The notes under the pieces were generated by a model. That model was not told where the DNA came from and ran no database searches. It saw only the letters and a program-made list of their open reading frames with translations. The position numbers and the translations under genes were made by a program. Below, one piece after another: positions 1 to 64,000 of a stretch of 64,000 nucleotides of DNA. Numbering within the stretch: the first letter of the stretch is position 1; the number at the start of each line of letters is the position of its first letter. The stretch is from Salinirubrum litoreum (GTDB lineage Archaea; Halobacteriota; Halobacteria; Halobacteriales; Haloferacaceae), in contig NZ_JAJCVJ010000001.1 in the NCBI RefSeq assembly GCF_020567425.1, positions 1,364,001-1,428,000 on the forward strand. Reading direction: 5' to 3'.

Positions 1-460
1 CCCCGGAGGAGGCACAGCCGAACAGCATGTCGACCTCCTCGTTCTGCACGAGGTCGGTGGCGAGTTGCTGTGAGGTGTCGGCGCTGAACGCCGAGTCCCT
101 GACGTACAGTTCGTAGTCCACGTCGCCGACGGTGACCGTCCGGGTCCCGGAGGTGGTGTCGGTGATCGGGTCGCCGCCGTTCTTGTAGGCGAAGCCGGAG
201 AAGAAGCCCCACAGCGCCTGCTGGCCGTAGTACTGCAGGTCGCCGGAGGTCGGCTGGAGGACGCCGATCTTCACCGTGCCCGACGCGCCGCCGTCGCCCG
301 AAGTCGTCGTGTCCGTCATGTCGCTGTCGTCGCTATCGTCCGTGCTACCCGGCGTCGCCGTCTCGTTTCCGTCGCCGCCTGTACATCCCGCCATCCCGAC
401 GATGCCCGCACTGCCGAGTACCGCGAGTGCTTCGCGGCGTGTTGTGAGTCCATCCCGCAT
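1..460 (-). CDS. ABC transporter substrate-binding lipoprotein, N-terminal part
   Basis: Only the first 153 codons lie in the window; the gene runs off the left edge. The N-terminus has a twin-arginine signal (LTTRREALAVLGSAG) and a lipobox GMAGC at about residues 23-27, so the product is probably Tat-exported and lipid-anchored. A Thr/Ser/Asp-rich linker follows, then VKIGVLQPTSGDLQYYG, the characteristic opening of periplasmic ligand-binding proteins of the branched-chain amino acid (LivJ-type) family. The start ATG directly precedes the Tat signal. The ligand cannot be told from this fragment, and the rest of the transporter would lie to the left. Confidence 0.8.
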   Translation of the reverse strand, partial: MRDGLTTRREALAVLGSAGIVGMAGCTGGDGNETATPGSTDDSDDSDMTDTTTSGDGGASGTVKIGVLQPTSGDLQYYGQQALWGFFSGFAYKNGGDPITDTTSGTRTVTVGDVDYELYVRDSAFSADTSQQLATDLVQNEEVDMLFGCASSG

Positions 461-577
461 ACCTCAGACGGTGCGAAGAGACCGGCAAAAGCTGACGGGT
501 TAACATGTGAACCAGTCGCGACGTACGGCGCGTTCACGGACCGCCTCGTCCGGCCGGCGTCGGTCGATTCCGGCACG

Positions 578-1279
578 TCAATCGAGGTCGTCGAGCGCCT
601 GCACGACGCGTTCGATCATCTTCCGTTGCCCGCGCCGGAGGTTCTTCGAGACCGCCGGCTTCGACACGTCGAACTCGTCGGCCAAGGTGCCGAGTGTCGC
701 CGACCGTGGACTCTTGAAGTAGCCGTCCTGGACTGCGGTCTCCAGCGTCTTGCGCTCCACGTCCGAGAGGTCCCGACAGCCCTCGACGAGCGTCATCGCC
801 GCGCCCGCGTTCCGGACGAAGTCCTGCAGTTCCGGCAGGTCGGGTTCGTCGCGCTCTACCACGTCGAACTCGTGGTCCCGGTCGAGTTTCGAGAGCGTCC
901 CGTCGGCCTCTCCCCGGTCGTCGAAGCCGACGTGCCACAGTTCGCTGCCGGACTCGATGTAGAATGGACCGGTGATGTAGCCGCCGCCGTCGCGGATCAG
1001 TTGCATCGCCTCGGTCTGTTCGATCTCGGTCCGGACGTGTCCGACGTGTTCGCGCTTCGAGAGCAGGTCGTAGTCGGCCATGTTGTCGTGGTCGCGGAGC
1101 ACCGACAGGCCGTTGTCGAGCGCCTCCCGGTCGGCCCCCTCGACGATCATCCGGGTCTCCAGTCGCTCGACCGAGGGGTCGAACTCCCAGTGGACCGCCG
1201 AGAACGCGACCGACTCGCGCTCGGTCGCGTCGATGAACGGGCAGTCGTACTGCTCCATGTCCATCGTGATGTCGATCAT
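578..1279 (-). CDS. Bat-type helix-turn-helix transcriptional regulator (HTH_10)
   Basis: A 233-residue protein. The N-terminal ~150 residues are a haloarchaeal sensor-like domain without cofactor motifs I can name. Residues about 175-230 match the HTH_10 family (LSDVERKTLETAVQDGYF, then PRSATLGTLADEFDVSKPAVSKNLRRG), the DNA-binding module of bacterio-opsin activator (Bat) relatives. I prefer the start MIDITMD over an upstream ATG at 1294 because a TATA-like sequence (ggcttttaatg, 1308-1318) sits close to the expected distance for a short-leader or leaderless message starting at 1279. It stands alone, so its target genes are unknown. Confidence 0.82.
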   Translation of the reverse strand: MIDITMDMEQYDCPFIDATERESVAFSAVHWEFDPSVERLETRMIVEGADREALDNGLSVLRDHDNMADYDLLSKREHVGHVRTEIEQTEAMQLIRDGGGYITGPFYIESGSELWHVGFDDRGEADGTLSKLDRDHEFDVVERDEPDLPELQDFVRNAGAAMTLVEGCRDLSDVERKTLETAVQDGYFKSPRSATLGTLADEFDVSKPAVSKNLRRGQRKMIERVVQALDDLD

Positions 1280-1383
1280 GGCCTCTCCCCTCATGGTTCC
1301 TCACGAACATTAAAAGCCTTTCTCACCGTCACCGGACAGGTTCTGCGAGTCGGTTGCAGGGTCGGCGCGTCCGCTCCGACAAC

Positions 1384-1776
1384 TCACTGCTCTCGGACGA
1401 GTTCGCGCAGTTGCGTCTCGTCGAGGTCGTCGATGGCGAGCAGTCGGTCGAGTTTGCGCTCGAAGTCGTCCTCGTCCAGTTCGCCCTCGGCGTACCGGCG
1501 TTTCAGCGTCTCCACGGGGTCGGCAGTCTCGGCGGGCCGATCCGACGCACGTTCGTCGGTCCGCGCGGAGTCCGACTCGTCGTTCCCGCGATCCAAGATG
1601 CGCGAGAGAAAGTCGTCCTCGAACAGTTCGACGAACGTGATCCAGACGAGAAAGTAGCCGATCCAGAAGAGGAGCGTCGGCCCGGTGAGCACACCCGCGA
1701 CGCCGACCGCCGTCAGTCCGACCACGAGCAGGTGGGCGAGTTTCGTCTCGATCAGATACTCGGGGTCGACAGCCAT
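1384..1776 (-). CDS. SHOCT-domain membrane protein
   Basis: A 130-residue protein. Two hydrophobic segments (about residues 13-31 and 33-50) form a membrane hairpin. After a charged Asp/Ser/Arg linker, the C-terminus carries a SHOCT (short C-terminal) domain: DPVETLKRRYAEGELDEDDFERKLDRLL. SHOCT domains are found at the ends of many small membrane proteins and are thought to mediate oligomerisation; the precise role is unknown. The start was placed at MAVDPEYLIE, since the upstream extension is Arg-rich and untypical. It is divergent from the gene at 1862. Confidence 0.75.
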   Translation of the reverse strand: MAVDPEYLIETKLAHLLVVGLTAVGVAGVLTGPTLLFWIGYFLVWITFVELFEDDFLSRILDRGNDESDSARTDERASDRPAETADPVETLKRRYAEGELDEDDFERKLDRLLAIDDLDETQLRELVREQ

Positions 1777-1861
1777 GCCCGCCAGACGACGCCCGAGGAG
1801 ATAAACACACACCACCTGCCGGACCACAATCGCTTTACCCGACCCGTGTCACCCTCACAGC

Positions 1862-2311
1862 GTGACGCGGGTCTGTCTCGTCGGGAAGGACGACGTGAAC
1901 CTCCGGTACGAACTGCTCTCGCGGGAGACCGCCCGAGACGCACTCGTCACCTACGACCTGTGGGAACCCTACGAGAACAGCATCGCCCTGGAGACGGTCA
2001 GCGTCGGCGCGGCGGTGTCGCTGTTGAACGACCTGAACTGGTATCTCGTCCGGTTCGTCGCCGACGCGCTCGTGCTGGAACCGTCGATCAGCGAGACGGA
2101 GTGGCTCTCCCGGAAGCTTGCCACGCAGGTCCGGAACGACGCGGTCGCACCCGACGAGACCGACCAGTACCTCCAGGTGTTCGGCGTCGCCGACGGGAAA
2201 CTGGTCGAGCCGATGTTCGTGACGCGCGTGGACGGGGAGATTCCGAGCTACGACCTGCGGGACGTCGACGAGACGGTCGTCGTCCGCGTGACGAGCGAGG
2301 AGTTCGCGTAG
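1862..2311 (+). CDS. DUF5804 family protein
   Basis: A 149-residue haloarchaeal protein of unknown function, starting at a GTG: MTRVCLVGKDDVNLRYELLS. The opening and the YDLWEPYENS segment resemble what I know as DUF5804. It is soluble and acidic with no transmembrane segment and no catalytic motif that I can identify. A T-rich promoter-like stretch (aatcgctttacccg) lies about 30 bp upstream, consistent with a leaderless transcript. The family assignment is from memory and moderately sure; the reading frame itself is clear. Confidence 0.7.
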   Translation: MTRVCLVGKDDVNLRYELLSRETARDALVTYDLWEPYENSIALETVSVGAAVSLLNDLNWYLVRFVADALVLEPSISETEWLSRKLATQVRNDAVAPDETDQYLQVFGVADGKLVEPMFVTRVDGEIPSYDLRDVDETVVVRVTSEEFA

Positions 2312-2423
2312 ACTGGACGAGGAGTTCGCGTGAGCCGCGCCGACCGTCCGCATCGACACCGGCACCGGCGCGAGCGGGAGCGCTTCCCGGAAGGTCTTTG
2401 CTGTGACCCTCGTAGGGTGGGGT

Positions 2424-3272
2424 ATGATCGACGAGACGGTCGAGGAGATCCGGGCCATGCAGAGCCACAGTTCCTCCGTCGTCGCGGTCAAGGCGACCCG
2501 CGCGCTGCGGGAGTTGCTCGACCGGGAGTTCACGAGCGTCGAGGCCTACGAGCGCACGCTCGAACACAACGCCGGCGCGCTCCGCCGCGCGAACCCCTCA
2601 CACGCCTCGCTCCACAACGCGATGCGCGGCGTGCTGGACGCGGTGGTCGGCGAGACCGGGAGCGTCGACGACGCGAAGGAGGCGACCGCGCGCGCCATCG
2701 ACGAGGTCGTGGAGGACATCGAGGCCGGCAAGCACCGCGCGGCGGTCCACGCCGCCGAGACGTTCTCCGACGGGGAGACGTTCCTGACGCACGACTACTC
2801 CTCGACGGTGATGGAGGCCGTCAGGACCGCCTGCGCCGAAGGAGCGGAGTTGACGGCGTACTGCACCGAGGCGCGCCCACGCTACCTCGGCCGGAAGTCG
2901 GCCCGCGAGATGGCACAGGTCGAGGGACTGGAGACGCACCTGATGGTCGACGGCGCGGCCGGCATCCACCTCTCGGAGGTCGACCGCGTAGTGCTGGGGA
3001 TGACCTGCATCGTCAACGAGCGCTACTACAACCGGGTCGGGACGTTCCCCATCGTCGCCGCCGCCCAGCACGAGGGCGTCCCGGTGACGGTCGTCGGGTC
3101 CGGCGCGAAGATCATCGAGGACGGCTTCCAGTTCGAGAACGAGTACCGGTCGCCGATCGAGGTGCTGCTCGAACCGGCGGAGGGCTTCGAGATCGAGAAC
3201 CCCGCCTACGACGAGACGCCGGTCGACCTCATCGACCGCGTGATCACGGATCAGGGCGTCCGAACGTACTGA
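2424..3272 (+). CDS. eIF-2B alpha/beta/delta-like protein (ribose-1,5-bisphosphate isomerase family)
   Basis: A 282-residue protein of the IF-2B superfamily. The N-terminus is helical (MIDETVEEIRAMQSHSSSVVAVKATRALREL) and the C-terminal Rossmann-like half has the family motifs TEARPRYLGRK, VDGAAGIHL and the end segment IENPAYDETPVDLIDRVI with the conserved NPAYD(E/V)TP. Members include ribose-1,5-bisphosphate isomerase of the archaeal AMP pathway, methylthioribose-1-phosphate isomerase, and eIF2B regulatory subunits. Haloarchaea carry several paralogues, and sequence alone does not show which reaction, if any, this one performs. The start is the ATG after the TATA-like gaccctcgtagggtgg region; an in-frame upstream ATG is less likely. 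Confidence 0.8.
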   Translation: MIDETVEEIRAMQSHSSSVVAVKATRALRELLDREFTSVEAYERTLEHNAGALRRANPSHASLHNAMRGVLDAVVGETGSVDDAKEATARAIDEVVEDIEAGKHRAAVHAAETFSDGETFLTHDYSSTVMEAVRTACAEGAELTAYCTEARPRYLGRKSAREMAQVEGLETHLMVDGAAGIHLSEVDRVVLGMTCIVNERYYNRVGTFPIVAAAQHEGVPVTVVGSGAKIIEDGFQFENEYRSPIEVLLEPAEGFEIENPAYDETPVDLIDRVITDQGVRTY

Positions 3273-3307
3273 GGTCGAGACGTCACCGCCCGGCCGACGG
3301 GCACCTG

Positions 3308-3619
3308 TCACTCGACCCGCTTCAGCACGACACCGTCGTCGAAGCCGCCACGCTCCGCGCGTTTCTCCCGCCGCATCGCCTCCAGTTCCCCGGGACTCAC
3401 GTCGTCGAGCGCCGCGAGCGCGTTGACGACCGCCAGCACGTCGGCCAGTTCCGCGACTCGCCCCGACTCGTGGTACTCGGCGACCTCCTCGTCCAGTTGG
3501 TCGTGGAGTCGTTCCCGGTACGCCTCGCCCGCGACCGTCTCGGTGGCGGGCACCTCGTCGTCGGCACGGATCAGTTCCGGGATGCGGTCCCGGACGAGTT
3601 TGTCGTCCTCCTCGACCAT
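3308..3619 (-). CDS. MazG-like / phosphoribosyl-ATP pyrophosphohydrolase-like protein
   Basis: A 103-residue protein. The start MVEEDDKLVRDRIPELI and the acidic helix LDEEVAEYHESGRVAELADVLAVVNAL match all-alpha NTP pyrophosphohydrolases (MazG/PRA-PH fold), where EExxE and ExxD ligands bind Mg2+. It probably hydrolyses a nucleoside triphosphate or related phosphate, perhaps as house-cleaning; the substrate cannot be inferred. The start was chosen at the first Met before the KLVRDRIP signature. It is convergent with the eIF2B-like gene. Confidence 0.8.
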   Translation of the reverse strand: MVEEDDKLVRDRIPELIRADDEVPATETVAGEAYRERLHDQLDEEVAEYHESGRVAELADVLAVVNALAALDDVSPGELEAMRREKRAERGGFDDGVVLKRVE

Positions 3620-3660
3620 CGTCGGCCCAGTCGACTGGCGCGCTGAAGAGTTCGGGGTCG

Positions 3661-4773
3661 CTACCGCACCGACACCCACTCGCCCGACTCGTCACTGCGC
3701 TCGATTGCGTCCAGCACCTCCTGCACGGCGTAGGCGTCCGCGAACGAGGGCGAGAACTCGTCGCCGGACGCCACGGCAGACAGGAACTCGTAGTTCTCGT
3801 GGACGAAGGTGTGTTCCCAACCGAGGACGTGGCCCGGCGGCCACCACGCCTCGACGTAGGGGTCGGACTCGTCGGTCACGAGCACCGTCTCGTAGCCCCG
3901 CGCGTCGCCGGTCATCACCTCAAGTTCGTTCAGTCGTTCGAGGGAGAACCGCAGGCTCCCGTCTGTCCCGTGAACTGTCACGGAGTGGTCGTTCTTGTGG
4001 CCGGGGGTGACACGGGACGCCTCGAAGGTCGCCATCGCGCCACTCTCGAACTCGGCCTGTGCGGTGTAGGCGTCGTCCACCGTCACCGGGCGCGTCTCGT
4101 CGCTCCCCTCCACCGGACGTTCCTCGGTGAACGTCTGGAGGTGCCCCGAGATGCGGTCGACGCCGCCCGCCTGCTCCCCGACGAGGAACCGTGCCAGATC
4201 GACCGAGTGCGCACCGAGGTCACCGAGCGCACCCGATCCGGCCATCTCGGCGTCGTTGCGCCACGACCACGGCGCGTCGGGGTCGACGAGCCAGTCCTGC
4301 AGGTAGCGCGCGCGAATCTGTCGAATCTCGCCGATCTTCCCGTCGTCGATCAACCCCTTCGCGTAGCGCAGCGCGGGGACGAACCGGTAGTTGAACGCAC
4401 AGGCCGCCAGCGCGTCGCTGGATTCTGCGGCGTCACGCATCCGCACCGCGTCGGCGAGCGTCGGCGCGAGCGGTTTCTCACAGAGGACCGGCACGCCGGC
4501 CTCCAGCGCGGCGATAGACGGTTCGGCGTGGACGTGGTTCGGGCCGAGGTTGTAGAAGGCGTCCACGTCGTCGATCACCTCGCGCCAGTCGGTCGCGGTG
4601 TGGGCGAAGCCGAGTCTGTCGGCCGCCGCCGCGAGTGCGTCCTCGTCCCGACCGATGAGGGTGTGCCGGCGCACGTCGGGCGCGTCCGGGAAGAACATCG
4701 GGAGTCGAGCGAGGGCGTTCGCGTGTGCCTTCCCCATGAACCGGTAGCCGAGAACCGCGACGTTCAGTGTCAT
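3661..4773 (-). CDS. Gfo/Idh/MocA family oxidoreductase
   Basis: A 370-residue NAD(P)-dependent dehydrogenase. The N-terminal Rossmann fold begins MTLNVAVLGYRFMGKAHANA (GxxxxG dinucleotide site), followed by the family motif LCEKPLAPT near residue 100 with its conserved EKP lysine, and a C-terminal alpha/beta substrate domain. These enzymes oxidise or reduce sugars, inositols or their derivatives. The nearby sugar-phosphate isomerase/epimerase-like gene (5715-6683) on the same strand suggests carbohydrate metabolism, but a one-exon TrkA-type gene separates them. The start follows a short leader after cgggtgccgacag. Confidence 0.87.
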   Translation of the reverse strand: MTLNVAVLGYRFMGKAHANALARLPMFFPDAPDVRRHTLIGRDEDALAAAADRLGFAHTATDWREVIDDVDAFYNLGPNHVHAEPSIAALEAGVPVLCEKPLAPTLADAVRMRDAAESSDALAACAFNYRFVPALRYAKGLIDDGKIGEIRQIRARYLQDWLVDPDAPWSWRNDAEMAGSGALGDLGAHSVDLARFLVGEQAGGVDRISGHLQTFTEERPVEGSDETRPVTVDDAYTAQAEFESGAMATFEASRVTPGHKNDHSVTVHGTDGSLRFSLERLNELEVMTGDARGYETVLVTDESDPYVEAWWPPGHVLGWEHTFVHENYEFLSAVASGDEFSPSFADAYAVQEVLDAIERSDESGEWVSVR

Positions 4774-4916
4774 GGCCGGGCGTTCTGTCGGCACCCGTTT
4801 AGCTGTTCTCACGGCGGCGCGGGACGTCCCGCCGATGGTGGACCGCCCTACTCGAATCTATGTGTAATGTTCACACGCACCGAGCTTTTCTTGTGTGTCC
4901 ACGGCAACTGCATCGT

Positions 4917-5651
4917 GTGTCCGTCCGTCGCTCCCCTCTGGTCGAGCGTGCGACTCGCCCGGTCGCCGCCTTCGTGACGGTCGTCGTCGGTGGCGTCGTC
5001 GGCTTCGTGTCCCTCGGCGGCGTCGGGCCGATAGAGGCGGCCTTCTGGCTGGTCGACCCGGCCAGCATCGCCATCCACTACCAGAGTGCCGAGAACGGCC
5101 ACGGCAAGACGGTGAAGGCCTTCGCAGTCGTCGTCTTCTCGGCGCTGGTGCTCGCCGGCGTCTGGATCGGCGAGACCGTGCTCTCGACGGCCTTCGGCGG
5201 CCGGATGCGGGAGGAACTCGAACGCGTGCAAACCCAACGAGCCATCGACGACGCCGAGGACCACGTGGTGATCTGCGGCTACGGCCTGTTCGGCCGCACC
5301 ATCGCCGACCGCGTGACAGACGCGGGTCGGCAGGTCGTCGCGGTCGAGAACGACGCGGAGGTCTTCGAGCGGATGGAACCGAACGGCGTGCTCCCGGTCG
5401 AGGGCGACGCCCGGAACGAGGACGTGCTCCGGGACGCGGCGATCGACGACGCCACCGCGGTGGTCGCCGCCATCGACGACTCGAACGCCAACATCCAGAT
5501 CGCCATCACCGCGAGCCAGATCGCCCCGGACGTCCACCTCGTCGTCCGGGTCGGCGACGAGGACTACACCTCGGTCGCCCGCCGGGCCGGCGCGGACGAG
5601 GTGGTGATCCCGGAGGTCTCCAGCGGCGAGGACGTGAGCGACTCGCTGTGA
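4917..5651 (+). CDS. Membrane-bound TrkA-N (RCK) NAD-binding protein, channel-like
   Basis: About 244 residues if translation begins at the GTG at 4917; an ATG at 4860 would add 19 residues. Two hydrophobic segments (about residues 14-36 and 65-88) bracket a short polar region, then a TrkA-N/RCK nucleotide-binding domain starts at VVICGYGLFGRTIADRV (GxGxxG) and ends at VIPEVSSGE. The layout resembles two-TM potassium channels with a cytosolic RCK domain, but the segment between the membrane helices has no TxGYG selectivity filter. It may be a divergent channel subunit or a regulator of K+ transport. A T-rich box (gagcttttctt, 4881-4891) lies about 30 bp before 4917. Confidence 0.72.
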   Translation: MSVRRSPLVERATRPVAAFVTVVVGGVVGFVSLGGVGPIEAAFWLVDPASIAIHYQSAENGHGKTVKAFAVVVFSALVLAGVWIGETVLSTAFGGRMREELERVQTQRAIDDAEDHVVICGYGLFGRTIADRVTDAGRQVVAVENDAEVFERMEPNGVLPVEGDARNEDVLRDAAIDDATAVVAAIDDSNANIQIAITASQIAPDVHLVVRVGDEDYTSVARRAGADEVVIPEVSSGEDVSDSL

Positions 5652-5714
5652 CCCGGTGGACGCGGCGACCGCACCGAACGCCGGCCGCACCGAGTGGCGA
5701 GCGCCGACGACGCC

Positions 5715-6683
5715 TCACTCCGCCCAGTACGCCTCGCCGGGCGTCGTCTCGAAGACGGCCCGCGAGAGCAGTTCGACCGCCTTCTCTAACCCCTCGCGCG
5801 ACGAGGTGAGCGAGTCTTCGTGTTCGATCGAGAGTGCGCCGTCGTAGCCGACCATCCGGAGCGTCGAGACCACGTCCTTCCAGTGTTCCTCGCCGTGGCC
5901 GTAGCCGACCGTCCGGAACAGCCACGAGCGCTCCGACTCCTCGGTGTAGGCGGTGGTGTCCAGCACGCCCTTGATCCGGGCGGTGGCGTCGTAGACGCGC
6001 GTGTCCTTCGCGTGGACGTGGTGGATGGCGTCACGCTTCCCGAGGAACCGGATCGCCGCCGGCACGTCGATCCCCTGCCAGTAGAGGTGCGAGGGGTCGA
6101 AGTTCGCGCCGATCCGGTCGTTCGTCTCCTCGCGCAAGAGTGCCATCCCGGTCGGTTCGTACACCAGCATGTTCGGGTGCATCTCGATGGCGATGTCGAC
6201 AGCGTGGTCGTCCGCGAACTCGGCGAGATCGGACCAGTAGTCGACCGCGACCCCCCACTGGTACTCGTGGGCCTCGGCGTGCTCGCTCGGCCACGGCGCG
6301 GTGATCCAGTTCGGCACCTCGTCGTTCGGGCCACCTGCGGGAAGCCCCGAGAAGCAGGTGACGGTGTGGACACCGAGTTGGGCGGCGAGTCGGATCGCCT
6401 CCCGGAGTTCGGTGTCGGCCCGTTCCGCCCGGTCCTCGTCGGGGTGCAGCGGGTTGTTGTGGGTCGCCAGCGCGCTGATCCGGAGGCCGTGCTCGCCGAG
6501 CAGGTCCGCCAGGTCGGCCTGTGCGGGTTCGTCGTCGAGATACTGCTCGCGTGAGAGGTGGTCGTCGCCGGGGTAGCCACCACAGCCGAGTTCGACCGTG
6601 TCGACGCCGAGATCTGCGAGATACGACAGTGTGTCGTCGAGCGACTGGTCGCCGAGGGGAACGGTGAGTACGCCTACGTCCAT
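5715..6683 (-). CDS. Sugar phosphate isomerase/epimerase (AP-endonuclease-2 / xylose isomerase-like TIM barrel)
   Basis: A 322-residue TIM-barrel protein. The N-terminus DVGVLTVPLGDQSLDDTLSY, the segment VDTVELGCGG, the metal-site regions IAIEMHPNM, NFDPSHLYWQGID and HVHAKDTRV, and the late SIEHEDS are the usual divalent-metal ligand segments (Glu, Asp-His, His, Glu) of this superfamily. Haloarchaeal members are usually annotated as sugar isomerases or epimerases and often occur with Gfo/Idh/MocA dehydrogenases, as here at 3661-4773. The substrate is not identifiable. Confidence 0.85.
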   Translation of the reverse strand: MDVGVLTVPLGDQSLDDTLSYLADLGVDTVELGCGGYPGDDHLSREQYLDDEPAQADLADLLGEHGLRISALATHNNPLHPDEDRAERADTELREAIRLAAQLGVHTVTCFSGLPAGGPNDEVPNWITAPWPSEHAEAHEYQWGVAVDYWSDLAEFADDHAVDIAIEMHPNMLVYEPTGMALLREETNDRIGANFDPSHLYWQGIDVPAAIRFLGKRDAIHHVHAKDTRVYDATARIKGVLDTTAYTEESERSWLFRTVGYGHGEEHWKDVVSTLRMVGYDGALSIEHEDSLTSSREGLEKAVELLSRAVFETTPGEAYWAE

Positions 6684-6758
6684 GGTCGGGCGTTCGGCGC
6701 TCCCGCGAATAAAGGTTCAGGCGCGGGCGGCGAGGGCAGAGCAGAGATCGGAGGCATG

Positions 6759-6822
6759 TCAAGGGATCGTCGCCCGGAACCGTTCGGGCGTCAGGGGATC
6801 GTCACCCGGAACCGCTCGGGGT
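6759..6822. repeat. 32-bp imperfect tandem duplication at the 3' end of the GGGP synthase gene
   Basis: Positions 6759-6790 and 6791-6822 align over 32 bp with about five differences. The right copy is the true 3' end of the synthase gene (last codons and TGA). The left copy repeats those codons downstream in another frame, ending again with a TGA. Two of the three changes inside the codons are synonymous. Confidence 0.7.
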
Positions 6823-7549
6823 CGTCGTGGAAGCAGTCGCCGACGACGACCGCGTCGGCACCTGCGTCGAGAATCTCGTGGGTGCGTTCGGCGCTGTCGA
6901 TCCCGCCGCCATACAGCAGAATCGTCTCGTCCAGATACCGGGCGGCGGCTTCCACGTCTTCGGGGCCGCCGTAGGTGCCGGAGTACTCCACGTAGAAGAC
7001 CGGGAAGCCGTAGAACGATTCGGTTGCGAGCGCCGCGCCCGCGACCTGCTCCGTAGAGTAGGTCGTCTCGACACCGGAGACGCGGGCCGCCTTCGAGTCG
7101 AGATTCTGGATGACGTAGCCCTCGCCGACGATCTGTTCGGCGAGGTCGGCGACCACTTCCCGGCCACGGTCGGCGATCAGGCCGCCGACGACCGGGAGAC
7201 TCGTGCCGAACGTCTCCTCGGGGCGACTGCCGACCTCGGTGAACAGGTCGAGATGTTTCTCGAAGAAGTGTTCGCTGTCGCCGTTGTAGACGGCCGGAAT
7301 CGAGAGGTGATCGACGGCCTCGACCGTGTCGGAGGAGACGTGGCTCGGGTGGTACGGCTCCTGCCAGATCGGCACGTCGGTCGCCTCGCGGACGCGCTCG
7401 ACCGCCCGGAGCGTGTTCTCGGCGGTCACGTCGTCGGAGCCGCCGACCATCACGAGGTCGGTCCCCCGGAGGATCGACAGGTCGCGTGGCAACGACTCGG
7501 CCGGATCGACCTTCGTCACGTGGTCGATGCGGTCCCAATCGAGATTCAT
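6791..7549 (-). CDS. Phosphoglycerol geranylgeranyltransferase (GGGP synthase)
   Basis: A 252-residue TIM barrel of the PcrB/GGGPS family. It would transfer geranylgeranyl from GGPP to sn-glycerol-1-phosphate, the first committed ether bond of archaeal membrane lipids. Seen motifs include the N-terminal HVTKVDPAES, VMVGGSDDVT, PAVYNGDSEH, the phosphate-binding FYVEYSGTYGGPEDV, LLYGGGID and DAVVVGDCFHD. The length matches the haloarchaeal family. It is monocistronic, and its 3' end is duplicated just downstream (6759-6822). Confidence 0.92.
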   Translation of the reverse strand: MNLDWDRIDHVTKVDPAESLPRDLSILRGTDLVMVGGSDDVTAENTLRAVERVREATDVPIWQEPYHPSHVSSDTVEAVDHLSIPAVYNGDSEHFFEKHLDLFTEVGSRPEETFGTSLPVVGGLIADRGREVVADLAEQIVGEGYVIQNLDSKAARVSGVETTYSTEQVAGAALATESFYGFPVFYVEYSGTYGGPEDVEAAARYLDETILLYGGGIDSAERTHEILDAGADAVVVGDCFHDDPERFRVTIP

Positions 7550-7639
7550 CGTAGGCGTCAGTCCACGACTGCCACGAATAGATGCTCCGGTTCGCGGTCG
7601 TCGCGCGCCTCTCTCCGGGTTGCGTGCGTCACGGCTGAC

Positions 7640-8617
7640 TCACAGCCACCCCTCCTGCCGGAAGTAGACGAGCATGACCAGCGAGACGGAGGCCATCCCG
7701 AGCATCACCGCCGGGTAGCTGTACTGCCAGCCGAGTTCGGGCATGTTCGTCGGGCCGCCGGAGAAGTTCATCCCGAAGACGCCGACGACCAGCGTCAGCG
7801 GGAGGATGATCGTCGCCACGACGGTCAGCGTCTTCATCACCTCGTTCGTGGACTGTGAGACCGTGTTGAGGTAGATGTCGCGGGCACCGCGCGCCAGATC
7901 ACGGTACGTCTCGGTCAGGTCCACGAGTTGGACGAGGTGGTCGTACACGTCGCGGTAGTACTTCTCGGTACTCTCCCTGACGTGGTCCGGGTCGCCGCGC
8001 GCGAGGATGCCGACCGCCTCGCGGGTCGGTCCGAGCAACTTTCTGACCGACAGGAGGTCCCGCCGCACCACGTTCAGCCCCTCCAGTACGCCGGGGTCCG
8101 GGCCGTCGAGGACGCCCTCCTCGATCTCCTCGATCGTCTCCTCGACGTCGTCGAGGAGGACGAAGTAGTCGTCCACGATCCGGTCGAGGATTCGGTAGGC
8201 GGTGAAGTCGGGGCCGAATCGGAGCAGTCGCGCCTCGCCGGTGCCGACGCTGGCCCAGATGCGCTCTGCGGCGTCTATCTCCGACTCTGACAGCGTGACC
8301 AACCAGTCGTCCCCGACGAACAGGCCGAGTTGTGTGGTCCGCAGTTCCTCCTCGAAGGTCGTCTCCCCCCGGCGCAGTTTCGCGGTCTTCACCAGGAGAA
8401 AGGTGTGAGTCGGGAACTCCTCGGTCTTCGGCCGCACGTCTCGCGCGATGTCCTCGACCGACAGTGGGTGGATGCCGAACGCCTGCGCGACCTGATCGAG
8501 TTCCTCGGCGGTCGCGTTCGACGCCCGGACCCACGTCGTGCCGGCCGCGTCCCGCGCTCGCTCCACGTCGTCGTAGCTCTCGACACCCTCGGGCGTGTAG
8601 ACGACGGATCGGATCAT
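7640..8617 (-). CDS. corA: CorA family magnesium/divalent-cation transporter
   Basis: A 325-residue protein with the CorA layout: a large acidic cytosolic domain with long helices (residues ~1-260) and two C-terminal membrane helices. The signature loop GMNF after the first membrane helix (VVGVFGMNFSGG) and the short external loop before the last helix are present. Homologues form pentameric channels for Mg2+ (sometimes Co2+ or Ni2+). The start MIRSVVYTPEG was preferred to the upstream in-frame ATG at 8653. The next gene on the same strand is a tiny membrane protein. Confidence 0.92.
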   Translation of the reverse strand: MIRSVVYTPEGVESYDDVERARDAAGTTWVRASNATAEELDQVAQAFGIHPLSVEDIARDVRPKTEEFPTHTFLLVKTAKLRRGETTFEEELRTTQLGLFVGDDWLVTLSESEIDAAERIWASVGTGEARLLRFGPDFTAYRILDRIVDDYFVLLDDVEETIEEIEEGVLDGPDPGVLEGLNVVRRDLLSVRKLLGPTREAVGILARGDPDHVRESTEKYYRDVYDHLVQLVDLTETYRDLARGARDIYLNTVSQSTNEVMKTLTVVATIILPLTLVVGVFGMNFSGGPTNMPELGWQYSYPAVMLGMASVSLVMLVYFRQEGWL

Positions 8618-8645
8618 GCAGTTCCCTCCGCCGACCGGCGACAAG

Positions 8646-8798
8646 TCATGCATCGCCTCCTACCGCGACGAGTGTCAGGCCGACCATCACGCCCGTCACG
8701 GAGAAGGCTCGGCCGGGGTACGCGGCCACGACGCCGACGACGTAGCCGACGAGACCGAGGACCGTCAGTGCGATGCCGGCGGCGACGACGCGATCCAT
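8646..8798 (-). CDS. Small two-helix membrane protein
   Basis: A 50-residue open frame, MDRVVAAGIALTVLGLVGYV and onward, ending VGLTLVAVGGDA. It consists almost wholly of two hydrophobic segments (about residues 4-26 and 33-47) separated by a short AYPGRAFS turn. It sits 28 bp upstream of corA on the same strand, so it may be co-transcribed. Codon use is like its neighbours (GTC/GGC-rich). I do not recognise the family; the function is unknown. Confidence 0.6.
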   Translation of the reverse strand: MDRVVAAGIALTVLGLVGYVVGVVAAYPGRAFSVTGVMVGLTLVAVGGDA

Positions 8799-8880
8799 GT
8801 CCTCGGCGTCGTCGGGGTGGGAGAAAAGTATTGTCGCGTCCGGTGGCGCGGTGCGCGACGGTCGAGAGGGTCCGGCCGCG

Positions 8881-9537
8881 TCAGTTCTCGGTCTCGGCCG
8901 GATGCTCGACGGCGCGGATCATCTCCATGACTCCCGACTCCTGGCCGCCGAACTGCGAGGGGTACGCGCCGACGACCGCCACGTAGTCGCCCTCGTGGGC
9001 GAACTTCGTCACGTGGATCGTCACGTCGACCTGCTGGCCCTGCACGGAGGTCGATCCCTCGAAGGTGGCGACCTCGGTGTCGGTCCCGAGGACGGTCACG
9101 TTCTGGCTCTCGCCGGTCGGTTCGACGTTCGAGATGGCGTCGTAGCGACTGCCGATCTCGCGGACGAGTTTCTGGTTGCTCCAGTCACCGATGGGGTTCA
9201 TCGCCTGTCCCGCGACCTCGACCTGTGGACTCGCGAAGACCGCCACGACGCCGAGTTTCTGGCTCCCGAGCACACCCAGGTCCAGCGACTTCTCGTAGGT
9301 GGCGACCTCGTTCGTGACGACGACCTCCTTCTCCGCTCCAGCGACCGACAGCGTCCGCGTCAGTTCGACCTCGCGGGTGTCGTTCAACTGATAGTCGTTC
9401 GCCTCGACGGCCGAGTCGGCGACGACTGCGCTCTCGGCCTCGAACTCTGCGGGACCGCTCCCGAGCAACTGCGTACAGCCACTCGTGACAATGAGACCTG
9501 CGAGCAACAGCGTCGCCAGTGTCCGGCGGTTCGACAT
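8881..9537 (-). CDS. DUF6517 family lipoprotein
   Basis: A 218-residue exported lipoprotein. The signal peptide MSNRRTLATLLLAGLIVTSG ends in a lipobox-like cysteine (SGC, about residue 21), followed by a mature domain of beta-rich, acidic character (EFEAESAVVADSAVEANDYQ; NVTVLGTDTEVATFEG). I associate this pattern with haloarchaeal DUF6517. The function is unknown. A longer N-terminus is possible upstream, but the signal peptide fixes the start. Confidence 0.75.
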   Translation of the reverse strand: MSNRRTLATLLLAGLIVTSGCTQLLGSGPAEFEAESAVVADSAVEANDYQLNDTREVELTRTLSVAGAEKEVVVTNEVATYEKSLDLGVLGSQKLGVVAVFASPQVEVAGQAMNPIGDWSNQKLVREIGSRYDAISNVEPTGESQNVTVLGTDTEVATFEGSTSVQGQQVDVTIHVTKFAHEGDYVAVVGAYPSQFGGQESGVMEMIRAVEHPAETEN

Positions 9538-9643
9538 ACTCCCAGTCCGAACGCGGGGACAAAAAGTCCGGTGGCCGAGATGTGTGCAGAGCGACACGAC
9601 GCCGCTTCGCCCACTGCGTACTCCCTGGCCCCTCGCCCACTGC

Positions 9644-10093
9644 TCACTCCTCGCCGCGCCGGGCGTACATCACCAGACTGACCATCGTCATGACGACCTC
9701 GCCGTCGTCCCGGCGGGTCTCGGTCTCGACCGTGACGGTCCCCCGGTCCGGGCCGTCCACCTCCCGGTCCAGCACCTCGGTCCGGAGCGACAGCGTGTCG
9801 CCGGCCCGGACCGGTTTCACCCAGCGCAGGCGGTCGAGTCCGCGCGCGCCGAGTGACATCGCCTCCGAGAAGTGTTCGTCCACGAGCATCCGCATCGTCG
9901 CGCTTGCGGTGTGCCAGCCCGAGGCGATCAGTTCGCCGTAGGGTGACTGAGCTTCGGCCCGCTCCGGGTCGACGTGGAACCACTGGGGATCGTACTGCTC
10001 GGCGAACTCCACGATCTCTCGCTCGGTCATCTCGTAGGAACCGAACTCCTCGACGCGGCCGACCTCCATGTCCTCGAAGAAGACCCGTGTCAT
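9644..10093 (-). CDS. MaoC-like hot-dog dehydratase
   Basis: A 149-residue single hot-dog domain. The sequence YDPQWFHVDPERAEAQSPYGELIASGWHTASATMR carries the MaoC/R-hydratase pattern (hydratase Asp and His in the D-P-x-x-x-H-x-D motif, then G-x-x-A-x-G). Such proteins hydrate enoyl-CoA or related acyl substrates. The start was set at MTRVFFEDMEVG, immediately before the fold. A single gene, convergent with nothing obvious; the pathway is unknown. Confidence 0.88.
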   Translation of the reverse strand: MTRVFFEDMEVGRVEEFGSYEMTEREIVEFAEQYDPQWFHVDPERAEAQSPYGELIASGWHTASATMRMLVDEHFSEAMSLGARGLDRLRWVKPVRAGDTLSLRTEVLDREVDGPDRGTVTVETETRRDDGEVVMTMVSLVMYARRGEE

Positions 10094-10171
10094 GCCGGCA
10101 CCGACGCCCCGGCGTGTCAAGAATCCTCCTGCTCGGCTTCGCGTGCCGATCTCCGGTCGCCTGCTCGCCCG

Positions 10172-12040
10172 TCAGGTTCGCTTGCCGATCTCCTCGCGGA
10201 GCACGTCGGAGACGACTTCGCCGTCTGCCTTCCCGCGCAGTGCGCCCATCGCCTCGCCCATCAGCGCCGAGAAGGCGGCCATCCCCTCCTCGTCGATCTG
10301 CTCGGCGTTGCGTTCGACGACCTCCACGACCGCCTCGCGCACCTCCGCCTCGCTGACGCCAGCGAGTCCGGCCTCTTCTGCGGCTTCCTCGGCCGAGAGG
10401 TCCGGATTCTCCGCGAGCACGGTCAGCACCTCGCCGATCCCCTCCTTCGCCAAGTCGCCGTCGTCGACCGATTCGAGCACGTCGAGGAGGTGGTCGTCCG
10501 TCAGGTTCTCCACAGCTACGCCGTCGCGCCGGAGTTCCGTCACGGTCGACTCCAGGGTCCCTGCCGCGAGCGTGGCGTCGATACCACGTGAGACCGCCTC
10601 CTCGAACAGCGGCATCCGGCGGCCGTACGCGACCTGCTCTGCGAGACCGGCGTCGAGTCCGAACTCGGACTGGTAGCGCTCGACCTTCTCCGTGAGCAGT
10701 TCCGGCGTCTCCACGTCCGAGGGGTCCGGTTCCACGGGCGGCACGTCGGTCTCGGGGTACATCCGCGCCGCACCGGGGAGCGGACGCAGGTACCGAGTCG
10801 TCCCGTCGTCGTTCGCGCCGCGCGTCTCCTCGGGCACGCCCTCGATCGCGGTCTCGGCACGGTCTGCGACCGCGTCTGCGGCCAATTCTGTCGTCTTCGG
10901 GTCGTCGGCGACGATGGCGACCGCGTCCTCGGGACCGGCGTCGACCGCCTCGCGGAGTGCCGCGACTTCCGCCTCGGTGACGCCGTAGGCCGGCAGTTCG
11001 TCGGTGTGGAAGATACCGCCCGCGCCGTGGCGCTTGGCGTGGTCGGAGAACTCGGTCCCGAGGCGGCGGTCCGGTTGGAGTTCTCTGCCGACGAGTCCGT
11101 CGAAGCCTCGTAGGGGGACCGCCAGCACGTTCCCGCCCGCGTCGAGTGCGCCGCGGATGACGCCGGAGTCGGTGTCCTCGAAGACCGTGGTCACGTCCTG
11201 CACGTCGCCGACTGCGGCGTCGCGGGACTGGAGTTCCTCGGCGATGTCGAGCAGTTCGACCTGTCGCCCGACCTCGAACCGCACGAGGTCGTCGATGTCG
11301 TCGAGACTCTGGACGCCCTTCATCTCCACGCGGGCACCCTCGGCGATGGAGACGTTCACGTCCTGCCGGATGGTGCCGAGTCCGCGCTTGACCTTGCCAG
11401 TCGAGCGCAGGAGCATCCCGATTCGCTCGGCGGCCTCGCGGGCCTGTCCGGGCGAGGAGATGTCGGGTTTCGTACCGATCTCCACGAGCGGGATGCCGAG
11501 ACGGTCGAGGCTGTAGCGCACGCCCGCGTCGGTCTCGGCGACGCGGCCGGCGGACTCCTCTTCGAGCAGGAGGTCCTCGACGCCGACCGGACCGTCGCTG
11601 GTCTGGATCTGGCCGTCCTGGCCGATCAGCGTCGAGCGCTGGAAGCCGGAGGTGTTCGAGCCGTCGACGACCAGTTTCCGCATGACGTGAGCCTGATCGA
11701 CCACGGTCATGTCCAGCATCTCGGCGATCTGCATCGTCACGTCGAGTGCCTCCGCGTCGAGGCCGTGGGGCGGTTCGTCGTCCTCCTCGACCAGACAGGT
11801 GGTGTCGAACGCGAGGTACTCGAACGCCCGGTCCACGCGGGACTCCTCCAGTGCCGCCTCGTCGATCTCGCCGAGTTCGCTCTTGGTCGGGTGGAGATAC
11901 CGGGTGAATCGGCGGGTGGAGTCGTCCGGTTCCCGACGCTCGGTCGGACAGCCACAGAACAGCTTCGTCGCGGTGTCGAGTTGCTGGTGGATCTCCAGCC
12001 CCGCGACGAGTCCGAGGGCCTCGTAGTCGTACGCGCTCAT
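10172..12040 (-). CDS. gatE: Glu-tRNA(Gln) amidotransferase subunit E
   Basis: A 622-residue archaeal GatE. With GatD it converts Glu-tRNA(Gln) to Gln-tRNA(Gln). Seen features: LGLVAGLEIHQQLDTATKLFCGC at the amino end (the GatB/E cradle domain), GVPLVEIGTKPD-like segment (LGIPLVEIGTKPDISS), the Q-D-V-N-V-S-I motif, a bacterial-AspRS-like GAD insertion in the middle (about residues 280-400; GIFHTDELPAYGVTEAEVAAL), and the C-terminal YqeY-like tail ending LREEIGKRT. The start is MSAYDYEALGL; a TATA-like ccttttTacc box (12064-12073) lies 24-33 bp upstream, so the mRNA is probably leaderless. Confidence 0.95.
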   Translation of the reverse strand: MSAYDYEALGLVAGLEIHQQLDTATKLFCGCPTERREPDDSTRRFTRYLHPTKSELGEIDEAALEESRVDRAFEYLAFDTTCLVEEDDEPPHGLDAEALDVTMQIAEMLDMTVVDQAHVMRKLVVDGSNTSGFQRSTLIGQDGQIQTSDGPVGVEDLLLEEESAGRVAETDAGVRYSLDRLGIPLVEIGTKPDISSPGQAREAAERIGMLLRSTGKVKRGLGTIRQDVNVSIAEGARVEMKGVQSLDDIDDLVRFEVGRQVELLDIAEELQSRDAAVGDVQDVTTVFEDTDSGVIRGALDAGGNVLAVPLRGFDGLVGRELQPDRRLGTEFSDHAKRHGAGGIFHTDELPAYGVTEAEVAALREAVDAGPEDAVAIVADDPKTTELAADAVADRAETAIEGVPEETRGANDDGTTRYLRPLPGAARMYPETDVPPVEPDPSDVETPELLTEKVERYQSEFGLDAGLAEQVAYGRRMPLFEEAVSRGIDATLAAGTLESTVTELRRDGVAVENLTDDHLLDVLESVDDGDLAKEGIGEVLTVLAENPDLSAEEAAEEAGLAGVSEAEVREAVVEVVERNAEQIDEEGMAAFSALMGEAMGALRGKADGEVVSDVLREEIGKRT

Positions 12041-12153
12041 TGTCGGTCTCTGCGATTCCCTGCGGTAAAAAGGGTTCAGTCTCGGCGGCGGAGTGTGTTC
12101 GCTACGCACTCGGGTCGGCGTAGCTTCTTGCTCTCGCACGACGAGTATCGGGT

Positions 12154-12531
12154 GTGCAAACCACGACCGGCCGGCCCCGACTCACGCCCCTCCGTGCCGC
12201 CAGCGCCGGCCTCCGCTTCCTGCTCGAACTCGCGGGGCTGGCGGCGGTCGCCTACTGGGGCGTGGTGGTCGGCGATGGCCTCCTCCAGCAGGTCGCGCTG
12301 GCGGTCGGTGCGGTGGTGTTTTTTGTTGGAGTTTGGGGCCTGTTCGTCGCGCCGAAGGCGGTTCGGCGACTGGGTGATCCGGGTCGGTTGGTCGTGGAAC
12401 TGATCGTGTTCGGGGTGGTCGTGGTGGCGCTGGTCTCGGTCGGGCAGATACTCGTCGGGTTCGGGTTCGGTCTGCTGGTGGTCGTGAGTGAGGTCCTCGT
12501 GGTCGTGCTCGGGCAACGGGACGAGTTGTAA
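12154..12531 (+). CDS. YrdB/DUF2568 family membrane protein
   Basis: A 125-residue membrane protein starting at GTG, with four hydrophobic segments. The first, RFLLELAGLAAVAYWGVVVG, matches the opening of the DUF2568 (YrdB) family, and the second carries FFVGVWGLFVAPKA, also typical. It is divergent from gatE with only 113 bp between the starts. Function unknown. It is followed by dispersed element copy 1. Confidence 0.78.
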   Translation: MQTTTGRPRLTPLRAASAGLRFLLELAGLAAVAYWGVVVGDGLLQQVALAVGAVVFFVGVWGLFVAPKAVRRLGDPGRLVVELIVFGVVVVALVSVGQILVGFGFGLLVVVSEVLVVVLGQRDEL

Positions 12532-12566
12532 GCGAACCGGGTCGAATCAGTCGGAGACAGTGAGAG

Positions 12567-13275
12567 CGCAAACTCGGTCGAGTGTGTCGCGGACGACGAG
12601 GGGTGAAAGCCCCCGGCGTCTCGACCTCCCGCGACTCGTTGCGCGCTTCCCTCACGAGAGCGCGTCGCTTCGCTCGCGCTCTCGTTTAGTCCAGTGCTTA
12701 CGTCGTCGGGGGAGGATCGAGACGCCGGCCCCTTTCAGTCCCACCCGGAGTTTACGAAAGATCACGTCGCGTGGGTGGTCACCCGGTGAATCGTCTGCGA
12801 GTCTGGAACCCGGTCGTCGCAATCGTCTCCCCTGACCTCCCCGACTGCTGGCGACCGAACTGCGAATCGGTCTTCGCTGTCGCTCAGACACGATTCGGTT
12901 CCGGTCGCCACCAGTTCGCGTCCAATGCGGGTTCCCGGCCGTCGGCGACAGAGTCGGGTGACGAGTGTTGCGTGCGCTCTCATCTCGGTCCCGGCGCGCG
13001 CGAGGAACGTGCGCGAGGGAGAATCGCGGGCGGTGCGGAGAGCGATTCGAGGCTGGGGAGGACCGAGGTGCGGTGCTGTGCGGTGGCGGTTCCTCGCGCT
13101 AGCACGAGTCGCGGTCGCTGTACTGTCGCGGTGGTCGATGCAGTTCGGTGCGCAACGACGAGTAGCGGTGCTGGTGCAGTTCGCGGTGCGGTCGCGGTCT
13201 GCGGTCGGTCTCGTGACCCTGTTGCTCTCACAGCACTGTCCAACCACGCACCCAGCGACACGAACACGACCCAGT
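12567..13275 (+). repeat. Dispersed structured intergenic element, copy 1
   Basis: This fills the 799-bp gap between two convergent genes. Parts in order: a leading motif ending GGACGACGAG (12588-12600); a head inverted repeat with left arm 12603-12624 (GTGAAAGCCCCCGG...) and right arm 12717-12746 (...CCCCTTTCAGTCCCACCC), enclosing a perfect GAGAGCGCG/CGCGCTCTC hairpin; a nested stem TGGCGACCG (12849-12857)/CGGTCGCCA (12902-12910) with inner stem CGAATCG/CGATTCG; the core hairpin GAATCGC (13021-13027), loop GGGCGGTGCGGAGA, GCGATTC (13042-13048); then GAGGCTGGGGAGG and a GCGGT-rich tail with TCGCGCTAGCACGAG. No reading frame is shared with the other copies. The outer limits are estimates. Confidence 0.72.
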
Positions 13276-13330
13276 AGCCGAACACCGGACGACCCGCAAC
13301 GAAACTCGCAGAGAAAAGCGTCCTCGTATT

Positions 13331-13663
13331 TCAGTTCCGACCCTGTCCGAGCGGTTTCTTCTGTTCGATCTCGATCTCGACGTGGACACTCGACGGGAAG
13401 TCCATGTGACCGACGCGCCCGGCGATGTGGTCGTTGCCGTGGATCTCCAGTCGGCGCGAGTAGACCGTGTAGTCCCACGATTTGAACTGATCGCCCGGCA
13501 CCAGCGATCGGTACTGCGGAACCGAGAACTCCTCGGGGGGTGCGGAGTGTGGCCCTTTGCACTCGGCACCTTTGCGTTCGATCAGCGACTTCAGGTCGTC
13601 CACCACGTCGTCGAGGACGGCCCTGTCGCCCGACTGAAAGGTGAGTTTGGTGACGAAGGTCAT
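13331..13663 (-). CDS. uS10/mL48-family ribosomal-protein-like (S10 paralogue)
   Basis: A 110-residue protein, MTFVTKLTFQSGDRAVLDDV and onward, with GPHSAPPEEFSVPQYRSLV and YTVYSRRLEIHGNDHIAGRV resembling the S10 fold (the loop containing P-x-x-x-x-x-x-P and the R-x-x-x-I/L-x-x-x segment). Haloarchaea carry this as a second, non-operonic relative of S10; the genuine S10 is elsewhere. Whether it enters the ribosome is not known to me. The start is the internal ATG at 13663, since the upstream extension has no support. Confidence 0.72.
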   Translation of the reverse strand: MTFVTKLTFQSGDRAVLDDVVDDLKSLIERKGAECKGPHSAPPEEFSVPQYRSLVPGDQFKSWDYTVYSRRLEIHGNDHIAGRVGHMDFPSSVHVEIEIEQKKPLGQGRN

Positions 13664-13828
13664 GGCTGGGGTCTTGTCCGTAGCGAGACGGTCCATCCTC
13701 AAAAACGCATCTACCGGCGTCGGGTGCGGGACACGTCACCACGCGAGCAGTCCGCGAGCGCCGGTCCCGTCTCGGGTCGGGTCCTCGCTCCGATATTCTC
13801 TTAACGTGTGGTCGTTTATCGGAGGGTA

Positions 13829-14284
13829 ATGACGGTCGAAGCGGTCAGTGCTGGAGCTATCCTCTTCCGCGACACTCGCGGCCGACGGGAGTATCTGCTC
13901 CTGAAGAGCCGACCGGGGGACTGGGAGTTCCCCAAGGGCGGTGTCGAAGGCGACGAGGAACTTCAGCAGACGGCGATCAGAGAGGTGAAAGAGGAGGCCG
14001 GTATCGGCGACTTCCGGCTTCTCGACGGCTTCCGCGAGGACTACGACTACGTCTTCGAGGCGAACGGGAACACCATCCACAAGACGGTCCACCTGTTCAT
14101 CGCGAAGTCGTTCGAGGCCTCCGCAGAACTGTCGAAGGAACACCGCGACCTGCAGTGGCGCGACTACGAGCAAGCCATCAACACGATCACGCAGGACGGC
14201 CCCCGGGACATCTTAGAGCAGGCACACGAGTTCCTCAACGAGATGGAAGCCGAGCGAACCGAGACGGAGAGTGAAGCCCAGTAG
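13829..14284 (+). CDS. Nudix hydrolase, bis(5'-nucleosyl)-tetraphosphatase type
   Basis: A 151-residue Nudix protein. The complete Nudix box is visible at about residues 37-59: GGVEGDEELQQTAIREVKEEAG (G-x5-E-x7-R-E-x-x-E-E-x-G), which binds Mg2+ for phosphoanhydride cleavage. Neighbouring DWEFPKG and the C-terminal LQWRDYEQA match the Ap4A pyrophosphatase group. It likely removes diadenosine polyphosphates or nucleotide damage products. The start ATG (MTVEAVSAG) follows a TATA-like tattctctta (13794-13803) at the usual distance. Confidence 0.9.
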   Translation: MTVEAVSAGAILFRDTRGRREYLLLKSRPGDWEFPKGGVEGDEELQQTAIREVKEEAGIGDFRLLDGFREDYDYVFEANGNTIHKTVHLFIAKSFEASAELSKEHRDLQWRDYEQAINTITQDGPRDILEQAHEFLNEMEAERTETESEAQ

Positions 14285-14606
14285 CGGGCGCTGACGCCAC
14301 CACCCGTCCGATCTCTCGCCCCGACTCACGAGCTACGGCCACGTGACCGGAAACGGACTGCCCGATTCCAGCGAACTGAAAACTGGCGACAGGCAAACAG
14401 TAACTCCGTTCCGAGTTTGTCCTGCAACCCGAGAGGGTTGCGTGCGCGGTGGTTCCCCGAGGTGGTGGTCGTCCCGTGGAGCGTCCGCCACCGGGGATGG
14501 GGACCAACCGTTCGTCACCTCTCTGCGAGAGCGAGAGGGACACCGCCGACGACGATTCTCGGCCGGCACCGCAACCGATTAGCCGCCCGCACACCGACGA
14601 CCGGGC
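14285..14606. other. 322-bp gap with strong hairpins, possible small RNA
   Basis: No reading frame is convincing here. A perfect hairpin GCAACCC-GAGA-GGGTTGC lies at 14424-14441. Just beyond, 14448-14509 folds into a long interrupted stem: TTCCCC pairs with GGGGA and GGTGG (14461-14465) with CCACC (14488-14492). An AT-richer patch (gaactgaaaactgg... near 14380) could hold a promoter. I found no SRP or RNase P consensus. It could be a small RNA, or leader and terminator structures between the Nudix and DUF5787 genes. Confidence 0.4.
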
Positions 14607-15593
14607 GTGCAGTACCCCGGCGACTCCGAGTTCGGCTTCGAACTCCTGACCTGCCGGTGGGCCGAACGCGCGTGGCCCCCGGACGGCGACCGCGAGAGCG
14701 CCGTCCTCGTCGCCCGCCAACTCGGCACGAAGCGCCGACGCTGGGACACCGTGATCGTCGAGTGTGACCCCGCAGGACTCGCCGCACGCCGCGAGTTCGG
14801 CGACCGCGAACTCGACTCCGACCTGCTCCACGTCGTCCGGAACGCGCCCGCAGACTGGGCGTGGTACCGCGACGCCCTCCCACACCCGGGCTACCCGTGG
14901 CGCTACGTCCGGCAGGCGGTCCACCGCGCCGCCAGCCGCGACCTGATCGAGAAACGCAGGCGGAACAACCGGATCGAACTCCGCCGCCGCCGATCGTACC
15001 CCGACTGGGTGCGTCGCATCGTCGCCGTCGAGAACAAACCCGATCTGGACGCCAGCGCGGCCCGTGCGCTCGGCGATCAACTCGACCACGACGTGACCAC
15101 CGCGCTGGCCGACGAGGTGTGGGTGGCGACCGCCGCGACCGGCGACACCGTCTCGCCCGCCCTGCTCGAAGACCTCCCGGTCGAGGTCGGCATCCTCTCG
15201 CTGGACTTCGAGTCGTGGACCGAGGAAGTGGAGTGGTACCCGACGACGGTGACACCCGAAGAAGAGGACGGAACAGACCGCGAGGAGACCCGACTGATCC
15301 TCGCGGAACGCGCCTACGGGAGAGGCTGGCGCTCGTTCCACGACACGATGCGACCCGACTGCCGCCACTTCGAACTCCGGCGGGACGGCCCCGCGCTCGT
15401 CCCGTGGTGTGCCGCGAAGGAGCGACGACAGACCGCCGCCGAGTGTGCCGGATCGTGTGGCGATTGGGAACCGGAGCCACCGAACTGGCGGACGCGTGGC
15501 TGGCCCATCGAAGGCGGACCGGGAAAGGGGGTCGAACGACTCCTCGCCGACCGGCGGGAGTGGCTCAGAGACAGAGAGACCGCGAGGGAGTGA
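14607..15593 (+). CDS. DUF5787 family protein
   Basis: A 328-residue haloarchaeal protein starting at GTG. The opening EFGFELLTCRWAERAWPPDG and the phrase SAVLVARQLGTKRRRWDTVIVE match my memory of DUF5787. A VENKPDLDASAARALGDQL segment resembles the core of a PD-(D/E)XK nuclease-like fold (E-x-K after a beta strand), though that is inference. The C-terminal part has a Cys-rich cluster (C-x-x-H, then PWCAAKERRQTAAECAGSCG) that could bind Zn or an Fe-S cluster. It may be a DNA- or RNA-acting protein; no experimental role is known to me. Confidence 0.72.
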   Translation: MQYPGDSEFGFELLTCRWAERAWPPDGDRESAVLVARQLGTKRRRWDTVIVECDPAGLAARREFGDRELDSDLLHVVRNAPADWAWYRDALPHPGYPWRYVRQAVHRAASRDLIEKRRRNNRIELRRRRSYPDWVRRIVAVENKPDLDASAARALGDQLDHDVTTALADEVWVATAATGDTVSPALLEDLPVEVGILSLDFESWTEEVEWYPTTVTPEEEDGTDREETRLILAERAYGRGWRSFHDTMRPDCRHFELRRDGPALVPWCAAKERRQTAAECAGSCGDWEPEPPNWRTRGWPIEGGPGKGVERLLADRREWLRDRETARE

Positions 15594-15650
15594 GTCGGAG
15601 ACGGGTCAGCGCAGATCGGACGCAACCGCCGAGCAGACGACTTCGACGAC

Positions 15651-16142
15651 TTAGACGACTTTGACGTCCACCGAATCGCGTTCCACCAACAGTTTGAACG
15701 TCGGCACGGTCCGGTAGATCACCTCGACGACGCCCTTCCGCCGGAGACTCTGGAGTGCTCGGCGCACGTCGCCGGCTTCGGGGTCGACGTCGAACTCCGC
15801 GCGGATCTTGTTCAGGACGCTGACGACGCTCTCGGAACGGTCGTCGGGACCGGCGACGACCGCGAACGCCTGTGCTTCGAGTTCCGGCACCCGGAGGATC
15901 GAGGGGTTCCCGTCGTCGTCCTCGGTCGAGGTCTCGATGCCCAGCAGATCGGCCGCCTCCGCAGTCGCGCAGATGTAGCTGTTCTCGTCGCGGTAGTAGT
16001 ACTCCTTCAGGTGATTTTCGAGGTACTGGTGGACCTCGCTCCCGCTGTCGACATCCCACCGCTCTTGGAGTTCCTTGTTCTTCGTCGGCTGGAGGCGCAC
16101 GATGTCGCCGAGTCGCTCGCGTTCCTCCTCGGAGAGTTCCAT
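15651..16142 (-). CDS. DUF5797 family protein (winged-helix-like)
   Basis: A 163-residue acidic protein: MELSEEERERLGDIVRLQPT, then LQERWDVDSGSEVHQYLEN and YYYRDENSYICATAEAADLLG. The pattern matches haloarchaeal DUF5797. The N-terminal ~80 residues look like a winged-helix (KNKELQERWDV... helix-turn-helix) and the C-terminal part (VVSVLNKIRAEFDVDP, then ALQSLRRKGVVEVIYRTVPTF) resembles a second one, so a role in transcription is plausible. It is convergent with the DUF5787 gene. Confidence 0.72.
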   Translation of the reverse strand: MELSEEERERLGDIVRLQPTKNKELQERWDVDSGSEVHQYLENHLKEYYYRDENSYICATAEAADLLGIETSTEDDDGNPSILRVPELEAQAFAVVAGPDDRSESVVSVLNKIRAEFDVDPEAGDVRRALQSLRRKGVVEVIYRTVPTFKLLVERDSVDVKVV

Positions 16143-16243
16143 TGGGTCGGTGTACGACGAGGGCCTACATTTTCGTTCTGGAACGGACACGCCGGAGGGC
16201 ACTGTCGGCCGTGGTGGAGACCCGCGCCCCGACGACCGCCGAC

Positions 16244-16777
16244 TCAGTACGTCGGGTTCTCCTCGCGGATGCCCTCGCGTTTGTTCACCAGTCGCCCGAA
16301 GACGAACAACGCGTCGGACAGCCGGTTCAGATACGTGATCGCCGCGTCGTTGACGGGTTCGTCGGTCGCCAGTTCGACCGCCCGGCGCTCTGCTCGCCGG
16401 ACGACCGCCCGCGCGTGGTGGAGCGCGGCCCCGGACTCGCTCCCGCCGGGGAGGATGAACTTCTTGAGAGGATCGAGTTCGTCCTCTGCGGTGTCGATCC
16501 ACCCCTCCAGCGCCTCGACGTGCTCCTCGCGGACCTGCGGGTCGTCCTCGTCGGGCGAGGGGTTGGCGAAGTCGGCCTGCACGACGTGGAGGTGGTTCTG
16601 GACCGCCCCCAGCCACTCGTCGACGTCCTCGTGGCCGGTCGGCCGGACCGTCCCGAGCAGCGCGTTCGCCTCGTCGACGGTGCCGTAGGCTTCGATTCGC
16701 CGGCTGGTCTTCGAGACACGGGACATGTCCCGCAGGTCGGTCATCCCGTCGTCGCCGCGACCAGTGTATATCTTCAT
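16244..16777 (-). CDS. pduO: Corrinoid adenosyltransferase (PduO type)
   Basis: A 177-residue ATP:cob(I)alamin adenosyltransferase, which makes adenosylcobalamin. The N-terminus MKIYTGRGDDGMTDLRDM has the conserved ATP-binding TGxGDxG-like motif, and RRIEAYGTVDEANALLG, FILPGGSESGAALHHARAVVRRAERR and LNRLSDALFVFGRL are textbook PduO segments (arginine-rich ATP/corrinoid site). Its ATG overlaps the stop of the upstream glutaredoxin gene (ATGA at 16774-16777), so translation is probably coupled. Confidence 0.93.
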   Translation of the reverse strand: MKIYTGRGDDGMTDLRDMSRVSKTSRRIEAYGTVDEANALLGTVRPTGHEDVDEWLGAVQNHLHVVQADFANPSPDEDDPQVREEHVEALEGWIDTAEDELDPLKKFILPGGSESGAALHHARAVVRRAERRAVELATDEPVNDAAITYLNRLSDALFVFGRLVNKREGIREENPTY

Positions 16778-17052
16778 GCGCTCACGTCTGTCGCGCTCTC
16801 CTCGCCCGCCGCCGGCGCGAGCGTCTGGTCGACGTACTCCAGGATACGGTCGCTCTCTGCCATCGTCACGCCCCGGTCGGTGTCCACGAGCACCGGCACG
16901 CCCCGCTGACCGCTGACGCGCTTCACTTCGTTCCGCTTCGAGTGGAGCGCCTCGGTCCAGTGTGTCTCGTAGTCGATTCCCGCCGCCTCGAGTGCGTCGT
17001 GAACCTTCTCGCAGAACGGACAGCCGTCCAGTGCGTACAGTTCGATGGCCAT
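16774..17052 (-). CDS. Glutaredoxin-like protein
   Basis: A 92-residue thioredoxin-fold protein with an active-site CPFC (MAIELYALDGCPFCEKVHDA) and the cis-proline turn RGVPVLVD. The C-terminal ESDRILEYVDQTL helix resembles glutaredoxin or the N-terminal domain of a glutathione-S-transferase. It probably reduces disulfides using a low-molecular-weight thiol such as gamma-glutamylcysteine, the haloarchaeal thiol (established for the group; the use here is inference). It overlaps pduO by 4 nt. Confidence 0.87.
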   Translation of the reverse strand: MAIELYALDGCPFCEKVHDALEAAGIDYETHWTEALHSKRNEVKRVSGQRGVPVLVDTDRGVTMAESDRILEYVDQTLAPAAGEESATDVSA

Positions 17053-17229
17053 ACCCGGAGTCAGGGGCGCGACCGGCAAGAACCTTGGTACGTCGGTTGG
17101 CCGTGCCGTCTCTCGGACCGCGTCGTGACCGGCACCGCTACTCGAGAACGAGCGTCGTCACTCAGGGGGAAGTGTCGAAAGAAATCGTGATCGTGACGGA
17201 TCGAGCGTCGGAAGTGGCGAGTGCCGAAC

Positions 17230-17577
17230 TCAGCCGAAGAGTTCGCCGAGACCCTCGCCGGAGGCGTCGTCGTCTTCGTCTTCGTCGTCGTCGGCTGCCT
17301 CGGCCTCTTCTTCCTCGTCCTCGTCGTCGTCTGCGGCTTCGAGGTCCTCGTCGTCGGCGCTACTGCCACCGGCACCGCCTGCGGCGGCGGCGGCCGGTGC
17401 GGCGGCGGCCGTTGCGACTGCTTCCTCGATGTCGACGTCCTCCAGCGCGGCGACGAGCGCCTTGACGCGGGATTCCTCGACGTCGACGCCAGCCGCCTCG
17501 AGGACGGCCGTGACGTTGTCTTCGCTGATCTCTTCGCCCGATTCGTTCAGGATGAGTGCTGCGTAAACGTATTCCAT
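17230..17577 (-). CDS. rpl12: 50S ribosomal protein P1 (L12)
   Basis: A 115-residue acidic stalk protein. The N-terminal half ([42 protein letters not shown]) forms the dimerisation domain, followed by an Ala/Gly-rich hinge and a highly acidic run, ending GEGLGELFG, the conserved factor-binding tail also present on P0. It is the last gene of the L1-P0-P1 operon, 5 bp after rpl10. Confidence 0.95.
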
Positions 17578-17582
17578 TGTTC

Positions 17583-18635
17583 TTATCCGAACATCGCGCC
17601 GAGTCCTTCCGCCCCGTCGTCGTCGTCATCGTCGTCGTCGGGAGCGTCCGCCTCGGCGGCTTCGTCACTTTCGTCGCTCGATTCGTCTGCCTCGGCCTCG
17701 TCGGCCGACTCGCTCTCGGCGGGCTCTGCCGGCGCTTCCACGCCGCGCAGTTCCTCCGGGAGCGCGTCCTCGTCGTCGATCAGGGCCGCGACGGCACGCA
17801 ACTGTGCGTCCGCCTTGGCGACCAGATCGGGCATGAGGTCTTCGTCTTCGATCGCGGCGAACAGCCCGAGGGCCTTCGCCTCGCCTGCGCCCTTGCCGAG
17901 CAGGGAGCCAGCAGTGGTCGCAGTCGGGTAGACCGCGTTGATCGAGAGGTTCCGCGCGGCGGCGGCACCGGCCTCGATGTCGGCGCGGTACTCGTCGATG
18001 TCGATGGCGAGTTCCTCCGGGTCGAACAGCACGCCCTCGGAGTAGACACCGCGCAGGTCGAGTCCCACTTCCTTCGGCTCGATGCCGAGTTCCGACAGCA
18101 CGTTGGCGAGGTCGGCAGAGACCTCCTCGCCGGCTTCCAGCACCGTGCTGTCCTCGGTCACCTTGATCGAGCCGTCCATGATGCGGGCGGCCGCGCCGAC
18201 CGTCTGGAGTTCACCCACGAACGGGCCGGGGTCGATCCCCGTGTCGCCCTCCGGGATGACGATGTCGTTCGGCGCGACTTCGCCGGCGTTGATCGGAGCC
18301 GGCGTCTTCGACGCCTCCAACTCCTTGTAGAGGCCGAACGGGTTGTCGTTCGTCCCGATGAGCGCGACCTGTCCGGAGACGAGGTCTGTGAGCTGTTCGT
18401 AGCCTTCGTTCACCTCTTCGAGCGCGCGCTCGACGAGGGTGTTCCGGCTGACGCGCACCTCGGCCTGTCCGTGCAGGCCACGGCGCATGTCCTGGAGCTG
18501 TCGGCTCGGGATGCCCCCGACGCCGACGACGCCGACGCTGGCGTACGACTCGATGAAGTCGACGATGTCGTCGACCTCCTCCCGCTTCCACTGCGGGATC
18601 GTCTCTGTCTTCCGGACGGACTCGGATTGGCTCAT
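17583..18635 (-). CDS. rpl10: 50S ribosomal protein P0 (L10)
   Basis: A 350-residue archaeal P0. The N-terminal rRNA-binding domain ([32 protein letters not shown]), the archaeal insertion domain in the middle, P1-binding helices near residues 220-300, then a long acidic segment and the tail [10 protein letters not shown] shared with P1. It anchors P1 dimers to 23S rRNA at the GTPase centre. Its ATG overlaps the rpl1 stop (18632-18635). Confidence 0.96.
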
Positions 18636-19273
18636 GCGTTCACCTCCACGGCGGGCCCCATCGTCGTCTTCACGTAGATGGAGTCGATGTTGAGGGGGCC
18701 CTTCTCCAGGTCGGCTTCCAGCCGCCGGATGATCACGTCGATGTTGTCGGCGATGTCGTCGGCGGTCATGTCCCGAGCGCCGACACGGGTGTGGAAGGTC
18801 CGCCGGTCACGACTCCGCAACTGCACGGAGTTCTTCATCCGGTTGACCGTCTCCACCACGTCGTCGTCGGGCTGGAGTGGGGTCGGCATCTTCCCACGGG
18901 GACCGAGCACGGTCCCAAGGAAGCGACCGATGTTCTGCATCATGTTGGCTTCGGCGACGAAGAAGTCCGTCTCCTCCGCGAGGTCCTTCGCGGCGTCGGT
19001 GTCGTCCCCGAGGTCTTCCAACTCGTCGGGGCCGAGCACTTGGTCGGCAACTTCTTCGGCGCGGATCGCCGTCTCCCCGGTGGCGAACACCACGATCTGG
19101 GTGTCCTGGCCAGTACCGGACGGGAGGACGACGCTCTCGTCGACACGGTTCGAGGGGTCGTTGAGGTCTAGATCGCGCAGGTTGATGGCGAGGTCCACGG
19201 TCTCGCGGAAGTTGCGAGACGGGGCGTCATCGAGTGCGCGAGAGACTGCGTCCACTATCGTTTGGTCTGCCAT
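18632..19273 (-). CDS. rpl1: 50S ribosomal protein L1
   Basis: A 213-residue L1, first gene of the L1-P0-P1 operon. It binds the L1 stalk of 23S rRNA; in archaea L1 is also known to repress its own operon by binding the mRNA. Characteristic segments: [17 protein letters not shown], the late [16 protein letters not shown] loop and the C-terminal [21 protein letters not shown]. The start is preceded by a strong GGAGGTG site inside a structured leader (see 19274-19368). Confidence 0.97.
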
Positions 19274-19368
19274 TTTTCACCTCCGTAGTACGCAGGAATG
19301 CTCCTACGGGTCAGTGAAACAGGCTCCTGCCTGTCTCACGTCGGACGAGTATCGTGGCGGACTTAAAG
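19274..19368 (-). promoter_or_regulatory. Promoter and structured leader of the L1-P0-P1 operon, likely L1 autoregulatory site
   Basis: A TATA box (ctttaag, about 19362-19368 read leftward) would place the transcript start near 19339. The leader begins with an 11-bp hairpin (arms 19314-19324 and 19329-19339, loop AGGA) and continues to a second stem, CCGTAG (19304-19309) with CTACGG (19283-19288). Its 3' arm overlaps the GGAGGTG ribosome binding site (19278-19284) just before the ATG at 19271-19273. L1 binding to such a leader is established for archaeal L1 operons; the role here is inferred. Confidence 0.65.
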
Positions 19369-19464
19369 CCGTCGAAGGAAATCGCACGGCGTCACCGACT
19401 CACACGCACGGAATCGGGCGTTCTGTCGAACGAGGGGTCGGGTCGACACCCGCGCGTCGACAGC

Positions 19465-19803
19465 TCACAGTTCCTCGGCGACGTAGACCCCGACGATGCC
19501 GCCGATGGCGCTGAGCGCGACCGTGATGCCCGCCAGGATGACGAAGATCAACACGACGACGAGGAGTCCCGCGCCGGCGGCGAGCAGGTCGGGTACGAAC
19601 GCCAGAAACGTCGCGCCGACGATAAGGATCAGCGCCAACGGGATCGAGGCGAGACCCCCGGAGATCGCACCGACCCGGAGGCCGTCTTCTTTGTGGAGGT
19701 AGCCGGCGACCGCGCCACCGATGATGGGCGACAGGCCGGTGAAGCTGAGGACGACGGTCACGACTGCACCGATCAGGGCGTGGACTAGACTATCGTCTGC
19801 CAT
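19465..19803 (-). CDS. DUF5518-like small membrane protein
   Basis: A 112-residue membrane protein starting MADDSLVHALIGAVVTVVLS with four hydrophobic segments (about residues 8-30, 42-60, 62-80 and 83-108). The G-rich GLSPIIGGAVAGYLHKEDGLRVGAISGGLASIP motif matches haloarchaeal DUF5518. It lies between rpl11 and the L1 operon on the same strand, an unusual insertion into a conserved ribosomal group. A T-rich box (cggataaaagcg, ~19822-19833) upstream is a probable promoter, so it is likely transcribed separately. Function unknown. Confidence 0.75.
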   Translation of the reverse strand: MADDSLVHALIGAVVTVVLSFTGLSPIIGGAVAGYLHKEDGLRVGAISGGLASIPLALILIVGATFLAFVPDLLAAGAGLLVVVLIFVILAGITVALSAIGGIVGVYVAEEL

Positions 19804-19930
19804 ACGCCGGGATACTGCGACATCGGATAAAAGCGTTCGTGTGACGCCGACCGGTCGGGACGAGGTGGCCGGGGTCGGAGAGGGCAGTCGCTGGCCGGTG
19901 GAGAACGAAACCGACGGGTCGAGTGGCCGA

Positions 19931-20419
19931 TCAGGCCGCCGCTTCTTCCGCGAAGAACTCGTCGTACTCGCCCTCGTCGATGCGCTTCTTGAACTCGCGG
20001 GGGTTGTTCCCCTCGATCGTGACACCGAGCGAGGTGCAGGTGCCGACGACTTCCTTCGCGGCGTTCTTCAGGTCGTACGACAGCAGGTCCGAGGACTTCT
20101 GCTCGGCGATCTTCTTCACCTGCTCGACCGTCAGGTCGGCGACGAAGTCCTTCTGTGGCTCGCCGGAGCCGGTGTCGAAGCCGGCCTCGTCTTTGACGAG
20201 TTCGGCGGTCGGCGGCACACCCACCGAGATGGTGAAGGAGCCGTCGTCCTCGTACTCGACGGTGACGGGGACTTCCATCCCGTCGAAGGCGGCCGTCTCG
20301 TCGTTGATCGTCTGCACGACGTCCTGCACGTTGACCGGGGTCGGCCCCAGTTCGGGACCGAGCGGCGGGCCGGGGTTGGCCTGCCCACCGGGAACGAGTA
20401 CTTCGATAGTTCCAGCCAT
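19931..20419 (-). CDS. rpl11: 50S ribosomal protein L11
   Basis: A 162-residue L11. The N-terminal domain MAGTIEVLVPGGQANPGPPL, then GPTPVNVQDVVQTINDETA, and the C-terminal rRNA-binding domain (LLSYDLKNAAKEVVGTCTSLGVTIEG) with the acidic haloarchaeal tail are clear. It contacts the GTPase-associated region of 23S rRNA. A TATA box (gttaaagg, 20443-20451) is about 26 bp upstream of the ATG, so the message is essentially leaderless and monocistronic. Confidence 0.97.
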   Translation of the reverse strand: MAGTIEVLVPGGQANPGPPLGPELGPTPVNVQDVVQTINDETAAFDGMEVPVTVEYEDDGSFTISVGVPPTAELVKDEAGFDTGSGEPQKDFVADLTVEQVKKIAEQKSSDLLSYDLKNAAKEVVGTCTSLGVTIEGNNPREFKKRIDEGEYDEFFAEEAAA

Positions 20420-20442
20420 GTTCGATAGGACCCCTCCGCGAC

Positions 20443-20451
20443 CTTTAACGG
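20443..20451 (-). promoter_or_regulatory. TATA box of rpl11
   Basis: CGTTAAAGG on the minus strand, centred about 27 bp ahead of the L11 start at 20419, with an A-rich stretch (gaaagaaaac) just upstream at the position of the TFB-responsive element. Confidence 0.6.
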
Positions 20452-20531
20452 TTTTCTTTCCGCCCTCCCGTGGCAGGACTGGACATGGTACGTGGATGGC
20501 TGGGATGGGTCGGTCGGAAACGGTGGAGACG

Positions 20532-21325
20532 TGAACTCGGCTGGATCGGTTTCGGACGACGAGCGGTGAACACTCCCGAACGATCCGGATTCTGTCGAAC
20601 ATAGCGCAGACGACGAGGGGTGAAAGCCCCCGGCGTCTCGATGGTCCGCGACTTGGTGCGCTCCTCAGTCGGTCGAGCCAGCAAGCTGGCTCTCCCTCCC
20701 TGCGGTGCTAGCCGGCGTCGGGGACCAGTCGAGACGCCGGCCCCTTTCAGTCCCACCCGAACTCTGCGACCCATCACGTCGTCACTGGTCGTCACCCGGC
20801 AAATCGTCGCAGATTCGGAATCCGGGTCGTTCGTACTCCACCACACCTCCCCGACTGCTGAGCGACCGACCTGCGAGCAGGTCCTCGCTGTCGCTCGGAC
20901 ACTGCTCGGTGTCGGTCGCCAGCAGATCGCATCCCGTCGGATTCCGGGTTGTCGTCAAGAGTGTCGGGTGACGAGTGTGGCGTGCGCCTTCATCGAAAAT
21001 TCGGCGCGCGCGAGGAACGCGTGCGAGGGAGGCGGAGGTGGGCGGTGCGGAGAACCCCCGCCGAGGCTGGGGAGGACGAGGTGCGGTGCTGTGCGGTCGC
21101 GGTGGCGGTTCCCCGTGCTAGCACGAGTCGCGGTGTTGTCGCGGTCTGCGGTGTGGTTGCGGATGCGGTTCCTCGCGCTAGCACGAGTAGTGGTGCTGTG
21201 GCGGTCGCGGTTTGTTGTGCAGTAGCAGTCGCAGTCTGGGTGCTAGCACGATCACGGATCACAGTGCTGTCACAATCACCGACGTACCACTCCCCACCAC
21301 AGAAATCGACGAACACGACCCCACG
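20532..21325 (+). repeat. Dispersed structured intergenic element, copy 2
   Basis: This occupies the 915-bp gap between the rpl11 promoter and uppS. The leading motif occurs twice (20551-20567 and 20603-20618). The head inverted repeat has left arm 20619-20641 and right arm 20729-20758, with a different ~87-bp interior from copy 1. The second hairpin set has outer stem GCGACCGAC (20862-20870)/GTCGGTCGC (20911-20919) and inner CGAGCAG/CTGCTCG. The core hairpin is GGCGGAGGT (21031-21039), loop GGGCGGTGCGGAGA (21040-21053), ACCCCCGCC (21054-21062). The tail carries three GCTAGCACGA motifs, two of them within GTGCTAGCAC palindromes (21117-21126, 21240-21249). The limits are estimates. Confidence 0.72.
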
Positions 21326-21334
21326 ATCGCACAC

Positions 21335-22264
21335 CTAATCAGCCGTCTCTCGCTCTTGTGTCTCCAACTCGGCAGTCACCTCGCGCATCCCGGCGCTCGT
21401 CAACTGCTCACGGAGACGCCCGACCAGCGCCCGCCCCTCGGCCAGTTCCGTCTCGCCGAGCGCCCGCACCATCGCCACCGCGCGCTTCGCCTTCGCCTGT
21501 CGCCACGAGTCCTCGCGCGACTCGTAGGTCCGGACCGCCCGGAGGAAGTCGACCTTCGAGAACTCCGGCCAGTAGGGCGCACAGAAGTACACCGCCGCCT
21601 CGTTCCCGTTCGCGTGCCACGGCAGGAAGTTCGAGGTGCGCTCGTCGCCGCCGGTCCGGATGATCAGGTCCACGTCACGCACCGGCCGGTCGTACAGTCG
21701 CGCGTCCACGAGGTCCACGTCCACCGCGTCGGCCGAGAGGTTCCCCTCGCCGACCGCCCGACAGACGTCGCGTGCCGCCCCGAGCAGTTCCTTCCGCCCG
21801 CCGTACGCGAGCGCGACGTTCAGGCGGAACCGGTCGTACCCCTCTGTCCGCGACTCGGCGTACCGCACCGCCTCCTGCACGCGATCCGGGAGCAGATCGA
21901 CCGCACCGATGGCCCGGATGCACACCTCCGAGTCGTGGACTCTGTCGGCGTCCGCGAACTCGTACAGCTTCGACTCCACGAGATCGAACAGCGGCTCCAA
22001 CTCCTCCTCGGGTCTGTCGAAGTTCTCCGTCGAGAAGGCGTACAGCGTCAACTCCTCGATACCCAACTCCTCACACCACTCCAGCACGGCAGAGGTCGTC
22101 TCCGCGCCCGCCCGGTGGCCGTCCGGCGCGTCCCCACCCTGTTGGCGCGCGTACCGCCGGTTGCCGTCCTGGATGATGGCGACGTGGGTCGGCCCGTCAC
22201 CGATCTCCCGCCGGAGGAGTCGCTCGTAACTCCGTGCGACGCCTCGGCGGACCCACTCGATCAT
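21335..22264 (-). CDS. uppS: Cis-prenyltransferase (undecaprenyl/polyprenyl diphosphate synthase)
   Basis: A 309-residue cis-prenyltransferase that elongates allylic diphosphates with IPP to make the dolichol-type carrier for glycosylation. Conserved regions: HVAIIQDGNRRYARQQGGD (region I, catalytic Asp and GNRR), LTLYAFSTENFDRPEEE (region II), LNVALAYGGRKELL (region III), DLIIRTGGDERTSNFLPW (region IV/V, RTxGxxRxSxFLxW) and PYWPEFSKVDFLRAV. Haloarchaea usually have two paralogues; this type ends with a charged helix. It sits where secY would normally follow rpl15, with element 2 behind it. Confidence 0.94.
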   Translation of the reverse strand: MIEWVRRGVARSYERLLRREIGDGPTHVAIIQDGNRRYARQQGGDAPDGHRAGAETTSAVLEWCEELGIEELTLYAFSTENFDRPEEELEPLFDLVESKLYEFADADRVHDSEVCIRAIGAVDLLPDRVQEAVRYAESRTEGYDRFRLNVALAYGGRKELLGAARDVCRAVGEGNLSADAVDVDLVDARLYDRPVRDVDLIIRTGGDERTSNFLPWHANGNEAAVYFCAPYWPEFSKVDFLRAVRTYESREDSWRQAKAKRAVAMVRALGETELAEGRALVGRLREQLTSAGMREVTAELETQERETAD

Positions 22265-22402
22265 ACCGCCTCGTACCCCGGCATGGAGTATGTGTCTTGT
22301 GACTGTTCGCCGCCGAAGGCACCGACTAGCCCGGCGACGAACGACAACCGAGCGAGAAGCCGGCGGCTACCCGGGGGAAAGAACTGAGAAGTGTCGCGGG
22401 TG

Positions 22403-22900
22403 TTACTCGTCGTCGTCCGACTCGTCTTCGGCGTTGTCCGGCTCGAACGACGCTTCTTCGGCGCGCTCGGAGAGGTCGGCACTGCCGCCGGCCTGCTCCA
22501 GTTTGCCGACCGCGCTCGCGGAGAAGGCGTCGGCGACGACGTGCAGTTCCTGTCGCACGTCGCCGTTGCCGAGCACCTTCACCACGTCCGCCTCCCAGCC
22601 GTCCTCGGCCACGTCGCGGGCGTCGAGGTGGTAGGCGTCGCCGTCCTGCTCGGCCAGTCCGTCGGCAACGAGCAGCGCGGCGTCCTCGTCGAGTTCGCGG
22701 ACGGTCACTTCGACGACCGTCTCCTGGGCCTCCTCGGGCCGCTTGAAGCCGCTCTTGCCGAGCGGCTCGTAGTTGTGGAACTCGTGTTTGTCGCGCCCGG
22801 CACGGCCGCGACCGCCGCGGTGGCCGGCACCACGCCGGTTCTTGTGCGTGCCGCCGCCGTGGGTGCGAGACCCGCGCTGGCGGTTCTTCTTGCTCGTCAT
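22403..22900 (-). CDS. rpl15: 50S ribosomal protein L15
   Basis: A 165-residue L15, last gene of the S10-spc operon here. N-terminal basic RNA-binding part (MTSKKNRQRGSRTHGGGTHK, then GAGHRGGRGRAGRDKHEF) followed by the globular domain (HLDARDVAEDGWEADVVKVLG, VVADAFSASAVGKLEQAGG) and an acidic tail. The ATG overlaps the rpl30 stop by one base. A pyrimidine-rich stretch (cttctcagttctttccccc, ~22376-22394) after the stop may terminate the long transcript. Confidence 0.97.
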   Translation of the reverse strand: MTSKKNRQRGSRTHGGGTHKNRRGAGHRGGRGRAGRDKHEFHNYEPLGKSGFKRPEEAQETVVEVTVRELDEDAALLVADGLAEQDGDAYHLDARDVAEDGWEADVVKVLGNGDVRQELHVVADAFSASAVGKLEQAGGSADLSERAEEASFEPDNAEDESDDDE

Positions 22901-23364
22901 TATCGCATCGCCTCCAGCAGCTCGTCGATCTGCTCGGTGGTGTGCTTGCCGAGCTGGCCGCCGCCCTTCGTGCCGTGTTTCAGGCCCTTGTGCCCGCCGC
23001 GCGGCGGGTGCAGGCGGAGGACCGGCGAGAGACCCTGCTCGCGCAGCGTCGTCTCCTCCTCGTAGAGCGCCTCGGCGAGCGAGGCGACGTCGTCGTAGTC
23101 GGTGTTGTCGGCGATCCACTCGTCGTCCACGTCGGCGGAGCCCTCGAGGGGCTCGGCACGCGTCGCGACGAGCGTCTCGACCGTCTCCAGACTCGGCTGG
23201 CCGTGGGCCACCCAGTCGTTCACCTTGTTCACCATGCCACGGTACGTGTCCGTCTCCGGCACGAACGTACAGTGGTTGACGGCGTGGACGTTCAGCATGT
23301 CGAGGGTGTCCTGCACCTTGTCGCTGATGTCCACTTCGCCGCGGATCTGGACGACTGCCTGCAT
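22900..23364 (-). CDS. rpl30: 50S ribosomal protein L30
   Basis: A 154-residue archaeal L30 with the ferredoxin-like core ([31 protein letters not shown]-type segment) and the archaeal C-terminal extension containing LRLHPPRGGHKGLKHGTKGGGQ. Start taken as the ATG overlapping the rps5 stop (TGATG at 23362-23366); a GTG lies one codon earlier. Confidence 0.96.
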   Translation of the reverse strand: MQAVVQIRGEVDISDKVQDTLDMLNVHAVNHCTFVPETDTYRGMVNKVNDWVAHGQPSLETVETLVATRAEPLEGSADVDDEWIADNTDYDDVASLAEALYEEETTLREQGLSPVLRLHPPRGGHKGLKHGTKGGGQLGKHTTEQIDELLEAMR

Positions 23365-24008
23365 CACTCGATCACCTCTCGCTGTTCGAGTGCGTGCTGG
23401 GGCACGCGCGCCTCGGCGGTGTTCCGGAGCGCGAGGAACGTCGCCTTCGCGAAGTTCACGGTGGTCCGGGTGTTCCCGGAGGAGCGCGTCCAGATGTCCT
23501 CGATGCCCGCGAGTTCCAGCACGTTGCGGACCGTCTCACCGCCCGCGAGACCGAGGCCACGCGGGGCGGGGAGTAGTTCGACCTCGACGCTGCCGGCCTT
23601 GCCGGTCGTCTTGAGTGCGACGGTGTGGGGGCGCCCACAGCCACACTCCCACGACCCACAGCCACGGGAGACGTCGATGATGTTCAGCTTGGCCACGTCG
23701 ATGGCCTTCTGGATGGCAGAGCCTACCTGGTCGTCGCGGGCCTCGGCGTAGCCGACGAAGCCGTCGCGGTTGCCGACGGCGACGACACACCGGAACTTGA
23801 CCCGGCGACCGGAGTCGGTCATCCGCTGGACCATGTTGATGTCCAGCACCTCGTCGTCGAGCCCCGGGAGGAGCTGGTCGACGACCTCCGCCTCCTTCAG
23901 CGGCAGGCCCGTCTGCAGGGCCTGTTCCATCGAGTCGATCTCGCCGTCCTGTACCTTGCGGCCGAGGCGCGTCCGCGGCACCCAACCGTCGTTGTAGTTG
24001 TTACTCAT
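23364..24008 (-). CDS. rps5: 30S ribosomal protein S5
   Basis: A 214-residue S5: [20 protein letters not shown], the dsRBD-like core ([20 protein letters not shown]), a Cys-bearing segment [20 protein letters not shown] typical of archaeal/eukaryal S5 (S2e), and the C-terminal [16 protein letters not shown]. It sits at the decoding and mRNA entry region of the small subunit. It overlaps rpl18 by 8 nt and rpl30 by 1 nt. Confidence 0.97.
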
Positions 24009-24558
24009 GGTCCTCCGTCAGTCGCTCTCGCACGTCGTCGAAGTGCGCGGGGAGCTCCGTCGCGTCGAAGTCTCCGCCGTACAGCGGCTCGTCGAGAGAC
24101 TCGGCGTACTCGGCGATGTGCTCGCCGCGATTCCGCGACCAGTCCGCCAGCACGCTGTCGTTGTGCGGGATCTCGACGCCCGCGTCGATTGCACCTTCCT
24201 GTACCGCGAACACCTTGTTGCCGGGTGTCGCCGTGTTGAGACCGATGTCGAGGACCGCCTCCTCGACACCCGCCTCCAAGGCTCGGAGTCCCGCGAGGTA
24301 CCCCGTCAGGTACGCACTCGGCAGGTTCCCCGTGGGAGCCTCCCAGCCGTACTCGGCGAGGTCCGCCGACGTGGCGGTCGCGTGGGTCTCGTCGCCCTGT
24401 GGTCCGGGGGTGACCAGCTGCGCCCTGACGTGCTTGTTGCTCACGCGAGCGACAAGGCGGGGCTTGCCCGATTTCAGCAGGCGCAACCTCTGGTGGTAGT
24501 CCGTCCGGACCTCACGGCGACGACGCATCGGCACCTTGTATCTAGGTCCTGTTGCCAT
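24001..24558 (-). CDS. rpl18: 50S ribosomal protein L18
   Basis: A 185-residue archaeal L18, the 5S rRNA-binding protein. [20 protein letters not shown] followed by [20 protein letters not shown] and the downstream [26 protein letters not shown] segment are diagnostic. The extra acidic C-terminus is usual for halophiles. It overlaps rps5 by 8 nt and rpl19e by 1 nt. Confidence 0.97.
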
Positions 24559-25022
24559 CAGTCGTCGCCTCCGAGGGTGACATCGTAGTTGTTCTGCACG
24601 TACGCTTCGAGTCGGTCCACGCTGTCGAACTCGCCGCCGGACGCCTTGTTGTAGAGGGTCCGGTACTGCGAGGGCGAGAGCGTCCCGTCGTCGCGCAGTT
24701 CACGCAGGCGACGGCGCTGGGCGCGGATCCGACCGATCCATGCCTTCTTCTTGTTCTCCCGGCCGCCGGCACGCCCCTTCTGGGTGCCGGCACCGGTCCG
24801 GTGGCCGTAGTTCTTCTTGTCCGCTCGCTCGCGGGCCCGGCCACGGGAGTTGTTCGACGCGTCCTTGACGCGGATCGTCCCCGCGTCGACCAGGTCGCGG
24901 ATGTCCTCGCGGGTGATCGCTTCCGCGATCTCGGCCTGCTCGTCCGGGTCGAACCAGACGCGGCCTTTGCCGACGTCGAGGATGTCCGACGCCATCCGTT
25001 TCTGTGCGCTCAGGTCGGTCAT
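24558..25022 (-). CDS. rpl19e: 50S ribosomal protein L19e
   Basis: A 154-residue L19e, restricted to archaea and eukaryotes. [40 protein letters not shown], the basic stretch [20 protein letters not shown] and the long helix [20 protein letters not shown] are classic. It is translationally coupled to rpl32e (4-nt overlap). Confidence 0.97.
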
Positions 25023-25726
25023 TCCTCTACCTCCACTTCGACGTAGGTCGGGTTGAGGACGCGGATCTCCTCGTCCTCACAGACTTCTTCGATGCGCTCG
25101 CGTTTGCGCGCGCCGACACCACCGGCGATGCGGACCGCCTGCGTGTCCCCGTCCACGCCGTCGAGGTCGTCGACGTTGTGGACGTGAACCTCCTCGAAGC
25201 CCGAGGGGTGCAGGTCGCGGGCGGCCTTCGGCGTGCGGTAGCCCGCCTCGACCTTCGGGCCCTTGCCCTTGATACCCCGTCGCTGCTTCGAGAGCCCACC
25301 GCGCGGCTTCCGCCACGAGGTCGGCGTCCGCTTCTTCTTGTGGTAGTCCTGCCGGTTGAACTGCGGCTTGCCCTCGCGGTGCTTCTGTGCGAGCGCACGG
25401 GCCGTGTCGTCGTCCAACTCGGGCGTCTTGTCGGCGTGGCCGCGGGGACGCAGTTCGGTCTCCACGTCCTCGTCGGCCTCCTCGACGTCCTCCTCGGTGT
25501 CGTCTTCGACCTCGGCCTCCGTCTCCTCGGAGACTTCGAGGCCGCCGACGTCGGCCTTGATCCGGGCCGCCAGCGCGTTGCCGATACCCTCGACGTTCGC
25601 CAGTTCCGACTGGCTCGCCGCCTTCACGTCCTCGACGGTCTCGTAGCCCGCGTCGCGGAGCTTCTCCGCCTTCGAGGGGCCGACACCGCTGATGTCTTCG
25701 AGTTCCTGCGGTTCGTCGTCTGCCAT
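25019..25726 (-). CDS. rpl32e: 50S ribosomal protein L32e with N-terminal helix-hairpin-helix extension
   Basis: A 235-residue protein. The C-terminal ~130 residues are L32e ([59 protein letters not shown]). The N-terminal ~100 residues are an extra module: a helix-hairpin-helix pair ([20 protein letters not shown], then [20 protein letters not shown]) and an acidic linker of Glu/Asp. This extension is known in haloarchaeal L32e. It abuts rpl6 and overlaps rpl19e by 4 nt. Confidence 0.95.
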
Positions 25727-26260
25727 CTAGGCACCTCCTTTCGGCTTCTCTGTGATGTAGACGCCGTCCTGGAAGACGCGGGTGTCCTTGTCGGTCACGC
25801 GCGTCAACTGTTCGATGTCGGCGGCGGTCTGGCCCACGGCCTCCTTGTCGGGGCCGCTGAGGGTGACCTCCTCGCCGTCGACCTGTACCTCCGTGTCGCC
25901 CCGGATCTGCGTTCGTCGCGGGGCCTTCTCGCCGAGGAAGTTGTTGATGACGACCTCGTCACCCTCCACGTTCACCTGCATCGGGAAGTGAGCGTAGAAG
26001 ACCTCCATCTGGTAGGACCAGCCTTCGGTGACCCCGTGGAACATGTTCTCCACGTGGCTCTCGAAGGTGCCCATCGTCGCCGTCGTCTTCGCGTCCTCCG
26101 TGTCGGAGGCGATGACGACGTGGTCGTCTTCCACCGACACCGACACGTCCGGGTACCACAGGCGGCGAGTGACCTCGCCGTTGGGACCCGAGACTGTCAG
26201 GTCGAGGTGGTCGACCTCGGCGGACACGTCTTCCGGAATTTCGAGTTCGATTCGACTCAT
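25727..26260 (-). CDS. rpl6: 50S ribosomal protein L6
   Basis: A 177-residue L6: MSRIELEIPEDVSAEVDHLD, VSGPNGEVTRRLWYPDV, the conserved VENMFHGVTEGWSYQMEVFY and the C-terminal repeat domain (TEVQVDGEEVTLSGPDKEAV). Two tandem similar domains bind 23S rRNA near the sarcin-ricin loop. An ATG within 2 bp of the rps8 stop fixes the start. Confidence 0.97.
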   Translation of the reverse strand: MSRIELEIPEDVSAEVDHLDLTVSGPNGEVTRRLWYPDVSVSVEDDHVVIASDTEDAKTTATMGTFESHVENMFHGVTEGWSYQMEVFYAHFPMQVNVEGDEVVINNFLGEKAPRRTQIRGDTEVQVDGEEVTLSGPDKEAVGQTAADIEQLTRVTDKDTRVFQDGVYITEKPKGGA

Positions 26261-26262
26261 CG

Positions 26263-26655
26263 TTAGTACACGTATGCGATTATCTGACCACCGATGCCCG
26301 CTTCGCGGGCCTCGTAGTGGCTCATGACGCCGTGGCTGGTCGTGACGACGAGGGCCCCGTAGTCGCGGGCCGGGAGATAGCGCTTCTCCCACTTCTCGTA
26401 CTCGTCGGCAGTCGCCGAGTAGCGCGGCTTCACCGCGCCGCACTCGTTGATGGCGCCTTTCAGTTCGACCTCGAACTGGCCGGCCTTGCCGTCGTCTACG
26501 AACTCGAAGCCGTCGACGTAGCCCCGGTCGTAGAACACCTCCAGCACGTTGCCGATCAGGTTCGAGGCGGGCTGGACCGTGTGGGCGAGATGCCCGACAC
26601 TCTCGGCGTTGTTCACACCGGAGAGCGCGTTGGATAGTGGGTCGTTGCCTGCCAT
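26263..26655 (-). CDS. rps8: 30S ribosomal protein S8
   Basis: A 130-residue S8: [39 protein letters not shown], and the C-terminal [20 protein letters not shown] (the conserved S-T-x-G-V-M/L motif that contacts 16S rRNA helix 21). Spacing to rps14 and rpl6 is 2 bp on each side. Confidence 0.97.
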
Positions 26656-26657
26656 TG

Positions 26658-26825
26658 TTATCGATACTTCTTGAAGCCCATCTTCGGGGCGATCTCTCGG
26701 AAGCACTGTCGGCACAGCCAGATGTCGTACTTGCCGACGAGTCCTTGCTTCCGGGCACAGCGCTGACACTCGTGCTGGTCACCAGTGCGCTGGCTCGCGT
26801 GTTCGCCCGTCTCTGATTCACTCAT
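26658..26825 (-). CDS. rps14: 30S ribosomal protein S14 (zinc-binding)
   Basis: A 55-residue archaeal S14 beginning [20 protein letters not shown]. The zinc ribbon is visible as CQRC and CRQC with 16 residues between the Cys pairs, followed by the conserved end [10 protein letters not shown]. Its ATG overlaps the rpl5 stop by 8 nt, and its TAA is 2 bp ahead of rps8. Confidence 0.95.
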
Positions 26826-27345
26826 TGTCGTCCTCCACTGTGACGCCGAACGTCGATTCGACGAACGCGACGGCGTCGGCTGCGGTCAGTCGGTGGCTCG
26901 ACGGGATCGAGCGGGTCACCTGGTCGCGCTTCGCGACGCGGTAGCCCGGCCGGACGAGGTTGACCGTCACGTCCAGCCCGTAGATCCCGATCTGCGGGTC
27001 GTACTCCTGACTCGGGAAGTCGGTGTGTTCCTCGACGCCGAAGCTGAAGTTGCCGTTCTCGTCGAACTGGCGCGCCGACAGCGGCGTGAACTCCAGTGCC
27101 GTCTGGAGGAACTCGTGGGCGTCCTCGCCGCGAAGGGTGACCTTCGCGCCGACGGGCGTGCCCTTCCGGACGCCGAAGTCCTGGCCTGCGCGGCCGGACG
27201 TGGTCCGGACGCTCTCCTGGCCGGTGACGGCTTCGAGGATGTCCTCGGCCTTCTGGAGTTCGCGCCCACCTTCGCCGACGCCCATGTGGACGACGACCTT
27301 CTCGATGCGCGGTTCGCGCATCTCGTGGAACTGTGCCTCGCTCAT
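26818..27345 (-). CDS. rpl5: 50S ribosomal protein L5
   Basis: A 175-residue L5, a 5S rRNA-binding protein at the central protuberance. Conserved parts: [20 protein letters not shown], the loop [20 protein letters not shown], and [20 protein letters not shown] near the C-terminus. It overlaps rps4e by 4 nt and rps14 by 8 nt. Confidence 0.97.
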
Positions 27346-28049
27346 TCGTCGTCACCTCCGCCGGTGAAGTTCTCGTCGATCACGACGACGTAGTCCTCGA
27401 CCGTCTCGAACTCGCCGTCGTCCTGTTCGACGCGGACGATGTTCGGACCGCTCGACGGCGTGACGGTGATCTCCGCGATCTCGCCGATCTCGCCGGCGTG
27501 TTCGCCGTCGACGGCGGTCACCAGCGCACCCTCCTCGTAGGCGAAGTGCGCGACGACCTCCTTCGTGTCGTTGTCGATGACGAGCGAGTCCTTCGTGTCG
27601 TAGTCGTCGTCCTCGCCGACGCGGAGGTTCGAGCCGTCGTGGAACTGGAGCTGGACCGCTCCGCCCTTGACGTGCTGCTTGCCGACGATCTTCGCCAGCC
27701 GACTGTCTGCGGCGTCGGCGTCGATGGGGGTCAGCGCCAGCCGACCGCCCTGGTCGGGGAAGATGCGGTAGTACTCGTCGCGCTCGGTGAAGGCGAGGAT
27801 GTCGAACATCCCCACTGGGCGGGACTCGTCGCTGATCGGCTGGCCGTTGATCAGGACGCTCCCCTCGTTGAGCGCGTAGCGCGCCTCCTTCTTCGAGTCG
27901 ACGTAGCCCAGCACGTCCCGCAGCAGGATGATGAGGGGGACCCCCTCCTGGCCGTGCGGGCCGGCACCGGACTTCACCGTGAACGTCTCGCCTTTGCGTT
28001 CGATCGGCCACGAGTTCGGGGCCGAGAGTCGTTTCTGATGGTTACTCAT
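27342..28049 (-). CDS. rps4e: 30S ribosomal protein S4e
   Basis: A 235-residue S4e. [20 protein letters not shown] is the conserved opening, then the S4-like RNA-binding segment ([20 protein letters not shown], plus [17 protein letters not shown]), and a KOW-like C-terminal part ([15 protein letters not shown]). The start is the ATG overlapping the rpl24 stop (28042-28049); an upstream GTG would add two residues. Confidence 0.96.
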
Positions 28050-28398
28050 CGTCACCCTCCAGTCGCGCCGTGCGGCGGTCGTCTTCGAGCTCGAGCTCGG
28101 TCACGCGGACGTTGCTCGTGTCGAGGGGTCGGGGGGTCTCCTCGCCGTCCGCCTTCTCGACGGTCACGTCTTCGACGTGGATGACGGCGGCCTTGAGGTC
28201 GACCTTCAGCACTTCGCCCTCCTCCCCGGCGTGGTCGCCGCGGAGGACCTCGACGGTGTCGCCCGCGTTGACGCGGACGTTACGCTGGCCGTACTCCTCG
28301 CGGAGGTCGTCGGACAGCGTGGCCCGCACCTGTTTCTGCCGCTCGTGGAGCGACGCGGACTCCGTTCGGTTTCGCTGTTTGCGTGGTTGTCGTGTCAT
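28042..28398 (-). CDS. rpl24: 50S ribosomal protein L24
   Basis: A 118-residue L24 (L26e type). [20 protein letters not shown], then [20 protein letters not shown], and the KOW motif [20 protein letters not shown]. The acidic C-terminus is halophile-specific. It follows rpl14 by 1 bp. Confidence 0.97.
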
Positions 28399-28399
28399 A

Positions 28400-28798
28400 C
28401 TATACGATCATCGTTGCCGTGCTCGCGATGCTACCGAACCGCTCGGCGACCTCGCGCGCGATGGGGCCTTTGATCTCGCTCCCTCGCGGTTCTTCCACGT
28501 CGTCGATGATGACGGCGGCGTTGTCCTCGAACTTCAGCCGCTGGCCGTCCGGTCGGCGGATCGACTTCCGCTGGCGGACGATCACGGCTTCGAGGACCTG
28601 ACGGCGCATCTCCGGCGTCCCCTTCGTGACGGAGACGGTCACCTTGTCACCGATGCCCGCCTTGGGCTGTCGGTTCTTGGTGCCGGAGTAGCCCGCGACG
28701 CTGATAACCTTCAGCTCGCGCGCGCCGGTGTTGTCCGCACACGTGATGAGCGACTCGCGGCCCAGGCCACGGGTGACGTCGGCTTTCAGCGCCTCCAT
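28400..28798 (-). CDS. rpl14: 50S ribosomal protein L14
   Basis: A 132-residue L14: [20 protein letters not shown], then [40 protein letters not shown] and [20 protein letters not shown]. The barrel sits at the subunit interface. The ATG overlaps the rps17 stop by 1 nt; an immediately upstream in-frame ATG-like codon is less likely. Confidence 0.97.
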
Positions 28799-29127
28799 CA
28801 CTCGTCACCTCCCGCGACTCGTTCCACCACGACGTGGGACTTGGTCTTCGAGAGCGGTCGTGTCTCTGCGATACGAACCGTGTCGCCCTCCGCCAGCTCC
28901 ACACAGGGTGGGGCGTGGGCGGGGATGCGACTACGCCGCTTCATGTAGCGGTCGTACTTCGGGACGCGAACGTCGTATTCGCGTTCCACGATGACGGTCT
29001 TTGTCATGTCTGTGGAGGCGACTCTGCCTTCGAGCGTCTGTCCTCGCACGGAAAGCGATCCGTGGAACGGACAGTTCTCGTCGGAGCAGGCCTCCTCCGG
29101 TTCCGTTACGTTCAGTCCTAGCGCCAT
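28798..29127 (-). CDS. rps17: 30S ribosomal protein S17
   Basis: A 109-residue S17. The archaeal N-terminus contains Cys-rich [19 protein letters not shown], then the OB-fold core ([37 protein letters not shown]) and [17 protein letters not shown]. It binds 16S rRNA early in assembly. It overlaps the 3' end of the RNase P protein gene by 10 nt. Confidence 0.96.
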
Positions 29128-29678
29128 TTCGAATCACCAGTTGTTTCGGTGCGTCGGGCGGGTCGTGAGAGCAGTCGTGCGCCATCCACCGTAACGTAGG
29201 TCGCGCCCTCGCAGTCCTCCGAGGCCAGCGCCGACTCCGTGTCGACACCGGTCTCCGAGGAGCCTCCCGGCGAGCCAGACTGCCGGCGGCGGACCGCCGA
29301 AGTTTCCGACTCCCGTTTGGACGCGCCCCCGGCGACCTTGCGGTCACCGGCGGCTTCATCTGTGCGCTCCGGGTGCATCCCGGAGCGATCATCTGTGCGC
29401 GCCGGCCTGACGCCGGCGCGTTCATCTGTGTACTCGCGCGCGGCGACCGGCCCAGCGGTCGCCGACTTCCTGTCGTCACCCGGCAGGGCGAACTGGAACG
29501 TCGCGCCCTGCTTTTGCACCTGCCGCACCCGAGTCCCGTCGTCCACGTGGAGCGTCCCACGCGTCTCGATCACGACACGCCCAGCTATCCCGACGAGGTC
29601 GGGGTTGCTGGCGTCGACGACCTCCACTCGGAGGCCGTTGAGTTCGTGTCGTGTGAGGGTCTCGGGTGTGATCGGCAT
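29118..29678 (-). CDS. rnp1: RNase P protein component 1 (Rpp29/Pop4) with repeat insertion
   Basis: A 186-residue RNase P subunit encoded inside the ribosomal operon. Both halves of the Sm-like Rpp29 fold are present: MPITPETLTRHELNGLRVEV and GIAGRVVIETRGTLHVDDGT at the front, ATYVTVDGARLLSRPARRTE at the end. Between them is an enlarged hydrophilic insertion (about residues 72-155) containing three ~11-residue repeats (TDERAGVRPAR, TDDRSGMHPER, TDEAAGDRKVA) encoded by tandem 33-bp DNA units (29356-29430). The fold looks intact around it. The insertion is likely a disordered, exposed loop. Confidence 0.9.
   Translation of the reverse strand: MPITPETLTRHELNGLRVEVVDASNPDLVGIAGRVVIETRGTLHVDDGTRVRQVQKQGATFQFALPGDDRKSATAGPVAAREYTDERAGVRPARTDDRSGMHPERTDEAAGDRKVAGGASKRESETSAVRRRQSGSPGGSSETGVDTESALASEDCEGATYVTVDGARLLSRPARRTETTGDSKWR
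29356..29430. repeat. 33-bp tandem palindromic repeats inside rnp1
   Basis: Two full 33-bp units begin tcatctgtgcgc (29356-29388, 29389-29421), followed by a partial third (29422-). Each unit has its own inverted repeat: gctccggg/cccggagc in the first and gcgccggc/gccggcgc in the second. The stem sequence changes but pairing stays. Because 33 is a multiple of three, the frame is kept. Confidence 0.75.
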
Positions 29679-29684
29679 CGTGGG

Positions 29685-29897
29685 TTACTCGTCGTCGAGA
29701 TCGTCTTCTTCGCGCTGGATCGTCTTGATCCGCGCGATCGTCTTCTTCAGCTCGCCGACGCGACCGGGGTTCTCCGGCGCGCCACCGGCGGCCTGCACTG
29801 CCTTCGCGTTCAGCAGTTCCGTCTCGAGTTCCTCGAGTTCTGCCTGCCGTTCGGCGGGCGTCATGTCGCGGATCTCTTCGGTGTAGAGGATCGCCAT
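29685..29897 (-). CDS. rpl29: 50S ribosomal protein L29
   Basis: A 70-residue two-helix L29: [20 protein letters not shown], then [20 protein letters not shown] and [19 protein letters not shown]. It lies at the peptide exit tunnel. It abuts rps3 and is 6 bp from rnp1. Confidence 0.96.
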
Positions 29898-30830
29898 CTA
29901 CTGGTCCTCCTCGTCTTCGTCGTCTTCCATCTCGGCGATCAGGTCGGCGGCTTCCGCCTCGACCTCCTCGTCGAGTTCGTCCAGTTCCTCCTCGATGTCG
30001 GCGGCGTCGGGGGTGTCGACCTCCTCCTCGGCGGCGACCGGCGTCTCGCCGGTCTGCTCGACGACCTCCTCGACGACCTCCTCGTCGATCACGTCGTCCG
30101 GCTCGCCGCCGAACTCGGGGCCGTCCTCGGTCGGCTCCTCGTCGGAGACGTCCGGAACCTCCTCCGGTTCCTCCTCGAGCAGGTCCTCGACGCCACCCTC
30201 CGGGGCGGTCTCCTGCTCGACGGCCTCGACTTCCACGTCCTCGTGGATCTCGAAGTCGTCGGGCAGCTCCGCACCCGGCGGGATGATCTTCACGTCGACA
30301 CCGATGGTGCCGAGCTTCATCACGGCGACGCCCTTGCCGCGGTCCACGACGGACTGGGCCGGCTCGCCGTTGTGCTTGATGTAGCCACGGTTGAACTTCT
30401 CCACGCGCGAGCGCGCCCCCGTGACCTTCCCGCTCAGGACGATCTCGGCACCGAGCGCGCCGGCGTCCATGATGCGGTCGATGGTCGTGTGACCCGCCTT
30501 CCGGAAGTACCAGCCACGCTCCAGTGCGTTGGCCAGTCGGTCGGCGACGATCTGGGCGTTCAGGTCCGGCTCGTCGACCTCCTGCACGTCGATCTGGGGG
30601 TCGTCGAGGTTGAAGCGGTCTTCGAGCTCCTTCGTGACCTTCCGGATGTTCTTCCCGCCCTTGCCGATCACCATGCCGGGCTTCTCGGCCTTCAGGACGA
30701 TCTGGGTTCCCATCGGCGTCTTCGCGACGTCCATCCCGCCGTAGCCGGCGCGACCGAGTTCGTCGGCGAAGAACTCGTCGATCTGGGAGCGCTGAAGCCC
30801 GTCCTCGATGAACTGGTGTTCGTCAGCCAT
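29898..30830 (-). CDS. rps3: 30S ribosomal protein S3
   Basis: A 310-residue S3. The N-terminal KH domain has [19 protein letters not shown] (GxxG loop), followed by the C-terminal domain [20 protein letters not shown] and GVKIIPPG-like [14 protein letters not shown]. About 100 further residues are almost entirely Glu/Asp/Val ([20 protein letters not shown] at the end), an acidic tail common in haloarchaea. It overlaps the rpl22 stop by 1 nt. Confidence 0.96.
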
Positions 30831-31291
30831 TATTCCTCGACCTCCTCGAGTACGAGTTCGATGTCACAGAGCGTAGTGTTCCACGGGTCGGCCCGCCCCA
30901 TCGCGCGGGGTTTGCGACCCTGCCGCTCGCCGACCTTGTGGGCGGCGACGTGCATGATCTCCATCGACTCGCCGTCGAAGCCCTGCTCGTCGGCGTTGTT
31001 CTTGGCGTTCTCGATGAGCTTCAGCATCTCCTTGGATGCCTTCTCCGGGTAGCGACCGGCGTCCCAGCCGTCGATGTCGCTCCGGTGGCCCATCCCGCTG
31101 TTGTGCTGTCGGAACGGAACCGAACGCTCGCCGTCGATCACCGCGTGGAGGTACGCCTCCGCGTCGGCGACCGTCTCGCCCTTGATCGCGCGGGCCACGG
31201 CCTTGCTGTGCTTCAGACTCACGGACCGATCTCGGAGCATCGCTTTCGCGGTCGTGTCCGGGTCGGTCTCGACGCTGTAGTTGATTCCCAT
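30830..31291 (-). CDS. rpl22: 50S ribosomal protein L22
   Basis: A 153-residue L22: [20 protein letters not shown], then [20 protein letters not shown], and the extended loop HMGHR-type segment ([20 protein letters not shown]) reaching into the exit tunnel, followed by [20 protein letters not shown]. Standard archaeal length. Confidence 0.97.
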
Positions 31292-31294
31292 GGC

Positions 31295-31717
31295 TTACTT
31301 GAGTGGCACGAACTTCGAGGACCGGGTCGCGCCGATGCCCGCCTGTCCGTGTTCGACCGACGTTCGGGTCAGTTGGAACTCGCCGAGGTAGTGTCCGATC
31401 ATCTCGGGCTGGATCTCGACGCGCTGGAACTCCTGTCCCTGGTACACCGAGAAGGTCAGGCCGACGAACTCCGGCAGGATCGGCGTGTCACGCAGATGCG
31501 TGCGGATCGGGTCGTTGGCCGTCTCCTCGGCGGTCGCGTCCGCGATCTTCTCGAGGAGCTTCTCGTGTTCGACCGTGAGTCCTCGTTCGATGGTTCGCCG
31601 CTGGCGTGCGGGCAGCAGTTCCACGACCTCGTCTCGCTCCATGTCCTGCAACTCGTCGAGCGTGTAGCCACGGTAGGTGAACTCACCCTCGCGGCCGGTT
31701 CGGTACTCGGAACTCAT
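31295..31717 (-). CDS. rps19: 30S ribosomal protein S19
   Basis: A 140-residue S19: [40 protein letters not shown], then [20 protein letters not shown] and the C-terminal [20 protein letters not shown]. It binds the 16S head near S13. Its ATG overlaps the rpl2 stop. Confidence 0.97.
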
Positions 31718-32436
31718 TTGTTACCTCCGCGCCCGGTCCGCTTGGACGCGATGTCGCCGACCTTCCGGCCCGGCGGTGCGTTCCGCGAGACGGACTTCGG
31801 CTTGCCGGGGTGCTGGCGGCCACCGCCACCGAACGGGTGGTCGACGGCGTTCATCGCCACACCCCGAACGCGGGGCCACTTGGTCCCGCGTGCTTTCATC
31901 TTGTGGTACTTCTTCCCAGCCTTCACGTACGGCTTCTCCGTCCGCCCACCGCCGGCGACGACGCCGATGGTGGCCCGGCAGTCCGGGTTGAGGCGCTTGA
32001 CCTCGCCCGACGGCAGTTTGACGACCGCGACCTTCCGGTCGTGGGTCAACAGCTGTGCCGAAGTCCCCGACGCGCGGGCGAACTTGCCGCCGTCGCCGGG
32101 CTTCGACTCCACGTTACAGACCGGGACCCCTTCGGGAATCTCGGCCAGCGGGAGCGTGTTGCCGGGCTTGATCTCGGCGGAGACGCCGACCTGCAACTGC
32201 TCGCCGACGGTGATGCCCTCGGGGGCCAGCACCAGTCGGCGGTCGCCGTCCTCGAACTCGACGGCCGCGACCGGTGCAGACCGGGCGGGGTCGTGTTCGA
32301 TGTCGACGACCTCGCCGGCGACGAGGTCGGACTCCTCTGCCTTCTTGTGCTGGAGATCGCTCTTGTAGCGGTGCGAGGGGGCACGGAACGTCGGCCCACC
32401 GCGTCCGCGTCGTTGTCCTTGGATTCTGCGTCCCAT
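31714..32436 (-). CDS. rpl2: 50S ribosomal protein L2
   Basis: A 240-residue L2. [20 protein letters not shown], an RNA-binding SH3-like domain ([20 protein letters not shown]), and the highly conserved peptidyl-transferase end [20 protein letters not shown] with its catalytic-centre His. It overlaps rps19 by 4 nt. Confidence 0.97.
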
Positions 32437-32437
32437 C

Positions 32438-32689
32438 TCAGAACACCCCGATTCGGGAGGCGACTTCCTGTGCGTCGTCGTCCTCTCCGAGTCTGACGGT
32501 TGCTTTCTTCCGACCCTTCGCGGTGACCTGCGTGTTCACCTTGACGACGCCGACCTCGTAGCGCTCTTCGACCTCCGAGGCGATCTCGGGTTTCGTGGCG
32601 TCCATGTGGACGATGAACTGGAGCTTGTTGTCGAAGTCCATCTGGTTCATCGCCTTCTCCGTGACGAGGGGATGCTCGATGACGCTCAT
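32438..32689 (-). CDS. rpl23: 50S ribosomal protein L23
   Basis: An 83-residue L23: [40 protein letters not shown] and [20 protein letters not shown]. It is the SRP and chaperone docking protein at the tunnel exit. It overlaps rpl4 by 4 nt. Confidence 0.97.
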
Positions 32690-33432
32690 CGGCCAGCCAC
32701 CTCCTCGAGGGCGGACTCGGTGAAGACGGTCAGTCGTCCCGCGTGCGTGCCGGGCGCGAGGTCCTCCGCGTTGACCTCGCTCGCGGTCACCACGTCGGCA
32801 CCGGCGAGGTTCCGCGCCGCCTTCGACGGCTCCTCGCTGGTGACGAACAGGATCGACTTCGGTCGTTTGTACTTGCGACCGCGGAGCTTCCCCTGTCCGG
32901 CCTTCACCTTGCGGTTGTTCTCGGAGCGCTCGATGTCGCCGTGGACACCGACTGCGTCGAGGAACGAGACGACCTCCTGCGTCTTCAGCAGGTCCTCGAA
33001 CTCGTCGCTCACGACGAGCGGGAGGTCGAGGTCGTCGTCGAACTGGTGGCCGCGCTCGGCGACCAGTTCCGGGTTCGCGGTGGCCGCGATGGCCGACCGA
33101 ATCGCCAGTTGGCGCTCCTTCTTGTTGATCGACTTGCCCTGTTCCTTCTCGGCTTTCGGCGGGTGGGCCTTGCGCCCACCGACGGTCTGGGGGACCCGCG
33201 CGCCCTGTCCGTTCTCACGGGGGACGTGGGCCATCCCGCGACCGCTGCCCATCGACTCTGCCGGCGTCCGCATGCCGGCGTACTCGTCGGCACCGTAGGC
33301 CTGTTTCCGGTTTGCCTGTGCGGCGAGCACGGCCCGTCGAATGAGGTCCGGCCGGTAGGCCGTCTCGAAGACCTCGGGCAGGTCGACGGTGCCCGACTCC
33401 TCGCCGTTCAGGTCGCGTACTGTAGCGTTCAT
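32686..33432 (-). CDS. rpl4: 50S ribosomal protein L4
   Basis: A 248-residue L4e. MNATVRDLNGEESGTVDLPE, YRPDLIRRAVLAAQANRKQA, the long tunnel loop SMGSGRGMAHVPRENGQGAR, and the C-terminal SILFVTSEEPSKAARNLAGA. It follows rpl3 by 3 bp. Confidence 0.97.
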   Translation of the reverse strand: MNATVRDLNGEESGTVDLPEVFETAYRPDLIRRAVLAAQANRKQAYGADEYAGMRTPAESMGSGRGMAHVPRENGQGARVPQTVGGRKAHPPKAEKEQGKSINKKERQLAIRSAIAATANPELVAERGHQFDDDLDLPLVVSDEFEDLLKTQEVVSFLDAVGVHGDIERSENNRKVKAGQGKLRGRKYKRPKSILFVTSEEPSKAARNLAGADVVTASEVNAEDLAPGTHAGRLTVFTESALEEVAGR

Positions 33433-33435
33433 TGG

Positions 33436-34452
33436 TTATCCCTGGTTCGATGCGGTCGAGACGTAGCGCACCTCGGGGTCGAGGCGCGGCTGGTCGTTCG
33501 GCCGGATGGCCGGGCGGAACCGCAGGAGCCGCTTGTTCGGTCCCGGCAGCGAACCCTTCACCAAGGCGTACGGGCCGTCGATCTCGCCGTAGTTGACGAA
33601 CCCGCCGTCGACCGACGGCTCGTCGCCGTCGCCGAAGTCGATCAGGCGCTTGTTGAGTTCGGTTCGCTGGTGGTAGCCGGTCTGTCCCTGCTGGGGCACG
33701 GTCGAGCGCACTCGGCTCGGATTCCACGGGCCGAGGTTCCCGATGCGTCGCCGCCACCCCTGTCGGGCGTGTTTGCCCTTCCGCTTCTGGACGCCCCATC
33801 GCTTGACGGGACCTTGGGTACCCTTCCCTTTCGTGATCCCGGACACGTCCAGATACTCGCCCGCACGGAACACGTCGCTCATCGCGTGTTCGCCCCCGTC
33901 TTCGACGAGGTCGAGCGCGAAGTCGGCGCGTTCCTGCAGGCTACCGCCGCCGACGCGCGTCTCCATCACGTCGGGCTTCTTCTTCGGGACGTTGCCGACG
34001 CTCGCGGGCACCGTGTGGGTGATGACCCGGAGGTCGTCGACCTCGCCCGCCTCGAGGGCGGCACGGAGGTCGTCTGCGTCGTCCGCGAAGCTGTCTTCGG
34101 CCGGGAGGTCGAGCGTCCGGTCGAGTTCCTCGTGGAACTCGTCCGTCCAGACCTCGGTGACCGGCTTCGATCCGTACGCCGTCTGTTCGTAGGCCCGCAG
34201 GGCGACTGCCCGCATCGGGGGCGTCTCGACGACCGTGACGGGGACCGACTCCTCCATCCCCTCGCGCGGGGAGTTGGATTCGTCGTTGACCAGCACGACG
34301 TGGGTCATCCCGGCCTTGTAGCCGGCGAACCCCTGCAGTGCTGGTGACCCGTCGTCGTCGGGCCACGAACGGAAGCGCGGGACTTCGTCGTCCGCACGCG
34401 TTCGCGGGCCGTAGCCCATCGAGCCTTTGCGTGGTCTGCTTGGTTGTGGCAT
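33436..34452 (-). CDS. rpl3: 50S ribosomal protein L3
   Basis: A 338-residue archaeal L3. MPQPSRPRKGSMGYGPRTRA, then LQGFAGYKAGMTHVVLVNDE, the peptidyl-transferase loop (KGTQGPVKRWGVQKRKGKHA, TVPQQGQTGYHQRTELNKRL), and KGSLPGPNKRLLRFRPAIR. It is the first ribosomal gene of the operon, 4 bp after the SPOUT methyltransferase gene. Confidence 0.97.
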   Translation of the reverse strand: MPQPSRPRKGSMGYGPRTRADDEVPRFRSWPDDDGSPALQGFAGYKAGMTHVVLVNDESNSPREGMEESVPVTVVETPPMRAVALRAYEQTAYGSKPVTEVWTDEFHEELDRTLDLPAEDSFADDADDLRAALEAGEVDDLRVITHTVPASVGNVPKKKPDVMETRVGGGSLQERADFALDLVEDGGEHAMSDVFRAGEYLDVSGITKGKGTQGPVKRWGVQKRKGKHARQGWRRRIGNLGPWNPSRVRSTVPQQGQTGYHQRTELNKRLIDFGDGDEPSVDGGFVNYGEIDGPYALVKGSLPGPNKRLLRFRPAIRPNDQPRLDPEVRYVSTASNQG

Positions 34453-34456
34453 GTGT

Positions 34457-35311
34457 TCACTCCGTGAGTGTCAGGGACGCGAGCGACGCGAACATCGCTT
34501 CCTCCGTTCGCACCACCCCGCTTCCCTGTCGCGGAATCGTATTCAGCCAGAGGTCGAACCCCGCAGGACCGGGTTCGACGTTCTCGGCTCCGTCCCACCG
34601 CGGTCGGTGGGCGGTCACGTCCTCGACTGACACGTCGAGGATCTCCGGAAGCCCTCTCTCGGGCGACCCGAACGCGACTGTCATGTCGCGGTCGGCCCGG
34701 CCGGCCAGTGTCGCCAGCCGCGAGACGGACAGTTCCTGCCCGTGTCGCGACGTGGCGATCCGCACACCGGCACCCTCACGGCCGAGTGCTTCCGGGAGGT
34801 CCACGCGTTCGACGACGAACCCCGGGGGGTCGCCGTCCACGATTCGCGCGCGGACCGGTTCTCTCGAAGAGACCCTGATGGTGACGCGCTCCCCCACCTC
34901 GACCCCGTCGGGGGCGAAGAGGGAGATCGGGTGTTGCAGTCCGCAATTGACCCGAACGCGGCCGTCAGGTCCGACCTCGGTCACGATTCCCTGTCTCAGC
35001 TCCGATCCCTCCGGATCGGAACCGGTCTCCGTGAGCGCGCGGAGCGGCGGCAAGACACCGACGTACTCCAGTTCGTCCCGGACGCCCCACGCCTCCTTTC
35101 GGAGGTACGGCGGCGTCGCGGCGTACCGCAAGACGGTGTCGACGAACCCGCCGCCCCACCGACCCTCGCCTTCCCGGTCCGGGAAGACACAGAGGCGATC
35201 CGCCCGAAACACCGTCGCCGCGCGGGCGACGTAGCCGAGTTTGCGGGTCGCCTCCCGCTTGTCTTCGGCTTCTCGGACGAGGGACGACGGCACGAGTACG
35301 CTGAGTGTCAT
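34457..35311 (-). CDS. SPOUT-family putative RNA uridine N3 methyltransferase
   Basis: A 284-residue protein of the COG2106/DUF171 SPOUT family. MTLSVLVPSSLVREAEDKRE, GYVARAATVFRADRLCVFPD, RYAATPPYLRKEAWGVRDEL, and an S-adenosylmethionine-binding trefoil knot near the end. An OB-like insertion (RQGIVTEVGPDGRVRVNCGL) splits the domain, as in the family. It heads the S10 operon in many archaea, linking rRNA modification to ribosome synthesis; the target nucleotide is not known to me. A TATA box at 35363-35371 lies upstream, giving a short leader. Confidence 0.85.
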   Translation of the reverse strand: MTLSVLVPSSLVREAEDKREATRKLGYVARAATVFRADRLCVFPDREGEGRWGGGFVDTVLRYAATPPYLRKEAWGVRDELEYVGVLPPLRALTETGSDPEGSELRQGIVTEVGPDGRVRVNCGLQHPISLFAPDGVEVGERVTIRVSSREPVRARIVDGDPPGFVVERVDLPEALGREGAGVRIATSRHGQELSVSRLATLAGRADRDMTVAFGSPERGLPEILDVSVEDVTAHRPRWDGAENVEPGPAGFDLWLNTIPRQGSGVVRTEEAMFASLASLTLTE

Positions 35312-35362
35312 GCCGTCACTTCCACGCTCTCACGAGACTGTACCCGAATTTCCCGAGCCTCA

Positions 35363-35371
35363 CCTAAAAGG
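35363..35371 (-). promoter_or_regulatory. Promoter of the S10-spc ribosomal operon
   Basis: CCTTTTAGG read leftward is a good archaeal TATA box. Transcription would begin near 35337, giving about 25 nt of leader before the SPOUT gene. Upstream are a 12-bp palindrome ATTCGGCCGAAT (35415-35426) and an 8-bp inverted repeat CTCGTGGG (35440-35447)/CCCACGAG (35455-35462), possibly operators or structures of the divergent tRNA-Gly region. Confidence 0.5.
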
Positions 35372-35538
35372 GTAGCGGAAGCAGTTCGGCCCTGCGACGG
35401 GTTCACACCCCCGGATTCGGCCGAATCGTGTGGCGCTCTCTCGTGGGACGCGACCCCACGAGATCGCTCGATTTTCGCCCCGATTCGGAAGCCTTATGAA
35501 CGAAACCGTCGTTAGCTGTGGATGCGCAGAAGCGTGAT

Positions 35539-35609
35539 GCGCTGGTAGTGTAGTGGTATCACGTGACCTTGCCATGGTCACAACCTGGGTTCAAATCCCA
35601 GCCAGCGCA
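35539..35609 (+). tRNA. tRNA-Gly (anticodon GCC)
   Basis: Cloverleaf: acceptor stem GCGCTGG pairs with CCAGCGC (35602-35608), anticodon stem TGACC/GGTCA with loop TTGCCAT, T-arm CTGGG-TTCAAAT-CCCAG. Discriminator A. CCA is not encoded. A TATA-like CTTATGAA lies about 40 bp upstream (35493-35500), and a T-rich stretch (ttctctcactctcgatttctcc) follows. Confidence 0.95.
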
Positions 35610-35723
35610 CTTCTCTCACTCTCGATTTCTCCAGCGATGGGTCCGTCCTCGGGGGCGGGTTCACGACGGTCGACCCGGACAACCGTGAGATGACTTATCT
35701 TGCTGGTCGTCGTCGTCGCGCGC

Positions 35724-36641
35724 ATGGTAGCGAACCACTACGGTGTCCTGCTCCAGCAAGGCTTCCCGACCACGGTCGGCGAACTCCTCGCCCGGTACGG
35801 CGACGCACTCGTCTCGTTCGCGGTGACGGTCGTGATCTTCGTCGTCTCGTTTCTCGTGTTGTACCTCGTCGGCCGGCCGGTCCTGGTCCGCGTGACGAGA
35901 CGCGCGCTCGGTGCCCGCGACTTCTCACCGGCGGTCGTCAGTCTCGCGGCCAGCATCGCCGGGGTGTTCGCACTCGTCGGCGCGTTCGGTCTCGCGGCGG
36001 CGGTGGCCGGCTTCGGTGCCGTTCTCGCCGCCTTCGCCACGCTCACCGGCGCACTCGCGCTGGCGGTCGGCTTCGCCGCACAGGACCTCATCGCCAACTT
36101 CGTCGCCGGCGTCTTCATCCTGAAAGACGAGCCGTTCGAGGTGGGCGACTACATCGAGTGGAGCGGCAACGGCGGCATCGTCCGGGAGATTCAGCTCCGG
36201 GTGACGAAGCTCGACACCTTCCAGAACGAACAGCTGACGGTCCCGAACGCGGACCTCGCGAGCGCGGTCGTGAAGAACCCCGTCGCCAACGACACCCGGC
36301 GGGTCGACGTCGAGTTCGGCATCGAGTACGACGCCGACGTCGACCGCGCCCGGTCGATCATCCTCGACGCGGCCGCCGCTGTCGACGGTGTCCTCGACGA
36401 CCCCGAGCCGGCAGTGCCGGTCACCGCGCTGGGCGACTCGGCGGTCGTTCTCACGGCTCGGGTGTGGATCGACCCGGCAGAGACGGGCGCGGGCGGCGTG
36501 ACCCACGCGCTCTTGGAGGACGTGAAGGCTCGCTTCGACGCCGAGGGCGTCGGGATGCCGTACCCGTACACCGAACTCACCGGGACCATCGGCGTCGAGT
36601 CGCTCGACTCGGTGTCGGGCGCGGAACCGGCAGACGACTGA
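35724..36641 (+). CDS. MscS-family mechanosensitive channel
   Basis: A 305-residue small-conductance mechanosensitive channel. Three hydrophobic helices (about residues 24-48, 65-85 and 93-118). The third has the pore-type glycine/alanine pattern (AGFGAVLAAFATLTGALALAVGFAAQDLIAN... with GFAAQ), then the cytosolic beta domain begins FVAGVFILKDEPFEVGDYIE and has LTVPNADLASAVVKNPV. It releases solutes on osmotic downshock. A TATA-like gacttatc (35692-35699) precedes the ATG. Confidence 0.92.
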   Translation: MVANHYGVLLQQGFPTTVGELLARYGDALVSFAVTVVIFVVSFLVLYLVGRPVLVRVTRRALGARDFSPAVVSLAASIAGVFALVGAFGLAAAVAGFGAVLAAFATLTGALALAVGFAAQDLIANFVAGVFILKDEPFEVGDYIEWSGNGGIVREIQLRVTKLDTFQNEQLTVPNADLASAVVKNPVANDTRRVDVEFGIEYDADVDRARSIILDAAAAVDGVLDDPEPAVPVTALGDSAVVLTARVWIDPAETGAGGVTHALLEDVKARFDAEGVGMPYPYTELTGTIGVESLDSVSGAEPADD

Positions 36642-36766
36642 GCGACGCGTGCCGGACGCGGTGGCGGGGAGACGCACACCGGACGCGGTGGCGCGGTCCC
36701 CCGTCTCGTGGGGGACTCGACCCGTCTCCGGTCACGTCTCACACGACTCCTCGCCGTATCTCACCG

Positions 36767-37828
36767 TTACTGGTCGTCGGCGTCCGCGCCGGTCCGCCAC
36801 CGAAGCCGGAGTTCCACGTCGCCGTCGGACTGGACCGCGCCGTCGGCGAACGCCGAGTCACCGATCGACACCTCGGCGTCGGTAGGCGCGTCGAGCACCA
36901 CGGCGTCGTCGTCGTCCACGGCGACCGACAGGCGACGGCCGTCGCCGAGTCGGGCCTGTAGCTGACGAAGCTGTCGCAGGAGTCGGTCGCGCTCTGCGCG
37001 TTTCTCGGTCGGCGTGACACCGCCGAAGACGGGGTCGACGTTCACGTCCGCGCTCCGGTTGGCGAGGACGGCGTTCACGACCGCGCCGAGCAGGATGACG
37101 AGGCCACTGAAGTAGAGCCACGTCAGCAGGAGGACGATGCCGGTCACGACGCCGGCCTCGTCGGGGTTGCGGTACGAGAGGTAGAACTGGAAGACGGACT
37201 CGAAGAGGGTCAGTCCGACCGCCGCGAGGACCACGCCGGGGACGATCTCGCGCACGGTCACGTCGCTGTCGGGGAAGATGTAGTACATCGGCAGGAACGT
37301 CACGACGAGGCCGCCGACGAACAGGAGTCGCCGGACGAGAGAGAGCAGTGGGTCGCCGGTCGCGGGGAAGACGCTGTTGACGACCACGCCGCCGAGGATG
37401 GCGACCGCGAAGGTACCCAGCACGACCACGCCGTCGCCGACCTGATCGAGGAAGGTGTTCTCGGCTTCCGACTCGTAGATGTCCGAGAAGGCCTGATCCA
37501 GCCCACGGAAGATGCGCAGGGTCCCCCAGATCAGCACGGCCCCGCCGATGATCGAGGCCGACAACGACCCGCGTGTAGCGGAGAGTTCGTCCACGATGAC
37601 CTCGCCGGCCCCGCGCGTCAGCACCGACTGGGTGAGGCGGAGGAAGGCGTCGACGAGCGACTGGTCGCCGAAGGTGGAGATGGCCGCCAGCACCAAGACG
37701 AGGATGGGGAGCAGCGAGAGAAAGGCGTGGTAGGCGATGCTCCCGGCCATGAACGTGAGGTTCTCGGCGCGCACCTCGTGGACGATGGCGCGGGCGAGGG
37801 TGACGACGCGGTCGCGAGTCGGTAGCAT
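36767..37828 (-). CDS. YihY/BrkB family membrane protein
   Basis: A 353-residue membrane protein with about six hydrophobic segments. The opening ENLTFMAGSIAYHAFLSLLP is the BrkB/YihY hallmark (F-x-A-x-x-x-x-Y-x-x-x-S-L-x-P), and GVVLAAVGLTLFESVFQFYL with a late LTWLYFSGLVILLGAVVNAV complete the family pattern. The cytosolic C-terminus contains coiled-coil-like RAERDRLLRQLRQLQARLGD. Physiological function is unsettled for the family. A TATA-like gcttagtac lies 26 bp upstream. Confidence 0.85.
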   Translation of the reverse strand: MLPTRDRVVTLARAIVHEVRAENLTFMAGSIAYHAFLSLLPILVLVLAAISTFGDQSLVDAFLRLTQSVLTRGAGEVIVDELSATRGSLSASIIGGAVLIWGTLRIFRGLDQAFSDIYESEAENTFLDQVGDGVVVLGTFAVAILGGVVVNSVFPATGDPLLSLVRRLLFVGGLVVTFLPMYYIFPDSDVTVREIVPGVVLAAVGLTLFESVFQFYLSYRNPDEAGVVTGIVLLLTWLYFSGLVILLGAVVNAVLANRSADVNVDPVFGGVTPTEKRAERDRLLRQLRQLQARLGDGRRLSVAVDDDDAVVLDAPTDAEVSIGDSAFADGAVQSDGDVELRLRWRTGADADDQ

Positions 37829-37927
37829 CGTGGCTACCGGAGGGTGGGAGGGTACTAAGCTTCGGTGGACTGGCTGGATGCCGGGTGAGTGTGTGGTGTC
37901 GGCGCGAGGTCGGCGGAATCGGTCTGT

Positions 37928-38690
37928 GGCGTGAACTCTGTCGAGTCGGTCGCGGACGACGAGAGGAGGTGAAAGCCCCCGGCCCCTTTGAGTCCCACCC
38001 GTCGAACTCTGCGACCCATCGTGCAACTCGCGGTGGACCAGTCGCTTTCAGCGTGCGCGCCTCCCTGCGACCGTCGGCGTGCCTGAGGCGGCCTCACGCC
38101 GCCGAAGTGCCCGAGATGAACGCGCGCCAGCCCGTTCGACTGGTGGGTGTGATGTGAGTCGGACCCTCCGGTCAGGTGTTGCGGTGCGGTGCTGTCGGCG
38201 CGCGCGGCTTGACGCGTGCGAGGGAGGGGTCGCGGGCGGTGCGGAGAGCGTCCTCGTGAGGGAACCGAACGAGGGCTGGCAAGAGCTTCGCTCTTGCTCT
38301 GACCCCGAGGCTGGGGAGGTTCGAGGTGCTGTCGCGGTCGCGGTGCGGTTCCTCGCGCTAGCAATCGTAGCGGTGCTGTCGTGGTCGCGGTCTGCGGTGC
38401 TGTCGCGGTCGCGGTCTGCTGTGCTGTCGTGGTCGCGGTCTGCGGTGCTGTCGCGGTCGCGGTCTGCGGTGCTGTCGTGGTCGCGGTCTGCGGTGCTGTC
38501 GGCGGTCTGCTGTGCTGTCGTGGTCGCGGTCTGCGGTGCTGTCGTGGTCGCGGTCTGCGGTGCTGTCGCGGTCGCGGTCTGCGGTGCTGTCGGCGGTCTG
38601 CTGTGCTGGCACGGTCACGGGTCGCAACGCGGTCGCAGTAGCTATCGCGGATGCTGATCTGATTACCGCCGACAGTCACGACACACGTAC
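37928..38690 (+). repeat. Dispersed structured intergenic element, copy 3
   Basis: It fills nearly all of the 875-bp gap after the BrkB gene. The leading motif CGCGGACGACGAG (37951-37963) is followed by head arms fused back to back (37969-38000), lacking the interior seen in copies 1 and 2. A long-range stem ACCAGTCG (38037-38044)/CGACTGGT (38137-38144) encloses a GGCGGC-CTCAC-GCCGCC hairpin (38087-38103). The core hairpin GGGGTCGC (38226-38233), loop GGGCGGTGCGGAGA, GCG...ACCCC (to 38306) has a 51-nt insertion in the 3' arm. The insertion has its own hairpin (GCAAGAG-CTTCG-CTCTTGC). A 24-bp tandem repeat tail follows. Limits are approximate. Confidence 0.72.
38366..38608. repeat. 24-bp tandem repeat array in element 3 tail
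   Basis: About ten units of a 24-bp sequence close to GGTCGCGGTCTGCGGTGCTG plus TCGY, with two units shortened to about 18 bp (GCTGTCGGCGGTCTG). The unit is a multiple of three, so several frames stay open on both strands, giving meaningless Arg/Pro/Gln- or Asp/Ser-rich readings. There are no spacers, so it is not a CRISPR array. Confidence 0.75.
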
Positions 38691-38703
38691 CGTCGAAACC
38701 ATC

Positions 38704-39822
38704 TCACGACCGGAGTTTCCGATAGACAAGCGTCGGGAAGCGCGGCACGACGCCGCTCGGTCCGTGTTCGTTCTCGCCGATCTCGACGCGCTGGAGGATG
38801 CCGTCTTCCGCGAGTTCGTAGAGGAACCGGGTCACCGTGCCCGCCGAGAGGTCCATGTCCGCCGAGACCGTCTTGGCGATGGTCTCGATACTCCCCGACG
38901 CGCCACCCTCCAGCAGGGCGTCGAGCACCGCCTGTCGGTTCTCCGGGAGCGAGAGGACCCGACCGACCGGGACGCCGTCACGGGGGACACCCTCCATCCC
39001 GCGTCTGACGTGGCGGACCGACAGGTTCGGCATGTCCTCGTGGTCCGCGATCGTCGCCGCGCCGAACAGCGCCGACAGCGCGTCGCTCGCGTCGCCCTCC
39101 GCCCAGTCCGCGATACGCTCGGCGGTTCCCTGTGCCAGTCCGCCGCGGAGCCCGCGCGACCCACGGGACATGAGCACCTCGGTCAGCATCGAGTCGCGGT
39201 ACGCCGACACCGGGAGCGAGGGGACCGCGTCGTCCGCGACCCGCGAGACCGTCACGGTCGTCACGGGGCCGTCGACCGACGCGAACAGGTCCCGCGCGCG
39301 TTGCGGGGTCGGCGTCCGAGGCTCCGCGAGGTGATCCAGCGCGACGACCAGTCTCCGGTGAGAGCCGAGTTCGTCGCTCAGCTTCGAGCGGAGCGTCTCC
39401 GTGCTGACGCCGCGTTCCGGCACCGAGTCGTCGCGGACCGAGGCGAGCACCGCCCGGTAGACCCGGAAGGGACTCGCCGCTCGCCGGGCGTCCACGCAGA
39501 CGAACTCGACGTCCCGATCCGCGCCGTTGGCGCGCGTCGTCGTCTGGATCGGTGCGTGCGCGCCGCCGAGTTGGGTCGAGAGTTCCGAGAACAGGCCGAC
39601 CAGCACCGCCGACTTCCCGGTCCCGCCCGGGCCGTGGACGTGGAAGTCAGCGGGGAGGTCGCCCGAGAAGACCGGTTCCAGGCGATCCAGCAGGCGCTCT
39701 AGGACTGCTCCGCGTCCAACCGGCGAGTCCGGGTGAACGACGGGGGAGAGCGAACTCCACGCCGTCACGAGGCGGTCGTCGTCGACCGCCCGCCTGCGCG
39801 CGACGCGCTCGGGGAGGTCCAT
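38704..39822 (-). CDS. Orc1/Cdc6-like AAA+ ATPase
   Basis: About 372 residues from MDLPERVARRRAVDDDRLVT; an ATG at 39834 would add four. Walker A is HVHGPGGTGKSAVLVGLF near residue 68. The Walker B equivalent LVVALDHLAE has Asp-His rather than Asp-Asp/Glu. A C-terminal winged-helix domain (ADMDLSAGTVTRFLYELAED) ends the protein, as in Cdc6/Orc1. The TATA box (ggattatacc, 39845-39854) favours 39822 as a leaderless start. It may be a divergent initiator paralogue with a non-initiator role; no obvious origin repeats lie upstream. Confidence 0.75.
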   Translation of the reverse strand: MDLPERVARRRAVDDDRLVTAWSSLSPVVHPDSPVGRGAVLERLLDRLEPVFSGDLPADFHVHGPGGTGKSAVLVGLFSELSTQLGGAHAPIQTTTRANGADRDVEFVCVDARRAASPFRVYRAVLASVRDDSVPERGVSTETLRSKLSDELGSHRRLVVALDHLAEPRTPTPQRARDLFASVDGPVTTVTVSRVADDAVPSLPVSAYRDSMLTEVLMSRGSRGLRGGLAQGTAERIADWAEGDASDALSALFGAATIADHEDMPNLSVRHVRRGMEGVPRDGVPVGRVLSLPENRQAVLDALLEGGASGSIETIAKTVSADMDLSAGTVTRFLYELAEDGILQRVEIGENEHGPSGVVPRFPTLVYRKLRS

Positions 39823-39969
39823 CACCGGATTCATGCGTCAGCGCGGTATAATCCTATCCCTCGCGCCTGCGACACTCGTCATCGTACCTTCGACTCGGGC
39901 CTGACGACCGTGAAGTTGACGGATCGTGGTCACCGATGGGACGCTCCCGGCGACCGCCGAGAGCGTCGA

Positions 39970-40950
39970 TCAGTAGTCGATACCGCCGGCGTAGCGGTCG
40001 ATCATCACGACGAGGACGACACCGACGACGCCCGCGACGGCGAACGTCCCGAGGGCGGTCGGCGTCCACGACCGGCCCGCCTCCGTGAGCGCGACCGACG
40101 ACTGGACGACCGGCGCGCGCAGTGCCCCGGCGATCAGGCTGACGAGGAACGCGAGTGTCGGCTCCCGGTAGGTCGCCAGGGCCTTCCGAACCGCGTGCGC
40201 GACGGTGAACAGGCCGACGACCGCGCCGGCGATGAACGCCACCACGGTCGCGCCGGCCGACAGCACGGTGTCGAGGCTCCCGCCCGTGAGCAGTCCGAGC
40301 AGTCCGTCGACGAACGACTGCAACTGGCCGGTCATGAAGTCGTACTGGCCGATGAGCACGAGCAACAGCGACCCCGAGACGCCCGGCAGGATCATCGCGC
40401 TGACGGCGAGCGCCCCCGCGAAGAAGGTGACGGCCGGCCCGGACTGGAGCGCGGCGCTCGCCTGTCCGGAGACGACGAAGGCGAGGACGAACCCGGCGAC
40501 CGCCGCGCCGCGTTCGACCCACGTGTCGAGACCGACCTCGGCGTACAGCACCAGCGCGGACGCGCCGATCAGCCCGAAGAACAGCCCGTAGGTCGGCACG
40601 GGAACCGTCGTCAGCGCCCAGTGTGCGACCCGCGTGATGGTGACGATGGCGGTGAAGATACCGGTCCCGAGCACGACGAGAAACAGCGCGTCCATCTCCC
40701 GGAGCGCCTGCCAGCCGTCGCGTCGACCGGACGGCGTGAGCCCCCGCAGGACCGCGAGAATCCGGTCCGGGTCGACGGCGGTGATCGCCGAGATCAGTCG
40801 CTCGTAGATGCCGACGATCATGGCGATGGTGCCGCCGGAGACGCCGGGGATGGCGTCGGCGGTCCCCATACAGAGGCCGCGCAGGTAGACACCGACCCAA
40901 CTGTCGCCGTCGGCGGACTCCACCGACTCGGTCGACTCGGCCGCCGTCAC
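39970..40950 (-). CDS. DUF368 membrane protein, probable polyprenyl-phosphate transporter
   Basis: A 326-residue protein with about 9-10 membrane helices. The family motif LRGLCMGTADAIPGVSGGTIA at the N-terminus is clear, with the internal second pseudo-repeat ALAVSAMILPGVSGSLLLVL. DUF368 (PopT-type) proteins have been shown in bacteria to recycle undecaprenyl phosphate across the membrane. Here the gene lies 122 bp downstream of aglB on the same strand, so I infer return of dolichyl or polyprenyl phosphate after glycan transfer. Confidence 0.85.
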   Translation of the reverse strand: MTAAESTESVESADGDSWVGVYLRGLCMGTADAIPGVSGGTIAMIVGIYERLISAITAVDPDRILAVLRGLTPSGRRDGWQALREMDALFLVVLGTGIFTAIVTITRVAHWALTTVPVPTYGLFFGLIGASALVLYAEVGLDTWVERGAAVAGFVLAFVVSGQASAALQSGPAVTFFAGALAVSAMILPGVSGSLLLVLIGQYDFMTGQLQSFVDGLLGLLTGGSLDTVLSAGATVVAFIAGAVVGLFTVAHAVRKALATYREPTLAFLVSLIAGALRAPVVQSSVALTEAGRSWTPTALGTFAVAGVVGVVLVVMIDRYAGGIDY

Positions 40951-41072
40951 GGCCGATCACCAGACTGGAGGGTTCGATTCATCGTTCGGGTACAACCGGG
41001 TCGGCTACAAGAACGCTTCCATCCCGGGAGGAGACACGAGCGAGAAGAACGGGGGAGTCGTCTACGGCCGTC

Positions 41073-44000
41073 TTACGCTTCGACCGCATACGTCTCTGCC
41101 GAACCGACTGCACCCGGCGACCCGCCGAGATCGAACGTCGTGTCGGTCGTCGAGTCGCCGGCAGAGACAGCAGCGTCGTCGGCCAGCGACAGCGAGTCGG
41201 GCGTCGTCAGCGCCGTGCTGTTCGTCCCGTTCTCGCTTCCGGTCTCGGTTCCACTGCTCCCGTCACTCGGTGCGGGTCGGAGCGTCGCCGAGTCGAGTTC
41301 GACCGTCACCGGACCGTCCTCGGCCCCGTTGACCTGGCCCTCGGACACGTCGAACTGCGCGCCGTACTGGACGACTGCGCCGGACTCGTTCTGCGTCAGG
41401 CCGGTCGAGACGTTGTACGAACCGGTGGCCCGCACGTTCACGTCGGTGTAGCCGTTCTCCGGGCCGTACTCGTCGTAGCCGGTCGTGGAGTACGGCACCG
41501 TCATCGTGAACTCGCCGTCCTCGTTCGTCCGGGCCTGCTGGCTGTAGGTGAACGTCGAGTTCGCCGCCGGGTTCTCCATCTGGACGCGTGCCGTGACGGT
41601 TGTGTTGGCGGGTGCGCCACTGCCCTCGACGGTCGCACCGGGGACGCGCTCGAACGTCTTCACCCACGCGGGCTGGTTCTGGTTCAGCAGGGTCGGGCTG
41701 ACGCCGGTCGCACGCGAGGTGCTGATCAGGCCACGCGTGTACTCGGCGGTGTTGTACGCCGAGTTCTCGCTGGTGTGGACGAGTCGGTAGTGTTCGAGCG
41801 CCGGGACGCGCTCGCCGGGGTACTGGCCGAGTCCGCCGACCCTCGCGGTGCCGTCTTCCTCGACGTACTGCCGGGCGGCCTCCATGCTGTCGAAGGTCCG
41901 CAGTCCGGTCTCGTTACTGCCGGAGATGACGACCGGTACCTGCTGGCCGGTACTGGTCTCGCGGAGTTCGTAGTCGATCACGAGCGGCTGTGGGTCGATG
42001 GCGCTCCCGTGGAACTGGTAGAGCCGCGTCACCATGCTGTCGTAGTACCGCTGGTTGTGCAGGTCGTAGGTCCCCGTGACGCGCTGTTGGCCGCCACTGG
42101 AGCCGATGACGTACACCGGCTGGTAGAACTCGCGGGCGGTGGTGTTCTGCTCGTCGTAGAACACCGTCATCGCGTCGAACTTGTTGCCGGTGGTCGCCAT
42201 CTGCCAGTCGATCATGACGTACCGGGTCTGGTTCCCCTCGGTGCTCTGGCGGGCGAGCACCTGCTGGGCCTGCCGCTCGTCGGGTGCGAGCATGAAGTTC
42301 GCGGCGCTCGTGGCACCCTGCTGGAACGGGTTGGCGTTCGGGATGCGCTCACCGCGGACGGTGATCCAGTGGCCGTAGTCCCACCACGACTGGACGCCGT
42401 AACTGCCCTCGGGGTACGCGAAGTCGCCGTCACCCTCCTGGTAGGTGCCGTAGTACTCCATCCGGTTGTCGGCACCGCCGAACTCGCCCTCCTCGGGCGT
42501 GTTCTCGTTCATCCACTGCAGGCTGTCGTCCCACTGCGTGATGTCCTGTGGGGCGGTGTTGTTGCCGATCTCCCACGCGGTCGCGGTCTGGACGCCGCCA
42601 CCGCCCTGCGGACTCGCGCCGACGGTCATCGGCTGGATCAACACGGGGACGGTGATGACGGTCACGACCGCGACGACGGTCATCACCTTGTACCACGGGA
42701 CGCTCTGGACGGCCTCGACCGGCGACTTCTTCGTGACCTCGCTGATCCACGCGCCCGGCGCGACGCCGAGGATGGTGATGAGTTCGCCGAGCAGGTACGC
42801 GTTCAGGACGACGACCACGACGGCGAGGTAGTAGTTGAACCGGATCTGCGTGAACGCCGCAGACGTGATGAACGCGGCCCAGACGACCACGAACAGGTGT
42901 TCGGTCCGGTACTCCGTGAGCAACGCCGCGCCGACGATCAGTGCCGTCACGACACCCAGACCGAGCAGTTGTGAGTTGAGCCCGACCGCACTGCCGACGC
43001 TCTGGAACGTGTTCTGGAAGAAGAACATCGCCGCGACGAGCAGCAGGCTCCCGATGACGTAACCGACCTTCCGGGTCTCGCCGCCCTTCACGAGCGGTTT
43101 GGCCAGCAGCCAGATCACCGCACCGGCAGCGGTGAAGAACGTCAGCCCGTAGTTGGCGATGAGCGCCGCCTGCGCGCTCCCGTTGTACCGCTGGAGGTTG
43201 ATGTCCGAGAGGAACGGCGACGCCTCGACGATGGTCCGGGTCTGTGCGCCCGTCGAGAAGCCGACGGTCCGGACGAGGTTGTTGACGATCAGCTTGTAGA
43301 CGCTCGGCAGGACGACCGACAGCAGGCCGACGCCGACGAGCAGAAGCCCGAAGACGGCGACCGGGTACAGCGACGAGTCGAGGTCGCGCGACTCCCACTC
43401 GCGGGCGAGCCACGCGAGGAACACACAGCCCGCGGCGACCCCGAAGGCCAGCAGGGGCTGGAGCAGCGAGAAGCGCGTCGGACTGAAGCCGAACGACTGA
43501 ATGGGGACGAACAGCAGCAGACCGGTCACGGTCATCGACACCGCGCCGGCGAACGCGACCGGTTCGGGGCTGGAGCCGTGGTAGACGTCGGTGGCGAACT
43601 TCAGCGTGAAGAACAGCCCCGCGAGGCCGACCAGCAGGACGCCCGGCGGCCACATCCAGAGGTACATCGCCACGCCGAAGCCGCCGACCGCCGACCAGAT
43701 GGCGGGTGTGCGGAGCGCCGCGAAGTCTCGGTCGACGACGAGTTCCCAGACGGGTTTCTCGCGTTCCGCGACGACGAACGCCGCGAGCAGGCCGACGACG
43801 GCGAACGCCTGGAAGAACGGCTCCGCGCCGTTGTGGTCGGCCGAGGCGACGAGCGTGCGCTGGAGGAAGCTCCCGGGGAGCAGTGCGAGCAGGACCGCAC
43901 CGAACAGGCCGGCGACCCGGCCGCCGAGTCGCTTCCCGATCAGGTACACGGGGATCACGGTCAGCGCGCCGAACACCGGCGTCGCGACCAGCATCGCCTG

Positions 44001-44384
44001 CATGATCTGCTCCTGCGTCGGCGAACCGAGGCCGACCAGCAGGACGCCGGTGGCGATCAGTTGGTCGTAGAGGGTCCCGAACTGGCCGGTGGAGGTACCG
44101 AACGGGAAGTAGGTCCACGGGTCGAACGGCATCGTGGACGGCCAGTTCTGGACGGTGTACTGTACCTCGCGGAGGTGGTACCAGCCGTCGTTGCCCGACA
44201 GGTAGATCTCGCCGTCGCGCGTGAACGCGTCGTACGACTGGAGGCGGATCCACAGCATGGCGACCATCGTCGCCACCAGGACGGGGACGTGGTACCAGTC
44301 TTCGAGGCGGGAGACGACCGTCTCGATCGTCTCCTCGCTCGTCCGGGACGTAGTCTCGTCCCGGCTCTCGCTACGCGTACTCAT
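41073..44384 (-). CDS. aglB: Oligosaccharyltransferase AglB (archaeosortase A system associated)
   Basis: An 1103-residue STT3-type enzyme that transfers a lipid-linked glycan to Asn of secreted proteins such as the S-layer glycoprotein. N-terminal ~13 membrane helices, with the first luminal loop motif YLSGNDGWYHLREVQYT holding the D-x-x-Y/H metal site. The catalytic WWDYG sits in GSYGVQSWWDYGHWITVRGE near residue 670, and a DxxK/M-like region follows. The Ser/Thr-rich C-terminus continues for ~400 residues. Its TATA box (gcttattcg, 44408-44416) is 24-32 bp ahead of the ATG. DUF368 lies downstream and a GT2 gene upstream. Confidence 0.95.
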   Translation of the reverse strand: MSTRSESRDETTSRTSEETIETVVSRLEDWYHVPVLVATMVAMLWIRLQSYDAFTRDGEIYLSGNDGWYHLREVQYTVQNWPSTMPFDPWTYFPFGTSTGQFGTLYDQLIATGVLLVGLGSPTQEQIMQAMLVATPVFGALTVIPVYLIGKRLGGRVAGLFGAVLLALLPGSFLQRTLVASADHNGAEPFFQAFAVVGLLAAFVVAEREKPVWELVVDRDFAALRTPAIWSAVGGFGVAMYLWMWPPGVLLVGLAGLFFTLKFATDVYHGSSPEPVAFAGAVSMTVTGLLLFVPIQSFGFSPTRFSLLQPLLAFGVAAGCVFLAWLAREWESRDLDSSLYPVAVFGLLLVGVGLLSVVLPSVYKLIVNNLVRTVGFSTGAQTRTIVEASPFLSDINLQRYNGSAQAALIANYGLTFFTAAGAVIWLLAKPLVKGGETRKVGYVIGSLLLVAAMFFFQNTFQSVGSAVGLNSQLLGLGVVTALIVGAALLTEYRTEHLFVVVWAAFITSAAFTQIRFNYYLAVVVVVLNAYLLGELITILGVAPGAWISEVTKKSPVEAVQSVPWYKVMTVVAVVTVITVPVLIQPMTVGASPQGGGGVQTATAWEIGNNTAPQDITQWDDSLQWMNENTPEEGEFGGADNRMEYYGTYQEGDGDFAYPEGSYGVQSWWDYGHWITVRGERIPNANPFQQGATSAANFMLAPDERQAQQVLARQSTEGNQTRYVMIDWQMATTGNKFDAMTVFYDEQNTTAREFYQPVYVIGSSGGQQRVTGTYDLHNQRYYDSMVTRLYQFHGSAIDPQPLVIDYELRETSTGQQVPVVISGSNETGLRTFDSMEAARQYVEEDGTARVGGLGQYPGERVPALEHYRLVHTSENSAYNTAEYTRGLISTSRATGVSPTLLNQNQPAWVKTFERVPGATVEGSGAPANTTVTARVQMENPAANSTFTYSQQARTNEDGEFTMTVPYSTTGYDEYGPENGYTDVNVRATGSYNVSTGLTQNESGAVVQYGAQFDVSEGQVNGAEDGPVTVELDSATLRPAPSDGSSGTETGSENGTNSTALTTPDSLSLADDAAVSAGDSTTDTTFDLGGSPGAVGSAETYAVEA

Positions 44385-44407
44385 TGGCGTACAAAATCGC
44401 CATCACG

Positions 44408-44489
44408 CGAATAAGCTTTGTGAATCTCACTGCGGTCGATTTCCGGTGTATGCCCCGAGAAGACCGTCGAATCCGACGAAATCGACCGC
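44408..44489 (-). promoter_or_regulatory. aglB promoter with 12-bp perfect inverted repeat
   Basis: Behind the aglB TATA box (44408-44416) a perfect inverted repeat GCGGTCGATTTC (44432-44443) and GAAATCGACCGC (44478-44489) spans 34 bp of interior. It could be an operator upstream of the TATA box or a terminator hairpin for the glycosyltransferase gene that ends at 44533. Confidence 0.55.
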
Positions 44490-44532
44490 TCTGGGCCCGA
44501 ACCCACGCGGGGTCACGCCGCCGACCGAGACG

Positions 44533-45429
44533 TCAGTCACACAACAGCTCTCGGCCACGGGCCGACAGCGCCTCGCGGTCCACCCGCACCCCGTACTCGC
44601 GCTCGATGGCCGACAGGGGCTTTCTCCGTTCGTGGATCAGGCGTTCGAGGGTACCGCGCCGGCGCAGTCCGGGCGGCGTCTCGAACGACTCGCGGTCTCG
44701 GGCGCGCCAGAAGGCGAGGGGGTAGGTGACCAGGTCGTAGACCGACTTGGCGGCGCGACCGAGGGGACCGCGTTCGGCTTCGAGGATGTAGTATCGCGGG
44801 TGGGAGAGACTGTACCGGAGACACGACAGGAAGTCGATGCCGACCTGCGCGTCGGCGATCTTGTCGGAGAAGTCCCGGCGCAGGTGGTCGCTCAGCGTCT
44901 TCTCGTAGCCGATCTGCTCGCGGACCTGTGTGTGGTCCAGCCAGACGATCTTCTCGGCGGCGAGCAGTCGTCGCCACAGGTCGCGGTCCTCGGCACTGCG
45001 GAGGTTCCGGTAGGGGTAGTCGAGGTACAGCGACCGGGGAGCCATGTTGATCCCGGTGCCGGAGAGCAGGAACTCGCGGTCGATGCCCGCTTCGAGGTCG
45101 TGGTAGATCGAGACGAAGTCCTCGACGACCGGTTCGTAGGTGTCGTCGACGTCCAGTTGCGTCAGCACGTACTCACCCTCGCAGGCCTCGATGGAGCGCT
45201 GGCGGTCGGCACCGAGTCGCCGGTCCGGGTCGGGATCGAGAGCGATCACGCGCACGCGGTCGTCCGCGGCTTCGAGGTCGCGGAGGACGTCGAGGGTGCC
45301 GTCCGAGGAGCCACCGTCGACGACGACCACCTCGAAGTCGTCACCGATCTGGTCGAGCATACTCCGGAGGGAGCGCTCGACGGTCTCGGCCATGTCGAAA
45401 CTGCAGACGGCGATGCTGTACCGGACCAT
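44533..45429 (-). CDS. Glycosyltransferase family 2
   Basis: A 298-residue GT-A enzyme. MVRYSIAVCSFDMAETVERS, then VVVVDGGSSDGTLDVLRDLE (nucleotide-sugar site), and a DVDD-type metal motif (VLTQLDVDDTYEPVVEDFVS) in place of the usual DxD. The C-terminal half (TQVREQIGYEKTLSDHLRRD) has no membrane helices, only a short amphipathic stretch near LVTYPLAFW. The sugar and acceptor are unknown. Adjacency to aglB suggests assembly of the lipid-linked glycan. A TATA-like gacttaacc (~45450) precedes it. Confidence 0.88.
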   Translation of the reverse strand: MVRYSIAVCSFDMAETVERSLRSMLDQIGDDFEVVVVDGGSSDGTLDVLRDLEAADDRVRVIALDPDPDRRLGADRQRSIEACEGEYVLTQLDVDDTYEPVVEDFVSIYHDLEAGIDREFLLSGTGINMAPRSLYLDYPYRNLRSAEDRDLWRRLLAAEKIVWLDHTQVREQIGYEKTLSDHLRRDFSDKIADAQVGIDFLSCLRYSLSHPRYYILEAERGPLGRAAKSVYDLVTYPLAFWRARDRESFETPPGLRRRGTLERLIHERRKPLSAIEREYGVRVDREALSARGRELLCD

Positions 45430-45621
45430 CGCCCGAGTCGACTCCCGGGCGGGGGTTAAGTCGTGTGGCTTCGGTCGGGCGGTCCGTCCGGTCGAGAGAC
45501 CGACGACTCACCGAACAGGACAGTCGCAGACGAACGCACGAAGACTCGAACCGCGAACAGTGACTCCGTGAACACGCAAACCGCGAAGCCGAAGACCGCG
45601 AAAACAACCGCCGGAGACAGC

Positions 45622-47400
45622 TTACTCGTCCGACTCGCTCGACTCGTCCGCATCGGACTCGCCACCGTCCGGAACGAGGTCCTCGTTCTCCTCGCCGCCG
45701 TCCGTGACGGCGGTCTCCAGTCGGCGGTCGAACCACTGCCACTCGGCGGTGTGGAGGTCGTGTTCCTTCAGGTTCCACGGGTCGCCGTCCTGCACCTTCG
45801 GCCCGTCGTACCACGAGATGATGAAGTTGTACAGCCAGAAGATCCCGCCGATCATCAGCAGGAACGCGCCGGCCGTGGCGATCTGGTGGAGCGTGGCGAA
45901 CTGCGGCAGGTACGTCGCGTACCGGCGCGGCATGCCGCCGTAGCCCAGCAGGATCATGGCGAAGAACGTGATGTTCGTGCCGATCATCCACGTCCAGAAG
46001 TGGAACTTCGCCAGCGTCGACTGGTACATCCGCCCGGTGAAGATCGGGTACCAGTAGTAGAGGCCGGCCATCGCCGCGAAGCCGATGGCGCCCATCACGA
46101 TGTAGTGGAAGTGCCCGACGACGTAGTAGGTGTCGTGGAGCACGAGGTCGACCGGGATGGACGCGAGGAAGACGCCCGTCACCCCGCCGATGATGAAGTT
46201 CGAGACGAAGCCGATGCAGAACAGCATCGGGGTCGTCAGGCGGAGTTTGCCGTTCCACATCGTCGTGATCCAGTTGAACGTCTTCACGGCCGAGGGGATG
46301 GCGATGGCGAGCGAGACCGCCATGAACGACGCCCGCAGGCGCGGGTCGATGCCCGTCGAGAACATGTGGTGTGCCCACACGCCGAACGACAGGACGCCGA
46401 TGGCGAGCGTGGAGTAGACGACGAACTTGAAGCCGAACAGCCGCCGGCCGGAGAAGCGCGGCAGGACGTAGCTCACGATGCCCATCGGCGGGAGCACGAG
46501 GATGTACACCTCGGGGTGGCCGAAGAACCAGAACAGGTGCTGCCAGAGGATGGGGTCACCGCCGCCGACCGTGAAGAAGGTCGTGGCGAAGTTCCGGTCG
46601 AGCAGGAGCATCAGGATCGCACTGCCCAGCAGCGGGAACGCGAACAGGATGAGGCCGGACTGGGTGAGGATGGTCCACGAGAAGATGTCGAGGTTCGCCC
46701 AGGTGACCGACTCGTCGCGCTCGGTGAAGATGGTCGCGATGAAGTTGATCGCCCCCATCGTCGCCGAGACCCCCGAGAGGTGGAGGCCGAGCAGCATCAG
46801 GTCGACGCCGGGGTCGGTCTGCGTGATGGACAGCGGCGTGTACATCGTCCACGCGGTCTGAGCCGGGTTGAACAGGCCCAGCGGCGCGGCGAAGAAGCCC
46901 GCCCAGATCAGCAGCGCGGCCGGCGGGAGCAGCCAGAACGCGATGGCGTTGATCCGGGGGAACGCCATGTCGTCCGCGCCGATGATCAGCGGGACGAAGT
47001 AGTTCGCGAACGCCGCGATGATGGGCGTCCCGAACAGGAACAGCATCGTGATCCCGTGACTCGTCAACAGCGAGTTGTAGAACGCCGGGCCGACGACCGC
47101 CGTGTCGGGCACCGCGAGTTCCGCCCGCATCAACATCACCATCGCGCCGCCGACGAGGAACGCGATGATCGCGTACGCGCCGTAGAGGAACCCGATGTCC
47201 TTGTGGTCCACTGTCGTCAGCCAGCGCACGATTCCTGCCGGCTTCTCCTGAGAGACGTAGCCGGACTCGCCGGCGGTCGCACCGCCGCCCGCGAGCGGGG
47301 TGTAGCTCCGCCAGTTTTCGACCCGCGTGAGCCACGCGGCGACGGCGAGGAGGAAGACCCCCATCAGCACCGTCAGTGCCAACTGTCCGTTGATCTGCAT
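45622..47400 (-). CDS. Cytochrome c oxidase subunit I (heme-copper oxidase, A1 type)
   Basis: A 592-residue twelve-helix terminal oxidase subunit. Heme and copper ligands: LTSHGITMLFLFG (His of low-spin heme), WFFGHPEVYILVLPPMG (CuB His-Tyr with the A1-type XGHPEVY), VWAHHMFSTG (CuB His pair) and DTYYVVGHFHYIVMGAIGF (heme a and a3 His). The acidic C-terminus (VPDGGESDADESSESDE) is typical for halophiles. It reduces O2 to water with proton pumping. A T-rich promoter (cctttctttacc, 47422-47433) precedes it. DUF6684 and DUF7541-like genes follow the same strand upstream. Confidence 0.96.
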   Translation of the reverse strand: MQINGQLALTVLMGVFLLAVAAWLTRVENWRSYTPLAGGGATAGESGYVSQEKPAGIVRWLTTVDHKDIGFLYGAYAIIAFLVGGAMVMLMRAELAVPDTAVVGPAFYNSLLTSHGITMLFLFGTPIIAAFANYFVPLIIGADDMAFPRINAIAFWLLPPAALLIWAGFFAAPLGLFNPAQTAWTMYTPLSITQTDPGVDLMLLGLHLSGVSATMGAINFIATIFTERDESVTWANLDIFSWTILTQSGLILFAFPLLGSAILMLLLDRNFATTFFTVGGGDPILWQHLFWFFGHPEVYILVLPPMGIVSYVLPRFSGRRLFGFKFVVYSTLAIGVLSFGVWAHHMFSTGIDPRLRASFMAVSLAIAIPSAVKTFNWITTMWNGKLRLTTPMLFCIGFVSNFIIGGVTGVFLASIPVDLVLHDTYYVVGHFHYIVMGAIGFAAMAGLYYWYPIFTGRMYQSTLAKFHFWTWMIGTNITFFAMILLGYGGMPRRYATYLPQFATLHQIATAGAFLLMIGGIFWLYNFIISWYDGPKVQDGDPWNLKEHDLHTAEWQWFDRRLETAVTDGGEENEDLVPDGGESDADESSESDE

Positions 47401-47610
47401 GGGAGTTGCTCAGGAGTCGAGGGTAAAGAAAGGTTCGGGTGTGAGTCGCCCCGACTTCACGGGACGAAGCGGTCTCGTCCCCGTGATAGCACGGGGCTGT
47501 CACCGACCGAGCAGACCGGTGTCACAGAACGGGGAGTTCGCGCAGACCGTCAGGACGGATCGAGGAGAACGGTTCGGGGCGACCGGGGGGTGCCCCCACC
47601 CGGACGGGAC

Positions 47611-48081
47611 TCACTTCTCGTCGTCGGTCTCGGCGTCCGCGTCGTCTGCTGCCGCCTCGGTGTTCTCCGCGTCGACTTCGTCGTCTTCGGGTTGGGTCGC
47701 TGCGTCCTCGCCTTCGAGTTCCGGCGTCTCCTCGGCCGACTCGACTTCACTCGACTGGGCTGCCTCGCCCGACTCGAGTGCTTCCGCTTCCGCCTCGCGT
47801 TCGTGGAGGGGCTTCGCGCCCTCGACGTTCGCCTGTCCCGGCAGGAAGACGGTCCCGGACTTCTCGGCACCGGCGATCGCCTTCCCGGAGAGGTACGTCA
47901 GCACCGCGAGCGCGACGAACGGCGCGATCAGCAGTGCGTACTGGAGACCGCTCCCCAGCGCGTCGAAACCCCACGGGTTGATGACCGCGAACACGACGAC
48001 GAAAAACAGGATGATGAACAGCGGGATGATGTTCACCGTCAGGTCGAGGAGCGTGTCCTTGTCGAAGATCCTGTTTGCCAT
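47611..48081 (-). CDS. DUF6684 family oxidase-cluster membrane protein
   Basis: A 156-residue protein. MANRIFDKDTLLDLTVNIIP begins two hydrophobic segments (about residues 14-38 and 48-66), then a GKAIAGAEKSGTVFLPGQAN segment and a long acidic tail. This opening is what I know as DUF6684, found with haloarchaeal cytochrome oxidase genes. It may be a small oxidase subunit or assembly factor (inference from context). TATA caaatagg (48104-48112) supports a leaderless start. Confidence 0.78.
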   Translation of the reverse strand: MANRIFDKDTLLDLTVNIIPLFIILFFVVVFAVINPWGFDALGSGLQYALLIAPFVALAVLTYLSGKAIAGAEKSGTVFLPGQANVEGAKPLHEREAEAEALESGEAAQSSEVESAEETPELEGEDAATQPEDDEVDAENTEAAADDADAETDDEK

Positions 48082-48180
48082 GCTCGCAGGTTACGGACGA
48101 CTCACAAATAGGTTGTTGGTTCAGATCGCGCCGACCTCGCCTCGGCTCCGACGCGTCGGGTCGCATTCGGCTCCGAGGTG

Positions 48181-48558
48181 TCAGACCGTACTCGGTTCCT
48201 GTACCACCAGCGATCCGACGAGGCTGCCGGCGAGCAGGAGGCCGCCGGAGACGACGACCGCCAGTCCACGCTGACCGAGTGCCGCCCCGCCGTCGGTCGA
48301 CGAGAGGTACACCAGGACGCCCGCGAACGCGAAGAGCGCGACGGCAGAGCCTGCGGCCGCCCGCCACGGACTCTTGGCGTAGCCGGCCTCCGCGACCATA
48401 CCGGCGATGCTCCCACAGAACAACAGGAGACCGCCGACCGCGATCGGCAGTACGTCGAAGAGAAGTCCGATCTCGGAGATCGGGATGCCGAGTGCGACGA
48501 ACACCGGCCACGGACTGGCCATGCGATACTGGTCGGACACCCCCGGATTCTCGTCCAT
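48181..48558 (-). CDS. DUF7541-like cox-cluster membrane protein
   Basis: A 125-residue protein starting MDENPGVSDQYRMASPWPVF, with four hydrophobic segments. The wording MDENPGVSDQYR...SPWPVFVALG is the pattern of the so-called cox cluster protein of haloarchaea (recently DUF7541). A longer start is possible, but the Met before DENPG is where homologues begin. Function unknown; position between DUF6684 and VNG_1110C suggests involvement with the oxidase. Confidence 0.75.
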   Translation of the reverse strand: MDENPGVSDQYRMASPWPVFVALGIPISEIGLLFDVLPIAVGGLLLFCGSIAGMVAEAGYAKSPWRAAAGSAVALFAFAGVLVYLSSTDGGAALGQRGLAVVVSGGLLLAGSLVGSLVVQEPSTV

Positions 48559-48653
48559 ACCTCCGGTAACGGTCCCACGGTAAGAAGCGTGTCGGAACAC
48601 ACGGAGAAGCGTGCCGGAACACACGGCGACCCGGATCGACCACCCCTGCGGCG

Positions 48654-48854
48654 TCAGGGTACCGAGATGCCGTGCCGAGTGAGGTAGTTACTCACGGCTT
48701 TGATCTCCACGGGACTGCCGATGATCCGACAGTGGTCGCCCGTCGCAAACACGGTGACGGTGAACTCCGATTCGAGATCCCCCCGCACGTCGTCCAGCGC
48801 GTCACAGGGAAGCACGATCTCCGTGCTGTCTCTGAGGCGGGACGGATCTGGCAT
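48654..48854 (-). CDS. VNG_1110C family protein
   Basis: A 66-residue soluble protein: MPDPSRLRDSTEIVLPCDAL, then GDHCRIIGSPVEIKAVSNYL. The wording IIGSPVEIKAV is strongly conserved in the haloarchaeal VNG_1110C family as I recall it. The CRIIGSP segment looks like a KH-type or small beta-alpha fold, but no function is known. A TATA-like gactaaacc (48883-48891) lies about 30 bp upstream. Its true start is the short one; a longer extension upstream overlaps the DRG gene region. Confidence 0.75.
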   Translation of the reverse strand: MPDPSRLRDSTEIVLPCDALDDVRGDLESEFTVTVFATGDHCRIIGSPVEIKAVSNYLTRHGISVP

Positions 48855-49008
48855 ACCCGTTTCGTGCGTCTGTGTCCCGTGGTTTAGTCGTGTCGGATCG
48901 CTGGCGACCCCACGGGGTCGAGACGAGCCACAGCGCCGCGATTCGGGCGACCGGGGCGACGCGACCGAAGGAAAGCCTTTTTCGACGCAGCCGGCGGACT
49001 GGAAGGTG

Positions 49009-50118
49009 ATGGGACTGGAGGAGGAGATCGACGAGCTCGAAGAAGAGATCTCCAACACGCCGTACAACAAGTCGACCGAGCAGCACATCGGTCGGCTGAA
49101 AGCCAAGCTCGCCGAGAAGAAGGAGAAGCTGCAGAACCGCTCCTCCTCCGGCGGCGGCCACGGCTACGCGGTCGAGAAGTCCGGCGACGCGACGGTCGCG
49201 CTGGTCGGCTTCCCGAGCGTCGGCAAGTCGTCGCTCATCAACGCGATGACGAACGCCGACAGCGACGTCGGCGAGTACGAGTTCACGACGCTGAACGTCA
49301 ACCCGGGGATGCTGCAGTACAACGGCGCGAACATCCAGATGCTCGACGTGCCGGGCCTGATCGAGGGCGCGGCCGACGGACGCGGCGGCGGGCGGGAGGT
49401 CCTGTCGGTCGTCCGCACGGCCGACCTCATCGTCTTCGTCCTCTCGGTGTTCGAGATCGACCAGTACGAGCGCCTGCGCGAGGAACTGTACAACAACAAG
49501 GTGCGTCTCGACACCACCCCGCCAAACCTCACCATCTCGAAGAAGGGGAAGGGCGGTATCCGGGTGACGACCAGCGACGACGTGTCGCTGGACGACGCGA
49601 CGGTCGCGGACGTGCTCCGACAGTACGGCTACGTCAACGCCGACGTGACGGTCCGGGGCGATCTGAGCATCGACGAACTGGTCGACGGCGTGATGGACAA
49701 CCGGGTGTACCTCCCGTCGCTCGTCACCGTCAACAAGGCCGACCTGATCGACGAGGAGTACCTCGAGACGGTCCACGCGAACCTGCGCGACCACGACATC
49801 GACCCCGAGGACGCCGTCTTCATCAGCGCGAAAGAGGAGAAGGGCCTCGACGCGCTGGCCGAGGAGATCTGGGAGGCGCTCGGGCTGATCCGGATCTACA
49901 TGGACAAACCCGGTCGCGGCCCGGACTACGAGGAGCCACTGATCCTCCGGTCGGGCCAGACGGTGGGTGACGCCTGCCGGAAACTCGGCGGGGAGTTAGA
50001 GGATCGGTTCAAGTTCGCTCGCGTGTCGGGACCGAGCGCGAAACACGACGAACAGCAGGTCGGCAAGGACCACGAACTCGCCGACGAGGACGTGCTCCGC
50101 ATCGTCGCCCGGAAGTAG
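49009..50118 (+). CDS. DRG-type (Obg-like) GTP-binding protein
   Basis: A 369-residue GTPase. N-terminal helical part with coiled coil (MGLEEEIDELEEEISNTPYN, RLKAKLAEKKEKLQNRSSSG), then G1 GFPSVGKSSLINAMT, G3 DVPGLIEGAADGRGGGREVL, G4 VNKADLIDEE and a TGS domain at the end (DKPGRGPDYEEPLILRSGQT and beyond). DRG proteins associate with translating ribosomes in eukaryotes and archaea; the archaeal function is not settled. TATA-like gcctttttc is about 28 bp upstream. Confidence 0.94.
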   Translation: MGLEEEIDELEEEISNTPYNKSTEQHIGRLKAKLAEKKEKLQNRSSSGGGHGYAVEKSGDATVALVGFPSVGKSSLINAMTNADSDVGEYEFTTLNVNPGMLQYNGANIQMLDVPGLIEGAADGRGGGREVLSVVRTADLIVFVLSVFEIDQYERLREELYNNKVRLDTTPPNLTISKKGKGGIRVTTSDDVSLDDATVADVLRQYGYVNADVTVRGDLSIDELVDGVMDNRVYLPSLVTVNKADLIDEEYLETVHANLRDHDIDPEDAVFISAKEEKGLDALAEEIWEALGLIRIYMDKPGRGPDYEEPLILRSGQTVGDACRKLGGELEDRFKFARVSGPSAKHDEQQVGKDHELADEDVLRIVARK

Positions 50119-50194
50119 GTCGCTCGCGCGTTCGTCTCTGCGACCGAATCCCCGAACCGGCACCACTCTTGTCGCTGGACACCTATCGACTCGT

Positions 50195-50695
50195 ATGGAG
50201 GAGTCGCCGCCCGAGTCGTCGGTCTCGACAGAGACGGCGCGAGTGCGTGGGCAGTTGCGCCGAGTGCGCGTGGTCGCGGTCCTGCTCGCGGTCGGTGCGG
50301 TCGTCCCGTGGTCGGTACAGGTGTTCACCGCGCGCGACGCGACGTGGCTGTTCGCGTGGGGGTTGGTGAACACGAACCCACTGCAGGTGACGACGCTCGT
50401 CGACTTTCTGTTCGTCTACACGCAGGGCCTGCCGGCGTTCATCCTCGCGTGGCCCGCCAGTGTCGTCTGTTACCTGCTCGTACTCGGGAGTGCCCTGCTC
50501 GGCTTGTGGATCGACTGGGAGGACCCGCGCGTCACCGCCGGTCTGCTCGTGTTGGCGGGCATCGCACAGCTCTCGGTCGCGCAGGGCTTCTCGTACCAGC
50601 CGAACCGGACCGCGTACCCCCTCGGGACCGCCGTGTTGTGGGCGGTCGCGTGGTGGGGCTACTGGCCACGGGTGAAGAATCGGATCGGCTGGTAA
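50195..50695 (+). CDS. TIGR04206 family membrane protein
   Basis: A 166-residue membrane protein. Hydrophobic segments at about residues 24-42, 49-65, 84-104, 110-128 and 137-155. The motif VPWSVQVFTARDATWLFAWG, then VNTNPLQVTTLVDFLFVYTQ and GLPAFILAWPASVVCYLL, match the haloarchaeal TIGR04206 model as I know it. Function unknown. Stop at the boundary where the GC content falls sharply. Confidence 0.75.
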   Translation: MEESPPESSVSTETARVRGQLRRVRVVAVLLAVGAVVPWSVQVFTARDATWLFAWGLVNTNPLQVTTLVDFLFVYTQGLPAFILAWPASVVCYLLVLGSALLGLWIDWEDPRVTAGLLVLAGIAQLSVAQGFSYQPNRTAYPLGTAVLWAVAWWGYWPRVKNRIGW

Positions 50696-50708
50696 AGACA
50701 AAAAAGAG
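50696..50708 (-). terminator. T-rich terminator of the membrane gene at 50723
   Basis: Read leftward the sequence is CTCTTTTTTGTCTTTA, right after the stop of the minus-strand gene, a typical archaeal oligo-T terminator. It overlaps the stop of TIGR04206. Confidence 0.55.
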
Positions 50709-50722
50709 GCGTCATATTCAGG

Positions 50723-51034
50723 TTAGACTGGTGCAGTGATCCAAGCGAGTAAAAACGACGTCAAGAAGTAGAGGAAGAACGCGCCTAGCACACCTACGCG
50801 AGTGTTGACTCTGTTGAGCGAGACAAATCCGAGTGTGGCTACAACAAATTCCATAACGATTTCGAAAGGGTTCGTTGGAGCCAGAGTGTTCATAACCGCG
50901 TAAATAAATCTGCCTAAATTATCTACTGTTTGGGTGGTGTTGTCCGTGTTCGTCAGGGAGAACAGCATTAACAACCCGATTATCATCACAAGCAAAAGAG
51001 CGGCTTCCATTGCCTGATTCAGAGTGCTCGGCAT
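50723..51034 (-). CDS. AT-rich membrane protein of unknown family
   Basis: About 103 residues from MPSTLNQAMEAALLLVMIIG; a TTG start at 51052 would add six. Three hydrophobic segments (about residues 8-28, 38-55 and 78-100). The sequence is neutral rather than acidic and uses AT-rich codons. I recognise no family. It is divergent from the gene at 51092 with a short shared promoter region (aaacttatcag and attgattta). Confidence 0.6.
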   Translation of the reverse strand: MPSTLNQAMEAALLLVMIIGLLMLFSLTNTDNTTQTVDNLGRFIYAVMNTLAPTNPFEIVMEFVVATLGFVSLNRVNTRVGVLGAFFLYFLTSFLLAWITAPV

Positions 51035-51091
51035 TATCTGAGGGTAAATCAATGAAACTTATCAGTCTTGTCTGCACAATCTTTCTTATCC

Positions 51092-51613
51092 GTGAACGAT
51101 GTTGACCGACAAATTCTATCATTCATGCGTGATGTTGAGATTCCAGAACAGGGAGCGTTCTACATCGAGCTAATAAACGATAACATTGAGAAGGAAATTC
51201 GCCAGTCTCACTTGGAACGATTGGAGGGTATCGGAATGATTCAAGCTACAGGAGGAACAATCGGTGATTCCAAGTCCTATTACTTGACTGCAGAAGGTCT
51301 GCAGGCGATTACGACAGAGGATTTGAATCACACTTTGTCAACTACGAACAACAAGCTTGGAAACACGGTGAATGAGTTAGAGGACTTGCAGAAGTCACAG
51401 ACTAGAAGCTCAGCTGTCCAGACAATTTTCTCATTTACTATCATCGCGTTCACCACGTTTCAAATAATCAGTACTCAACTCAGAAACCCTATTCAGGATG
51501 CAACGTTGAGTACGCTTAGTATAGCAATCATTGGGTTATTACTAATGACGGTAGCTCTCGTGTTCGGTAGAAAGTCAATTGTGGATTCTGTGCAACAGAT
51601 CATCAGACAATAG
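51092..51613 (+). CDS. Winged-helix protein with C-terminal membrane helices (AT-rich)
   Basis: About 173 residues from a GTG start (VNDVDRQILSFMRDVEIPEQ); a TTG at 51068 would add eight. The N-terminal ~75 residues are a winged-helix (DNIEKEIRQSHLERLEGIGM, then SKSYYLTAEGLQAIT), a short coiled-coil follows, then two membrane helices (about residues 112-128 and 140-160) and a short tail. It is a membrane-tethered DNA-binding-like protein, unusual and foreign by composition. TATA-like aaacttatc is ~30 bp upstream of 51092. Confidence 0.65.
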   Translation: MNDVDRQILSFMRDVEIPEQGAFYIELINDNIEKEIRQSHLERLEGIGMIQATGGTIGDSKSYYLTAEGLQAITTEDLNHTLSTTNNKLGNTVNELEDLQKSQTRSSAVQTIFSFTIIAFTTFQIISTQLRNPIQDATLSTLSIAIIGLLLMTVALVFGRKSIVDSVQQIIRQ

Positions 51614-51669
51614 ACGTGCTTTCTCGCTACGTATATTCAAGTACGGCCGATAGAATTCAAGCTACAAGG

Positions 51670-51706
51670 CGCTGTTCGTCCTCGCTGTCGCTCGGATAGA
51701 ACAGCG
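51670..51706. repeat. Hairpin with conserved loop next to tRNA-Arg fragment
   Basis: Perfect 8-bp stem CGCTGTTC (51670-51677)/GAACAGCG (51699-51706). The loop is nearly identical to loops in elements 1 and 2 (GTCC-TCGCTGTCGCTC-GGAT here). It ends exactly where a duplicated tRNA-Arg end begins. Confidence 0.65.
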
Positions 51707-51726
51707 GGCGTGGCGGGATCCGAACC
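51706..51726 (-). repeat. Partial copy of the tRNA-Arg 3' end
   Basis: Twenty of 21 bases match the T-arm and acceptor end of the intact tRNA-Arg at 51830. A weaker third copy (tggcagggtccgaacccgc, 51776-51794) lies between them. Such copies of tRNA ends are what archaeal integrases leave as attachment sites. A matching copy at the far (50.7 kb) side of the island was not found. Confidence 0.6.
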
Positions 51727-51829
51727 GGAGCGAGACAGTCCGGGCGTGCGACTCGCTTCGCTCCCTGCGCGCGACTGGCAGGGTCCGAACCCGCACTTCG
51801 TCCTCTGTGTCGCTACGCTCCGCAGAGAA

Positions 51830-51902
51830 CGGGCGTGGCGGGATTCGAACCCGCGATCGAGAGGTTAGGAACCTCTCGCCCTATCCGCTAGGCCACACGC
51901 CC
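51830..51902 (-). tRNA. tRNA-Arg (anticodon CCT)
   Basis: Acceptor stem GGGCGTG/CACGCCC, anticodon stem AGAGG/CCTCT with loop TTCCTAA (CCT), T-arm GCGGG-TTCGAAT-CCCGC. Discriminator G, no encoded CCA. It reads leftward, and its 3' end faces the AT-rich island. Confidence 0.95.
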
Positions 51903-51996
51903 CAGCAGGTGGCTGGCGGGCGACCGGAAAAAGCGTGTCCCTCGGGTGTCGTCACTCGGAACGGTGAAGAACTGAGTAGGGCCGGGAGTCGGATCG

Positions 51997-52260
51997 TCAG
52001 TTGTCGCTCGTGGAGCGCTCGGTGGCCGGCTCCGACTCGGTACTCGTCGTCGGCTCGGTGGAGTCCGAGTCCTCGTCCATGCCCTGCAGTTCTTCTTCGA
52101 TCTCCTCGCGGCCCTTCTTGAACTCACCCATCGCCTGACCGGTCGAGCGAGCGAGTTTCGGAATCTTGTTCGCCCCGAACAGCAGGACGAGCACGAGCAG
52201 GACGATCAGCAACTCCGGCCCGCCGGGGATGCCGGGGAACAGTGGGATGATGTCGAACAT
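51997..52260 (-). CDS. tatA: Twin-arginine translocase subunit TatA
   Basis: An 87-residue TatA/E-type protein. Short N-terminal part MFDIIPLFPGIPGGPELLIV into a single membrane helix (LLIVLLVLVLLFGANKIPKL), the FGxxK/P hinge, an amphipathic helix (LARSTGQAMGEFKKG) and an acidic Ser/Thr tail. It oligomerises to form the Tat pore. Haloarchaea use Tat for most exported proteins, including lipoproteins such as the one at 1-460. TATA box cgattatagg (52286-52294 in plus orientation) is 26-34 bp upstream. Confidence 0.94.
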   Translation of the reverse strand: MFDIIPLFPGIPGGPELLIVLLVLVLLFGANKIPKLARSTGQAMGEFKKGREEIEEELQGMDEDSDSTEPTTSTESEPATERSTSDN

Positions 52261-52363
52261 CTCTGTTCCTGCCTAACCCAGTGTCGATTATAGGCTTTTT
52301 GCTCGGATGCCGTGCCGCAAACACAAGGGTAATCCCCGAGTCGTCCGTACACAAGTCCGTAAC
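52261..52363. promoter_or_regulatory. Divergent promoter region of tatA and peroxiredoxin
   Basis: Only 103 bp separate the two divergent starts. A tatA TATA box (gattatagg) lies at 52286-52294 on the minus side. The T-run gctttttg (52294-52301) and aagggtaat (52326-52334) could serve the peroxiredoxin. Confidence 0.5.
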
Positions 52364-52840
52364 ATGGTCGACGTAGGCGACGACGCACCCGACTTCACCG
52401 CACCGCTCGTATCCGACGACATCGGACCGTTCACCTTCTCCGAGCGAGACGGCGACGGGCCGGCCGTCCTCGCCTTCTTCCCCGGGGCGTTCACCTCGGT
52501 CTGTACCGCCGAGATGAACGCCTTCCAGTCGGACCTCGCCGCGTTCGACGACGTGGGTGCGACGGTCTACGGCATCAGCGTCGACACCCCGTTCGGCCTG
52601 CAGGAGTTCAAAGCACAGAACGACCTCGGGTTCGGTCTCGTCTCCGACACCAACAAGGAGATCATCGACGCCTACGGGGTCACGATGGACTTCGCCGACT
52701 TCGGCTACTACGGTGTCGCCAAGCGCGCCGTCTTCGTCGTCGACGCCGACGGCGAGATCACGTACAAGTGGGCCTCCGACGACCCCGGCGCGGAACCGGA
52801 CTACGAGGAGGTCAAACAGGCGGCCGCCGACGCGGCCTGA
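52364..52840 (+). CDS. Peroxiredoxin (redoxin family)
   Basis: A 158-residue thioredoxin-fold protein: MVDVGDDAPDFTAPLVSDDI, with the peroxidatic cysteine in AFFPGAFTSVCTAEMNAFQS (P-x-x-x-T-x-x-C). No second cysteine is seen, so it would be a 1-Cys or AhpE-type enzyme needing an outside thiol. It detoxifies H2O2 or organic peroxides. The start was set at the ATG before the Asp-rich opening. Confidence 0.9.
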   Translation: MVDVGDDAPDFTAPLVSDDIGPFTFSERDGDGPAVLAFFPGAFTSVCTAEMNAFQSDLAAFDDVGATVYGISVDTPFGLQEFKAQNDLGFGLVSDTNKEIIDAYGVTMDFADFGYYGVAKRAVFVVDADGEITYKWASDDPGAEPDYEEVKQAAADAA

Positions 52841-52942
52841 GTCGACGACCGACGCTCGGGCCGGCGTCCGACCGAGGGCGCTGGTGATCGCTCGCCGGAC
52901 AGTTCCCGACAGTTTTTCGCACCGGGGTGTGTTTGCCGAAGC

Positions 52943-53770
52943 ATGAGTGACGCCGACGGTCCCGAGGTCCCCGAGACCACCAACGGGACCCACGTCTACG
53001 ATCCCGACGAGGAGCACACCTTCCCCGACGAGAAACTGAACGAACTGCTCCCGGAACTGCTGGCCGACCCCGAGGTGACGGCGTATCTCGAAGCCCAGAA
53101 CGTCAACGCCGTCACGCGGAAGGGGTACAACGACCACGGGCCGAAACACATCGAGATCGTCCGGAACCGGGCGCTCCGTCTCTACGAACTCCTGAAGCGC
53201 GGCGGCGTCGAGTTCAACGGCGCGTCCGAACAGGGACTGGACGAGGAGGACGAACCCGTCGTGATCGCGCTGGCGGCGACGATCCACGACATCGGACACG
53301 TCGTCCACCGGGACGAACACGCCTACTACTCCATCCCGCTGGCGGCCGACCTCCTCGATCGGTTCCTCCCGCAGTTCTACTCGACGCCAGAGGCAGTGCG
53401 CGTGAAAGCCGAGGTCCTCCACGCGATCCTCTGTCACCACACCGAGGAGGACCCGCTGACGAGTGAGGCCGGGGTGGTCCGCGTCGCCGACGCCCTCGAC
53501 ATGGAGCGCGGCCGGTCGCGCATCCCCTACGAGAAGGGTGGTCGCGGGATCAACACGCTGTCGAGTCGAGCCATCGAGGCGGTGTCGCTGAAGGAGGGCG
53601 AGGAGACGCCGGTGCTCGTCGAGATCGAGATGATCAACGCCGCCGGGGTGTACCAGGTGGACAACCTCCTGAAGGCGAAGTTGGAGAAGTCGATGCTGGA
53701 AGACGACATCAGGATCGTCGCCATCAACACGAAGTCCGACGACCAGTTGCTCGAACGCATCGAACTCTGA
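52943..53770 (+). CDS. HD-domain phosphohydrolase
   Basis: A 275-residue HD protein. The metal ligands are spread as GPKHIEIVRNRALRLYELL (His), ALAATIHDIGHVVHRDEHAY (HD pair) and HAILCHHTEEDPLTSEAGVV with RVADALDM (last His/Asp). It probably cleaves phosphate from a nucleotide, cyclic nucleotide or nucleic acid; the substrate is unknown. TATA agtttttcg lies 24-32 bp upstream. Confidence 0.85.
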   Translation: MSDADGPEVPETTNGTHVYDPDEEHTFPDEKLNELLPELLADPEVTAYLEAQNVNAVTRKGYNDHGPKHIEIVRNRALRLYELLKRGGVEFNGASEQGLDEEDEPVVIALAATIHDIGHVVHRDEHAYYSIPLAADLLDRFLPQFYSTPEAVRVKAEVLHAILCHHTEEDPLTSEAGVVRVADALDMERGRSRIPYEKGGRGINTLSSRAIEAVSLKEGEETPVLVEIEMINAAGVYQVDNLLKAKLEKSMLEDDIRIVAINTKSDDQLLERIEL

Positions 53771-53874
53771 GTCGGGCACTCGCCGGTCGAGCGTCGGTCG
53801 TGCGGTGAGACGACCACCGCTGGCCGTGCGAGCGAGAGACAATCCTTTTCCCCGCGTCCGACCAAGCCGGCGGT

Positions 53875-54333
53875 ATGCCAGAAGACGAAGACGACCACGC
53901 CGAGGAGCCGACCGACGCCCCGAGCGAGGGTGCAGACCACGACGCCGACGGCGGAGACGCCGACGGCGAGGAGAAGTCCTTCCGAGAGCGCGTCGAGGAG
54001 ATCCGCCAGCGCCGCGCCGAGGAGCGCGAGGGGGGCGAGGGCCCCGAGCGCCCCGACCCCGAGGAGATGATGGGCGGCGGCGGTCCCGGCGGCATGGGCG
54101 GCGGTGGTGGCGGCAACCCCTTCGCACAGATGATGTCCGGCATGATGGGCGGCGGCGGCCCCGGCGGCATGGGCGGCGGTCCCGGCGGCCCGCCCGGTGC
54201 TGCAGGCGGTCGCGGCGGCGAGTCCGAGGTCGGCAACGAGGAACTGGTGCGTGAGGTCCGACAGCTTCGCGACGAGGTCCGCGACGCGACCCGACAGCTC
54301 CAGCGCATCGCGCAGGCACTCGAAGACGACTGA
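53875..54333 (+). CDS. Gly/Met-rich acidic protein with C-terminal coiled coil
   Basis: A 152-residue protein. Residues 1-65 are acidic and disordered (MPEDEDDHAEEPTDAPSEGA), then a helical Arg/Glu stretch (FRERVEEIRQRRAEEREGGE). The middle, about residues 65-112, is almost purely Gly, Met and Pro (PEEMMGGGGPGGMGGGGGG, then MMSGMMGGGGPGGMGGGPGG). The C-terminus (ELVREVRQLRDEVRDATRQL) is a coiled coil. The Gly-Met pattern recalls chaperonin C-terminal tails. No family recognised. TATA atccttttcc precedes it. Confidence 0.7.
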   Translation: MPEDEDDHAEEPTDAPSEGADHDADGGDADGEEKSFRERVEEIRQRRAEEREGGEGPERPDPEEMMGGGGPGGMGGGGGGNPFAQMMSGMMGGGGPGGMGGGPGGPPGAAGGRGGESEVGNEELVREVRQLRDEVRDATRQLQRIAQALEDD

Positions 54334-54358
54334 GTTCGGGTCCGATCGCTCCAGCGAT

Positions 54359-55480
54359 TCAGCCGGCCAGCACGTCGTCGTAGACAGTGCCGAGTTCGTC
54401 CACCGCGTTCTCGACGCTGGTCGCCGCCCGGCGCGCGAGACACGACTCCTGCAGTGACTCACCTTCGTCGAGCGTCCGCCGGATCGCGTCCCGAAACGCG
54501 GCCGTGTCGCCCTCCGGGTAGTGGTAGCCGGTCACGCCCTCCTCGATGGTCCCCGACAGGGCACCGGCGTCGACGCCGACGACCGGTGTCCCGCAGGCGT
54601 TCGCTTCGAGAGCGACCAACCCCTGCGTCTCGACCGGACTCGGGAACAGGAAGGCGTCGAGTGCCGAGTAGAACCCCGGCAGTTCCTCGCGGTCGAGGAA
54701 GCCGAGGAACCGCGCGTCGAGGTCACGCTCGGCCGCCTCGCGTTCGAGGTCCGCGCGGGCGGGCCCGTCGCCGCCGAAGACGACCGTGACGTCCAGGCCC
54801 GCCACCGCGTCGAGGATATCCGAGAGACACTTCTCGTAGCCGTGTCTGCCGGTGTAGCCGACGAGTGGCCGGTCGCCGAGTCGGTAGCGCTGGCGGAAGT
54901 CGTCGCCGTCCACGGGCCGGAAGCGGTCGACGTCCACCCCGTTAGGGACGACCCGAACCGTGGTTCGGGGGCCGCGTTCGTGGACCTCGACCTCGTCGAG
55001 GAGATACCGCCGGGTCGCCTCGCTCGGGACGACCACGGCGTCGGCCTTCGAGAAGAACCAGCGCTCGTACCGCTCGCTCAGGGCCTCGATGCGGTCCTCG
55101 ATGGGGCCGCGGGAAGTGAGGTAGGAGGCGTACTCGCCGGTCGGGGTGTGGTAGGAGGCGACGAGTGGGGCGTCGGAGCGACTGGCGAGTCGAGAGCCGG
55201 CGAGACCGAGCGCGAAGGGCGTGTGGGCGTGGACCACGTCGACCGGGGCGACGCCGGTCGGGACGCGCGGGAGGCCGAACCGGAAGCCGTCGTAGAAGGG
55301 AAAGGGGAGACTCCGGACCGGGAACTCGCCGTCGTCCGGCGAGTAGCCCGACGCGCCGGGGTAGACCACGTCCATGCGGCCACCGCGTGCCTGCCAGCGG
55401 TCGCGCCACGTCTTGACCGTGTAGGTGACGCCGTTGACCGTCGGCAGGTAGGTGTCCGTGAAGGCGGCGACCGAGTGCAT
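54359..55480 (-). CDS. Glycosyltransferase family 4 (GT-B)
   Basis: A 373-residue GT-B enzyme. MHSVAAFTDTYLPTVNGVTY, HAHTPFALGLAG (acceptor side), VVPNGVDVDRFRPV, and the C-terminal donor-site segment FPSPVETQGLVALEANACGT (E-x7-E) are diagnostic. The opening resembles the glycolipid mannosyl/sulfoquinovosyl transferase group. It is convergent with the Gly/Met-rich gene and just downstream of another GT4 gene. Confidence 0.9.
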   Translation of the reverse strand: MHSVAAFTDTYLPTVNGVTYTVKTWRDRWQARGGRMDVVYPGASGYSPDDGEFPVRSLPFPFYDGFRFGLPRVPTGVAPVDVVHAHTPFALGLAGSRLASRSDAPLVASYHTPTGEYASYLTSRGPIEDRIEALSERYERWFFSKADAVVVPSEATRRYLLDEVEVHERGPRTTVRVVPNGVDVDRFRPVDGDDFRQRYRLGDRPLVGYTGRHGYEKCLSDILDAVAGLDVTVVFGGDGPARADLEREAAERDLDARFLGFLDREELPGFYSALDAFLFPSPVETQGLVALEANACGTPVVGVDAGALSGTIEEGVTGYHYPEGDTAAFRDAIRRTLDEGESLQESCLARRAATSVENAVDELGTVYDDVLAG

Positions 55481-55504
55481 CGTCGGCCCTTCACCGACCG
55501 CCGG

Positions 55505-56557
55505 TTAAACGGTTGTGACTTCCTCGTACGCCGAGACGAGTCGCTCGCCGACGCGGTCGAGGCTGTGTTCTGCCGCCGTCTGCCGGGCGTTCTCGCCGAG
55601 TCGCTGGCGGAGGTCCGGGTCGTCTGCGAGGCGGTCGAGTGCCTCGGCGAACTCCTCCTGTGTCTCACAGAACAGGCAGTCGTACTCGTGTTCGTAGAAC
55701 TCCCGGAAGACGGGGATGTCCCGCAGGATGCAGGGTTTCCCGCAGGCCATCGCTTCGAGGACGGCGATACCCTGGTTCTCCTTCTTCGCGGGGAACAGGT
55801 ACACGTCGCCGGCACCGAACGCAGAGCGCTTGTCGTCCATCCAGCCGGTGAAGGTGACGTTGTCGGGGTGGTTCCGGAGCCAGTAGCGGACTGTCTTGGA
55901 GGCCTGCGGCCCGGAGTCGTAGGGGCCGAACCAGACGAACTCGTAGTCCGTCCGCTCGGCGAGTTTACAGAAGTCTGTCAGGCCCTTCCGCTCGAAGACG
56001 TTGCCGACCGCGAAGGCGACCAGACCGTCCAGATCGTACTCGGCGCGGGTCTCCTCGCGGAACTGCTCGAAGCCCTCCAGCGAGTCGCTGTCCACGCCGT
56101 TCGAGATGGGGCGGATGGGCGCGTCGATGGGGTAGTCGAGGAGGGTGCGCTTGGTGTACTCGGAGGGACAGAGCACGAGGTCGGCCTGCGAGTAGAACCA
56201 CCGGAGGTAGTACCGCAGGGGGCGGGCGACGTAGTTCGACCCCCGGAAGCTCTCGGCGAAGTCCTCGCTCGTGACGTGTGAGTGGAGCACGAGGGGGATG
56301 TCGTTGCGCTTCGCGTGGCGCGCGACCGCGAGCGAGCCGGGACCGATGAGGTTGCAGTGGGCGACCTCGTAGTCGCGGAAGAAGTCCGTGCCGGAGAGTG
56401 CGGATCGGAGCGCGCTCGGCGGGGTGCCGCCCTCCCACGGTGACGTGAGCACCTCGACGTCGGTTCGGGCGAGCGCGGCGCGCTGTTGGTCGGTCGAGGT
56501 CCCGATCCCGCTCCGGTCGAGGCGGGACTCGATCTCTAAGTAGTTGAGGACGCGCAC
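55505..56557 (-). CDS. Glycosyltransferase family 4 (GT-B)
   Basis: A 350-residue GT-B protein from GTG: MRVLNYLEIESRLDRSGIGT, which is where homologues in my memory begin; an upstream TTG would add seven residues. DIPLVLHSHVTSEDFAESFR, VLCPSEYTKRTLLDY, ISNGVDSDSLE and the donor motif FPAKKENQGIAVLEAMACGK are present. It is 24 bp upstream of the second GT4 and probably co-transcribed, suggesting they act in one glycolipid or glycan pathway. Confidence 0.88.
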   Translation of the reverse strand: MRVLNYLEIESRLDRSGIGTSTDQQRAALARTDVEVLTSPWEGGTPPSALRSALSGTDFFRDYEVAHCNLIGPGSLAVARHAKRNDIPLVLHSHVTSEDFAESFRGSNYVARPLRYYLRWFYSQADLVLCPSEYTKRTLLDYPIDAPIRPISNGVDSDSLEGFEQFREETRAEYDLDGLVAFAVGNVFERKGLTDFCKLAERTDYEFVWFGPYDSGPQASKTVRYWLRNHPDNVTFTGWMDDKRSAFGAGDVYLFPAKKENQGIAVLEAMACGKPCILRDIPVFREFYEHEYDCLFCETQEEFAEALDRLADDPDLRQRLGENARQTAAEHSLDRVGERLVSAYEEVTTV

Positions 56558-56639
56558 GTTGTCGCTCGCTTCTCCCAAGTCGGGCTTGAACGTGTCGGGA
56601 TGGAACTGGGATGTGGGTGTGGTTCACGTTTCGGAGGCG

Positions 56640-57200
56640 GGAGATCGGGGGTTCGGGTGTGAGGGCTGTGACTGTATCGTGGACTGTGACTGCTACTGCG
56701 ACCACTACTGCACCGCAGACCGCGACAGCATCCGCACCGCAGACTGCGACAGCACCGCGACTCGATCCGGGACAACCGGAATATTCGACCGCATCCGCAC
56801 AGCACCGCGACCGCGTCAGCACCGCACCTCAGTCCCCCCAACCTCGGGTGGCTCTCCGCACCGCCCGCCACCCTCCCTCGCGCGTTGCTCGCGCGCCGAC
56901 CGCAACCGCACTGCGACAGCCGAACTGAATTCCCGACTCACGTCACACGCACCAGTCGAGTGGGCTGGCGCGACACCTCGGCGGCGTGGGGCCGCCTCGC
57001 GCGACCTCCCTGTCGCGCACCTCGGCGGCGCAGGGCCGCCTCGGGCGACGCCGACGGTCACAGGGAGGCGCTCGCGCTGAAATCGACTGGTCCACCGGCC
57101 GTTGCGTGCGCTTTCGCAGAAGCCACCGGGTGGGACTGAAAGGGGCCGGCGTCTCCAACTCACCCGACAGGAGCTACCTCGAAGACCGAGTGTCCCGCGA
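56640..57200 (-). repeat. Dispersed structured intergenic element, copy 4 (inverted)
   Basis: It occupies most of the 749-bp gap between GT4 and tbsP in opposite orientation to copies 1-3. Read leftward: head right arm only (57156-57128, ...CCCCTTTCAGTCCCACCC), stem CGACTGGT (57084-57091)/ACCAGTCG (56951-56958), a CCTCCCTGT (57005-57013)/ACAGGGAGG (57060-57068) stem, and two GGCGGC-N5-GCCGCC hairpins (57024-57040, 56980-56996). Then the core hairpin with stem GGGTGGC/GCCACCC (56846-56873 including the loop), GAGGTTGGGG, and a GCGGT/CAGT-rich tail to about 56645. The left head arm is missing. Confidence 0.72.
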
Positions 57201-57276
57201 CGTAGATCGAGTACCCCGAATCCTCAACGACGTACCGACCGAATCACCAGTCTTCCAGCGCTATCGCTCGGGAGTC

Positions 57277-57288
57277 GGAAAAATCGAA
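57277..57288 (-). terminator. T-rich terminator after tbsP
   Basis: Read leftward TTTCGATTTTTCC follows the tbsP stop by about 18 bp, consistent with an archaeal oligo-T terminator. Confidence 0.5.
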
Positions 57289-57306
57289 AGCAGGGTTATG
57301 AAGCCG

Positions 57307-58131
57307 TCAGTTCAGCATGCTCATCGCCACGCTGGCCAGCTGGTCCGTGTTGGCGGACTTCAGCTGGTCGTCGCCGAGCTTCAGGCGCAGGCGCGGGCGG
57401 CCGACGTCGATGGGAACCTTCTCGGTGTCGATCAGGCCCATGTCCTCGAGCTTCGTCTTCGTGCGGGAGAACGTCGCCTTGCTGGCGATGCCGACGTCCT
57501 CGCCCCACTTGCTGATGTCGTACAGCAGCACGTCGTTCTTCGCCGCGACGAGCAGGCTGATGGTGACCTCGTCGAGACCCTCGCCGTCGCCACGGGCCGT
57601 CTCGAGGGAGGCGAGCACCGAGTCGAAGTCCGAACGCGAGGCCTCGCCGATGTCGCTGTCGAGGGTCTCCCGGACGCGGGAGATGGGCGGCGTGCGGAGC
57701 TTGAAGTCCGGCGCGGCCTCCCACAGTTCGGTGTAGGCGTCGAAGGCGCTCTCGACGAACGCCTCGTCGTCGGTCGTCAGGGCGGCCACGCGGTCGCCGG
57801 CGCTGACGACTGCCCGCACCGCGTCGCTGGTGACGAGCAGGGAGTTGTCCACGCTCTCCTCGGCCGTCCGCATCGACAGCGTGCCGGCGTCGATGAGGTC
57901 GGCCGCGTTGCTGGCGACGATGAAGTCGTCCATCACGCCCTTCAGGACGGACTCGTCGGCGATCATCCGCATCGTCGGCAGGTCGCCCTCGAACGCGGTG
58001 GCGACTTCGACGAGCGATTCGATTGCCTCGGCCGAGGGGTCGACGATCAGGAGTTCGCCGTCGGTCTCCTCGAGTGCGGCGGCGAGGATATCCTCGATCT
58101 GGGTTTCAAGTAAATTTGACTTCGTACTCAT
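57307..58131 (-). CDS. tbsP: Transcriptional regulator TbsP (DUF5821)
   Basis: A 274-residue protein: MSTKSNLLETQIEDILAAAL, then ELLIVDPSAEAIESLVEVAT and MIADESVLKGVMDDFIVAS. The C-terminal ~90 residues form a winged-helix DNA-binding part (VTISLLVAAKNDVLLYDIS, SKATFSRTKTKLEDMGLIDT). This matches haloarchaeal TbsP, shown in Haloferax to act with TrmB on sugar-metabolism promoters. A very AT-rich TATA region (aaatatttaatatt, 58151-58166) lies 20-35 bp upstream of the ATG. Confidence 0.8.
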   Translation of the reverse strand: MSTKSNLLETQIEDILAAALEETDGELLIVDPSAEAIESLVEVATAFEGDLPTMRMIADESVLKGVMDDFIVASNAADLIDAGTLSMRTAEESVDNSLLVTSDAVRAVVSAGDRVAALTTDDEAFVESAFDAYTELWEAAPDFKLRTPPISRVRETLDSDIGEASRSDFDSVLASLETARGDGEGLDEVTISLLVAAKNDVLLYDISKWGEDVGIASKATFSRTKTKLEDMGLIDTEKVPIDVGRPRLRLKLGDDQLKSANTDQLASVAMSMLN

Positions 58132-58150
58132 ACGGTCTCAATCGCGCTTG

Positions 58151-58166
58151 AAATATTTAATATTAA
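58151..58166 (-). promoter_or_regulatory. tbsP promoter (AT-rich TATA)
   Basis: AATATTAAATATTT read leftward is the strongest TATA-like element in this part of the window, at the right distance for a leaderless or short-leader tbsP message. Confidence 0.6.
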
Positions 58167-58304
58167 CGCTGCCTATCGCCCAGAAGCCACGACATTTGTG
58201 CCCGCCAGCGTCACGGAGTGAGCGTCGATGTCAGCATTCGGACGGTCGTTGGTGTCTGAAATCCAATAGAAAGCTGTAAGTAGTTGTACTATTGAAGAAA
58301 TAGC

Positions 58305-58475
58305 ATGATGCTCGGTAACAGAATCCGTGGGCACTGCATCCGGCATTCGAGACTGCTCGTGATCCTCGTGGTCTTGAGCATTCTGCTCGCAACACAAGGC
58401 GTCGCGGCGGCCGGTGGGGGCGGACTCGAAGCGACCATCGGCCAGCAGGGACACGTCATCGAACCCGGTCCCTGA
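58305..58475 (+). CDS. Small secreted peptide next to CHAT protease
   Basis: A 56-residue frame MMLGNRIRGHCIRHSRLLVI and onward: basic N-terminus, one hydrophobic helix (about residues 17-31), an AAA-type signal-cleavage-like site, then a short Gly/Glu-rich end finishing HVIEPGP. It is reminiscent of the small DUF7503-like peptides of haloarchaea, a resemblance from memory. It ends 9 bp before the stop of the CHAT-domain gene on the other strand. A promoter-like region (gtagttgtactattg) lies ahead. Confidence 0.6.
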   Translation: MMLGNRIRGHCIRHSRLLVILVVLSILLATQGVAAAGGGGLEATIGQQGHVIEPGP

Positions 58476-58484
58476 CCGTCCCGG

Positions 58485-60536
58485 TTACTCTTTATCGAAG
58501 TGGTGTCGGAGGTCCGCCGACCAGTGGATGTCGCCGTCGTAGATAACGGCAGTGTCAGCCGTTTCGAGGAAGCCGACGAGTTCGTCGGCCGTCACGACCG
58601 TCTCCGTGGGGTTACCGAGCAGTCGTGCCTCGTCGTGGTCGGTTCCGAGGTCTTTGCACCGGTAGTTGCTGCCGAAGAACTCCGGAGAGTACACGTCGTA
58701 CTCCAGTGAGAACCGCCCGTCGCTCCGGCGTTCCAGTACCGCCCGCGACGGCGCGACCTCGTTGGACTGCGTGAGCCTGTGTGTCCCGTCGCCGACGACG
58801 GTGTAGTCTTTGCCCATCATGATCCGCCGCCGGGCGAGTTGGAGCGCGTACTCGATGCTGAAGCCGTGGATCAACAGTCTGGCGAACGCGGTGCCGACGC
58901 GGGCCGCCTGACTGTCGAGTACCTTGTTGAACGTGACCGCCCCCGCGACACTCCCCTGTTCGACGAGTTCGACGCCCTCGTTGAACGATCCACAGGCGTT
59001 CAGGAAGAAGACCTGCGTGTTGCTCTCCGACAGCGACGAGACGGCCAGGTTCCCGTCGGCACACCGAAGCCCGTCCGCCTCGCAGTGGCCGATGTAGTGG
59101 ACGAAGTCGTGTGACGCCTCGAACACGTCCGCCAGTTCTTCACGGGTTAGGTGTTCACGAACCGAGATGTCGATGTCCAGTTCCTCGGCACGTTTACGGT
59201 AGATGTCCGCCGCGTCGGCGTGTTCGTCGGACATCTCCGGATCGTTCAAGACGGCGACCACGGAGATGGAGTCCGTCGAGCGCCCGAGGTAGTCGAAGCG
59301 GTTCTCGTAGGCCGTCGGGATCGACTTGAACACGTCGATGGGTGCGCCGTCCGCGAGCCAGCCGTGCATCCGACCGGCCGCCAGGTTCGGCTTGATGACC
59401 TCGACCGAGGGCGGATCGCTCACCTGACGACGACGCCGGTAGAAGTCGTCGAGCGAGCGGGAGAGCCGTTCGTTCTGTTCGAGCGGTTCCGACTCGGCGA
59501 GATAGATCGTCGGGAGGTTGTGCAGGAGAAACGGAAGCACCTCGACGTACGCCGGTCGTGGGTCGACGTACATCGCCAGGTGCCACGTCGGCAACTCGTC
59601 GATCACGCGCTCGAAGGGCGCGTCGAGATACCGGCCGAGTCGCGCCGCGAGTCCGGCGTCGTACCACCGATCGGGGTCGATCCCGACGTCGTCCAACAGC
59701 CCGGCCTCTGCGGGTTCCGAGCCGTACGGCCCCGCAGACCGGACGAGACAGTCGAGGAAGAAGACTCGCGAGAGCAGGTCGGCGCTCTCCCGGCCCAGTT
59801 CCGTGGTCGCCAGTTCGTGCTCCCTGGTCGGTGTCTCGACGACGACCGACTGCCGGTCTTCGACCGTCACGGTCGCACCGAGGTAGTGCGCCAGCGACGC
59901 GACCGGAAAGAGACAGTCGAACGACCGGGGAGTCCTGATCGTGACGCCCGTGTCGAGTCGATCCGAGACCAGCGACTCGGGGATCGACACCGACTCGCCG
60001 GTCTCGACGCGGGCGGGGTGTCGTCGCATCGACGGGAACGTCCGGTCGGGCGTCTCGGTCTCGAACGACGGGAGGTGTGTCAGCGCCGTGGCGAGCCCAG
60101 ACGGTGTGGACGGGACGGTGATCGTCTCCTGTGGGACGCTCACCCGACTCTGAAAGCCGATCGTGACCTCGGTCGCGGACGGGAAGGTCACCAGGAGTGT
60201 GTCGTACCTCGGCGAGGAGATCTCCGCGGGCCCCGAGAAGCGGACGAAGGTCTTGACGTTGCCGTCCGCACAGAACACGTAGTCGCCCGACTCGACGGTC
60301 GTGGGGTCGTTCTCGCGGGACGGTTCGGCGACGACGTCGCCCGACACGCGTTCGACGTACGCGTAGACGTGTGGGAACTGCAGGTGTGTCGTCGTCGCCG
60401 TGATCGTCTTCTCGACGGGATGGTTCACCGACGTCGCGGTCCCGTCCGCCCGCCAGTCGTCCACGCCGACGGTGATCGTGTTCTTGCCCACGTCGACGGC
60501 TTTCACCCCCGACTCCGCCGGCTTCACCTCGATCAT
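58485..60536 (-). CDS. CHAT-domain (caspase-like) cysteine protease
   Basis: 683 residues from MIEVKPAESGVKAVDVGKNT (an ATG at 60554 adds six). The N-terminal ~400 residues are beta- and alpha-rich without a domain I can name. The C-terminal CHAT domain has the His motif DFVHYIGHCEADGL (likely catalytic His near residue 484) and the Cys motif QVFFLNACGSFNEG (Cys near 515), followed by IEYALQLARRRIMMGKDYTV. CHAT enzymes are caspase/separase relatives acting in regulated proteolysis. Its 3' end faces a tiny secreted-peptide gene. Confidence 0.88.
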   Translation of the reverse strand: MIEVKPAESGVKAVDVGKNTITVGVDDWRADGTATSVNHPVEKTITATTTHLQFPHVYAYVERVSGDVVAEPSRENDPTTVESGDYVFCADGNVKTFVRFSGPAEISSPRYDTLLVTFPSATEVTIGFQSRVSVPQETITVPSTPSGLATALTHLPSFETETPDRTFPSMRRHPARVETGESVSIPESLVSDRLDTGVTIRTPRSFDCLFPVASLAHYLGATVTVEDRQSVVVETPTREHELATTELGRESADLLSRVFFLDCLVRSAGPYGSEPAEAGLLDDVGIDPDRWYDAGLAARLGRYLDAPFERVIDELPTWHLAMYVDPRPAYVEVLPFLLHNLPTIYLAESEPLEQNERLSRSLDDFYRRRRQVSDPPSVEVIKPNLAAGRMHGWLADGAPIDVFKSIPTAYENRFDYLGRSTDSISVVAVLNDPEMSDEHADAADIYRKRAEELDIDISVREHLTREELADVFEASHDFVHYIGHCEADGLRCADGNLAVSSLSESNTQVFFLNACGSFNEGVELVEQGSVAGAVTFNKVLDSQAARVGTAFARLLIHGFSIEYALQLARRRIMMGKDYTVVGDGTHRLTQSNEVAPSRAVLERRSDGRFSLEYDVYSPEFFGSNYRCKDLGTDHDEARLLGNPTETVVTADELVGFLETADTAVIYDGDIHWSADLRHHFDKE

Positions 60537-60554
60537 TGATCGCGGACGGACCAT

Positions 60555-60683
60555 ATTGGGGCCGACGTAAATCTCTATCGGGTGGGTGTAAACTCCCCGA
60601 CGTAACGCCGATCGGGTGTGTGATCTATCGTGTCACACGTCGCCGACTGTCGTTCACACGTCGCCGGGGACAGTCGCGGCCGG
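60555..60683. promoter_or_regulatory. Upstream region of the CHAT gene with 21-bp spaced direct repeats
   Basis: TCACACGTCGCCG occurs at 60633-60645 and again at 60654-60666, a centre spacing of 21 bp (two helical turns). ATCGGGTG also occurs twice (near 60577 and 60611). TATA-like sequences (gtaaatct, gtaaact) lie between these repeats and the CHAT starts at 60536/60554, so the repeats look like activator or repressor sites. Confidence 0.5.
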
Positions 60684-61487
60684 TTACCGGTTCCAGCCAC
60701 CCTCGAACGACTCGAAGTGCTCGCGGTCGTGGCCGTAGAGCACGTCGGCGTCGGTCCGGCGCTGGAGGTCCTTCAGCCACTGGAGGCTCTCGAACCAGTG
60801 GCGGTCGCTCCACAGTAACCCGGGACCGAGTGGCACCTCGTCCGTGTAGTTCGCGTCGACGTAACACTCGTCACCGGCGATCAGGACCGTCTCGTCCGGC
60901 AGGTCGAGACGTGCGCCGAGGACCCCCGGCGTGTGACCGGGCAGGTGGAGCAGTTCGAAGTCGTCGGCGAGGCTGTGCCGGTCGCGGTGGACGACCTCCC
61001 AGCGCAGGTCGTGATCGAAGTCCGCGGCGAGGTACGCGATGGAGCCTTCGGTCGTCTTGGCGCTGTAGTAGGCGAACTTGAGTTCCTCCTCGTGGACGTA
61101 GATCGGCGTGTCGGTGTCCGCGAAGTTGTGGAGGCCGCCCGCGTGGTCGAGGTGCAGGTGGGACATCACCACGGCGTCGATGTCGGCGAGATCGTAGCCC
61201 GCCCGGTCGAGGTCGGCCTCGAGGTCGTGGTCGGCGGCGTCGACGTGTTCGAAGGCGGCGTACAGCGGATCGGGCCAGTAGCCCGCACCGGCGTCGGGGT
61301 GTGACCCGGTATCCCAGAGATAGGTTCCCTCCGGGTGGTCGATCACGGCGGACCAGACCACGAAGTCGAGCATCTCGTGGTCCGGGTTCGGTTCCACGGC
61401 ACTCCCCATCGAGTAGCCGTCGATCACGTAGCCGGCGTCGGCGCGGACGGTACCCCGGTCGAGCAGGTGGACGGTCGCGTCTGCCAT
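60684..61487 (-). CDS. Metallo-beta-lactamase-fold hydrolase, N-acyl-homoserine-lactonase family
   Basis: A 267-residue MBL protein. The dinuclear metal motif is VVMSHLHLDHAGGLHNF (HxHxDH), with the later His and Asp in HLPGHTPGVLG and LIAGDECY, and a final His in LYGHDREHFE. This layout is shared with AiiA-type lactonases. In a haloarchaeon the substrate may be another lactone or ester. It is upstream of the CHAT gene, same strand, separated by the repeat region. Confidence 0.85.
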   Translation of the reverse strand: MADATVHLLDRGTVRADAGYVIDGYSMGSAVEPNPDHEMLDFVVWSAVIDHPEGTYLWDTGSHPDAGAGYWPDPLYAAFEHVDAADHDLEADLDRAGYDLADIDAVVMSHLHLDHAGGLHNFADTDTPIYVHEEELKFAYYSAKTTEGSIAYLAADFDHDLRWEVVHRDRHSLADDFELLHLPGHTPGVLGARLDLPDETVLIAGDECYVDANYTDEVPLGPGLLWSDRHWFESLQWLKDLQRRTDADVLYGHDREHFESFEGGWNR

Positions 61488-61586
61488 ACAGCCCGTAGTG
61501 ACGCACGGCTGATAACGCTACCTTCGGGGACGGGGGTGAGTCGACCCGTGGCGTGACGCGGTCCCCACCAGTCGTCCACCGCCGAG

Positions 61587-62288
61587 TCACTCGTCGGCCA
61601 GCGACTCGGCGACCGTCGCCAACTCCTCGGCGGTGTTCACGTCGGTCAGACTCCGCATCGACGCGACCGAGTCGACTTCCGCTTCGTCGATCACCACGGC
61701 GTCGAGGTCGTCCAGGGCGGAAAGCACCCTCGGGTTCTCCTCGTCCAGCGCGTCGGCACAGGCACACCGCATCGCCTCGATCCGGTAGACGGCCTGTGTC
61801 GGCTGGAACCAGCCGTCGTCGGTCCTGACGAGCGCGGCGTCGTGTCCCTCGGCGCGGTCGAACAGGTACGCGAGCAGTGCCGGGTCGACCAGTGGCATGT
61901 CGCAGGCGACGACTGCGGTGTACGCCACGCTGGTCGCGTCGAGAACCGCGAGACCAGTTGCGATGCCCGCCAGTGGCCCACGGTCCGGTGTCGGATCTGG
62001 CGCGAGTGCCACGTCGTCCCGGCCGGCGAGCGCCTCGCGGAGTGCCGGCACCTGCTCGCGGCGGCAGTTGACGACCACCGCGTCGGTCACCTCGGCGAGT
62101 CTGTCCGTGGTCCGCCGGACCATCGGCACGCCCGCGAGGTCGGCGACAGCCTTGTCCCGGTCGCCGAACCGGGTGGCGTAGCCGCCGGCGAGAACGACAC
62201 CGGCGCGGGACTGGCGGTCGGGTCGGTCGGGTCGGTCGGAGTGGTCGGAGTCGTCGGAGTCGTCGGAGCGGAGTGGCCTGTCGGCCAT
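61587..62288 (-). CDS. mobA: Molybdenum cofactor guanylyltransferase
   Basis: A 233-residue MobA-like nucleotidyltransferase: GVVLAGGYATRFGDRDKAVA (G-x-S/G-x-R-x-G-x-x-K loop), PDRGPLAGIATGL and VACDMPLVDPALLAYLFDRA (Mg-binding D-x-P). It attaches GMP to molybdopterin for DMSO/nitrate-type enzymes. The N-terminus has a run of Asp/Ser/Arg/Pro repeats (SDDSDDSDHSDRPDRPDRQ). Start at MADRPLRSDD; an earlier Met is five residues upstream. Confidence 0.92.
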   Translation of the reverse strand: MADRPLRSDDSDDSDHSDRPDRPDRQSRAGVVLAGGYATRFGDRDKAVADLAGVPMVRRTTDRLAEVTDAVVVNCRREQVPALREALAGRDDVALAPDPTPDRGPLAGIATGLAVLDATSVAYTAVVACDMPLVDPALLAYLFDRAEGHDAALVRTDDGWFQPTQAVYRIEAMRCACADALDEENPRVLSALDDLDAVVIDEAEVDSVASMRSLTDVNTAEELATVAESLADE

Positions 62289-62333
62289 CGTCGTCAGTTC
62301 CACGGCGTGGGGGAAAAACGTTCAGCCGGGAGG

Positions 62334-63875
62334 CTACCCCCACACGACGGGGACCCACCCGGTCGCCAGCAGGGTGACGAACAGTGCGCCGAGGACGTTC
62401 AACAGGACGCCGGCACGGGCCATCGTCGGGACGCTCACCAGGCCAGAGCCGAAGACGACCGCGTTCGGCGGGGTCGCCACCGGGAGCATGAACGCGAAGG
62501 AGGCCGCCATCGCGCCGACCGTCAGCAGTGGTAGTGCGGGGACGCCGAGGGCGGGCGCGACCGCCGCGAGGATCGGCAGGAGCAGGGAGGCGGTCGCCGT
62601 GTTCGAGGTGATCTCGGTGAGGAACGTCGTGCCGAGTGCGACCACGAGGATCACGAGCACCGCCGGCAGGCCGCCGACGCCGACGAGGAGGTCGGCGACC
62701 CACTCGTCGAGGCCGCTGTCGCGGACGGCGGCCGCCAGCGAGAAGCCCGCGCCGAACAACAGGAGGACGCCCCACGGGACGCGCTCGGTGTCGCCCCACG
62801 AGAGGATGGGGCCGTCCTCGCCGGGCAGGAGAAAGAGCGCGACGGCCCCGGCGACCGCGATGCCGGCGTCGGTGAGTCCCGGTGCGAGGTCGGCGAGCAG
62901 GAAGGGACGCGCGAGCCACAGCCCCGCGACCGCGAGGAAGACGATGGCGACCCGGCGCTCGCCGACCGAGACCGGCGGGAGGTCGCCCGTCGCGTCGGCA
63001 TCCGGGTCGGACGCGACCGAGAGCGCGTCCGCAGAGAGGGGAAACAGGCGAACGAGGACGACCCACGTGACGACGAGAAACCCGACAGCGAGTGGAAGCC
63101 CGACCGCCAGCCACTCCGCGAAGGCGACGTCGACACCCAGCGTGGATCGGGCGACACCGACCAGAATCGCGTTCGGCGGGGAGCCGACCGGGGTGGCGAC
63201 CCCGCCGACCGAGGCGGCGTAGGCGACCCCGAGCAGGAGTGCCACGGCGGTCGGCGACTCGACCGTCTCGCCGGCCTCCAGTGCGGGGTTCGGCGCGTGG
63301 AGTGGGCCGGGTGGCTCGCTCGTCGCCCGTTCGGTGGATTCGGTCTGCTCCGGACCGCCCTCTGCCGGCGACCCGTCGACACCGGCGAGCGCCAGCGCGA
63401 CCGGGAGCAACAGCATCGCGGTCGCGGTGTTCGAGAGCCACATCGACAGCCCGGCCGTGACGAGCATCAGTCCGAGGAGCAGGCGACGCGGATCGGTCCC
63501 GAGTCGGCCGACGACCGCCAGTGCGACCCGGCGGTGGAGTCCGACGTTCTCCACTGCGAGCGCGAGCGAGAAGCCGCCGAGAAAGAGGAAGACGACCGGA
63601 TCGGCGTAGGGTGCTGTCGCCGACTGGACCGTCCCGACGCCGAGCAGGGGAAACAGCACGACCGGCAGGAGACTCGTCACGGGGATGGCGACTGCCTCGG
63701 TCAGCCACCAGACCGCGATCCACCAGGTAACCGCGAGCGTCGCCTGCCCGGTCGGGGGGAGTCCGGTCGGTGTCGGCGCGAGGAGGAGGGCGAGACAGCC
63801 GACTGGTCCGGCGAGGAGTCCGACGCGTCTACGGGTGAGCCAGTCGGGGCGGCGAGAGAGTCGGGACGCCGACAT
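62334..63875 (-). CDS. SLC13 (DASS) family anion:Na+ symporter
   Basis: A 513-residue permease with about 12 membrane segments. Both SNT signature motifs are present: AGLSMWLSNTATAMLLLPVA and LTEITSNTATASLLLPILA, which bind Na+ and the carboxylate or sulfate substrate. Helices such as FFPLLGVGTVQSATAPYADP and VFLFLGGFSLALAVENVGLH match. The exact anion (dicarboxylate, sulfate or phosphate) is not determinable. A long Asp/Glu-rich loop (~residues 175-205) is halophile-type. Confidence 0.9.
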   Translation of the reverse strand: MSASRLSRRPDWLTRRRVGLLAGPVGCLALLLAPTPTGLPPTGQATLAVTWWIAVWWLTEAVAIPVTSLLPVVLFPLLGVGTVQSATAPYADPVVFLFLGGFSLALAVENVGLHRRVALAVVGRLGTDPRRLLLGLMLVTAGLSMWLSNTATAMLLLPVALALAGVDGSPAEGGPEQTESTERATSEPPGPLHAPNPALEAGETVESPTAVALLLGVAYAASVGGVATPVGSPPNAILVGVARSTLGVDVAFAEWLAVGLPLAVGFLVVTWVVLVRLFPLSADALSVASDPDADATGDLPPVSVGERRVAIVFLAVAGLWLARPFLLADLAPGLTDAGIAVAGAVALFLLPGEDGPILSWGDTERVPWGVLLLFGAGFSLAAAVRDSGLDEWVADLLVGVGGLPAVLVILVVALGTTFLTEITSNTATASLLLPILAAVAPALGVPALPLLTVGAMAASFAFMLPVATPPNAVVFGSGLVSVPTMARAGVLLNVLGALFVTLLATGWVPVVWG

Positions 63876-63887
63876 CGCTCGGTCGGG

Positions 63888-64000
63888 TCAGTCCTCGTAG
63901 CGCTCGCCGGCCTCGACTGGCACCTCCAGCCAGTTCGAGACCGGCGTCAGCGGGCACTCGTAGGCGTCGTTGTAGGCGCAGAAGGGGCTGTAGAGGTAGT
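63888..64000 (-). CDS. DUF1684 family protein, C-terminal end
   Basis: Only the last ~37 residues are inside the window: YLYSPFCAYNDAYECPLTPV, then SNWLEVPVEAGERYED. The end CAYxxxxxCPLxPxxNxLxVPVxAGE is the conserved finish of DUF1684 proteins as I know them. The gene continues to the right. Function unknown. Confidence 0.75.
   Translation of the reverse strand, partial: YLYSPFCAYNDAYECPLTPVSNWLEVPVEAGERYED

Follow-up and report, generated by a model that had tools for sequence, protein, structure and literature searches.

A dispersed family of two-module hairpin repeats in the intergenic DNA of haloarchaea

REP sequences, BIMEs and REPINs are extragenic, palindromic hairpin mosaics of high copy number, which form inverted doublets and are present at some orthologous sites and absent from others. 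Their unit measures about 20–60 nt and carries a GTAG/GGAG-type foot. Among haloarchaea, the PATEs of Haloquadratum are dispersed, non-coding and heterogeneous, contain palindromes and include core-deleted forms (PMC3119063). Two further kinds of sequence have to be considered as well, namely MITEs, which are short, non-coding and multicopy, and the large structured non-coding RNAs of bacteria and archaea with their covarying stems and invariant loops and junctions. The family described here, from a 64,000-nt stretch of the genome of Salinirubrum litoreum (hereafter the window), resembles each of these in the traits just named, apart from unit length and foot, and yet differs from all of them. 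Compared to REPs, BIMEs and REPINs, the elements are larger (about 340–800 bp), their modules comprise about 85–270 nt with long conserved unpaired motifs of their own, and they occur throughout the Halobacteria. No convincing link to an IS605-type gene was found in the genomes tested, which separates the family from PATEs by their description (PMC3119063). In contrast to MITEs, no terminal inverted repeat is visible by eye when the left border (GCGGTGGCGCG) is compared with the right end, which is ragged and carries tandem tail units, nor does the family have a demonstrated parent transposase. Finally, unlike large structured RNAs, the main stems are almost devoid of G.U pairs, about 100 divergent copies exist per genome, orthologous sites can be empty and Rfam yields no match. 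By behavior, REPINs and PATEs remain the closest kinds, and we class the family with the mosaic palindromic repeats of extragenic DNA, though there is a real chance that it represents something more distinct. It is real, of high copy number and class-wide, and apparently undescribed in the literature searched.

Four stretches of the window are copies of this one dispersed, non-coding family. All coordinates refer to the window (contig coordinate minus 1364000). The head motif CCCCTTTSAGTCCCACCC occurs at 12729–12746, 20741–20758 and 37983–38000 on the plus strand and at 57128–57145 on the minus strand, and the core loop GGGCGGTGCGGAGA at 13028–13041, 21040–21053 and 38234–38247 (plus) and at 56853–56866 (minus). 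A search with copy 1 recovered copy 2 (E=6e-83; identity of 75% along its length) and matched about 40 further places in the same genome.

Copy 1 starts with a head module, H (12603–12746, minus strand), which includes the head motif and whose motif order is the same in its own genome, in a second genus designated g2 and in other genera. Read on the minus strand, it consists of GGGTGGGACTGAAAGGGGC, a variable stem, GACGTAAGCACTG, a hairpin, GCGCAACGAG, a stem and GGGGGCTTTCAC. Next comes the type A middle (12747–12991, plus), in which CCTCCCCGACTGCTGGCGAC and a long hairpin are found; it is supported by an alignment of 31 type A copies. The core module, C (12992–13077, plus), is supported by covariation and by a match to our covariance model R1 (98.7 bits, E=2.0e-23); it is composed of a GC hairpin, GAGGGAG, an AATCGC/GCGATT stem bearing the core loop, and GAGGCTGGGGAGG. 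The low-complexity, GCGGT-rich tail (13078–13210, plus) was delimited by eye, and its conserved portion is GAGGTGCGGTGCTGT. In copy 2, a half-unit GACGACGAGCGGTGAACACTCCC (about 20556–20580) lies immediately upstream of H (20620–20758, minus), followed on the plus strand by a type A middle (20759–21001), a core with the stem GGCGGAGGT/ACCCCCGCC (21002–21090, E=8.1e-18) and the GCGGT-rich tail (21091–21260).

The preliminary description had held that all four copies contain the same parts in the same order. The places were right, whereas the parts are incomplete in copies 3 and 4. The head of copy 3 (37969–38000, minus) is collapsed: its two H ends are joined without a hairpin, so that GGTGAAAGCCCCC is fused straight to GGCCCCTTTGAG. 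It is followed on the plus strand by a type B middle with an GACCAGTCGCTTTCAGCG...CGACTGG domain (38001–38195), a core whose second stem carries two extra inserted hairpins (38196–38335, E=9.7e-13) and an expanded GCGGT-rich tail (38336–38640). Copy 4 is without the CGCGGACGACGAG lead and without the 5' arm, and only the GAGACGCCGGCCCCTTTCAGTCCCACCC side is left of its truncated head (57128–57156, plus, which is here the H strand). Its type B middle (56899–57127), its core with a GGGTGGC/GCCACCC stem (56818–56898, E=1.1e-18) and its GCGGT-rich tail (56660–56817) are on the minus strand. The proposed division into one middle shared by copies 1 and 2 and another shared by copies 3 and 4 stood, and both types recur throughout the genome. 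The claim that the copies occupy the only large non-coding gaps was partly right: a crude ORF call places them in four gaps of 730–1190 bp, but the stretch at 50.1–52.0 kb is also without a clear gene and includes a tRNA at 51.83–51.90 kb. That no open frame is shared was borne out, as translated copies match each other by BLASTP in many frames and on both strands, which fits similarity at the DNA level in non-coding sequence. As a side note, heads with the entire hairpin deleted between the arms were seen at three further loci (L045, L058 and L066) besides copy 3, and they resemble core-deleted PATEs.

Many copies per genome had been suspected from the density in the window, and about 100 are indeed present in this 4.06-Mb genome. 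The covariance-model search suggested at the time was performed with R1, which comprises 14 sequences and 85 positions, at a threshold of E≤0.01. It gave 106 core matches in the strain's own genome; the two largest contigs, C1 and C2, account for 101, C4 for three and C3 for two. Allowing up to two mismatches, head motifs were found 90 times, compared to once for the reversed pattern; core loops with up to one mismatch numbered 74, compared to 6 for the reversed control. Among copies with an identifiable end, 31 are of type A and 22 of type B. Two findings had been named beforehand as speaking against the family, a lack of further copies and a protein frame common to all; neither was encountered. 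One might object that the similarity merely reflects chance among GC-rich simple repeats, given the low-complexity GCGGT repeat of the tail and the high GC content of the genome. However, the reversed controls refute this, and covariation of the core (alignment A2) is far above that of shuffled alignments, with a score of 0.487 against 0.121 after shuffling and at most 0.097 with slid partners. We consider such a chance origin to be practically negligible.

Sequence comparison resolves the family into two directional and separable hairpin modules that are combined as a mosaic, a property which adds to the preliminary description along with the class-wide range and the filled and empty orthologous sites reported below. 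On its own strand, H reads GTGGGACTGAAAGGGG, a variable stem, GACGNAAGCACYG, at least one hairpin, GCGCARCGAG, a stem and GGGGCTTTC; judging from the sequence, the four G runs of this module might fold into a quadruplex that surrounds the hairpin. On the core strand, C reads GC hairpin, GAGGGAG, second hairpin and GAGGCTGGGGAGG, after which GAGGTGCGGTGCTGT leads into the GCGGT-rich tail. In the genome of the window, the second core hairpin usually bears the loop GGGCGGTGCGGAGA, a middle of type A or B lies upstream of the core, and H, in the opposite direction, precedes the middle. In genus g2 the order is different, as C precedes H and both point the same way; the left border is sharp, at GCGGTGGCGCG(T/C)GCC, and the right end carries tandem tail units GCGGCTGGGGCTTCGGCGGT. 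At this right end, up to four such units with a period of 51 or 66–69 bp were observed (L193, L187, L119 and similar loci), some of them with TTTATAAA boxes. In other families H occurs alone or in back-to-back pairs about 25 bp apart, and at one locus (f6/g30, L224) the loop GGGCGGTGCGGAGA resides within an H hairpin instead of a core hairpin. Head, core and hairpins are thus separable parts.

The direction of the H interior is kept. Among 117 classified H copies, 98 were normal, three were flagged as inverted or both by loose patterns, 15 had no recognised interior and one was collapsed, which argues for one acting strand. At the L181 locus of G006 (L285), the hairpin interior is inverted relative to the arms, as recombination between inverted arms would produce. 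Frequent inversion, which we had suspected from this site, is not general, given the 98 normal copies against three flagged ones.

Motif searches indicate that the family is spread across the whole class Halobacteria. Of 81 sampled genomes of the class, 45 contain the H motif GGGACTSRAAGGGGC, the highest number of exact matches being 151 (G027). Among genomes from the other classes of the phylum, the motif was present in 4 of 311, which equals the chance level of the reversed control. R1 matched 151 of 391 class genomes and reached about ten or more matches per genome in nearly all g2 genomes, while single matches near E=1e-3 outside g2 may be due to chance. The single-contig g2 genome G206 alone comprises 132 core matches. 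We take g2 to be probably Halorubrum, because a plasmid of Halorubrum salinarum matches a g2 copy at 82.9%. In addition, plasmids from 19 haloarchaeal genera carry H. Viral contigs (IMG/VR) gave no match to the exact core and H patterns, nor did phage records to the exact H pattern, and the syntenic 21 kb of Haloferax larsenii contain neither H head nor core loop.

To follow individual sites, we searched 39 g2 genomes with the sequences flanking G206 copies; the relatives of the window's own genome included none of its genus. At two intergenic sites, some species hold the element, while others, with flanks that are 81–91% identical, lack it. The L178 locus is filled in G206, G176, G399 and G201. 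It is empty in G011, with an uninterrupted match at 91% identity, and in G284, G147, G372 and G343; in all five, the two genes lie close together with a short, unrelated spacer. The L173 locus is filled in G206, G006 and G399 and empty in G224, G152, G103 and G038, while G201 has a remnant-like stretch. The intergenic flanks at these sites are too diverged to show the exact ends of the element or a target duplication, which is expected of MITEs but not of PATEs. Nevertheless, the pattern points to insertion rather than to repeated clean loss, with the filled state being presumably derived.

In the genome of the window, 15 copies lie between convergent, 12 between divergent and 27 between tandem genes. 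There is thus no orientation rule, which led us to reject a cis-regulatory leader of downstream genes and fits mobile elements. The copies might still serve the host as DNA sites under selection, either as binding sites or as insulators or terminators, for gyrase, a nucleoid protein or polymerase. Their intergenic position would agree with this, as would the distribution of core matches over C1 and C2 with few on C3, and the conserved G-rich motifs, for which a quadruplex is possible in principle. However, genera differ in copy number between 0 and about 150, empty orthologous sites are frequent and convergent genes are not preferred. Taken together, such a role seems quite improbable.

As to the evolution of the stems, the short unpaired motifs are kept between genera, while the stems are rewritten and yet remain nearly perfect in Watson–Crick pairing. 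The second core stem varies in sequence among copies (AATCGC, GCCACC, GGGACC, CCGGATGC, GCAGACGC and others), its pairing being almost faultless. Counts of Watson–Crick, G.T, A.C and other cells in this stem are 464/3/3/3 for the own genome, 300/1/2/1 for G206 and 235/4/0/1 for other genomes; the H stems comprise 720, 12, 9 and 19 such cells. RNA stems normally tolerate G.U pairs on the acting strand. The scarcity of G.U and the strand-symmetrical, near-perfect pairing suggest that, at the level of DNA, whole hairpins are retained or exchanged as blocks, rather than changed by stepwise RNA compensation. Furthermore, middle type, head arm and core stem yield 10, 10 and 3 four-gamete sets, and such a multitude of combinations indicates that parts are exchanged between copies. 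The orthologous L181 site, filled in most species fetched, has the same anchors with different hairpins. GCGAAGC is a DNA mini-hairpin known for its stability. On the motif strand of g2 copies it outnumbers its complement by 41:2 in C and by 20:5 in H, although this asymmetry may merely reflect the purine bias of the strand.

Other features resemble RNA. The core, perhaps together with H, could give rise to a structured non-coding RNA of many copies, with a TATA box close by driving its transcription, and this RNA would fold, act as such and spread like an archaeal SINE. Suggestively, 18 of 43 g2-type copies have a TATA-like box no more than 40 nt upstream of the sharp left border, compared to 7 of 387 background windows. 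Folding is more stable for the forward than for the reverse strand (mean of −85.6 against −71.0 kcal/mol in G206), and the first GC hairpin of the core shows an excess of G.T over A.C (25 against 1 in the own genome). The unpaired motifs kept between genera and the constant direction of the H interior would suit an RNA as well. However, the distance from TATA box to border varies from 10 to 21 nt, more than half of the copies are without a TATA-like box, and the main stems are almost free of G.U. Moreover, the closely paired heads of some genera leave no room for promoters. We therefore regard an RNA, the main rival reading, as possible but doubtful, and single-stranded DNA as the more plausible acting form; the scarcity of G.U, the empty sites, the back-to-back heads and the preference for GCGAAGC on the motif strand speak for DNA, while the G.T excess in the first core hairpin and the better folding of the forward strand speak against it.

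The earlier statement that no known element or RNA explains the family was upheld by the lack of an Rfam match, of a common frame and of an earlier description of these repeats in the literature searched. Rfam 15 gave no match over the elements of the window at gathering score, and for eight loci at relaxed threshold only one chance miRNA match (E=0.61). A CRISPR array was rejected, since regular identical repeats with spacers are lacking and the tail units of g2 are diverged. The 5' motif of H, GTGGGACTGAAAG (e.g., L227:655–671), agrees in 11 of 13 positions with the end of a haloarchaeal CRISPR repeat, GTGGGATTGAAGC, a resemblance which may be due to chance.

Candidate mobilizing proteins were sought at Y1 and TnpB loci, and none was convincing. 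Only 5 of 30 TnpB loci contain an H or C motif, at varying distances, the other 25 having none in the stretch examined, so that a link to TnpB is unsupported. The same applies to Y1 transposases: 10 of 11 loci lack both motifs in the stretch examined, in the remaining one H and C lie at a distance of over 1 kb, and Y1 is absent from two copy-rich genomes, G006 (70 H motifs) and G009 (82 H motifs). In contrast to REPs, BIMEs and REPINs, no RAYT-like Y1 gene is flanked by copies of the family. These results set the family apart from PATEs in their published description and from REPINs that depend on a RAYT. The elements could nevertheless be decayed relatives of IS605-type transposons, as PATEs of Haloquadratum share their dispersed, non-coding, heterogeneous and palindromic nature and their core-deleted forms (PMC3119063), to which the collapsed head of copy 3 is similar. 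With most TnpB and Y1 loci free of the motifs, the others at inconsistent distances and Y1 missing from copy-rich genomes, we deem this descent very unlikely.

The reading that we favor, at slightly less than an even chance, is that of a non-autonomous REPIN/BIME-like hairpin element, composed of H and C, which is moved in trans in single-stranded DNA form by a putative protein. It would be comparable to REPINs and BIMEs, but larger and equipped with conserved unpaired motifs. One strand of the element would fold into strong hairpins when single-stranded, and a host or plasmid protein, the existence of which we infer, would recognize the short unpaired motifs beside these hairpins and move or copy the element into intergenic DNA. 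Resident copies would then swap hairpins by recombination or template switching, and such swapping could explain why stems differ between copies and species and still stay perfectly paired. The roughly 100 copies, the class-wide spread, the filled and empty sites, the reassortment of parts and the conserved direction of the H interior speak for a mobile element; the failure to find a mobilizing protein, with Y1 missing from G006 and G009, speaks against it. One might speculate further, with rather low confidence, that the family is a class-wide archaeal selfish element in which nothing is conserved but a strand-specific fold and a few short unpaired motifs, with a putative protein that propagates it by reading single-stranded hairpins and with continual hairpin swapping between copies, or else the RNA version thereof, a SINE-like multicopy structured RNA.

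If the elements are mobile, haloarchaeal intergenic regions would contain a largely unannotated, class-wide family of mobile hairpins. From copy number and length we estimate that it makes up roughly 1–2% of some genomes, and it would have consequences for assembly, gene calling and the mapping of transcripts. It might also serve as a natural model for the maintenance and exchange of perfect palindromes in archaea, and its conserved motifs would offer a direct handle for capturing the putative recognizing protein.

Some aspects of the surroundings of the window copies deserve mention as well. The region of copy 2 (20430–21335) lies between the gene for ribosomal protein L11 and a prenyltransferase gene, directly upstream of the former, and copy 2 may be situated in or adjoining the L11 promoter. 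The gene next to copy 3 (38704–39834, minus strand) encodes an AAA ATPase with a weak match to a Cdc6 lid. At 34875–34968 (minus strand), the window of this haloarchaeon contains a strong Rfam match (75.5 bits) to the L4-Archaeoglobi ribosomal protein leader.

Follow-up and report, generated by a model that had tools for sequence, protein, structure and literature searches.

The PATEs and SMRs of Haloquadratum are the nearest described haloarchaeal elements to the repeat analysed here (PMC3119063). The PATEs of Haloquadratum walsbyi are palindrome-associated transposable elements, whose palindromes lie near their ends and are related to the ends of IS605-type transposons (PMC3119063). Like the PATEs, the present family is haloarchaeal, non-coding, palindromic and dispersed in many copies (PMC3119063), and no target duplication was seen in PATEs (PMC3119063) or, as far as the diverged flanks could be read, here; its members are likewise intergenic and too short to encode a transposase. 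However, no link to TnpA or TnpB was found for the present family, in which the internal boxes are fixed and the hairpins are variable. SMR-A is short and inserts into the palindromes of other repeats, which recalls the nested modules and the 51-nt insertion of copy 3 described below, but SMR-A copies, about 110 bp long, are nearly uniform in sequence and have inverted terminal repeats, whereas the insertions seen here are made of two variable hairpins with fixed linkers. Bacterial REP, BIME and REPIN sequences are also intergenic and multicopy, with hairpins of variable stem (for REPINs, PMC3116915); the present element differs from these in being much longer and haloarchaeal and in having other conserved boxes. 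A link to RAYT proteins was probed through Y1_Tnp alone, which gave 3 matches. The large structured RNAs of Rfam share with the family the arrangement of variable peripheral hairpins around conserved boxes. In Rfam 15, no family matched the element when the window was searched at the gathering score, and a search in E-value mode that included the Halorubrum loci returned only chance-level matches. No description of the element was found in the literature searched by topic and by the sequence of domain Y. The repeat family is apparently new to the literature and RNA families searched. Elsewhere in the window, at 34875-34968 on the minus strand, the Rfam L4-Archaeoglobi ribosomal protein leader (RF03135) was matched with 75.5 bits in this haloarchaeal host.

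The window is the whole stretch of Salinirubrum litoreum DNA that was analysed, 64,000 nucleotides in length. The original prediction described four copies of one hairpin in it, and the positions and arms of all four were confirmed (Table 1). In our best reading, this hairpin is module B of an interspersed haloarchaeal intergenic repeat of about 100-450 nt. On the strand of the element, its parts follow each other in the order G+C hairpin A, box 1 (GCGAGGGA), hairpin B, box 2 (GAGGCTGGGGAGG), GAGGTGCGGTGCTGT and then degenerate GCGGT repeats. The unit formed by hairpin A, box 1, hairpin B, box 2 and tail is referred to as X, and a larger rod-like domain as Y.

Table 1. Features of the four copies in the window.
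Copy	Feature	Position	Strand	Remarks
1	Hairpin A	12995..13015	+	CGCGCGCG(AGGAA)CGTGCGCG; covaries across copies (helix 1)
1	Box 1	13013..13020	+	GCGAGGGA; overlaps the end of hairpin A by its first 3 nt
1	Hairpin B	13021..13048	+	GAATCGC / loop GGGCGGTGCGGAGA / GCGATTC; hairpin under study
1	Box 2 and tail	13049..13085	+	GAGGCTGGGGAGG, then tail ACCGAGGTGCGGTGCTGT...
1	Domain Y	12605..12746	-	Opposite orientation; GGGTGGGACTGAAAGGGG ... rod hairpin ... GGGGCTTTC
2	Hairpin A	21005..21025	+	
2	Hairpin B	21031..21062	+	Single A·C mismatch
2	Box 2 and tail	21063..21099	+	
2	Domain Y	20622..20758	-	Opposite orientation
3	Hairpin A	38199..38220	+	
3	Hairpin B	38226..38306	+	3' arm with 51-nt two-hairpin insertion
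3	Box 2 and tail	38307..38343	+	
3	Domain Y stub	37968..38000	-	Motif GGGTGGGACTCAAAGGGGC followed directly by CGGGGGCTTTCACC, without rod
4	Hairpin A	56879..56895	-	
4	Hairpin B	56846..56873	-	GGGTGGC / loop / GCCACCC
4	Box 2 and tail	56809..56845	-	Box 2 variant GAGGTTGGGGGG
4	Y motif	57128..57141	+	GGGTGGGACTGAAA; opposite orientation

An insertion like that of copy 3 was also present at locus L036. Recurrent two-hairpin modules with fixed linkers, such as CAGCGAGGCGC..GCGCCTCTGGCAGCCGGCG..CGCCGGCGAC and GTGGTTCGA..TCGTCATCACGA..TCGAACGACA, sit inside other hairpins and are at times inverted; they were seen at window 38250-38300, at L036 and in hairpin B and Y copies of Halorubrum. A long array of degenerate GCGGTCGCGGTCTGCGGTGCTGT units lies immediately after copy 3 (window 38330-38615). 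The stretch from Y to X holds CCTCCCCGACTGCTGGCGACCG in the reverse complement of window 12780-12990 and in other copies of the Salinirubrum litoreum genome, and on the other strand this sequence can be read as a hairpin with a GGGGAGG box after it, resembling a second X that faces away from the first.

Across the 4.06-Mb genome, exact matches to the 14-nt loop GGGCGGTGCGGAGA number 40, divided 22 to 18 between the strands, and the same anatomy surrounds nearly all of them; the reversed pattern, used as a control, is absent. A covariance model trained on 29 copies gave 104 matches in this genome at a threshold of E <= 0.001, and 79 of the 194 Halobacteria genomes surveyed had at least one match. 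Among the genomes listed, each Halorubrum genome held at least 15-20 strong matches, and nearly all Halorubrum tested had close to 20 or more copies per genome; one Halorubrum region of 395 kb contained 17 copies, or about 43 per Mb. The loop had been described as invariant, which is correct for the four window copies and does not extend to the family, in which many loop types share the slot and the window loop is the most frequent of them. Alternative loops in the Salinirubrum litoreum genome include GGGCGGTGCCGAGA, TCTCGT and GTTCAT, among others, and the hairpin B slot in Halorubrum is filled by unrelated hairpins such as GTCGGTCGCCTCTGGCGACCGAC or GTCGCCCGGCGCTTATAAGCGCCGGGCGAC. The invariant loop was therefore rejected as the functional core, since its slot is also occupied by other loops. 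The constant parts are the two flanking boxes, and what is preserved in hairpin B is the pairing.

Covariation of the stems was borne out when 87 distinct copies, aligned by the model, were compared with shuffled copies and with slid registers. Paired cells amounted to 95.2% (76.5% in shuffles), double-changed cells to 203 (36 in shuffles) and the score to 0.432 (0.137 in shuffles), and registers slid by 1-3 columns were at most 62% paired. Double changes were found at 14 of the 17 pairs, and covarying pairs exceeded the controls in hairpins A and B and also in Y. Since this alignment was fitted to the structure, an alignment-free count of arms was added: 41 distinct arm pairs were 95.5% Watson-Crick, compared with 50.7% (maximum 59.9%) when the arms were re-dealt. 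The region is G+C-rich and has degenerate GCGGT repeats, a setting in which similarity might arise by chance; however, the loop count against its reversed control (40 to 0), together with the covariation controls, excludes this explanation, and we give it practically no weight.

The stem changes had been taken as compensating. Stepwise changes do exist: 13 pairs of perfect arms, which look like stepwise compensation, are separated by a single base-pair difference, and intermediates with A·C or G·T are found in hairpin B stems. But hairpin B behaves in addition as a unit that can be exchanged. Among Halorubrum genomes with 96-97% identity in valS, the element is retained at the valS locus and its hairpin A is the same, whereas the hairpin Bs are mostly unrelated and yet paired (GTCGGTCGCC/GGCGACCGAC, GTCGCTGGCGCGG/CCGCGCCAGCGAC, GGCGGCGGGCCGG.../... 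and others) and are identical in only two of these genomes. A species at 92% valS identity has an empty site at this locus. In the Salinirubrum litoreum genome, the flanks of copies with the same hairpin B arms resembled each other no more than those of copies with different arms, both upstream (0.595 and 0.583, respectively) and downstream (0.655 and 0.639). The differing hairpin Bs at valS and the independence of the flanks from arm sharing indicate that exchange probably moves hairpin B as a whole, and that point-by-point compensation is not the sole source of its covariation. A further idea, which we consider tentative and rather unlikely, is that the family is an archaeal class of multicopy and probably transcribed elements whose hairpin slot, between the two fixed boxes, is re-filled by active exchange with new perfect inverted repeats; this would make the stem sequence hypervariable and yet preserve the fold.

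When a transition strikes a stem, the mismatch seen on the element strand is G·T or A·C. The two should be about equally frequent under mutation alone, while selection on a folded RNA or single-stranded DNA of that strand spares G·T. In hairpin A, the G·T to A·C ratio was 61:11 (p=1.5e-9), and 35:2 within the Salinirubrum litoreum genome alone; the rod of Y gave 37:13 on its own strand. The copies are related, so these counts for hairpin A and Y overstate independence. No strand bias was found in hairpin B (14:9, p=0.4), in which G·T cells were few although double changes were many. The absence of a mismatch bias, the scarcity of G·T and the identical hairpin Bs in otherwise unrelated copies suggest that part of the hairpin B covariation stems from exchange of whole hairpins and not from stepwise selection. 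The constraint on a folded strand that had been proposed from the four stems is well supported for the element as a whole by the covariation of A, B and Y and by the G·T bias in A and Y, and is weaker for hairpin B itself.

It is also conceivable, although we regard it as doubtful, that the pairing of hairpin B is kept up by a mechanical process in the DNA, either template-switch correction of quasi-palindromes or en bloc conversion of perfect inverted repeats, without selection on the fold. The rare and unbiased mismatches of hairpin B, the small number of its G·T intermediates next to numerous double changes and its replacement as a whole agree with such upkeep, but the conserved boxes, hairpin A and Y would be left unexplained, and the 13 perfect arm pairs one base pair apart resemble stepwise compensation.

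The predicted RNA folding energies of the element strand and its complement were -40.7 vs -27.0, -42.7 vs -28.2 and -31.4 vs -23.5 kcal/mol, in each case favouring the element strand. Among 85 Halorubrum copies with an upstream gene directed at the element, 45 have a TATA-like sequence just 5' of hairpin A, compared with 0 of 85 in the adjacent control stretch before it. The promoter of a divergent neighbour is insufficient as an explanation, because the sequence is present also where the upstream gene points to the element; it thus seems to belong to the element. If transcription started about 25 nt past the TATA box, the 5' end of the RNA would fall inside hairpin A and the outer stem would be partly lost, a point that was weighed against the preferred reading. 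Folding of one strand of the element, in the form of a putative RNA or single-stranded DNA, is supported by the mismatch bias of hairpin A and Y.

The covariation, the bias towards G·T, the unpaired but conserved boxes and the 5' TATA-like sequence speak for a family of functional non-coding RNA genes or regulatory RNAs (attenuator, decoy or protein-binding RNA) selected at each site. However, copies are decayed or absent at orthologous places, their orientation to genes is not fixed and hairpin B is entirely replaced over a span in which the conserved neighbouring gene diverges by 3-4%, and we judge site-by-site selection of this kind to be improbable.

None of the 232 copies (88 in Salinirubrum litoreum and 144 at Halorubrum-type loci) overlapped a gene predicted by a simple codon-based gene finder. 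A fixed link to a neighbouring gene was rejected, as all four neighbour orientations occur, and no partner protein for the element was found. Comparison of three partly syntenic Halorubrum regions (about 400 kb) revealed presence, absence, decay and replacement of copies at orthologous places. No target-site duplication or clear ends were found at empty sites, where the exact ends are unreadable because the flanks are about 90% identical and the intergenic DNA is scrambled. A remnant of IS605 beside TnpA or TnpB is unsupported, since these genes are few (3 TnpA and 15 TnpB matches in the genome) and mostly distant from the copies; the relation to IS605 was judged by this proximity, and of the 15 TnpB matches only 1 has a copy at a distance of up to 5 kb. 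A viral origin was rejected on 0 exact-pattern matches in viral contigs and no phage match, and a plasmid origin on matches to 1 and 4 plasmid records, the 4 being haloarchaeal. Contig C3 of the Salinirubrum litoreum genome has 1 match in 596 kb, compared with about 15 expected from the genome-wide density; this scarcity is unusual for a freely mobile element, and it was counted against the reading that we prefer.

These data bear on whether the family is simply transposase-free mobile DNA of the PATE or SMR kind, with hairpins that serve as single-stranded recognition structures for a trans-acting transposase and have no RNA function. About 100 dispersed copies without fixed neighbours, the differences in presence between species and the nested two-hairpin insertions, which recall the SMR-A insertions into PATE palindromes (PMC3119063), are in line with this possibility, and a single-stranded DNA of one strand would likewise yield the G·T bias. 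We nevertheless think it unlikely, in view of the few and mostly distant transposase genes, the absence from phages, the 4 plasmid records and the single copy on contig C3, the empty sites without clear ends or duplications, and the TATA-like sequence that seems to form part of the element.

The reading that we prefer, at about even chances, is that of a haloarchaeal intergenic repeat family that is folded as one strand, probably RNA, and scattered like a transposase-free mobile element. One particular strand would fold, most likely as RNA, although a single-stranded DNA intermediate of the same strand would fit as well. In Halorubrum, the RNA would be started by the TATA-like sequence that borders the element on its 5' side. 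A trans-acting factor may read the fixed boxes and may need hairpin B merely as a perfect stem of any sequence. Copies would spread and vanish in the manner of a mobile element that lacks a transposase, and hairpin B would be replaced whole via recombination between copies, with compensatory steps of one pair in addition. If this is true, the family is among the more abundant structured non-coding elements of haloarchaea, and it is present in culturable Halorubrum. When the copies of a repeat covary strongly, compensation step by step is not the only possible cause, because exchange of whole hairpins can yield the same pattern; the comparison of G·T with A·C helps to separate the two and could be used on other repeat families.

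Domain Y usually lies near X: in Halorubrum it follows downstream and shares the strand of X, and in Salinirubrum litoreum it is found upstream and on the opposite strand. The lack of a single fixed relative orientation of X and Y was also counted against the preferred reading. Y starts with GGGNGGGACTNRAAGGGG and ends with GGGGCTTYN. The stem at its flanks stays paired (CAAAG/CTTTG in 91, GAAAG/CTTTC in 30 and CGAAG/CTTCG in 27), and the folded rod shows a comparable run of small internal loops in each of the two genera. Of the 194 Halobacteria genomes, 102 contain the 19-nt Y motif, which is represented in 37 of 65 genera; its reversed pattern is absent from every genome. Y also holds four conserved G tracts, GGGNGGG and two GGG that face each other between covarying stems, as at Halorubrum-type locus L086 (+) and at window 12605-12746 (-). 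These tracts could form a quadruplex in the KCl-rich cytoplasm of haloarchaea; the quadruplex mode of ViennaRNA predicted one in 0 of 86 sequences, which is no refutation because its loop limit excludes a hairpin loop. In three genomes (G138, G089 and G079), two Y motifs stand head to head at several places with their starts 45-47 bp apart, an arrangement not noticed in Halorubrum. Downstream of Y in Halorubrum (L072, L086, L183 and L202), tandem units of about 60-70 bp of the form CTGGGGCTTTGGAGGTGTTCACCGCCGATCC...TTTATAAACGAGCGG were observed, often with a TATA-like sequence.

What the first reader, a model, noticed from the sequence alone, without database searches (positions are those of the whole stretch)
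12849..12910. Second conserved-loop hairpin in copies 1 and 2, and beside tRNA-Arg
A loop GTCY-TCGCTGTCGCTC-RGAY is nearly the same in copy 1 (12870-12890), copy 2 (20881-20901) and at 51678-51698, but its stems are CGAATCG/CGATTCG, CGAGCAG/CTGCTCG and CGCTGTTC/GAACAGCG. Even the loop-closing pairs covary (GTCC/GGAC to GTCT/AGAC). The hairpin is therefore an independent module moving with or without the larger element.
Basis: seen in the sequence. Interest (0 to 1): 0.7.

Follow-up and report, generated by a model that had tools for sequence, protein, structure and literature searches.

The report
Conserved-cap hairpin in dispersed haloarchaeal repeats
The hairpin is real: it is the tip of a folded domain that occurs about 66 times between genes of this salt-loving archaeon, and the same loop sits on unrelated stems just behind tRNA genes in many relatives, so it looks like a reusable hairpin cap whose stem only has to pair.

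Summary
Copies 1 and 2 carry GTCY-TCGCTGTCGCTC-RGAC plus a bulged A on stems CGAATCG/CGATTCG and CGAGCAG/CTGCTCG. Site 51678 has the same cap and bulge on CGCTGTTC/GAACAGCG.

In copies 1 and 2 it is the tip of a ~135-nt double hairpin ("core A"). About 66 copies lie in this 4.06-Mb genome, nearly all intergenic, and no comparable copy was found in 292 other genomes of the order. Compensatory changes greatly exceed shuffles (103 vs 37 cells, 0/500). Core A sits in a modular non-coding element: a widespread head, then core A or an alternative core B, then a tail. About 25 cores lack the head. Arm variants are unlinked to the rest of the core.

Site 51678 is not part of that element. It belongs to a tRNA-3'-flank hairpin class: 26 of 29 sampled family matches adjoin a tRNA gene or tRNA fragment, with site-specific paired arms. 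The hairpin behind tRNA-Arg(CCT) in another genus has identical arms, so 51678 looks like a resident of that tRNA locus rather than a recent arrival.

Likely reading: a loop-and-bulge-recognised hairpin cap reused in non-coding repeats. Movement and function are not shown. No Rfam match.

The parts
12863..12897 (+). Apical hairpin of copy 1: arms CGAATCG/CGATTCG, closing GTCT/AGAC, loop TCGCTGTCGCTC, bulged A at 12890
   Evidence: sequence, coordinates, fold
12804..12939 (+). Core A domain of copy 1: outer stem, long hairpin and apical hairpin
   Evidence: covariance model R2, 135.6 bits, E 7e-31
12603..12746 (+). Head module of copy 1 (GTGAAAGCCCCC ... CCGGCCCCTTTCAGTCCCACCC)
12993..13061 (+). 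Tail module of copy 1 (GGCGCGCGCGAGGAACG ... GAGGCTGGGGAGG)
20874..20908 (+). Apical hairpin of copy 2: arms CGAGCAG/CTGCTCG, closing GTCC/GGAC, same loop, bulged A at 20901
   Evidence: sequence
20816..20949 (+). Core A domain of copy 2
   Evidence: covariance model R2, 125.6 bits, E 2e-28
20620..20758 (+). Head module of copy 2
21003..21075 (+). Tail module of copy 2
51670..51706 (-). tRNA-flank hairpin with the same cap and bulge, arms CGCTGTTC/GAACAGCG; in the tRNA sense it directly follows a partial copy of the tRNA-Arg 3' end
   Evidence: identical arms beside tRNA-Arg(CCT) in L271
51706..51726 (-). Partial duplicate of the tRNA-Arg 3' end
   Evidence: pattern match; sequence
51830..51902 (-). 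tRNA-Arg (anticodon CCT)
   Evidence: ARAGORN and Rfam

Best explanation
The feature is a hairpin cap: a 12-nt loop TCGCTGTCGCTC, four closing pairs and an unpaired A, set on arms that only need to pair. In copies 1 and 2 it is the tip of core A, a ~135-nt folded domain of a non-coding, modular intergenic element (head, core A or core B, tail) that has multiplied to about 66 cores in this lineage. The same cap is a standing feature of tRNA 3' flanks in related genera. Shown: the fold, its compensatory changes, the copy number, the two core types, the tRNA association, and the lack of linkage between arm type and the rest of the core. Inferred: something binds loop plus bulge on the folded single strand, RNA or DNA, so loop and bulge stay fixed while arms drift in pairs. 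Also inferred: the element spreads as a non-autonomous repeat and its copies exchange sequence.
For: Core A: about 66 copies in the own genome, most at E < 1e-18; none comparable in 292 other genomes of the order, best 40 bits against up to 152. Pair statistics: 90.9% of cells paired, 103 two-sided-change cells against 37, 0/500 shuffles; sliding partners by 1-3 columns drops pairing to about 30%. tRNA-flank set: 27 sequences, 11 of 12 pairs change on both sides, 69 against 28.5 cells, 0/500; loop identity 0.94 against arm identity 0.35, own-arm pairing 5.1 of 8 against 2.6 for cross-site arms. 26 of 29 family matches read adjoin a tRNA or tRNA fragment, 14 of them within 4-7 nt of the tRNA 3' end. 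Head module in 169 of 293 genomes of the order. All 30 heads examined are followed by core A (11) or core B (19). Arm type unlinked to flanking variation. Almost all cores intergenic, 19 of 45 classifiable ones between convergent genes. Same cap on other arms in other families (L193; L372-L376, L386, L390, L394).
Against: No transposase, target duplication or empty site was tied to the core or hairpin. 15 TnpB and 3 TnpA matches; the 15 loci fetched carry no head, tail or comparable hairpin. A binding factor is purely inferred. Only one genome of the genus was available, so presence or absence at orthologous loci could not be tested. Exchange among copies could itself create the apparent double changes.
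Confidence: 0.55

Rival explanations
1. Core A and the tRNA-flank hairpins act as structured RNA: trailer or 3'-UTR hairpins that are processed, or that protect or end transcripts, with the cap bound by an RNA-binding protein. For core A the minus strand would be the transcript.
For: Hairpins start within a few nt of tRNA 3' ends in the tRNA sense. The minus strand folds better than the plus strand (z -5.4 and -6.0 against -4.7 and -4.9). In core A, A.C mismatches on the plus strand, which are G-U on the minus strand, outnumber G.T 51 to 24 by my tally of the pair counts printed. Many cores follow the 3' end of a gene, often between convergent genes.
Against: By alignment column the A.C/G.T contrast is only about 10 to 7, so the strand test is inconclusive. 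No expression data. Eleven copies carry a promoter-like TATA sequence between core and tail that points in the plus direction, away from the core. No Rfam match.
Confidence: 0.25
2. The paired changes are made by DNA processes, not by selection: template switching or hairpin-templated repair corrects one arm from the other, and gene conversion moves whole hairpins between copies.
For: Arm changes come in blocks (CA/TG to TC/GA), are linked within the hairpin and unlinked to everything else. Arm type is as scattered as a shuffle on a tree of the rest of the core. Chimaeric and internally deleted copies exist (L255, L258, L259, L260).
Against: Paired changes also occur one at a time at many pairs, in the lower stem and in the loop-closing pairs. 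tRNA-flank hairpins in different genera pair with many unrelated arms while the loop and bulged A stay fixed; arm correction alone does not explain a fixed loop.
Confidence: 0.2
3. The apical hairpin itself is an independently mobile unit that jumps alone into new sites.
For: The same 21-nt cap with bulge stands on unrelated arms at 51678 and in other genomes.
Against: Outside core A only one or two of 15 exact loop matches in this genome form a hairpin. The 51678 arms match the orthologous tRNA-Arg flank in another genus. Within this genome the hairpin otherwise comes with the ~135-nt core.
Confidence: 0.08
4. A common k-mer with chance arms.
For: The 12-mer total is no higher than the reversed control (58 against 54).
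Against: 43 of 58 lie in one structured domain with significant covariation.
Confidence: 0.01

Closest known systems
Small mobile repeats (SMR-A) of Haloquadratum walsbyi (PMC3119063)
   Same: Short (~110 bp) non-coding haloarchaeal repeats with inverted terminal repeats, up to 54 copies in one genome, often inside other repeats, mode of mobilisation unknown.
   Different: SMR copies are commonly over 95% identical and target PATEs and IS605-type elements. Core A copies are roughly 70-87% alike, carry a conserved loop with compensatory changes, and were not found at TnpA/TnpB loci.
PATEs of Haloquadratum (palindrome-associated transposable elements, PMC3119063)
   Same: Transposase-free, divergent, heterogeneous haloarchaeal repeats with palindromes.
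   Different: PATE palindromes are near-terminal and related to IS605 ends; the hairpin here is central and no relation to IS605 loci of this genome was found.
Bacterial REP/BIME elements with RAYT transposases (own knowledge)
   Same: Intergenic, hairpin-forming, many copies, often near gene 3' ends, with conserved non-arm positions.
   Different: REPs are shorter and linked to a RAYT gene; no such link was found here.
IS200/IS605 end hairpins and integron attC sites (own knowledge)
   Same: Hairpins recognised by loop and extrahelical bases while stem sequence is free: the closest functional analogy.
   Different: No cognate recombinase was identified; resemblance of mechanism only.

Membership tests
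SMR-A (Haloquadratum) | about 110 bp with inverted terminal repeats | tested here: inconclusive
   Core A is ~135 nt with outer stem GGAAYCC/GGRTTCC; exact ends not defined
SMR-A (Haloquadratum) | copies commonly >95% identical | tested here: not met
   BLAST identities to copy 2 about 70-87% over longer matches
SMR-A (Haloquadratum) | targets PATEs and IS605-type transposons | tested here: not met
   No core, head or tail at the 15 TnpA/TnpB loci fetched apart from one weak motif match in L239
SMR-A (Haloquadratum) | no target duplication | tested here: inconclusive
   No duplication seen by eye around headless cores; no empty sites available
PATE (Haloquadratum) | near-terminal palindromes related to IS605-type ends | tested here: not met
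   Hairpin is central; no matching motifs at the genome's IS605-type loci fetched
REP/RAYT | cognate Y1 transposase gene linked to repeats | tested here: inconclusive
   Three Y1 genes, none with the repeat in its locus
Structured RNA family (Rfam) | match to a curated family | tested here: not met
   No relevant match at gathering threshold or E up to 1
Conserved structured RNA in general | compensatory changes above controls | tested here: met
Conserved structured RNA in general | transcribed | not testable with these tools
   No expression data available

The most novel reading that the evidence does not exclude
Haloarchaea use a common hairpin cap, a fixed loop plus bulge on free arms, recognised by a still unknown host or mobile-element protein. 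It marks tRNA 3' ends and is built into lineage-specific modular intergenic elements that exchange whole cores (A or B) and hairpin arms between copies.
Probability: 0.25. Interest if true: 0.8.

Novelty: new variant of a known kind. Interest (0 to 1): 0.6.

Why it matters
Haloarchaeal intergenic DNA holds large families of non-coding elements that none of the searches here could name. The shared cap links dispersed repeats with tRNA 3' flanks. It gives one small, testable recognition motif (loop plus bulged base) that could reveal the protein or process that spreads or maintains them. The two interchangeable cores, and the unlinking of arm type from its surroundings, make a natural data set for telling selection on folding from DNA-level hairpin correction.

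Tried and rejected
Rfam for the window and elements: no match to the hairpin or element. Plasmid and phage records: only short matches to the head region on four haloarchaeal plasmids, none to the core. Exact core pattern in 84,980 genomes: scattered single matches, mostly bacteria; the two haloarchaeal ones score weakly with the model (L130 19 bits, L149 14 bits). Viral contigs: six pattern matches, none a convincing core, best L231 at 20.5 bits. IS605 origin: no shared motifs at tnpA/tnpB loci. Strand from wobble pairs: A.C exceeds G.T by cells but not clearly by columns (counts). First automatic covariance model R1 was too poor in pairs and was replaced by R2. Literature searches by sequence words and by topic found no description of these elements; the library lacks most subscription journals.

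Full report
What is there. Copy 1 has CGAATCG-GTCT-TCGCTGTCGCTC-AGAC-A-CGATTCG at 12863-12897. Copy 2 has CGAGCAG-GTCC-TCGCTGTCGCTC-GGAC-A-CTGCTCG at 20874-20908. The third site has CGCTGTTC-GTCC-TCGCTGTCGCTC-GGAT-A-GAACAGCG at 51670-51706. An unpaired A below the closing pairs is shared by all three and was not noted before.

Copies 1 and 2. The hairpin is the tip of a longer hairpin and an outer stem, together about 135 nt, here called core A. Folding is far better than 200 shuffles on both strands. A covariance model built from 52 copies gives 67 matches in the own genome; about 66 are copies of the domain, 62 of them at E below 1e-15, the weakest few damaged or chimaeric. In 292 other genomes of the order only six weak matches occur, at best 40 bits against up to 152; one is the tRNA-flank type and one a tandem tRNA-associated array. 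Core A is therefore lineage-specific as far as sampled. Only one genome of the genus was available.

Structure test. On 52 copies 90.9% of cells pair. Fifteen of 31 pairs change on both sides at least once. There are 103 two-sided-change cells against 37 in shuffles (0/500), and sliding the partners by 1-3 columns drops pairing to about 30%. The apical helix has 9 of 13 pairs with two-sided changes and 94% pairing. The arms are variants of one stem, not unrelated: GAGCAG/CTGCTC 17 copies, GAGTCG 7, GGGCAG 4, GAATCG 3, others fewer. Arm type is linked within the hairpin (mean r2 0.26 between arms) but not to any other part of the core (r2 about 0.02, equal to the null of 1/51). It is as scattered as a shuffle on a tree of the remaining columns. 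Part of this may be poor tree resolution. The linkage result does not depend on the tree.

The larger element. Core A usually lies between a head (GTGAAAGCCCCC...CCGGCCCCTTTCAGTCCCACCC) and a tail (GGCGCGCGCGAGGAACG...GAGGCTGGGGAGG). The head is widespread: 169 of 293 genomes of the order, up to about 160 copies, while the reversed control pattern gave none in any genome listed. In the own genome there are 86 head ends. Of the 30 examined, 11 are followed by core A and 19 by another domain, core B (GGTGGACCAGTCG...CGACTGGT), none by anything else. About 25 cores lack the head and about 16 lack both head and tail. Almost all cores are intergenic; among those with both neighbours called, 19 lie between convergent genes, 13 and 7 between tandem genes and 6 between divergent genes (gene calls are a crude composition filter). 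Eleven copies carry promoter-like TATA sequences between core and tail, pointing away from the core.

Site 51678. It scores only 24.6 bits with the core model and has no head or tail. In the tRNA sense it directly follows a partial duplicate of the tRNA-Arg(CCT) 3' end. A search of 99 genomes of the family for GTCCTCGCTGTCGCTCGGAYA (up to 2 mismatches) finds it in 29 others. I read one locus in each: 26 of the 29 adjoin a tRNA gene or tRNA fragment, 14 within 4-7 nt of the tRNA 3' end. Across these 26 plus 51678 the loop is 94% identical between sites but the arms only 35%. Own arms pair at 5.1 of 8 positions against 2.6 for arms taken from different sites. Eleven of 12 pairs change on both sides, 69 against 28.5 cells, 0/500. 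One of them, L271, is the tRNA-Arg(CCT) of another genus and has exactly the arms of 51678, directly at the tRNA 3' end. The simplest reading is that this hairpin is an old resident of that tRNA locus, and that in the window a further unit with its own hairpin and a copy of the tRNA 3' end now lies between. In a genome of another family a tandem array of 152-nt units next to tRNA sequence carries GCGAGCAGGCC-TCGCTGACGCTC-GGCACTGCTCGGTG, close to the core A hairpin including its arms (L193). This hints that the core A tip and the tRNA-flank hairpins share an origin. Order-wide matches show the same cap on yet other arms, in some cases inside head-like elements.

How it may work. The pattern is a fixed loop and bulge on arms that only need to pair. 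That is what one expects if a factor reads loop and bulge on a folded single strand, RNA or DNA. IS200/IS605 ends and integron attC sites work this way (own knowledge), but no recombinase could be tied to these hairpins. An RNA role is also open: tRNA-flank hairpins lie where 3' trailers lie, and the minus strand of core A folds slightly better. The wobble-pair test of strand is inconclusive (51 A.C against 24 G.T cells, about 10 to 7 by column; tallied from the counts). A third possibility is that DNA-level correction and gene conversion create the paired changes; chimaeric and internally deleted copies and the linkage result fit that in part.

Verdict. The interpretation as an independent module is partly right: the cap recurs without the element. 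Movement of the hairpin is not shown, and the arms at 51678 are shared with the orthologous tRNA flank elsewhere. No known family fits: tests against SMR and PATE fail on defining features, and Rfam has no match.

Noticed in passing
56800-57149 (- strand): A third element in the window with the head right end (57128-57149) followed by core B instead of core A.
   Followed up: partly
G000 genome; e.g. L337-L365: Two mutually exclusive core domains (A or B) follow the same head; 11 and 19 of 30 heads examined.
   Followed up: partly
window 51640-51902; L271, L293, L296, L301, L306, L309, L311, L313: Partial copies of tRNA 3' ends, separated by hairpins, lie downstream of several tRNA genes, as if small units had been inserted at tRNA 3' ends.
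   Followed up: partly
L193 (another family, G051): Tandem 152-nt units, each with a tRNA 3'-end-like sequence and a hairpin very like the core A tip.
   Followed up: no
L196-L225 and 169 genomes of the order: The head module is a widespread haloarchaeal structured repeat with its own variable internal hairpins; not in Rfam and not found in the papers searched.
   Followed up: partly
L011, L017, L018, L024, L036, L049, L056, L058, L059, L065, L080: TATA-box-like sequences, several with an upstream BRE-like CGAAA, between core A and the tail in 11 copies, suggesting that the tail, or in L065 the next protein gene, is transcribed from there.
   Followed up: no
L207 and L217; L205, L210 and L219: Head elements downstream of apparently the same gene in different genomes with different internal hairpins, suggesting conserved positions with replaced interiors.
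   Followed up: no
34875-34968 (-): Rfam match to the L4-Archaeoglobi ribosomal leader (RF03135), 75.5 bits.
   Followed up: no

Follow-up and report, generated by a model that had tools for sequence, protein, structure and literature searches.

We identified, in the haloarchaeon Salinirubrum litoreum, a convergent pair of genes encoding a clan CD (caspase/CHAT-type) cysteine protease and a micropeptide ending in Gly-Pro, and the conservation of this arrangement shows the two genes to form a functional unit. The age and wide spread of the pair make it probable that the peptide is a target or a regulator belonging to this protease, and its likeliest role appears to be that of a substrate. Our leading explanation, which could as readily be right as wrong, is a pan-haloarchaeal module in which an intact, cytosolic clan CD protease would act with a dedicated, tail-recognised micropeptide ligand, most likely its substrate. 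The link between the Pfam family DUF7503 and the protease, a helix-less form of the peptide and a repeat-array form are reported here as new. The outcome is a near-universal, multi-copy protease-micropeptide module that has been hidden under the labels 'hypothetical protein' and DUF7503. A preliminary description of this DNA had called the two-gene unit undescribed, and the pair was not found in the open-licence PMC literature searched (no preprints).

The two open reading frames lie in the window, that is, the whole stretch of 64,000 nucleotides that was analysed, and converge with their stop codons 9 bp apart, as first described (Table 1). Position 60536, previously given as the start of the protease gene, is the internal Met7, and the residue then called Cys515 is Cys521 in the 689-residue numbering used here. 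The single hydrophobic helix followed by AAA that had been noted in the peptide is present in its sequence; upstream of it stands His-Ser-Arg in the window peptide and His/Asn-Pro-Arg/Lys in relatives. The window peptide has no Pfam or NCBIfam match, DUF7503 included (0 families at E<=1), and it was grouped by an HMM, built with the window peptide included, with peptides that occupy the equivalent place in other genomes. The tbsP gene lies downstream of the protease, past the peptide gene, and shares its strand with the protease; tbsP and the peptide gene have divergent starts out of one intergenic region (58132-58304). A search for tRNA genes near the protease-peptide locus found none. Elsewhere in the window, a 24-bp-like unit (GCGGTGCTGTCGTGGTCGCGGTCT) is repeated in tandem in low-complexity arrays at 38325-38608 and also at 21087-21211 and 56698-56758, and units resembling them occur at other places too.

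Table 1. Features of the protease-micropeptide locus (positions within the window).
Feature	Position	Strand	Basis or remark
Micropeptide gene	58305-58475	+	ORF, 56 aa, C-terminus ...IEPGP; a divergent member within the group of GP-tail peptides
Hydrophobic helix and AAA, residues 17-36 of the window peptide	58353-58412	+	Sequence, hydropathy
C-terminal Gly-Pro of the window peptide, conserved element of the peptide group	58467-58472	+	Tail-less-HMM peptide set
Gap between the convergent stop codons, 9 bp	58476-58484	none	
Clan CD (caspase/CHAT-type) cysteine protease gene	58485-60554	-	689 aa from first ATG; model and fold matches
Caspase-fold region, protease residues 322-597	58764-59591	-	VIA-align
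Catalytic His490 of the protease	59085-59087	-	Conserved in 216/216 distinct homologues
Catalytic Cys521 of the protease	58992-58994	-	Conserved in 216/216 distinct homologues
N-terminal part of the protease, residues 1-318	59601-60554	-	Model pLDDT 91.5
tbsP regulator gene	57307-58131	-	NCBIfam NF047393, over its cut-off
Metallo-beta-lactamase-fold gene, upstream of the protease	60684-61487		Profile search

For the protease, an AlphaFold2 model (43 sequences; mean pLDDT 88.2, pTM 0.89) gave SAVED-CHAT, gingipain R and separase as the top Foldseek ranks. VIA-align matched residues ~322-597 to gingipain R 1cvr (Z 19.6, rmsd 3.2, 247 aligned), separase 5fc2 (Z 18.1, rmsd 3.7, 221 aligned), SAVED-CHAT 8tl0 (Z 17.3, rmsd 2.5, 169 aligned) and Csx29 8eex (Z 14.3, rmsd 3.4, 222 aligned). 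The catalytic His and Cys were rightly reported as retained: together with Glu444 and His486, they are identical in every one of the 216 distinct homologues. Both features of clan CD membership are found, the caspase-hemoglobinase fold over residues 322-597 and the His-Cys dyad (H490, C521), and the modelled fold and invariant dyad strongly indicate that the protease is catalytically active. A second cysteine, Cys498 (59061-59063), eight residues past His490, is near-invariant (215/216 homologues). The earlier label 'CHAT' is weak by sequence: the window protease scores 14.9 bits against Pfam CHAT (PF12770), under the curated cut-off of 24, and 7 of the 16 relatives in alignment A1 match it at E<=0.1 (best 1.5e-5). 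Profile A2, run against the sequences of solved structures, gave 0 matches at E<=10. What stands firm is the modelled caspase/CHAT-type fold, and we describe the protease as CHAT-like by fold and outside the Pfam CHAT family by sequence score. The N-terminal part is modelled as beta-rich and then alpha/beta; taken alone it showed no confident known fold, with best PDB matches that are partial, to glycosidases, at a TMq of about 0.2, and it is possibly a sensor or regulatory part. We take the protease to be cytosolic because it has no evident signal sequence.

The pairing was assessed in 188 distinct protease genes that had not been selected for the peptide, drawn from the own genome, the family list, the class list, the named genomes and genus g9, with duplicates removed. 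A gene counted as paired if it had a convergent ORF, 30 aa or longer, with a GP end and a stop codon lying between -60 and +400 bp of the protease stop. Such an ORF was found at the 3' end of 152/188 genes, compared with 2/188 for a control window placed within the gene and equally wide, and so the lack of conservation that the preliminary description had named as grounds for giving up its proposal was not what we found across haloarchaea. For a further 7 genes the ORF has a hydrophobic stretch followed by GP with a short extension, and 29/188 have neither form. By sample, before deduplication, pairing was seen in 5/7 genes of the own genome, 22/29 of the family top and 46/60 of the family further sets, 28/30 of the class top and 17/20 of the class further sets, and 37/46 of the named genomes (one unusable). 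Counted per ORF, and with DUF7503-selected loci taken in, GP endings amount to 210/1343 in the target zone, 8/3169 antisense inside the gene and 9/1195 on the same strand downstream. The converse also holds: 55 loci were fetched by DUF7503, and all 53 usable ones (L042 being a chance match at E 2.09 and L221 lying at a contig end) have an adjoining protease with a GP-ending convergent ORF. Among relatives the median stop-to-stop gap is 6 bp (179 distinct peptides, in which the GP end is 100% by selection). The first scan, which gave 68 proteases with a peptide and 57 without, used models of the helix types and so overlooked the peptides of Halorussus and those with no helix; it is superseded by these counts. 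A median dN/dS of 0.249 for the peptides (222 usable of 230 pairs) is supporting only, the pairs being chosen at >60% identity and not independent. Automatic family labels of the peptide set are rough ('TM other', n=80, mixes helix and helix-less peptides), and the per-position tables were left unused. Protease copies with no visible GP peptide are L005 and L007 of the own genome, L022, L024, L029 and L033, Halarchaeum L103-L105, and Halomarina L110, L112 and L113; at such copies the peptide may have been lost, have moved or be too diverged.

Protease homologues were found in 365/391 Halobacteria genomes (drawn evenly), in 144/170 genomes of the window's own family and in seven copies in the own genome, where eight rows of matches include two that fall in one gene. 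Outside Halobacteria, a phylum draw of 294 yielded them in 4 genomes of one family, and those four loci have no convergent GP peptide. These distant homologues are L265-L268, and the active-site region of L265, as read in the end of its sequence, is altered (IGRHN, LCTDSS). Plasmids of haloarchaea carry copies as well (25 records), in most cases under the annotation 'hypothetical protein', and a comparison of the protease with 50,697 phage records gave no match. Window-type proteases have tbsP after them, in the same orientation, in 28/28, 44/45 and 48/50 usable loci of three samples and in 0/53 DUF7503-selected loci. Because this synteny is confined to the window-type loci, we recognise one syntenic core copy and further paralogues. 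The order protease, convergent peptide, tbsP (57307-60554) is kept in nearly all window-type loci (relatives L009-L037 and L073-L149). DUF7503 itself occurs in 343/391 Halobacteria genomes at E<=0.1, and in 334 over the cut-off; among 14 named control genomes it exceeds the cut-off in Haloferax volcanii only, and since chance matches at E<=10 arose in 11/14 of these genomes, over-cut-off results alone were used. None of the 20 listed genomes without the protease has a DUF7503 match better than E 0.009.

Three of the four own-genome paralogue peptides exceed the DUF7503 cut-off of 27 bits (E 5.8e-19, 3e-15 and 1.6e-8), and the fourth scores 23.4. We distinguish, partly by eye, five forms of the peptide: (a) DUF7503, about 44 aa, xYLxxHPRMxGVLFTxLLLLSQAGxxAA...GP; (b) the window type, 55-70 aa, with the same plan as DUF7503 but looser; (c) the Halorussus type, MRGKIRQWFVDNPRA...GP; (d) the Natrialbaceae type, about 40-50 aa, which has no hydrophobic stretch and ends in AKRVSTYGGP, -STYGGP or similar; and (e) the repeat arrays of Haloplanus. 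A tail-less HMM recovered 122 distinct membrane-type peptides, 113 of which end exactly in GP and 6 in GP plus 1-8 aa; of the remaining three, two have a Gly but no Pro at the end, one of these being annotated as a 44-aa gene on a plasmid of Haladaptatus, and the third departs in another way. What is conserved in these peptides is the -GP tail rather than the membrane helix. Every one of the four Pro and four Gly codons and of the three stop codons is in use, which places the selection on the peptide. The alternative of an element acting as DNA or RNA was rejected on the same codon usage and on the RNA fold at the window's stop-stop junction, which is nothing unusual (z 0.39). The frame might instead be a regulatory leader, with Gly-Pro before the stop stalling the ribosome and affecting transcription of the convergent protease, as the -GP-stop ending and the abutting convergent stops (median gap 6 bp) could suggest. 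We consider this extremely unlikely: GP is followed by further residues in 6/122 peptides and is repeated internally in the arrays, the junction has no RNA structure, and conservation of the peptide reaches far beyond its last two codons.

The Haloplanus arrays bear most directly on the tail. Exact matches to plasmids gave this genus (g18) its name, and likewise Halobellus (g20). At 9/12 Haloplanus loci the peptide is helix-less and consists of tandem GN[GS][GS][GA][IV]SGP units, with a stop overlap of -4 bp and copy numbers of 2, 4, 4 (incomplete, masked bases), 5, 7, 7, 10, 13 and 14. The other three loci have the DUF7503 form, with the tails GNSGAISGP, SNGGGISGP and SNGAATSGP. In arrays with three or more copies, the 9-mers of one array show 0 amino-acid differences and a mean of 1.5-4.3 silent changes per 27 nt; the 13 copies of L170, for example, all differ in DNA. 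Each following unit is preceded by a linker [YMFS][TN]AD, whose A and D are present in 57/57 units, both codons being silently varied. On a tree of the 12 proteases the helix and array forms need three changes, forced by supported branches, and the sister pairs L175/L177 and L179/L183 have unlike peptide forms. From this anatomy we infer that the tail is kept by selection and that copies of it can take the helix's place. This helix-to-repeat switch is a natural experiment on recognition by the protease. The window peptide has a single tail, and the layout of a multi-copy precursor is confined to these nine Haloplanus loci. An Arg/Lys cleavage site before the helix (His/Asn-Pro-Arg) was rejected, as basic residues are absent from the repeat units of Haloplanus.

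The same forms bear on whether the peptide acts in the membrane. The preliminary description had suggested a pore and a defence role, and a protease-triggered membrane pore, or another defence or cell-death effector with gasdermin- or Craspase-like logic, would fit the short conserved hydrophobic helix of the DUF7503 forms and the dedicated partners with which bacterial CHAT-type proteases are reported to work. We find this very improbable. The helix is dispensable, as Natrialbaceae peptides have none and in Haloplanus it is replaced by tail repeats, while the -GP tail stays. In addition, PADLOC matched 0/7 of the own-genome proteases, the phage records gave no match, and the protease is near-universal with a window-type core copy syntenic with tbsP. 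A stress role, which the preliminary description had also suggested, is conceivable. Tandem identical cores are typical of pheromone precursors. The tail could thus be a secreted peptide signal of ~9 residues, freed by signal peptidase in the helix form and made as a polyprotein in Haloplanus, with the protease as processing enzyme or cytosolic receptor; the residues after the small-residue site in Haloplanus helix forms (GNSGAISGP, SNGGGISGP) do match the repeat unit. Such a signal is nonetheless decidedly unlikely, given that the array and Natrialbaceae forms show no signal sequence, that the helix is strongly conserved, unlike most signal peptides, and that neither a receptor nor an exporter was identified.

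We favour a substrate first, then an inhibitor, then a peptide signal. In the substrate model the protease would recognise the peptide by its short C-terminal tail ending in Gly-Pro, which conservation and repetition suggest to be the working part of the peptide; the membrane helix would anchor this tail in most lineages, the tail being free or repeated elsewhere. The protease would then cut the peptide and so release or destroy it, which is the least certain step, and in Haloplanus the cut may fall after Asp, at [Y/M/F][T/N]AD|GN. A substrate is favoured because the protease looks active in every copy, its partner adjoins it, and the arrays carry a caspase-like [Y/M/F][T/N]AD|G linker. Several observations weigh against it: the 29/188 protease genes with no such peptide nearby (Halarchaeum, Halomarina and two of the seven own-genome copies among them), the three membrane-type peptides with no GP end (two Gly-only, one otherwise altered), and the confinement of the Asp site to the Haloplanus arrays. 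Moreover, the positive-inside rule would place the tail of the membrane forms outside, beyond the reach of a cytosolic protease after insertion; recognition may therefore precede insertion, or else the tail may be a product and not a bait.

Alternatively, the peptide could serve the protease as its own inhibitor or pseudosubstrate and keep it inactive, at the membrane in those forms that have a helix, as securin does for separase and the repeat-bearing calpastatin for calpain. In favour of this, separase ranks with the closest folds, several tail copies would give higher avidity, and a near-universal protease with an intact dyad would need control. Against this, the same 29/188 proteases would lack their inhibitor nearby, convergent genes with separate promoters fix its dose poorly, and the Gly/Ser-rich tail units would offer little to fill specificity pockets, so that we hold inhibition to be somewhat unlikely.

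A more far-reaching reading is a haloarchaeal caspase-type peptide-processing system, which we regard as unlikely. DUF7503 and its relatives would be precursors of short -GP peptides, single behind a helix or in up to 14 tandem copies, and the protease would be both their Asp-directed maturation enzyme (cutting, e.g., YTAD|GNGGGISGP) and the source of the caspase-like activity of Haloferax volcanii. If this reading were true, it would be an archaeal caspase with a genetically encoded partner. According to PMC3615174, H. volcanii extracts have very high and specific caspase-like activity (LEVD > VEID > IETD) and no measurable activity on trypsin substrates; the paper describes archaeal genomes as having no homologues, and its section 7 calls for the responsible proteins to be identified. 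An HMM survey reports metacaspases in 5/114 archaeal genomes (PMC3501461). In genus g9, which a plasmid match of 82% identity over 79% assigns tentatively to Haloferax, 15/15 genomes have exactly one protease match, and each of these 15 proteases has a DUF7503-type peptide with an abutting stop. For H. volcanii itself we infer a protease gene from its DUF7503 match over the cut-off. The protease family is a candidate, and nothing more, for the source of the caspase-like activity in that species, and the proteasome is another possible source. The module thus gives a Pfam DUF a functional lead, the protease a candidate natural ligand, and the H. volcanii activity a candidate gene.

Compared with known systems, the module is closest on the peptide side to DUF7503 (Pfam PF24335): own-genome paralogue peptides are members and share the position, helix and -GP tail, whereas the window peptide scores nothing and the Pfam entry assigns no function. 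The SAVED-CHAT filament protease 8tl0 is the best Foldseek match and has the CHAT catalytic fold (Z 17.3); however, the catalytic half alone is matched, no SAVED domain is among the N-terminal matches listed, and the partner here is a micropeptide. Craspase, in which Csx29/TPR-CHAT acts on the substrate Csx30, likewise joins a protease of CHAT type to a partner of its own (8eex, Z 14.3), but Csx30 is a full-size protein, not a micropeptide, and the two neighbours profiled here (tbsP and the metallo-beta-lactamase fold) include no Cas gene. Separase-securin and gingipains R and K provide the best structural matches (Z about 14-21), with identities of 10-15%, a match restricted to the caspase-fold region and a partner that is not homologous. 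The bacterial gasdermin module differs in the size of its partner, several hundred aa, against 56 aa here and 30-90 aa among the peptides listed. Finally, the caspase-like activity of H. volcanii, as reported in PMC3615174, resembles the module in being a caspase-type activity in a haloarchaeon, one whose genome was described as having no homologues, and in a species that has DUF7503.
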